Below, piece by piece: positions 1 through 17,954 of a DNA stretch of 17,954 nt. Within the stretch, counting starts at the first letter, position 1. Each line of letters begins with the position of its first letter. The notes below the pieces were generated by a model. That model saw nothing but the letters and a program-made list of their open reading frames with translations. It had not been told where the DNA came from and searched no databases. Origin of the DNA: a bacterium. Lineage in GTDB: Bacteria; Actinomycetota; Acidimicrobiia; Acidimicrobiales; Ilumatobacteraceae. The position numbers and the translations under genes are program-made. Location of the stretch: the NCBI GenBank assembly GCA_029978815.1, contig JAPOIQ010000002.1, positions 1-17,954 on the forward strand, read 5' to 3'.

Positions 1-1435
1 ACTGAATGACTTCTTCACGTCGACCCGATTCGATATCAAGATCAATATCGGGAGGTCCGTCACGATGCGGCGACAAAAACCGCTCGAAGAGCAAACCAAG
101 TGACACCGCATCAGCAGCAGTGATACCTAGGGCATAACAGACCGCAGAATTTGCCGCACTTCCACGCCCCTGACAGTAAATGTCATGTTCGCGACAGAAC
201 TTCACGATGTCCCACACGACGAGGAAGTACCCCGCAAATCCCAGCTGCTCAATGAGTGCAAGTTCGCGATCAATTGTCTGCCAAGCCCGAGACCTCAACG
301 TCATATCTTCTGCTGCTGGAGGCCGTTCTCCGTAGCGCCGCCGTGCGCCTTCATATGTTGCGTGACGGAGCAGCCCCATTTCGTCTAAGCCGTCGGGACA
401 TGGATACGGAGGAAGCGATGGAGCAACAAGTGACACATCAAATGCTGCGGATTGCGCAATCTCGACAGTTCGTTCTACAACGCCCGGATATCGCTGAAAC
501 CGTCGGGCCTGTTCAACACCAGACCTCAAATATGCAGCACCGTGGGCGAAGAGTTGCTCTTCAACACCGTGTAAGCCCGAGCGCCTACCGATAGCCGCTA
601 CCGCCATCGCAAGATCAGCATCAGCAGTTGTCGCATGGGTCACCGCATTTGCAGCGATGCACTCAACTCCTGACCGATGTGCAATGTCAACCATTGCATC
701 GTTGCGGTGATGGTCAAGCGGATCACCGTGATCCCACAACTCGACGAGAACACGATCACGACCAAACAGGTCAATAAGGCGATCGAGTTCGCGACGAGCT
801 GCTCGAGGGCCTTGGGCGCACAACGTTGCGGGGACAACCCCGGTGCCGTCTCCGGTCAACACCCATGACCGCCCTTTCACATGTTCTGCCACGACATTGA
901 GATCGTGACGTGGGGCGCCTTTTGATCCGGCGAGAAGCCCAAGCGAAAGTGCCCGAGAAAGACCGCTGTAACCCGATGGGCCGTCAGCAAGCACAACAAT
1001 GCGGTTCGCGTGCTCGCTACCTCGATCTCTTGACAATGTGAGTTCTGTGCCAATGACCGTCGGAAGATGCAGCGATCGCGCTGCTTCAGCAAAACGGATA
1101 ATTCCGTACAGCCCATCACGATCACACAGAGCGAGAGCATCAAGCCCGAGACGAGTCGCTTCAACAGCGAGTGCTTCAGGATGACTCGCACCCTCTAAAA
1201 ACGAAAAATGAGACCGGGCATGCAACTCGGCATAAGGAATTCGAATACCTCTCGGCGCCGCCTGATCAGCTGGTGCTTCAAAGGGCTGGCGTTGACGGCT
1301 CCAGGCCGGGGCATCACCACCAGCATTCCATGCAGGGCTTCCGGGGGCGCGCCCATCACGACCTCGTTGCGACACTCGACCCGATAAATGGGCTTCAAGT
1401 TCGTTCCATGTCCACTGAGGGTTCGTGAATCCCAC
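1..1435 (-). CDS. dnaE2: Error-prone DNA polymerase III alpha subunit DnaE2 (5' part, truncated by window edge)
   Basis: Only the first 478 codons are present; the gene continues beyond position 1. DnaE2 is the damage-induced, error-prone C-family polymerase that works with ImuB on lesions. The reading frame gives the DnaE2-type N-terminal leader ([12 protein letters not shown]), then the PHP domain opening [19 protein letters not shown] at about residues 68-86. Near the left edge are the DnaE signature [19 protein letters not shown] and PDIDLD, which holds two of the three catalytic aspartates (D463, D465). The third lies outside the window. The start chosen is GTG at 1435-1433, giving [14 protein letters not shown], which resembles other actinobacterial DnaE2 N-termini. 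There is no Shine-Dalgarno, but a -10 hexamer ends 7 nt before the GTG, so the mRNA is probably leaderless. Its own LexA box lies in the promoter. The upstream Nudix gene ends 44 nt away on the same strand, so some readthrough is possible. Identification as DnaE2 rather than DnaE1 rests on the leader motif, the SOS box and imuB nearby. Confidence 0.95.
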
Positions 1436-1440
1436 AACAC

Positions 1441-1468
1441 CAAGTATCGAACATATGTTCGATACTTG
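1441..1468. promoter_or_regulatory. LexA/SOS box of dnaE2 (perfect 28-bp palindrome)
   Basis: The core TCGAACATATGTTCGA (1447-1462) fits the Gram-positive/actinobacterial LexA consensus CGAAC-N4-GTTCG. The dyad symmetry continues without mismatch to the full 28 bp, centred between 1454 and 1455. It fills the spacer between the dnaE2 -35 and -10, so bound LexA should block the promoter directly. Confidence 0.93.
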
Positions 1469-1471
1469 CAA
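1443..1471 (-). promoter_or_regulatory. dnaE2 promoter, predicted leaderless
   Basis: On the minus strand a -35 TTGCAA (1471-1466), a 17-bp spacer and a -10 GATACT (1448-1443) are followed after 7 nt by the GTG start at 1435. The expected transcription start coincides with the start codon. The LexA palindrome occupies the spacer and both hexamers. Confidence 0.7.
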
Positions 1472-1479
1472 GTGGCGTG

Positions 1480-2064
1480 TTAGCCCTCGCTGGAAAACTC
1501 CCGACCAAGACGAGTAAGCAGTGCTGCAAGTCGTTCGTCGCCAGCGCGCTCAACTGCAGCAGACCAATTGAACCATTCAACTCGCTGGCTTTCGTCGGGT
1601 GGAGGGGCCGGATCAGCATCTCCCCAATCGACTAGATACCGGAGGTCGAGGTGGGTGTGGCCGCGCCCCCCTTGATGAACATCGATATGGACAAGCCGAG
1701 GAGGGTGCTGGGTAAACCGCACATCGAGACCTGTTTCTTCACGGGCCTCACGAAGCGCTGCATCCCACGGGGACTCTCCTCGGTCGACGTGCCCTCCAGG
1801 CTGGAGCCACATACCGAGACGCTTATGTTCAAGCAGAACGGTGCCGCGGCTTCCGACCACGATGGCTGAACCAGTGATGTGAACCAGATCATCATCTTCG
1901 CTAAATGGATCAGTTCCAGCGCCACGAAGTCGCTGAACCTCTCTGATAAGTGCTGCAATCGATCGCTCTTCATCGGCATCAGCTGCAACGTGAGCATTCA
2001 CCGCCGCCATCACCTGGTCAATGAGTGCTTCTGGCATCCCACGTACCGTACTGCCATCAGCCAT
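1480..2064 (-). CDS. Nudix (MutT-type) hydrolase in the imuA'-imuB operon
   Basis: This 194-residue Nudix protein would hydrolyse a nucleoside diphosphate linked to another group, for example an oxidised dNTP. The substrate cannot be read from the sequence. The Nudix box is intact at about residues 91-113: G91-x5-E97-x7-R105-E106-x-R108-E109-E110-x-G112. It is preceded by the strand and loop [11 protein letters not shown] typical of MutT-like members. About 60 N-terminal residues, helical and acidic, precede the fold. The start taken is ATG at 2064, which overlaps the imuB stop by 8 nt (ATGGCTGA) and implies translational coupling. An in-frame upstream start at 2121 would lie inside imuB and is less likely. 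It is co-transcribed with imuA' and imuB behind the LexA box at 4361-4378, and its stop codon lies 11 nt from the dnaE2 LexA palindrome. Nucleotide-pool cleaning during translesion synthesis is an inference from position only. Confidence 0.9.
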
Positions 2065-3637
2065 GCGTCCCCATGAGATGCCACCGTTGGTGCTCAACAG
2101 CGAGCAGGTGCGCGCTGCCATCTTCGAGCACTACTTGGAGCCGAGCCAGCCGACGGCGACGACGTTCATCCCACCAGCGGTCAATGAGTGGCCACGGACC
2201 AGCCCATGCCACTACACGACGAGACCGGCCACTGATCACCACAGATACAGGCTCTGAGGTGATTTCGCCTCGACCGCTTACACCGACTGACTCACCACGA
2301 TCATTTAAGACTTCGATTGGGACCTCACGCATTGGAACGATGACCGGGGCCGGCCGGACAACCGATCCGGGCCATGGAGCAAGTGCGTCAACATGATGAT
2401 CACGATCAACAACTGCTGTCGAGACCCACCCGTAACGGTCTTCTGGAAGGCGACCACCAATCGGTAGTGGAACTCGAACACCTTCTGGGCCGCACAGTGT
2501 CACCAATCGAGCAACTGCCCGATTGGCGCGGCCATCGGCTTCGCTTGCGCCACCCCAAAACCCCTCTTGGACACCATCATCAGGTCGCGCCGCGGTGATT
2601 GAAACTCGAAGAACGATCACGCCCGCGCTCACAGCGGATGGTTCGTTGATCCAAGCATCGAGCTGCCAACGAACACGATCGACAATGGCGGCAGCCGTGA
2701 ACCCTTCTGATCGATACCAATGTCGCTCAGTTCTCTCGGAATGTTCCGTTTCAGCGGCCACCGTCATCCGAGTGCACACCAGACCTTCGGTGGCGAGTTC
2801 TTGCACAAGTTCTGAAGCAAGTTCACGAGCGGAAAATACGACCGGGGTAACTGAAAGAATCGGTTCATCAAAACGGCGTTCACGTTCTGGTAGTTGCGAT
2901 GGGGCCACAGATGAAAGTGGGCGTTCGTCTGCGCCAGTTACAACTCGGTATGCCCGTACTCCCGGTAAACCAAAACGAGCGAGCACATCTCGCTCACTAA
3001 GAGCAGCAAGATCGCCAACTGTCCGAATGCCAAGTCGATCAAGTAACTCAACAAGTTCAATCGACATCTCGCCGATGGCGTGAAGCCACCGCAAATTCAT
3101 AGTGGTAAATGCCGCAGCGGTCCTACCTGGTTCAACAATGACAGGTCGAAGGGATATCCCCGAACGACGGGCGGCTATTGCCGATGCAGCACGACCGTCT
3201 GCCACCCCGATGCCGATTGAACTACGTTCCCCCAATTGGCCCTCGACGACAGAACGCACGTGATCAACAACAGAATCTTCTCCGCCGAAGTATCGAACCG
3301 GACCACGCATGTCGAGGCACAGGCTTCCTGGTTCTAACAACTCAACGAGTGGAATGATCTCGGCTACTGATGACACCACTCGCTCAAACGCCTGCACTTC
3401 AGCTGAATAGTCACGTGGAACCACCGTTGCGTTCGGACAGGCGCGCAATGCCACCCGTCGTCGGTCACCTGTACGAACTCCAGCTTCACGGGCGGTGGCA
3501 CAGGCAGCGACCACGCGATGCTGATCGAGCACGATGAGTGGCCCTTCCACTGACGGAACTGCATGTGCCGGCCATTCTGGGCACCACAGTGTGAGTACCC
3601 GTGGCACAGATGAACTCACACTGCTCGAAGCCGCCAT
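2057..3637 (-). CDS. imuB: ImuB, catalytically inactive Y-family polymerase homologue (mutasome hub)
   Basis: ImuB is a Y-family-like scaffold that links the beta clamp, ImuA' and DnaE2 in SOS mutagenesis. The protein has 526 residues, normal for the family. The N-terminal LTLWCPEWPAHA stands where active Y-family polymerases carry the metal-binding Asp, so the palm is non-catalytic, as expected for ImuB. A helix-hairpin-helix region is at about 195-225 (LLDRLGIRTVGDLAAL). A candidate clamp-binding motif QEGFWGG lies at 357-363, where mycobacterial ImuB has QLPLWG. The C-terminus has the typical AWAGPWPLIDRWWDERRRRR segment (478-495). The ATG at 3637 is preceded by GAGGAA at good spacing and overlaps the imuA' end by 22 nt. 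The gene ends in an 8-nt overlap with the Nudix start. Confidence 0.95.
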   Translation of the reverse strand: MAASSSVSSSVPRVLTLWCPEWPAHAVPSVEGPLIVLDQHRVVAACATAREAGVRTGDRRRVALRACPNATVVPRDYSAEVQAFERVVSSVAEIIPLVELLEPGSLCLDMRGPVRYFGGEDSVVDHVRSVVEGQLGERSSIGIGVADGRAASAIAARRSGISLRPVIVEPGRTAAAFTTMNLRWLHAIGEMSIELVELLDRLGIRTVGDLAALSERDVLARFGLPGVRAYRVVTGADERPLSSVAPSQLPERERRFDEPILSVTPVVFSARELASELVQELATEGLVCTRMTVAAETEHSERTERHWYRSEGFTAAAIVDRVRWQLDAWINEPSAVSAGVIVLRVSITAARPDDGVQEGFWGGASEADGRANRAVARLVTLCGPEGVRVPLPIGGRLPEDRYGWVSTAVVDRDHHVDALAPWPGSVVRPAPVIVPMREVPIEVLNDRGESVGVSGRGEITSEPVSVVISGRSRRVVAWAGPWPLIDRWWDERRRRRLARLQVVLEDGSAHLLAVEHQRWHLMGTHG

Positions 3638-4347
3638 CGAAGTTCCTCACTCTCAGCAACGACGTCGGTTAGCTCGTCGTTGATGTGATCGGTTTCATCA
3701 TCTTGAAACCACCTCATGTCAGTGCCGTTTTCAGGGGGTAACTGCATCTGTGATCGGAGTGGCCGTGGAGAACGGCGGCCCGTTGCTGAAACAGTGAGAT
3801 GCCGAGCGAGAAGACGCCCTGTTCCCCAGCCAATACCTTCCCAACGAATGTCGGAGCCGACGAGTTCGATGTCACCAAGAGATGCGGTGTCGTTTGCCCG
3901 TATTTCGTTGCTGTCGTCAATCACGACAAGAGTGACGCCCTTTGCTCGGATGCGTTGTGCAATTCGACGTGCGAGCGCCCCGCGATAACGACAAGCAGGG
4001 ATGATGACGACGTCGAATCCGTCGAAGACAGCCGACAACACATTTGCGGGGTCATCACCGGTTGATATGCCGACAACTCGATGTAGTGGAATATCAAATT
4101 CGACAAGTGCTTCCGGTGAAATCTGTTCAAGATCAACCATCGCAAGCCACGACCCCACCGCAATTGCTCTTGAGATCAACCCGAGAGCGATTGAATATGC
4201 AGCTGGCCCTTGGCAGGCGACCACTTGCCCACGCAATAGCCCGGTGGGCAGTACCTCTGCATATGCCTCTGATAACGGTAATGAGCTGTCAGTTTTCGTC
4301 AGCGATGCAGCAGACCGAAGATGTGAAGATTCAAGAGCAATAGACAT
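3616..4347 (-). CDS. imuA': ImuA' (RecA-fold mutasome accessory protein)
   Basis: This 243-residue protein is the first gene of the SOS operon. It has the ImuA' layout: a short variable N-terminus, then LPTGLLRGQVVACQGPAAYS (33-52) in the position of the RecA Walker A loop but lacking the GK(T/S) residues, and GSWLAMVDL at the next strand. It should not bind ATP in the RecA manner. In mycobacteria ImuA' interacts with ImuB and is required for DnaE2-dependent mutagenesis; that role is assigned here from homology and gene order. The ATG at 4347 lies 10 nt downstream of a GATACA -10 that abuts the LexA box, so the mRNA would have almost no leader. The 3' end overlaps imuB. Sequence conservation in this family is low, so the call depends partly on context. 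Confidence 0.88.
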   Translation of the reverse strand: MSIALESSHLRSAASLTKTDSSLPLSEAYAEVLPTGLLRGQVVACQGPAAYSIALGLISRAIAVGSWLAMVDLEQISPEALVEFDIPLHRVVGISTGDDPANVLSAVFDGFDVVIIPACRYRGALARRIAQRIRAKGVTLVVIDDSNEIRANDTASLGDIELVGSDIRWEGIGWGTGRLLARHLTVSATGRRSPRPLRSQMQLPPENGTDMRWFQDDETDHINDELTDVVAESEELRWRLRAV

Positions 4348-4360
4348 CGAGAACCACTGT

Positions 4361-4378
4361 ATCGAACAGGTGTTCGAT
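4361..4378. promoter_or_regulatory. LexA/SOS box of the imuA'-imuB-Nudix operon
   Basis: ATCGAACAGGTGTTCGAT contains CGAAC-N4-GTTCG. It is palindromic except for the central GG, and is the same operator type as at 1441-1468. For imuA' it lies directly upstream of the -10 GATACA (plus positions 4358-4363, partly overlapping). On the opposite strand it overlaps a possible TATTCT -10 at 4379-4384 directed at the divergent S51-like gene. Confidence 0.9.
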
Positions 4379-4464
4379 TATTCTTTGCCGGCGATTTGCT
4401 GATTATGCGATGGTCTTTTGAGGTCGGCTTCCCTGAACCTGTGCCATCCGGGCAGACTAGGAAG

Positions 4465-5769
4465 GTGAGTACCAGCCGCCCAACCCCGCCTCGAATCCTC
4501 ACCTTGATGGGGTCAGGCGAAACCGCTCCAACGATGGTAAGTACTCATCGGCGACTCGCAGCCTCCCTCGCTAACGGCCCCGCAACCGTTCGTTCAATGG
4601 TGAATGCCGCCCTGCTCGATACTCCATACGGGTTTCAAGAAAATGCTTCTGAGCTCGCTGAGCGAGCCGTCAATTATTTCTCCGAATCTGTTGACGTCAA
4701 TCTTCGAGTTGGCGGTTTGACCTCGCTAAGCACAGCGGACCCAGTGGTCCGAGAGCGCGGACTCGAACTGCTGCGCACAAGCGACTACCTTTTCGCCGGC
4801 CCAGGATCACCGACCTACGCGCTCCGCGAATGGGCGCAGACCGATGTGCCTTCGATCATTTCCGACAAGCTTGACCACGGTGGAATCGTTGTCTTCGCCT
4901 CAGCGGCCGCACTCACTATTGGCGCACGAACGGTTCCGGTCTACGAGATTTATAAATGCGGCCATGACCCTTACTGGCTCGAAGGTCTCAACCTGCTTGG
5001 CCACATCGGCATCAATGCTGCAGTCATCCCTCATTACGACAATGCTGAGGGCGGACACCACGACACGCGGTTCTGCTACCTCGGTGAACGCCGCCTGCGA
5101 CTCATGGAACAGGAATTACCAACCGACCATTACGTCTTGGGGGTCGATGAGCACACCGGCGTCGTCTTGAATCTTGACGCGGGCTCCGCTGAAGTCGTTG
5201 GAAACGGCATGCTGACGGTCCGTATTGATGGGGAGTCACGAACCTTCAATGCCGGGACCACACTTGATCTTGCATTCCTCATCAACCCTGAGAGCGATGC
5301 AACACCGTCGGCCGCTGGACGTACCGTCCCTGCAACGGCAGCACAGACAGTAACTGCAGGTGAGCCGGCAGACACCTCGCTCGGAGCCACGACTGATCGC
5401 TGTCTCAGCGACTTCAACGAAGCCATCACAAACGGTGATGCCGATCAGGCGTTAAGAGCGGTGCTCGCACTCGAAGAAGCAATCACCGCATGGTCAGCTG
5501 ACACGCTGCAAAGCGACGATGCAGATCGAGCACGCTCAACACTGCGATCAATGATCACACGCCTCGGTGATGCTGCGGTAAGAGGTCTTGACGATCCGAC
5601 TCTTGTTCGAGCTCCTCTCGTTGAAGCCCTGCTCGAAATCAGGGCGCTCGCGAGGAGTGAGAAGCGGTTCGATCTTTCAGATCTCATCCGAGATCGCCTC
5701 GACGCCGCGGAAATCGACGTCAAAGACACCGCTGACGGTGCCGAGTGGAGTTTGCGGAGCGAACGCTAA
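4465..5769 (+). CDS. Peptidase S51/GATase1-like protein fused to a cysteinyl-tRNA synthetase-type C-terminal domain
   Basis: The N-terminal half, starting at PRILTLMGSGETAPTMV, resembles the peptidase S51 family (cyanophycinase, dipeptidase E; class I glutamine amidotransferase fold). It has AGPGSPTYALREW and a nucleophile-elbow candidate FASAAALTIG with Ser146, although the usual GxSAGA is altered to ASAAA. Histidines occur in IPHYDNAEGGHHD. After a Ala/Thr-rich linker, about residues 310-434 are alpha-helical and end in LARSEKRFDLSDLIRDRL...DVKDTADGAEWSL, which closely matches the extreme C-terminus of cysteinyl-tRNA synthetases. No catalytic synthetase domain (HIGH/KMSKS) is present. Substrate is unknown. 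The GTG at 4465 is used because the family motif begins 9 residues later; TTG 4396, ATG 4405 and GTG 4441 are in-frame alternatives. The gene is divergent from imuA' and convergent with the B12 regulator. Confidence 0.8.
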   Translation: MSTSRPTPPRILTLMGSGETAPTMVSTHRRLAASLANGPATVRSMVNAALLDTPYGFQENASELAERAVNYFSESVDVNLRVGGLTSLSTADPVVRERGLELLRTSDYLFAGPGSPTYALREWAQTDVPSIISDKLDHGGIVVFASAAALTIGARTVPVYEIYKCGHDPYWLEGLNLLGHIGINAAVIPHYDNAEGGHHDTRFCYLGERRLRLMEQELPTDHYVLGVDEHTGVVLNLDAGSAEVVGNGMLTVRIDGESRTFNAGTTLDLAFLINPESDATPSAAGRTVPATAAQTVTAGEPADTSLGATTDRCLSDFNEAITNGDADQALRAVLALEEAITAWSADTLQSDDADRARSTLRSMITRLGDAAVRGLDDPTLVRAPLVEALLEIRALARSEKRFDLSDLIRDRLDAAEIDVKDTADGAEWSLRSER

Positions 5770-5775
5770 CGCTGG

Positions 5776-6621
5776 TTATGCCGTGCGCCGGCGAGTGGCG
5801 TGTTCGCGCACCATGTCGAGTACTTGAGAGATGTCGCGTCCCGCAATGAGTCGTTCATCAAGGTCCGCATCTGCGGCTGCGGTGACCGCCCTACCTCCGG
5901 TAATCACCAGCGTTTGCGGATGCGCCGATCGAACCTCCGCCGTGACTTCGACGGCAGCTGGAAACGAATCCTCATGCGAAACCGACAGCAAGACTGATAC
6001 TGCGTCGGTCTCTTCGACGACCTGAGTAAACGAACTTGCAGGACAGTCAGAACCTAGGTCGATCACGGACCAACCCTCTGCTCGAACTAGGTCTGCAACC
6101 ACCGCACTCGGAATTGAATGATGTTCACCAAATGGTGAACCGACGACCACAGTTCCGCGTGAACGCCCACGCCGATTGAGTTGCGGACCGAGGCGCCCGA
6201 GCAAACGCTGCACCACAACGGTTGCGCGATGTTCATCTGCAACCGCAAGTTCTCCCGCTGCCCAACGCGCGCCGATCGACTCCATCGCGTCGGTGATGTA
6301 TTCGGTATAGATGCGGTCAACTGATGATCCTGCTGCCATTGCCGATTCGATTACGCCCCAGGCGCCTTCAACATCACCCGCAATGAGACGAGCCTCAAGA
6401 CGCGATGCCCATGGGGCATGGCGGCGAGCCCGACCTTTTTGTGTTTCTCCCGCAGTTGGAGCACTCGGGCGAGAAAACTGTTTGAGATCGTCGAGGGCCA
6501 CACGCCAACCGGCGGAAGTTCTCGTGGCATTCAATTGACCTTGGCGAACGTACCGATACGCAGTCATGTAGTGCACGCCAAGGCGCTCTGCAGCCTCATG
6601 CAACGTGACATCGTTCCCCAC
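5776..6621 (-). CDS. B12-binding, CarH/LitR-like transcription regulator with excisionase-type HTH
   Basis: This 281-residue protein begins with a MerR/excisionase-type winged HTH (about residues 5-48, LHEAAERLGVHYMTAYRYVR). A helical domain and a Rossmann-type cobalamin-binding domain follow. The helical part contains W120-x9-E130-H131 (WAAGELAVADEH), the Wx9EH signature that caps the adenosyl group in CarH photoreceptors. The B12 domain has GEHHSIP, which keeps the lower-ligand His (H168) of ExHxxG but has Pro171 in place of the final Gly. ITGG (240-243) occurs near the end. A light- or adenosylcobalamin-responsive repressor is therefore plausible, but the target genes are not evident here. 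The start is GTG at 6621, with TAACGT ending 8 nt upstream and no Shine-Dalgarno. The stop lies 6 nt from the convergent S51-like gene. Confidence 0.87.
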   Translation of the reverse strand: MGNDVTLHEAAERLGVHYMTAYRYVRQGQLNATRTSAGWRVALDDLKQFSRPSAPTAGETQKGRARRHAPWASRLEARLIAGDVEGAWGVIESAMAAGSSVDRIYTEYITDAMESIGARWAAGELAVADEHRATVVVQRLLGRLGPQLNRRGRSRGTVVVGSPFGEHHSIPSAVVADLVRAEGWSVIDLGSDCPASSFTQVVEETDAVSVLLSVSHEDSFPAAVEVTAEVRSAHPQTLVITGGRAVTAAADADLDERLIAGRDISQVLDMVREHATRRRTA

Positions 6622-6629
6622 GGGTTCTG

Positions 6630-6635
6630 ACGTTA
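6630..6635 (-). promoter_or_regulatory. -10 element of the B12 regulator gene
   Basis: TAACGT on the minus strand lies 8 nt before the GTG start at 6621, so the transcript would be leaderless. A perfect 10-bp palindrome (6636-6645) abuts it upstream. No convincing -35 is seen. Confidence 0.45.
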
Positions 6636-6679
6636 GAAATATTTCAAAGCCGCTGCGTGACTGTGCACAGCTTTAGATG

Positions 6680-7132
6680 TCAGCCGTTTTTGGCCGCCCA
6701 GCGCTCTTTCGCAGCCTTGCTTCTTTCAAGAAGATGAGCGGGCACACGCTGCGCTGCTGCGGAGAGTTGTTCCCCTCCGTCGGCACTCGCGGTTGATGCC
6801 GCCGCCTCTTCAGGCTGGAGGTCTTCGAACGACGGTGGTTCCACACCGGGAAGCCAGTACTGGTAGAGATTTGAGACGATGTCAGTCAATCCTTCACCGG
6901 TGCTTCCACGGGAAAGTTCAACGGTGACAATGTTGGAGAACACGTGCACGGAATCGACTCCACCGTGGGCGATCAGCCGACGAGCAAGCACTGCACTTGG
7001 GCGATCACCGCGAGCTTCTTCGACCGTGCTGAACCGCTCATGGCCCTGACCTGACAGGGTTCGGTTGAGTTCAAACCTCAACGTACCCGGCTGATTCGAT
7101 GCCTTCTCTACGACGCCAACAAGTTGTCCCAT
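6680..7132 (-). CDS. Stand-alone Nfu/NifU N-terminal-domain protein (Nfu_N)
   Basis: The 150-residue product carries the Nfu_N-type domain over about residues 15-95: TLRFELNRTLSGQGHERF, RPSAVLARRL, GGVDSVHVFSNIVTVEL. In full-length Nfu iron-sulfur carrier proteins this domain precedes a C-terminal NifU domain with a CxxC cluster site. Here that domain and the CxxC are absent. Instead there is an acidic Ala/Glu-rich tail ending in a basic RSKAAKERWAAKNG. A role as an Fe-S assembly partner is possible but unproven, because it cannot itself carry a cluster by the CxxC mechanism. ATG 7132 is preferred over GTG 7141: a TAGTTT -10 ends 9 nt before the ATG and touches the GTG. The B12 regulator gene starts 58 nt beyond the stop and has its own promoter. 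Confidence 0.85.
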   Translation of the reverse strand: MGQLVGVVEKASNQPGTLRFELNRTLSGQGHERFSTVEEARGDRPSAVLARRLIAHGGVDSVHVFSNIVTVELSRGSTGEGLTDIVSNLYQYWLPGVEPPSFEDLQPEEAAASTASADGGEQLSAAAQRVPAHLLERSKAAKERWAAKNG

Positions 7133-7141
7133 ACAGTTCAC

Positions 7142-7147
7142 AAACTA
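7142..7147 (-). promoter_or_regulatory. -10 element of the Nfu_N gene
   Basis: TAGTTT on the minus strand is 9 nt upstream of ATG 7132 and immediately adjacent to the alternative GTG 7141. It therefore decides the start in favour of 7132. No Shine-Dalgarno is present. Confidence 0.4.
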
Positions 7148-7233
7148 TCGCAGTCTGGCCCCTACAGCCTTGCCCGTTGAGGAAACCTGGGAGCGGTTGA
7201 CGAGAAGGCACCCCACCAGCGGTCGATCGGGGG

Positions 7234-7239
7234 TAACGT
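7234..7239 (+). promoter_or_regulatory. -10 element of the potassium-channel operon
   Basis: TAACGT ends 6 nt before the GTG at 7246 and is the same hexamer seen at the B12 regulator. The GGGGG run at 7229-7233 is too far from the GTG for a normal Shine-Dalgarno, so a leaderless start is favoured. Confidence 0.45.
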
Positions 7240-7245
7240 TTCTCT

Positions 7246-8652
7246 GTGCCCAAATGGCGACTTCTACGCGCCACCGAGAACCCTGCTCGGCTCGTGCTCA
7301 CCGCATTCGCGTCACTCATTGTGATTGGCACCATTCTTCTTCGTATTCCTGGTGCATTCGATGGCCCTCAACCTTCTTTACTCGATTCGCTCTTCACCTC
7401 GACGTCGGCCACCACGGTGACGGGGCTCGCCACACTCGATATTTCAGGTTTCAGTGCGCTGGGTGAAGTCATCATCTTGGTACTCATTCAGATTGGCGGG
7501 TTCGGCATTATGGCCCTCGGTGCAATCCTCAGCGTGGTTGCATCACACCGAATGGGTCTCAGCCAGCGCAAGCTTGCTGCCGCCGAATTTGGGACCCTCG
7601 ACAACGGAGTCCTCGCCGAGGTTGACCTGCGTGGCATTCTTCGACGGGTTGCTGAGATCACGATCTTGGTCGAGGTTGTACTCGGGATCATGCTCTTTCT
7701 CCGTCTGTGGACCGGTGGGTATGAGAACTTCACGCGATCGCTCTACTCAGGTCTCTTCCATTCAATTTCTGCGTTTAACAATGCCGGTATTTCGCTCTAC
7801 TCAGATTCGCTCGAACGTTTCCAGGGCGACCCGTATTTGCTCATTCCGATGTCTGCAGCCTTCATTCTTGGAGGGTTTGGTTTTCCCATCATCATTGAGG
7901 TGCTCCGTCAGGTTCGCGGCACAGGTCCAGTTGGCCAGCGCTCTCACCGGAGAGGACTCGCGCGAATCGATCCCAAGCGTTGGAGTCTGCACGCAAAGAT
8001 CACAGTTACGTCGACGCTCGCTCTCGTCGTCATCGGTACAGTGATCTTTGCGGTACTTGAGTGGGCGAATCCATTGACGCTCGGACCACTCAACATCGGC
8101 GAGAAATTCCTCGCCTCCTGGTTCCAAGGCACAACACCTCGAACTGCTGGCTTTAACACCATTGATATCGGTGGCCTTCAAGAACCGACCCTGCTCTTTG
8201 TCACGACCCTGATGTTCATTGGAGCTGGGCCGGCATCAACGAGTGGCGGTATCAAGGTCACCACATTTGCTGTTCTCGCATTCGTTATTTGGGCTGAGGT
8301 GCGTGGGCGCCACGACGTCAACGCCTTTGGACGACGTCTTAGCCGCGGGGTTGTCCGCCAAGCGATCACCATTGCTTTGCTCTCGGTCGGGCTCGTCGTT
8401 GCGACCGCACTTGTTCTCGTCGGAACAATGGATGTCACGCTCACCCCAGCTCTCTTCGAAGCGACATCAGCATTCGGCACCGTCGGGTTGTCGACTGGCC
8501 TCACCGGTGAACTCAACGGTATTTCGAGAGCCCTTCTCGTCATTGTCATGCTCGCTGGTCGAATTGGCCCGATGACGTTCGTCACCGCTATCGCACTCAA
8601 AAATCGAGACCTGCCCTATCGTTATCCCGAGGAGAGACCGATCATTGGCTGA
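7246..8652 (+). CDS. ktrB: KtrB/TrkH-family potassium transporter, membrane subunit
   Basis: The 468-residue polytopic membrane protein has the four-repeat M1-P-M2 architecture of the SKT superfamily. The selectivity filter segments are visible in order: TTVTG (56-60), NNAG (178-181), RTAGFN (299-304) and GTVGLST (411-417). The gating loop GPASTSGGIK (328-337) lies in the third repeat. Length and an N-terminus that enters the first membrane helix after about 14 residues fit KtrB rather than the longer TrkH, though that split is not absolute. It takes up K+ (KtrB types are usually Na+-dependent) with the cytosolic RCK subunit encoded next, which overlaps by 8 nt. The start is GTG 7246. Confidence 0.93.
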   Translation: MPKWRLLRATENPARLVLTAFASLIVIGTILLRIPGAFDGPQPSLLDSLFTSTSATTVTGLATLDISGFSALGEVIILVLIQIGGFGIMALGAILSVVASHRMGLSQRKLAAAEFGTLDNGVLAEVDLRGILRRVAEITILVEVVLGIMLFLRLWTGGYENFTRSLYSGLFHSISAFNNAGISLYSDSLERFQGDPYLLIPMSAAFILGGFGFPIIIEVLRQVRGTGPVGQRSHRRGLARIDPKRWSLHAKITVTSTLALVVIGTVIFAVLEWANPLTLGPLNIGEKFLASWFQGTTPRTAGFNTIDIGGLQEPTLLFVTTLMFIGAGPASTSGGIKVTTFAVLAFVIWAEVRGRHDVNAFGRRLSRGVVRQAITIALLSVGLVVATALVLVGTMDVTLTPALFEATSAFGTVGLSTGLTGELNGISRALLVIVMLAGRIGPMTFVTAIALKNRDLPYRYPEERPIIG

Positions 8653-9397
8653 GAGAATTACACGCAACGTGCAGAACATGCTTGACGGCATGCGCGGCAA
8701 TCGCTTCGAGCACTCGGGCGAAGTCGTCGTTATTGGGCTGGGCCGATTTGGCAGCGCCCTTGCCAACGAACTCATGCGTCTTGGGCACCCCGTGCTCGGC
8801 ATCGACCAAGACGCAAGTCGAGTCGACGAACACAAGGGCCAACTCACCGAAGTTGCCGAGGCTGACACCACGAGTGAGCGCGCGCTTCGGGCGCTTGGTG
8901 TACACGAGGCGCTCACTGTTGCCGTGTGTATCGGTAGCGGCATTGAGGCAAGCGTGCTGACGACCGCACTACTTGTTGAACTTGAAGTGAAGAACATTTG
9001 GGCTAAAGCGATCACTTCCGATCACGGCCGGATCCTGTCGAAAGTTGGAGCACATCACGTGGTGTATCCGGAAGCGGAGATGGGAGAACGCGTCGCCCAC
9101 CTCGTCACCGGCAAGCTTGAAGAATTCGTCAGACTGAATGCGGCGGACGAAGTTGGCACCCCGATCGATCCTGATAATGAGTTTGTGCTGAGTCAAATGA
9201 TGGTGCCAGCCCATGTCGCCGGTAAAACATTGGGAGAGGCCGGAATACGCAGTGACTTCAAAGTCACGGTCGTCTGCATCCAGCCAGATGGTGAAAAGTT
9301 CACCTACGCCGAAGCCGACACCATTCTCGGGTCTGAGGACCACATCGTTGTCGTCGGCCACCCCGATGACGTCGAGCGCTTTGCCGGATCGGACTGA
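8645..9397 (+). CDS. ktrA: KtrA/TrkA-family RCK regulatory subunit
   Basis: The 250-residue cytosolic protein has an RCK_N Rossmann domain beginning VVVIGLGRFGSALANEL (G31-x-G33-x2-G36). An Asp (D54) closes the second strand, as in NAD(H)/ATP-binding KtrA proteins. An RCK_C domain follows (about 165-250, FVLSQMMVPAHVAGKTLGEAG to DHIVVVGHPDDVERF). One RCK unit is the KtrA pattern; TrkA of enterobacteria has two. It should form the octameric ring gating KtrB in response to nucleotides. The TTG at 8645 overlaps the ktrB stop (TTGGCTGA) and has GAGGAG 10 nt upstream. It adds about 25 residues before the first strand; ATG 8678 or 8690 are alternatives. Confidence 0.92.
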   Translation: MAERITRNVQNMLDGMRGNRFEHSGEVVVIGLGRFGSALANELMRLGHPVLGIDQDASRVDEHKGQLTEVAEADTTSERALRALGVHEALTVAVCIGSGIEASVLTTALLVELEVKNIWAKAITSDHGRILSKVGAHHVVYPEAEMGERVAHLVTGKLEEFVRLNAADEVGTPIDPDNEFVLSQMMVPAHVAGKTLGEAGIRSDFKVTVVCIQPDGEKFTYAEADTILGSEDHIVVVGHPDDVERFAGSD

Positions 9398-9434
9398 TCA
9401 GTCACATGGTTGGGCGCTCCGCCTGCCGTGGAAC

Positions 9435-9440
9435 TACCTT
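9435..9440 (+). promoter_or_regulatory. -10 element of the SRPBCC gene
   Basis: TACCTT ends 7 nt before ATG 9448. This supports that start over the in-frame ATG at 9406, which would add a basic stretch outside the conserved fold. Confidence 0.4.
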
Positions 9441-9447
9441 CTCATCG

Positions 9448-9900
9448 ATGTCAACCGTCAATCGATGCGTATCTGAATCAATCCACGTTGCTGCATCGCC
9501 AGCTGACGTGTTCGCAACCATTAGCGACCCCTCCCAACACAACAGATTTGATGGTTCTGGGATGGTGCAATCAAGTCGTGGCGGGAGTTCCTCGGTGGGG
9601 CTGGGTTCAAAGTTTGGGATGAACATGAAACTTGGACCGATCCCCTATCGAATGAATAACACCATCGTTGAGTTTGAACAAGACCGTCTCATCGCATGGG
9701 CGCACGTTGGTGGTCACCGCTGGCGCTACGAACTCCAACCAGATGCAGACGGAACCCTTGTCACCGAGTCATTCGACTGGTCGACTGCGAAAGTTCCGAA
9801 ATTCATTGAGGTCATGAACTACCCAGTTCGGAATCGCAAAGCGATTATCAACACCCTGCAGCGTCTTCGCGACCTTTTCGGTGCGCAGTCCGATGTCTGA
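9448..9900 (+). CDS. SRPBCC/START-like fold protein (polyketide cyclase/dehydrase-type)
   Basis: This 150-residue protein has the SRPBCC pattern. The first strand ends in SIHVAASPADVFATISDPSQHNRF, then hydrophobic strands with a glycine-rich turn (VGLGSKFGMNMK), RLIAWAHVGGHRWRYEL, and a long C-terminal helix (VPKFIEVMNYPVRNRKAIINTLQRL). Such proteins bind hydrophobic ligands or act as small cyclases or lipid-binding proteins, and no specific ligand can be named. ATG 9448 is chosen because the fold starts just after it and because of the -10 hexamer. The last 8 nt (ATGTCTGA) are shared with the glutaredoxin start, so the two are coupled. Confidence 0.82.
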   Translation: MSTVNRCVSESIHVAASPADVFATISDPSQHNRFDGSGMVQSSRGGSSSVGLGSKFGMNMKLGPIPYRMNNTIVEFEQDRLIAWAHVGGHRWRYELQPDADGTLVTESFDWSTAKVPKFIEVMNYPVRNRKAIINTLQRLRDLFGAQSDV

Positions 9901-10165
9901 TGTAATCCATTTCTATTGGCGGCCGGGCTGCCCGTTCTGCTCAATGTTGCGAAAGGGTCTTGACAAACGCGGCATTGCAACAGTTGACCATGACATCTGG
10001 TCAGATGCTGATGCTGCTGCCGTTGTTCGGCACTTTGCGAACGGCAACGAGACAGTTCCTACGGTGGTCATTGGTGAAACCGGATTTGTGAATCCGTCGG
10101 CAAAAGCAATCGAGGAGTACCTTTCGAGTCACGCCCCTCACCTTTTGCCGACGACACAAGGTTGA
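9893..10165 (+). CDS. Glutaredoxin-like protein (mycoredoxin type, CPFC)
   Basis: The 90-residue thioredoxin-fold protein has the active site C13-P-F-C16 near the N-terminus (FYWRPGCPFC). It also has the cis-proline motif TVPTVVIG and a C-terminal helix after GFVNPSAKAIEEYL. This is the layout of actinobacterial mycoredoxin-1 (NrdH/Grx-like, WRPxCPxC), which reduces mycothiol mixed disulfides. Mycothiol dependence is inferred from the family. The start is ATG 9893 within the overlap with the SRPBCC gene; GTG 9881 is possible but not needed. Confidence 0.9.
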   Translation: MSDVIHFYWRPGCPFCSMLRKGLDKRGIATVDHDIWSDADAAAVVRHFANGNETVPTVVIGETGFVNPSAKAIEEYLSSHAPHLLPTTQG

Positions 10166-10173
10166 CAGCCCAA

Positions 10174-10193
10174 CCGTCTCTTATTTGAGAGGG
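10174..10193. terminator. Possible weak hairpin between convergent glutaredoxin and zur genes
   Basis: A 7-bp stem with one G-G mismatch (ccgtctc/gagaggg) and a TTATTT loop fills the 31-nt gap between two convergent stops. There is no clear U-run, so this is only a candidate bidirectional terminator. Confidence 0.25.
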
Positions 10194-10196
10194 TAG

Positions 10197-10640
10197 CTAC
10201 GTGCAGTTGCAACAACGGCCTCGGATATCGAGGTCGTGTCCGTCGAGCACGAATCCTTGAGACTGAGCAACGACATCGAGGGAACGGTCGAGAAGGTGTT
10301 CGACCTCGGTAGGTAACTCCACATCAACGACGACACCACACTCAGTGCACACAAGATGGTGATGGTGGTGCCCCGTAAGTTGCTCATCAAGTTCATAACG
10401 GGCGTGATCACTGTCGTGAACAATTCGACGAACTGCTCCTGCCTCGATGAGAACCCCGAGCCCCCGGTAGGCGGAACTTTGAGCGAGTTCATCCCTGCGA
10501 TCTAAGAGTTCGGTAAGAGTGAGCGGTCCATCGCCTGCAAGAACGTCAACCATGGTTTTCAGGTTCGCAGTGTACACGTTGCCCTCTCGCAGAAGGAGAT
10601 TGCGAACTGCGTCGTGGAGCCCTTCACGAGTGCCATTCAT
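10197..10640 (-). CDS. zur: Zinc uptake regulator (Fur family, Zur/FurB)
   Basis: The 147-residue Fur-family repressor has an N-terminal winged helix (about 1-80; LTLTELLDRRDELAQSSAYRGL is the recognition region). The C-terminal dimerisation and metal domain follows. C98-x2-C101 and C143-x2-C146 form the structural Zn(Cys)4 site. H91-H95 are in the region that carries the sensory-site His residues. Assignment to zinc rather than iron or peroxide comes from its position directly after znuC and from the Zur-type box upstream of the operon. Its ATG at 10640 overlaps the znuC stop by 4 nt (ATGA). It should repress its own operon and znuAB when zinc is sufficient. Confidence 0.92.
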   Translation of the reverse strand: MNGTREGLHDAVRNLLLREGNVYTANLKTMVDVLAGDGPLTLTELLDRRDELAQSSAYRGLGVLIEAGAVRRIVHDSDHARYELDEQLTGHHHHHLVCTECGVVVDVELPTEVEHLLDRSLDVVAQSQGFVLDGHDLDIRGRCCNCT

Positions 10641-11524
10641 GACGATGCTGCTCCATCGTTTTCGCGGGCCTCAGCGTGGTGGTGATCATGCCCATGATGG
10701 TGATGATGCACCTCAAGGTGTGCCGACAGGTCGGCGGCGATGCCCTGCGGATCGACATCGTGGTGGTGATGTTCATCGACGACGACAGCGTCACCGGCGA
10801 CCATTCGTCCACCGAACGCCTCTGCGAGAAGTTCGGGTACGAGCACATCACCTGGCATGCCGTCGGCGAGCACACAGCCGGCGAGCAGCAGGACGCGATC
10901 AGCTCGACGAGCCTCGCCCAGATGGTGCGTTGTATACAGAGTCGCTCCCCCTCGAGCTGCGTGACTTTCGATGACGTCGAGAATGACTTGCTGGCTTGGC
11001 AGATCGAGACCCGTGATCGGCTCATCGAGCAGGAGCACATCGGCCTGCGTCGCAACCGCTTTTGCCACAAGTACACGTTGTCGTTGCCCACCTGATAGCG
11101 CTCCAAAAGAACGCTTTAGCAAATCAGTGACGTCGAGGAGTTCTGCTGCCTCCTCGATGGCCGACCGGTCTTCGCGACGAACACGGCCTAACAATGAGCG
11201 ATAGCGCCCCATACGAAGCACCTCATCGACCGAGAGTGGCATCCACTGGTGTTGGTGTTGATGTTGGCCAACAAATGCAACTGAGCCGTTGACCGTCACT
11301 TCACCATCGGTTGGCTTCTCTAGCCCGGCAATGAGTTTCAAGAGGGTGCTTTTTCCGCTGCCATTGGCACCGATGACCGCAACCGCCTTGAAGTGATCGA
11401 TGATGAGATCGGTTGGAGCCAGCGCGACTCGTGACCCGAAGTGCATGCATGTTTCGCGTAATTGAACAAGAGGTGCGGTAGGAGAAATTCCACCAATCAC
11501 TCGGGAAGTCGCCGATGTGGTCAT
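10637..11524 (-). CDS. znuC: Zinc ABC transporter ATP-binding protein with His-rich tail
   Basis: This 295-residue ABC ATPase of the metal (ZnuC/MntB) group has Walker A GANGSGKST (52-60), Q-loop Q87, signature LSGGQRQ (143-149), Walker B VLLLDEP (163-169) and H-loop H200. Unusual features are the alternating His/Gln run right after the Q-loop (QHQHQHQ, 87-93) and a C-terminal extension of about 45 residues. That extension has 13 histidines in clusters (252-255, 273-277, 279, 281-283). The tail could buffer or sense cytosolic zinc; that is inference. It forms a two-gene operon with zur and diverges from znuA. The ATG at 11524 has no Shine-Dalgarno, and a TAGCAT -10 ends 9 nt upstream. Confidence 0.92.
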   Translation of the reverse strand: MTTSATSRVIGGISPTAPLVQLRETCMHFGSRVALAPTDLIIDHFKAVAVIGANGSGKSTLLKLIAGLEKPTDGEVTVNGSVAFVGQHQHQHQWMPLSVDEVLRMGRYRSLLGRVRREDRSAIEEAAELLDVTDLLKRSFGALSGGQRQRVLVAKAVATQADVLLLDEPITGLDLPSQQVILDVIESHAARGGATLYTTHHLGEARRADRVLLLAGCVLADGMPGDVLVPELLAEAFGGRMVAGDAVVVDEHHHHDVDPQGIAADLSAHLEVHHHHHGHDHHHAEARENDGAASS

Positions 11525-11533
11525 AGCAACATC

Positions 11534-11543
11534 ATGCTATCGT
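11534..11543. promoter_or_regulatory. Overlapping divergent -10 elements of znuC-zur and znuA-znuB
   Basis: On the plus strand TATCGT (11538-11543) ends 7 nt before ATG 11551 of znuA. On the minus strand TAGCAT (11539-11534) ends 9 nt before ATG 11524 of znuC. The two face away from each other and overlap by 2 bp, so both transcripts would be leaderless or nearly so. Confidence 0.45.
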
Positions 11544-11545
11544 AT

Positions 11546-11560
11546 TGAGAATGATTCTCA
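11546..11560. promoter_or_regulatory. Zur/Fur-type operator (perfect 7-1-7 inverted repeat)
   Basis: TGAGAATGATTCTCA is a perfect inverted repeat with a 1-bp centre and fits Fur-superfamily boxes, close to actinobacterial Zur sites (TGAAAATGATTTTCA type). It covers the predicted +1 and start codon of znuA (ATG 11551) and lies just upstream of the znuC -10. One Zur site can therefore control both directions. Confidence 0.85.
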
Positions 11561-12564
11561 TTCCTAATCGGAGACGGGTGTCGTATGCAGCCATTGCAAT
11601 TGGAATGACGTCGCTCCTCGCCGCTGGCTGTTCTGACACGACAGGCCCCACGAATGGGAGTCAACCCCCTTCGATCCTCGCCACGGCGAGTATTTGGGGA
11701 AATGTCACCTCGGCAGGGCTATGCGGCGAAGCCGTTCCCTCTCTCATTCCAATCGGCAGCGATCCGCACACGTGGGAGCCCTCAATGGCAACTCGCGCTG
11801 ATGTCAACGCGTCTGCTGCGATCATTGCGAATGGCCTCGGACTTGAGTCAGGTCTCGACGGCATCCTCGATACAGCCCAGGTAGATGGGGTTCGAGTTGT
11901 TGAATTAACCAGTGCTGTCGAACTGCTTCCCACACTCGCTGAACATGATGGTCACGAAGAAGGCGACGACGAAGAAGACGAACACGAGTACACCAATGAC
12001 GAACATGCACACTCTGAGTCTGGGCTCGATCCGCACATCTGGCTCGACCCCCAACGAGTCATCGACTCCATTCCAACAATCATCGAAGTCGCTGTTGAAT
12101 CAGGATTTGATCGCAATGAAATTGAGTCATGTGCCGAGGCGTATACCGACTCCCTCCACGAACTCGATCGTGAGATCGAAGCTCTGTTCGCATCGCTCAC
12201 CAACAGCGAGCGAATCATTGTCACGAACCACGATTCCCTCGGGTATTTCGCAGATCGCTACGACCTCACCGTGATCGGAACGGTGCTACCTGGTGCCGAC
12301 ACCAGCAGCGAGGCAAACGCCGCTGACCTCGCAGCCCTTGCCGAACTCATTACCGACACCGGAGTGACCACGATTTTTAGCGATGCTGAAAGTAACGATG
12401 CTGATTCTCGAGCGCTCGCCGACAGACTCAACATTAAGGTCATTCCCCTACTCACTGCGTCGTTGACATCGGGCGTAGAGAGCGGACGCTCATACATCGA
12501 TCTCATGCGAACGAATGCGACCACCATCCACACGGCACTGCAGAGCGTCACACAGTCGCCATGA
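11551..12564 (+). CDS. znuA: Zinc ABC transporter substrate-binding lipoprotein
   Basis: This 337-residue cluster A-I metal-binding protein starts with a basic N-terminus, a hydrophobic stretch and a lipobox ending LLAAGC (Cys27), so it is a membrane-anchored lipoprotein. Metal ligand candidates are His73 (GSDPHTWEPS), His162 (GLDPHIWLDP), His227 (VTNHDSLGYF) and Asp278 (IFSDAES). Between the first two is a His/Asp/Glu-rich loop (132-154, HDGHEEGDDEEDEHEYTNDE), characteristic of ZnuA zinc proteins and rare in manganese ones. ATG 11551 is used because a -10 ends 7 nt before it; the TTG at 11545 would lie between -10 and +1. It overlaps znuB by 4 nt. Confidence 0.92.
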   Translation: MILIPNRRRVSYAAIAIGMTSLLAAGCSDTTGPTNGSQPPSILATASIWGNVTSAGLCGEAVPSLIPIGSDPHTWEPSMATRADVNASAAIIANGLGLESGLDGILDTAQVDGVRVVELTSAVELLPTLAEHDGHEEGDDEEDEHEYTNDEHAHSESGLDPHIWLDPQRVIDSIPTIIEVAVESGFDRNEIESCAEAYTDSLHELDREIEALFASLTNSERIIVTNHDSLGYFADRYDLTVIGTVLPGADTSSEANAADLAALAELITDTGVTTIFSDAESNDADSRALADRLNIKVIPLLTASLTSGVESGRSYIDLMRTNATTIHTALQSVTQSP

Positions 12565-13421
12565 CCTGGTTCACAAGCCCATATGACTGGTGGATTAGCC
12601 CTCTCGCTGAACACGCCTTTATGCGAGATGCCGTACTCGCCGCAAGCCTTGTTGTGATCTGCTCCGCAACCGTCGGCACGTGGGTAGTCCTCCGAGGACT
12701 CTCATTTCTTGGTGATGCCCTCGCCCACGGCGTGTTACCGGGAATTGCAATTGCCTGGATCATCGGAGCGAATACCTCGCTCGGAGCGCTCATCGCCGCT
12801 CTCGCAATGGTCGGCGGAGTCAACCTTGTGAAGTCATCCTCCCCGTTACCCGATGATGCCTCAATCGGAATTCTCTTCGTCGGCTTTCTCTCTCTTGCTG
12901 TCGTCATCATGTCGGCCTCGGGAGGTTCAGGCGATCTCAACCGGTTCCTATTTGGATCGATCACATCGGTGAATCAGAGCGACATCACTTCACTTGCCAT
13001 CGTCGCCGCAGTCACTGTGATCGCAATTGCCTCGCTACATCGCGCGCTGCTCCTCGGCACCTTTGACATCGACCAGGCAACACTTGCTGGATTTCGCCCC
13101 CGACTCGTCCACCTCGCGCTCCTTACCCTCATCGCAGTGGTTGTCGTTGCATCGTTTGAGACCGTTGGGAGTCTCTTGGTCTTCGCATTTCTCATCGCTC
13201 CACCTGCAACCGCCTCACTGTTTGCTCGTCGGGTGAGCAGCATCATGTTCTTTGCAATCATCATCGGTATTGCGAGTTCGTACATCGGCCTCACCATCAG
13301 CTACCACCAGCGCAGCGCCGCCTCAGCAACGATGGCACTCACCAACATCATCATGTTTTTTGTTGGAATTACGGTTCGTTCTGTGATCCTCAAACAGCGG
13401 TCTCGAGCGGTCCACCCCTGA
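12561..13421 (+). CDS. znuB: Zinc ABC transporter permease
   Basis: The 286-residue ABC-3 family permease has about eight hydrophobic segments. The family motif VLRGLSFLGDALAHGVLPGIA (about 43-63) contains the conserved SFLGDAxAH that contacts the ATPase. GTFDIDQATLAGFRP and the run SFETVGSLLVFAFLIAPPATA are also typical. ATG 12561 overlaps the znuA stop (ATGA), so the two are translationally coupled. With ZnuC encoded divergently they complete the zinc importer. The gene is convergent with rnhB. Confidence 0.92.
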   Translation: MTWFTSPYDWWISPLAEHAFMRDAVLAASLVVICSATVGTWVVLRGLSFLGDALAHGVLPGIAIAWIIGANTSLGALIAALAMVGGVNLVKSSSPLPDDASIGILFVGFLSLAVVIMSASGGSGDLNRFLFGSITSVNQSDITSLAIVAAVTVIAIASLHRALLLGTFDIDQATLAGFRPRLVHLALLTLIAVVVVASFETVGSLLVFAFLIAPPATASLFARRVSSIMFFAIIIGIASSYIGLTISYHQRSAASATMALTNIIMFFVGITVRSVILKQRSRAVHP

Positions 13422-13446
13422 CCTCGCTCGGCCCGCCTCTCTTGAA

Positions 13447-14142
13447 TTAAAAGAGTGAGCCTTGCTCATCTCGACGCTGACGTCGAGATGCTCCACCCCA
13501 CGGCACGTGATTGTCCATAAAGGCCCATGACGTCCGATGTTCGATCGACGGCCCCCATGCATGAAGCCCCGCCCGATGTAGCGCGCATGGGTAACCCTTA
13601 TTCGACGCGAATGCCCAATGCGGATGATGACCAGCCAGATCACGCATATGCCGGTCGCGAGTCACTTTTGCAAGTACCGAAGCGGCGGCAACACTTGCGC
13701 ACTCGCGATCGGCTTTTACCTGCATCACCACCTCACCGATGACCGGGGAAACAAAGTCCCATCTTCCATCAACGATCGCAACGTCAACGTCAACCCGCAA
13801 GGCATCAAACGCCCGACGACACGCCAAACGCTGTGCTTCTGACATGCCGAGTTCATCGCATTCACGGGCAGAAGCCCAACCTGTTGACCAATGGGAGCAG
13901 GCATCTGCGATTCCATCGAATACTCGTTCACGGGTTCGCTCAGTGAGGGCTTTCGAGTCACGCATTCCATCGGGTAACTCTCCTTGAGTCGCCCGATCGC
14001 CGAGTACTGCAACGCCAACGACCAACGGCCCTGCCCACGAGCCCTTGCCAACCTCGTCAACGCCTGCAACAACAAGTCCGTCATCGAGGAACGGCCTCTC
14101 AAGGTGAAGGCCCGGCCCGTGAGGAGCACCCCGCTTGCTCAT
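13447..14142 (-). CDS. rnhB: Ribonuclease HII
   Basis: This 231-residue RNase HII cleaves the RNA strand of hybrids and removes misincorporated ribonucleotides. The catalytic DEDD set is visible: D29 and E30 in VDEVGKGSWAGPL, D125 in AIVDG, and D145 in KADRECASVAAASVLAKVTRD. The GKG after DEV replaces the commoner GRG; the GRG/GKG residue contacts the RNA-DNA junction, and Lys is conservative. The C-terminus ends in a basic RRQRRDEQGSLF. The ATG at 14142 overlaps the selD stop by 4 nt, so it is the last gene of the three-gene unit. A perfect hairpin lies within its last codons. Confidence 0.95.
   Translation of the reverse strand: MSKRGAPHGPGLHLERPFLDDGLVVAGVDEVGKGSWAGPLVVGVAVLGDRATQGELPDGMRDSKALTERTRERVFDGIADACSHWSTGWASARECDELGMSEAQRLACRRAFDALRVDVDVAIVDGRWDFVSPVIGEVVMQVKADRECASVAAASVLAKVTRDRHMRDLAGHHPHWAFASNKGYPCALHRAGLHAWGPSIEHRTSWAFMDNHVPWGGASRRQRRDEQGSLF
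13467..13490. terminator. Perfect 10-bp stem, 4-nt loop hairpin inside the 3' end of rnhB
   Basis: CATCTCGACG (13467-13476) and CGTCGAGATG (13481-13490) pair perfectly around CTGA. The site is 45 nt past the znuB stop on the plus strand and within the final codons of rnhB on the minus strand. A TTTT occurs about 14 nt downstream on the minus strand. It may terminate or stabilise the converging transcripts, but there is no canonical adjacent U-tract. Confidence 0.4.
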
Positions 14143-15155
14143 GCAAGCACGATGCCTGGCGCACCGGCTTCGATTTCACCGACACGCCAGAATCCGTGAT
14201 TCACCAACTCATTTGCGAGGTCAGGCTCGACGGCGGCAAGGAGGCCGCCCGACGTCTGCGGGTCGAAGCAGACGGCGGCTTGCGCCTCATCGGCCATTGT
14301 CTCTATATGACCTTCTACGTATTCGCGATTGCGGGGGTCACCACCTGTTCGTACACCGTCCTCTGCAATGCGAAGCACTCCCGGATACATCTCGAGTCCA
14401 CTTGTATCGATGACAAAACGGACCCCCGAGCGTTGCGCAACTTCCCAGCCGTGGCCGGCAAGGCCATAGCCGGTTACATCGGTCACTGCATGAACAGACT
14501 GGCCGGCGGCGACAAGAAGTTCTGAGGCTTTGCGATTCACCGCCTTCATTCCAGAGATCGCTACCGCCTGGTCGGCATGCGATCCACCTGCAAGCGAGAG
14601 ACCGGTACCGAGAGGTTTCGACAGCACAACGACATCTCCCGGTTTCGCACCTGATTTTCGAAGCACCCGATCGGGATGAACTACGCCTTGTACTGCAAGC
14701 CCGTAGATCGGCTCAGGGTTTCTGATCGTGTGACCACCAGCAACGGTTCCACCTGCCTCAGCAACGACTTCCGCACCGGCAGCGAAGATCGCAGCAATCG
14801 CATCACGAGGAAAGTCTTCTGGGAATGCGGCGACATTGATCGCCATCACCACAGATGCGCCCATTGCGAAGACGTCACTACATGCATTCGCCGCCGCAAT
14901 TGCACCAAAGTCGGATGGGTCATCGACGAGCGGAGGAAAGAAATCGGTGGTGGAGACCATTGCGACCTCATCGCTCACCCGATACACCGCAGCATCATCG
15001 AACGGAGCGAGCCCGACGACGAGAGCAGGATCAGACGATTGCGGGAGATCTGACACGAGATCAGACAACAACGAGGCCCCCCATTTTGCTGCACAGCCCC
15101 CACACGATGTCCACTCTGTGAGACGAAGTGAGCTGAGGCTACTGGGAGTACTCAT
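14139..15155 (-). CDS. selD: Selenide, water dikinase (selenophosphate synthase)
   Basis: SelD makes selenophosphate from selenide and ATP, the selenium donor for selenocysteine, selenouridine or selenium cofactors. The 338-residue protein has the N-terminal TSCGGCAAK, in which C21 and K24 match the catalytic Cys17/Lys20 spacing of E. coli SelD, so this is a Cys form rather than a Sec form. FDDAAVYRV, TTDFFPPLVDDP and AGGHTIRNPEPIYGLAVQG follow in order, with the C-terminal DPQTSGGLL motif. No selA, selB, selC or selU is in the window, so the use of the product is unknown. ATG 15155 lies 9 nt after the stop of the upstream hypothetical gene, and the stop overlaps rnhB. Confidence 0.95.
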   Translation of the reverse strand: MSTPSSLSSLRLTEWTSCGGCAAKWGASLLSDLVSDLPQSSDPALVVGLAPFDDAAVYRVSDEVAMVSTTDFFPPLVDDPSDFGAIAAANACSDVFAMGASVVMAINVAAFPEDFPRDAIAAIFAAGAEVVAEAGGTVAGGHTIRNPEPIYGLAVQGVVHPDRVLRKSGAKPGDVVVLSKPLGTGLSLAGGSHADQAVAISGMKAVNRKASELLVAAGQSVHAVTDVTGYGLAGHGWEVAQRSGVRFVIDTSGLEMYPGVLRIAEDGVRTGGDPRNREYVEGHIETMADEAQAAVCFDPQTSGGLLAAVEPDLANELVNHGFWRVGEIEAGAPGIVLA

Positions 15156-15164
15156 GGCGTGATC

Positions 15165-16412
15165 TTAGGTCTCAACGACTTCAGCGGTGTGAGCGAGCAA
15201 TGTCTCGCCTTTTGCATCGCTCGATGACCAATTCGCATCCAGTGCCGGAGCGCACAATGCGGCTTCACCGCCTTCAACTTCCCACACGATGGCGGGACGA
15301 AGCCCGTGCCACCTCACCGCATATGAAACGGTTGCCATCGCCGTGGCAGGCAGATGGAATACCTCAATCGGCTGGAGGGACCAATCATTTGGAAGCCCCT
15401 CACCAAGGATCTCTACAGTGCCTCCATTTGGTGCGGCGAGGCGTTCTTCAAATGTCCGCACAGCTGTCGCAAGAGAATCACTCCGCAAGGAAGTAGTTCC
15501 CACCAAACGTTCGCCGATCTCGCGTACATCACTTGCTGCCCGAGATTCCTCTGCCTTGAGAAGGATCCTCTCGGCTGCGGACAACGCCATCGATGCCCCA
15601 GACAGATGTTTGCGAGCGACACGCTCAACCGCATGGGCAACATCGTCAACCAGAGGCTCTGCCCGCTCACCCATTCGGCACAGTTGATCCCATTCGAGCA
15701 GCGCGCTCACCGGATCGTCGTTGGCGTCAACAAGTTCACCGAGTAGCCACGCACACCGGGCCCCAACAACCGCATCAGAAATCGACGAACCCGAGACACC
15801 CGGCGGAAGCTCCATTCGACCAGCGCGGTCGACAATGGTTTTCCAACCCGCAACGACAGCATCTGCCGTTGGAGCACCGTCAAACCATGATCGATCTGCT
15901 GATACTCCACGTGGGACGAGAGCCACACGGGTACTCGTGTGGTGACCAAGCGAGATTGCAACAGCGTCTGAGCCAAGGTCGGCTCCAGCGACCGAACCAA
16001 CCGCTGCTACCGAGTCGATGACGACATCACCGCGGTCGATGCCGATCGCGACAGGAACCGGCGAGTCGTTATAGAAGTCGATGATGACCATGCCGCCCCG
16101 GTGTGCAGTGGCGAAAACGGTTTGCACGATGTCACCATTTGGAACCCGCATCCGTGTTTCAACGACCGGGACGCCGTCGCGACGCACCTGCCTCACACCT
16201 GATTCTTGTGGCCCATGATGCCACCGATCTTCAGCAGCGACATGGAAGCCAAGAGTTCGCTCATCATCAGAGGTAACGATGGATCCGTCGGTTGCAATCT
16301 CAGCCCACCACGACATTCCGGTAACACCGATGGTGACGGGACTCGCAAGAAACTGTCGAAGAGGCTCCACCCCTCCAGTCAACAGGTTCTTCAGCAGGCG
16401 TACACCGTCCAA
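15165..16412 (-). CDS. Conserved-looking hypothetical protein upstream of selD
   Basis: I do not recognise this family. The 415-residue product has no signal peptide, no membrane segment and only three cysteines. Residues about 25-195 are rich in short beta-prone stretches (IGVTGMSWWAEIATDGSIV, ETRMRVPNGDIVQTVFAT, GGMVIIDFYNDSPVPVAIGI). About 200-330 look alpha-helical with regular Ala/Arg/Glu (ARCAWLLGELVDANDDPVSA, AAERILLKAEESRAA). The last 80 are beta-prone again (AMATVSYAVRWHGLRPAIVW). A beta-sandwich plus helical barrel resembling some glycosidase N-termini is a loose possibility only. The 9-nt gap to selD indicates an operon. The start is uncertain: TTG 16412 is the longest, with GTG 16370 another option. 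It diverges from cofC with 19 nt between starts. Confidence 0.7.
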   Translation of the reverse strand: MDGVRLLKNLLTGGVEPLRQFLASPVTIGVTGMSWWAEIATDGSIVTSDDERTLGFHVAAEDRWHHGPQESGVRQVRRDGVPVVETRMRVPNGDIVQTVFATAHRGGMVIIDFYNDSPVPVAIGIDRGDVVIDSVAAVGSVAGADLGSDAVAISLGHHTSTRVALVPRGVSADRSWFDGAPTADAVVAGWKTIVDRAGRMELPPGVSGSSISDAVVGARCAWLLGELVDANDDPVSALLEWDQLCRMGERAEPLVDDVAHAVERVARKHLSGASMALSAAERILLKAEESRAASDVREIGERLVGTTSLRSDSLATAVRTFEERLAAPNGGTVEILGEGLPNDWSLQPIEVFHLPATAMATVSYAVRWHGLRPAIVWEVEGGEAALCAPALDANWSSSDAKGETLLAHTAEVVET

Positions 16413-16419
16413 ATCGCCT

Positions 16420-16425
16420 TACGCT
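16420..16425 (+). promoter_or_regulatory. -10 element of cofC
   Basis: TACGCT ends 6 nt before ATG 16432, consistent with a leaderless transcript. The GTGGAG between them is too close to the ATG to act as a standard Shine-Dalgarno. Confidence 0.4.
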
Positions 16426-16431
16426 GTGGAG

Positions 16432-17049
16432 ATGTCAATACCAGCAGGGGAACAAGCAGTCGCCATCGCGGTGCCGATTCGCTCATTTGCTGGTGGAAAA
16501 GAACGTCTCTCACCAACTCTCAGCACCGAGGAGCGCGGCACACTTGCTCGACGAATGTCAGACAACTTGCTGAACGCTCTCGCGTCGTTTCACGTCGTCG
16601 TCGTGACGAATGACGCAGAAGTGGAGCGTTGGGCTAGATCCTGCAACGTTGACGTGTTGCGACCCGAAACTCCTGGTCTCGACAACGCCGCAGAGGCCGC
16701 TCGCATGTGGGCACGAGACCTCAACAAAACTCAACTTGTTGTCGTTCATTCCGACGTACCGCAGCCACGGTCACTACCAACGATCTGTGGACTTCCTGGG
16801 ATCACGATCGTGCCTGATCACCAGCGTGACGGGACAAATGTTCTCGCCCTACCTATCGACATTGAGTTTCGTTTCAGCTACGGCAAAAACTCATTTCGGC
16901 GGCACCTTAAAGAGGCGAACTCCATTGCCCTAGAACGAAAGATTCCTCTTCGCCTTATTCACCATCATGAATTGGGCCTCGACGTCGACACTCCACTCGA
17001 CCTCACTCACCCGCTCGCCGACACCGCAACAAAGGAGCTAACACGATGA
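16432..17049 (+). CDS. cofC: 2-phospholactate/phosphoenolpyruvate guanylyltransferase (CofC/FbiD), F420 synthesis
   Basis: The 205-residue nucleotidyltransferase of coenzyme F420 biosynthesis couples GTP to phosphoenolpyruvate (FbiD in mycobacteria) or 2-phospholactate. Family motifs appear in order: AIAVPIRSFAGGKERLSP (residues 11-28, with K23 and R25 for the nucleotide), VVVVTND, VVVHSDVPQP (HSDxP where many have HADLP), PDHQRDGTNVLALP, FSYGKNSFRRH and the C-terminal LGLDVDTPLDL. ATG 16432 is chosen since the first strand starts just after it; a longer in-frame ORF upstream would run through the divergent promoter region. It overlaps the PIG-L gene by 4 nt. Confidence 0.93.
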   Translation: MSIPAGEQAVAIAVPIRSFAGGKERLSPTLSTEERGTLARRMSDNLLNALASFHVVVVTNDAEVERWARSCNVDVLRPETPGLDNAAEAARMWARDLNKTQLVVVHSDVPQPRSLPTICGLPGITIVPDHQRDGTNVLALPIDIEFRFSYGKNSFRRHLKEANSIALERKIPLRLIHHHELGLDVDTPLDLTHPLADTATKELTR

Positions 17050-17819
17050 ACGCTAATGAACCCGGTCAGCCGCCCGTTGCACAACATCATTCATCTACAA
17101 CGAGCAACCTTGAAGTACCAAAGGTCGCGCTTGCGATTGGTGCCCACCCGGATGATGTTGAGTTCGGATGTGGGGGAACTCTCGCAAAATGGGCGAACCT
17201 AGGTTGCGAAATACATCACTTCGTGATGACAGACGGCTCAAAGGGTACGTGGGATGCGAATGCCGACACTCAACTCCTCATCGAGCGTCGCCGACTTGAG
17301 CAGATTGATGCCCATGAACGCCTTGGCGGAGCGGGCAGCGATTACGTGTATTGGCTTGGACGGGTTGATGGTGAACTCGTTGCAGATGTTGATGGCCGTT
17401 CGTTGGTCGCTCGAGTGATTCGAACCGTCAAACCTGAGGTGGTGCTGTCTCATGATCCTTGGAAGCGATACCGACTCCATCCTGACCATCGGGAAACCGG
17501 ACGGCTTGTTTGCGACGCAATTGTTGCGGCTCGAGATCCACATTTCCATCCAGAGCATGCGCTGGAACCCCACCGGCCGCAGCATCTTTTGCTGTGGGAA
17601 GCAGACGAGGTCAATCACATCGAAGATGTCACATCCTCATTTCAGATCAAACTTCACGCCCTCGAGGCTCACGTCAGCCAATTCGAATCGACGATGAAAG
17701 CAGTGGACGAGGACGGGCTTGCTGAGTTTCGAGCACGTATGACGACACGACTTGCGGAGATTGGCCAACCATTTGAAATGCAGGCTGCCGAAGCGTTTCA
17801 CCTCATGAGCAATCTGTAA
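17046..17819 (+). CDS. PIG-L/LmbE-family zinc deacetylase
   Basis: The 257-residue PIG-L fold enzyme removes acetyl groups from N-acetylglucosamine-type substrates; MshB, Mca and BshB belong here. Zinc ligands can be placed at H34 and D37 in AHPDDVEFGCGGTL and H148 in HPDHRE, with D36 as general base. FVMTDGSKGTWD and SHDPWKRYRLHPDH define the pocket. The substrate is not determinable; mycothiol synthesis or conjugate cleavage is possible in an actinobacterium but unproven. ATG 17046 is preceded by AGGAG at 8-nt spacing and overlaps the cofC stop (ATGA). The terminator hairpin follows 10 nt after its stop. Confidence 0.9.
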   Translation: MNANEPGQPPVAQHHSSTTSNLEVPKVALAIGAHPDDVEFGCGGTLAKWANLGCEIHHFVMTDGSKGTWDANADTQLLIERRRLEQIDAHERLGGAGSDYVYWLGRVDGELVADVDGRSLVARVIRTVKPEVVLSHDPWKRYRLHPDHRETGRLVCDAIVAARDPHFHPEHALEPHRPQHLLLWEADEVNHIEDVTSSFQIKLHALEAHVSQFESTMKAVDEDGLAEFRARMTTRLAEIGQPFEMQAAEAFHLMSNL

Positions 17820-17828
17820 CGGACGCGA

Positions 17829-17857
17829 AACTGGCGGGGCCAATGACCCCGCCAGTT
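17829..17857. terminator. Hairpin terminator between convergent genes
   Basis: A perfect 11-bp GC-rich stem, AACTGGCGGGG with CCCCGCCAGTT, around a 7-nt loop (CCAATGA) lies between the PIG-L stop and the stop of the minus-strand histone-like gene. There is no long U-run on either side, so it may be a bidirectional stem-type terminator, as is common in actinobacteria. Confidence 0.75.
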
Positions 17858-17883
17858 CGACATTCATAATGAGTTGAAAGAAG

Positions 17884-17954
17884 TTAGCGCTTCTTCGCTG
17901 CCTTCTTGGCCGGAGCCTTCTTAGCAACCTTCTTCGCAGCTGCCTTCTTGGCCG
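17884..17954 (-). CDS. 3' end of a histone H1/HU-like protein with Lys/Ala-rich tail (truncated by window edge)
   Basis: Only the last 23 codons are present. They read AKKAAAKKVAKKAPAKKA followed by AKKR and a TAA stop at 17886-17884. Such (A/P)AKK repeats form the disordered DNA-binding tails of actinobacterial HU (HupB) and of histone H1-like proteins. Which of the two this is cannot be told without the N-terminal domain, which lies beyond 17954. It converges on the PIG-L gene. Confidence 0.75.
   Translation of the reverse strand, partial: AKKAAAKKVAKKAPAKKAAKKR

Follow-up and report, generated by a model that had tools for sequence, protein, structure and literature searches.

In the known actinobacterial mutasomes, such as the mycobacterial system with its split imuA′-imuB and dnaE2 or the ImuA2-ImuB2-DnaE2A set (portion of PMC12926913 available), damage-induced mutagenesis is carried by an accessory factor, a Y-family homologue and an error-prone polymerase. 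A genome of the Ilumatobacteraceae raises the question of whether a Nudix hydrolase can be a further part of such a system, as the original prediction held, or has only come to lie among its genes. Available portions of PMC6511836, PMC12926913 and PMC12702967 describe no Nudix member of a mutasome, and we met no earlier report of the gene order imuA′-imuB-Nudix-dnaE2 in the literature. We analysed a window of 17,954 nt that contains this order and compared it with loci from the family, its class and its phylum.

Organization of the locus

On its minus strand the window carries, in order, a LexA-type box, imuA′, imuB, the Nudix gene, a second LexA-type box and dnaE2 (Table 1), in agreement with the predicted gene order and coordinates and with the predicted placement of the Nudix end next to the dnaE2 box. 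This arrangement, the boxes and the gene overlap described below can be read directly in the DNA.

Table 1. Features of the locus, in window coordinates.
Feature	Position	Strand	Product or sequence	Evidence
LexA-type box upstream of imuA′	4362-4377		TCGAACAGGTGTTCGA	Exact palindrome
imuA′	3616-4347	-	243 aa	NCBIfam NF058630, 78.8 bits (cut-off 65)
imuB	2057-3637	-	526 aa, Y-family homologue without catalytic pair	PF00817, 60 bits
Nudix hydrolase	1480-2064	-	194 aa, third cistron	PF00293, 63.2 bits (cut-off 21.1)
LexA-type box, Nudix stop to dnaE2	1447-1462		TCGAACATATGTTCGA	Exact match
dnaE2, 5′ part	2-1435	-	PHP and DNA_pol3_alpha domains	NF004225, 425.7 bits

The family model passed by the first protein describes the DnaE2-dependent mutagenesis accessory factor ImuA′, and its gene overlaps imuB by 22 nt. 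dnaE2 leaves the window at base 1 and has a likely GTG start at 1435, picked by eye; the best match of the partial protein is the error-prone DNA polymerase model, aligned on the N-terminal part, and with the gene cut by the window end its score stays below that model's whole-protein cut-off of 939. The Nudix gene had been predicted to start inside the imuB stop codon. It does overlap imuB, but its in-frame ATG (2064-2062) lies 5 nt ahead of the imuB TGA (2059-2057), so that the two genes share 8 nt (ATGGCTGA). A further ATG, which does overlap the TGA, is in another frame. A scan of the window found no terminator-like site from imuB to the Nudix gene: both minus-strand matches fall inside imuB, and the window total of 3 is close to the shuffled mean of 2.6. 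One promoter-like site (9/12) lies on the coding strand within imuB (2422-2393), about 330 nt ahead of the Nudix gene, and speaks against a strict operon dependence of that gene, though shuffles give about as many such matches (mean 1.3).

The locus resembles the actinobacterial ImuA′-ImuB-DnaE2 mutasome in its ImuA′ match above cut-off, its DnaE2, its LexA-type boxes ahead of imuA′ and of dnaE2, and an ImuB that is a Y-family homologue without the catalytic pair and with a candidate clamp-like motif. The Pol IV segment SIDEAYLDV aligns with EPGSLCLDM of the window ImuB, placing the DE pair opposite G-S. ImuB also contains QEGFWG at residues 357-362, a candidate that we take to resemble a clamp-binding motif; Q-x-G-[LF]-W-G is present in 10 of the 11 relatives scanned and was not found in locus L174. 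Unlike the known system, the window has a Nudix gene after imuB and dnaE2 directly behind it.

The boxes are unlikely to be accidental. Three LexA-type matches with at most 2 mismatches occur in the window (0.12 expected), the third at 10288 with 2 mismatches, and none of 200 shuffles reaches 3. The draft genome, which covers 1.83 Mb and is 69.5% complete, contains a LexA gene and three exact TCGAACN4GTTCGA sites, two of them at this locus, while the backward control pattern has no match in it. We therefore rejected a chance origin of the boxes.

Recurrence within the Ilumatobacteraceae

With the window's family taken as Ilumatobacteraceae, we found the Nudix gene in 17 of the 19 family genomes sampled, in every case on the same strand as imuB, downstream of it and within ~1.5 kb; the other two have imuB and no Nudix gene. 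In 9 of the 17 the gene is contiguous with imuB, and in 8 an inverted gene for an OmpR-type regulator lies between them, making co-transcription unlikely there. Of 80 named loci, the contiguous state accounts for 32 and the intervening regulator for 30. An oddity of one strain, which would have undone the original prediction, is thus rejected, and the contiguous arrangement also occurs in a named isolate, Ilumatobacter nonamiensis YM16-303. Most of the genomes are fragmented MAGs. Two loci carry the Nudix gene with no imuB close upstream: a MAG titled Ilumatobacter coccineus (L181) has none in the 8 kb upstream, and L192 has regulator and Nudix genes with no imuB in ~5 kb upstream.

The junction itself varies. 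The 8-nt overlap of the window recurs in L171, L173, L174, L226, L080 and possibly L077, and a 1-nt ATG/stop overlap is found in L165-L167, L169, L170 and L184. In a considerable share of contiguous loci, however, imuB is separated from the nearest Nudix start codon by 30-60 nt or more, which together with the promoter-like match in imuB makes an internal Nudix promoter possible. On a quick ImuB tree of 83 rows, whose long branches give changes of state and not their direction, the contiguous and regulator states need 5 changes, of which starred branches force at least 4. ImuB rows shorter than 380 residues and six unnamed duplicate loci (L065, L066, L069, L070, L072 and L073) were left out of the tree, and the duplicates also out of the overlap, box-site and Nudix-box counts.

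In 31 of the 32 contiguous relatives in which imuA′ was seen, the projected imuA′ start has a GAACN4GTTC site close by, and in 30 of the 33 contiguous relatives with enough sequence a LexA-type site follows the Nudix stop within 150 nt. Of 35 regulator-type loci, 33 show no LexA-type site in the 400 nt ahead of the Nudix gene, and the imuB-Nudix association therefore does not always come with SOS control. The predicted SOS-controlled imuA′-imuB-Nudix unit is supported by arrangement in contiguous loci and is unlikely in regulator-type ones.

The two states also differ in genome size: all 9 contiguous genomes are at most 2.5 Mb (1.7-2.5 Mb), whereas all 8 regulator-type genomes are at least 2.8 Mb (2.8-5.0 Mb), a pattern to be expected if small genomes had lost genes. 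Since the Nudix gene and imuB share a strand in both states, loss of the intervening gene gives contiguity automatically. These observations favor an explanation in which conserved local order and loss of the regulator have placed an unrelated housekeeping Nudix gene behind imuB, with incidental SOS expression. The neighbourhood is indeed slow to rearrange: the gene at 6680-7141, upstream of imuA′, for which we know of no role in mutagenesis, is present in 18/19 family loci and near imuA′-imuB in 28/42 other loci of the class, while it was near imuB in 0/32 phylum loci. As this flanking gene is at least as conserved as the Nudix gene, synteny by itself is no proof of function. Gene overlaps of 8 or 1 nt at part of the loci and repeated contiguity nevertheless somewhat exceed what a bare accident needs, and the Nudix gene is displaced in none of the 17 family genomes that carry it. 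On balance we find an incidental placement slightly more probable than otherwise.

Distribution outside the family

Recurrence in distant genomes had been proposed as the support for a functional link; in our sample the gene order recurs within the family (9/19 contiguous) and not beyond. Of the class genomes outside the family, 158 match ImuB at E≤1e-15; the 42 of these that were looked at have no Nudix box near imuB. The phylum sample comprised 34 non-class genomes matching ImuB; 0/32 scanned loci have a Nudix box near imuB, and the remaining two (L249 and L251) have no Nudix of the subfamily. At L291 and L296 the sequence ends just downstream of imuB, and these loci say little on Nudix absence. 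One locus outside the family (L243) does have a Nudix gene in the interval from imuB to dnaE2, next to the LexA-type box of dnaE2, but inverted. A 3.1-kb contig with the Nudix gene beside dnaE2 (L220) was set aside as a suspected misassembly, since it would require a head-to-head overlap of these genes.

The Nudix subfamily itself is widespread. At E≤1e-20 it occurs in 35 non-class genomes out of 396 phylum genomes; 6 of the 35 match ImuB at E≤1e-15, 4 of them at E 1e-63 or better, and the sole Nudix/ImuB pair on one contig is 28 kb apart. A spread of the linkage across the Actinomycetota is rejected on our sample. Elsewhere the subfamily gene lies beside zinc-ribbon and His-phosphatase genes, is fused to HAD, or, in phylum genomes, lies apart from imuB. 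A single origin of the family Nudix gene may be compatible with a Nudix-only tree of 74 rows and 10 starred branches, in which 4 changes between family and others are needed and starred branches force 1; the tree, with 3 of 76 listed loci lacking a usable Nudix row, is too weak to date the acquisition.

The Nudix protein

The intact Nudix box of the original prediction is present: GX5EX7REUXEEXGU is complete in the window protein, with A at the U position after RE. With a slightly loosened regular expression and deduplicated family loci, the box is intact in 72/72 loci (37/37 contiguous, 35/35 regulator-type). The dN/dS of 0.07-0.13 against five relatives, together with the complete box, points to a genuine cistron that is kept by selection and stands directly ahead of a separately boxed dnaE2.

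The MutT-type label was not borne out, and we dropped it. The Nudix box is shared with MutT/8-oxo-dGTP diphosphatases, but the protein scores 26 bits against a cut-off of 148 for NF008044, 19.9 against 97.9 for TIGR00586 and 18.8 against 475 for NF052459, the mycobacterial MutT1 model; every NCBIfam equivalog that it matches scores far under its cut-off. "8-oxo-dGTP pyrophosphatase MutT (NUDIX family)" is the label that one source gives to many among the 120 relatives listed, and is a label, not a test. The protein has the complete box and the flanking motifs of its subfamily (HVTGSAIVV...WLQPGGH... and a further motif) and is 44-59% identical to most phylum relatives among the matches listed; the genes of relatives outside the family sit in other contexts. 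The best structure-database matches (1jrk, 3fcm and 3f6a) carry the family name only, followed by weak matches to Ndx1, an 8-oxo-dGTPase domain, Ap4A hydrolase, CoA pyrophosphatase and NudJ. A nucleoside-diphosphate-linked compound is the most likely substrate of the predicted enzyme. We saw no signal for damaged dNTPs in its sequence, and cleaning of damaged dNTPs is possible and unsupported.

This bears on the reading in which the enzyme clears away damaged or unwanted dNTPs during the action of DnaE2 and selection holds its gene in the damage operon. The linkage to imuB in all 17 family genomes that have both genes, the contiguity reached repeatedly on the ImuB tree, the catalytic box kept in all loci and the placement in distant L243 all speak for such a role. 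It is opposed by the lack of a Nudix box at the 42 class and 32 phylum imuB loci, the absence of the gene from 2 of 19 family genomes, the missing signs of SOS coupling in about half of the family loci, the inversion in L243 and the lack of a substrate signal in NCBIfam or structure-database matches. We regard this role as fairly unlikely. In M. smegmatis biofilm, mutT2-mutT4 are down (0.26-0.56) while dnaE2, imuA′ and imuB are up (available portion of PMC12702967). The enzyme could also shift nucleotide pools so that mutation rises, as for E. coli NudJ, deletion of which can cut the mutation rate six-fold (available portion of PMC12359138). NudJ is among the structure matches, but that match (3dku, E 0.00066) is weak and does not extend past the Nudix core, and we consider a pro-mutagenic enzyme very improbable.

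Interpretation

Altogether, the original interpretation is partly supported. We consider it likely that the gene is a maintained cistron of a LexA-boxed imuA′-imuB unit and that it encodes a general Nudix enzyme which lodged there and became coupled to the unit in several lineages. A general-purpose member of a widespread actinobacterial subfamily would have settled behind imuB and ahead of dnaE2 in an Ilumatobacteraceae ancestor. In many descendants the inverted OmpR-type regulator would keep the two genes apart, the Nudix gene presumably having its own expression. In several lineages, the window's genus included, the regulator gene is absent and the Nudix gene abuts or overlaps imuB; it would thereby come onto the imuA′-imuB mRNA and be raised after DNA damage. 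We infer this transcription with imuA′-imuB, and with it the SOS coupling, from sequence. Our reading is that of a general Nudix enzyme at a mutasome locus, repeatedly turned into a cistron of an SOS operon. A mutasome link via the nucleotide pool is plausible and not required to account for the arrangement.

We think it quite unlikely that the mutasome of the family is a module of four genes whose Nudix enzyme, induced by damage, tunes the nucleotide pool available to DnaE2; if it is, the repeated independent joining to the imuA′-imuB unit and the separate L243 case in a distant actinobacterial lineage would reflect selection for co-expression and not chance. Were the coupling functional, induced mutagenesis would be steered by the nucleotides fed to the polymerase as well as by the polymerase made, which the isolate genome of I. 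nonamiensis YM16-303 makes testable. If the Nudix gene is instead a passenger, the Ilumatobacteraceae would offer a clean natural series of how an SOS promoter captures an unrelated gene where the intervening one is missing.

Organization of the mutasome locus

We found that imuA', imuB, a 194-aa Nudix hydrolase gene and dnaE2 follow one another in the window as the original prediction had it, and that Nudix downstream of imuB is not confined to one strain, being present in 17 of 19 genomes of the family, which we take to be Ilumatobacteraceae. The 22-nt overlap of imuA' with imuB is followed by an 8-nt overlap of imuB with the Nudix gene, whose in-frame ATG lies 5 nt ahead of the imuB stop codon (ATGGCTGA); a Nudix start inside that stop codon, as had been proposed, holds only for an out-of-frame ATG. 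When aligned to Pol IV, ImuB has GS in place of the catalytic DE. It also carries QEGFWG, which we take to resemble a clamp-binding motif, and Q-x-G-[LF]-W-G is present in 10 of the 11 relatives scanned. Counting the window gene, 6 matches to the Nudix family occur in the draft genome. In G039 (L073 and L242), imuB and dnaE2 are each broken by a frame change or stop, reflecting sequencing error or decay.

Features of the mutasome locus and the genes upstream of it
Feature	Coordinates	Strand	Remarks
dnaE2 fragment	about 1435 to beyond base 1	minus	error-prone polymerase model is best match
LexA-type box	1462-1447		exact palindrome, between Nudix and dnaE2
Nudix	2064-1480	minus	PF00293, 63.2 bits
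imuB	3637-2057	minus	IMS domain match
imuA'	4347-3616	minus	score above NCBIfam cut-off
LexA-type box	4362-4377		exact palindrome, upstream of imuA'
Helix-turn-helix + B12-binding protein gene	5776-6621	minus	between the 153-aa protein gene and the imuA' side
153-aa protein gene	6680-7141	minus	weak Nfu_N match, below cut-off

Distribution and synteny within the family

Protein searches over 247 genomes of the class, 19 of them from the family, matched ImuB in all 19 family genomes and the Nudix protein in 17 (G071 and G122 gave no match at E<=1e-15). Each of the 17 has the Nudix gene behind imuB and in the same orientation. The two genes are contiguous in 9 genomes, window included (the G008 contig stops within Nudix), and separated by an inverted gene in 8; one separating gene was scanned and has OmpR-type regulator domains, and the remaining ones match it. 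Co-transcription of imuB and Nudix is unlikely at these regulator-type loci because of the inverted gene between them. The contiguous genomes measure 1.7-2.5 Mb and the regulator-type genomes 2.8-5.0 Mb. The inverted response-regulator gene is itself a stable imuB neighbour in the family (L067-L072, L078, L079, L081).

Genome contigs were also scanned, using 14 aligned Nudix proteins of the family as the query. Of the 457 relatives found, the best 80 were retained, a sample that is therefore biased to the family. Among the best 80 of 457, 32 loci are contiguous, 30 have the regulator gene between (6 of these with 1.6-6.5 kb from imuB to Nudix), 4 have the regulator gene and no imuB on the available stretch, 10 lack imuB despite more than 3 kb of upstream sequence, 3 lack it with less than 3 kb, and 1 has imuB on the opposite strand. 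Ilumatobacter nonamiensis YM16-303 (L188) has a contiguous locus; a counter-example is L181, titled Ilumatobacter coccineus MAG, where Nudix is present with no imuB in 8 kb.

An ImuB tree (83 rows, quick search, SH-aLRT only) needs 5 changes between the contiguous and regulator-type states, 4 of them forced by starred branches, and leaves their direction, loss or gain, unassigned. Regulator-like genes (30-43% identity) occur at 6 imuB loci from two other families of the order (L108, L120, L124, L125, L131, L132), and G071 has the regulator gene behind imuB with Nudix absent; for both reasons regulator loss looks likelier than gain.

As a control for synteny we considered the 153-aa protein gene. 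It is upstream of imuA' in 18/19 family loci, and 28 of 42 other imuB loci of the class have a homologue close to imuA'-imuB, some matches being weak (34-46% identity) and the one in L111 on the opposite strand; none was found at 32 imuB loci of other Actinomycetota. It is a mutasome neighbour conserved more widely than Nudix. Its conservation in place indicates that gene order at the locus is slow to change, so the 17/17 linkage of Nudix to imuB is by itself no evidence of shared function. Homologues of the helix-turn-helix and B12-binding protein gene, whose product has a CarH-like architecture, occur in 10/19 family loci.

LexA-type boxes

Searching for LexA-type boxes with at most 2 mismatches gave 3 matches in the window versus 0.12 expected, and none of 200 shuffles reached 3. 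Across the draft genome, which is 1.83 Mb long and 69.5% complete, the exact TCGAACN4GTTCGA occurs at 3 sites, 2 of them in the window locus, and a LexA gene is present. Across 37 contiguous relatives (deduplicated, window excluded), GAACN4GTTC lies near the projected imuA' start in 31 of the 32 with imuA' seen, and within 150 nt after Nudix in 30 of the 33 with more than 150 nt of sequence there. At 33 of 35 regulator-type loci there is no GAACN4GTTC within 400 nt upstream of Nudix, the exceptions being L071 and L237. Inside imuB we observed one promoter-like match, equal to the shuffled yield. An open reading frame at 4396-5769 (plus strand) is oriented divergently to imuA', with its start about 18 nt away from the imuA' box, so this candidate box might control both genes; its placement is kept in the window's clade, and its sole match is a weak cysS-like C-terminus.

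Nudix genes outside the family

Recurrence of the imuB-Nudix order in distant genomes, to which the original prediction looked for a functional link, was not seen: there was no open reading frame with a Nudix box at the 42 other class loci (drawn from 42 of the 158 non-family genomes with a match, most loci spanning about 13 kb), and no Nudix box at the 32 loci of other Actinomycetota (two end just downstream of imuB). The Nudix protein was matched in 35 genomes of the phylum and ImuB in 6 of these, with Nudix near imuB in 0/6 among the matches listed. L243, a 4.8-kb contig (1-4843) of Actinomycetota MGR_bin170, carries in order a box, imuA', imuB, an inverted Nudix gene of the same subfamily, a second box and dnaE2. 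Its ImuB branches outside the family in the tree, and the contig is possibly a second case of Nudix at a mutasome locus. The order imuA'-imuB-Nudix-dnaE2 was not reported in the portions of open-licence literature covered, among the matches listed, nor in the passages covered of PMC12702967, PMC1839093, PMC2669436, PMC6511836, PMC12926913 and PMC12359138.

Selection and possible substrates

The Nudix box is intact at 37/37 contiguous and 35/35 regulator-type loci. Nudix dN/dS is 0.07-0.13 (window versus five relatives), comparable to the values for imuA' (0.10-0.21 over four pairs) and imuB (0.06-0.18 over five), although dS exceeds 1 in every pair but the nearest, so only the values against L165 are dependable (Nudix 0.128, imuA' 0.132, imuB 0.059, dnaE2 0.040). 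Judged from its sequence, the enzyme is evidently kept working.

The subfamily is common outside the family. It adjoins zinc-ribbon and histidine-phosphatase genes at 13 loci (12 from genomes of family f4, and G244), with a pyridoxamine-oxidase-like gene also adjoining in 10 of the 13. In G193 (L082 6626-7957, minus strand) it forms one protein with a HAD phosphatase and adjoins gcpE, away from imuB, and in the regulator-type family genomes G019 and G051 (L078 10061-11068, L079 10955-11953) it is fused to a GNAT acetyltransferase domain, as judged by a domain search for L078 and by alignment for L079. Such neighbours and fusions (phosphatases, GNAT, PNPOx) give no indication of dNTPs as the substrate.

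Under the original prediction, the Nudix enzyme would remove damaged dNTPs as an added arm of the mutasome. This enzyme may clean damaged dNTPs. Many of 120 relatives, among the matches listed, bear the source's label "8-oxo-dGTP pyrophosphatase MutT (NUDIX family)", which is a label only. No NCBIfam equivalog matched the protein at cut-off, MutT models scoring far below, and the best solved-structure matches (1jrk, 3fcm, 3f6a) are named merely as Nudix proteins. Additionally, the abstract of PMC12359138 describes an E. coli nudJ deletion that lowers the mutation rate, so a Nudix enzyme can also act in the opposite way to cleaning. We consider the proposed cleaning arm unlikely. Capture is the most likely mechanism for the presence of Nudix at the mutasome locus: a general Nudix enzyme would have lodged there and, at loci lacking the inverted regulator gene, would form the third gene of the predicted SOS operon.
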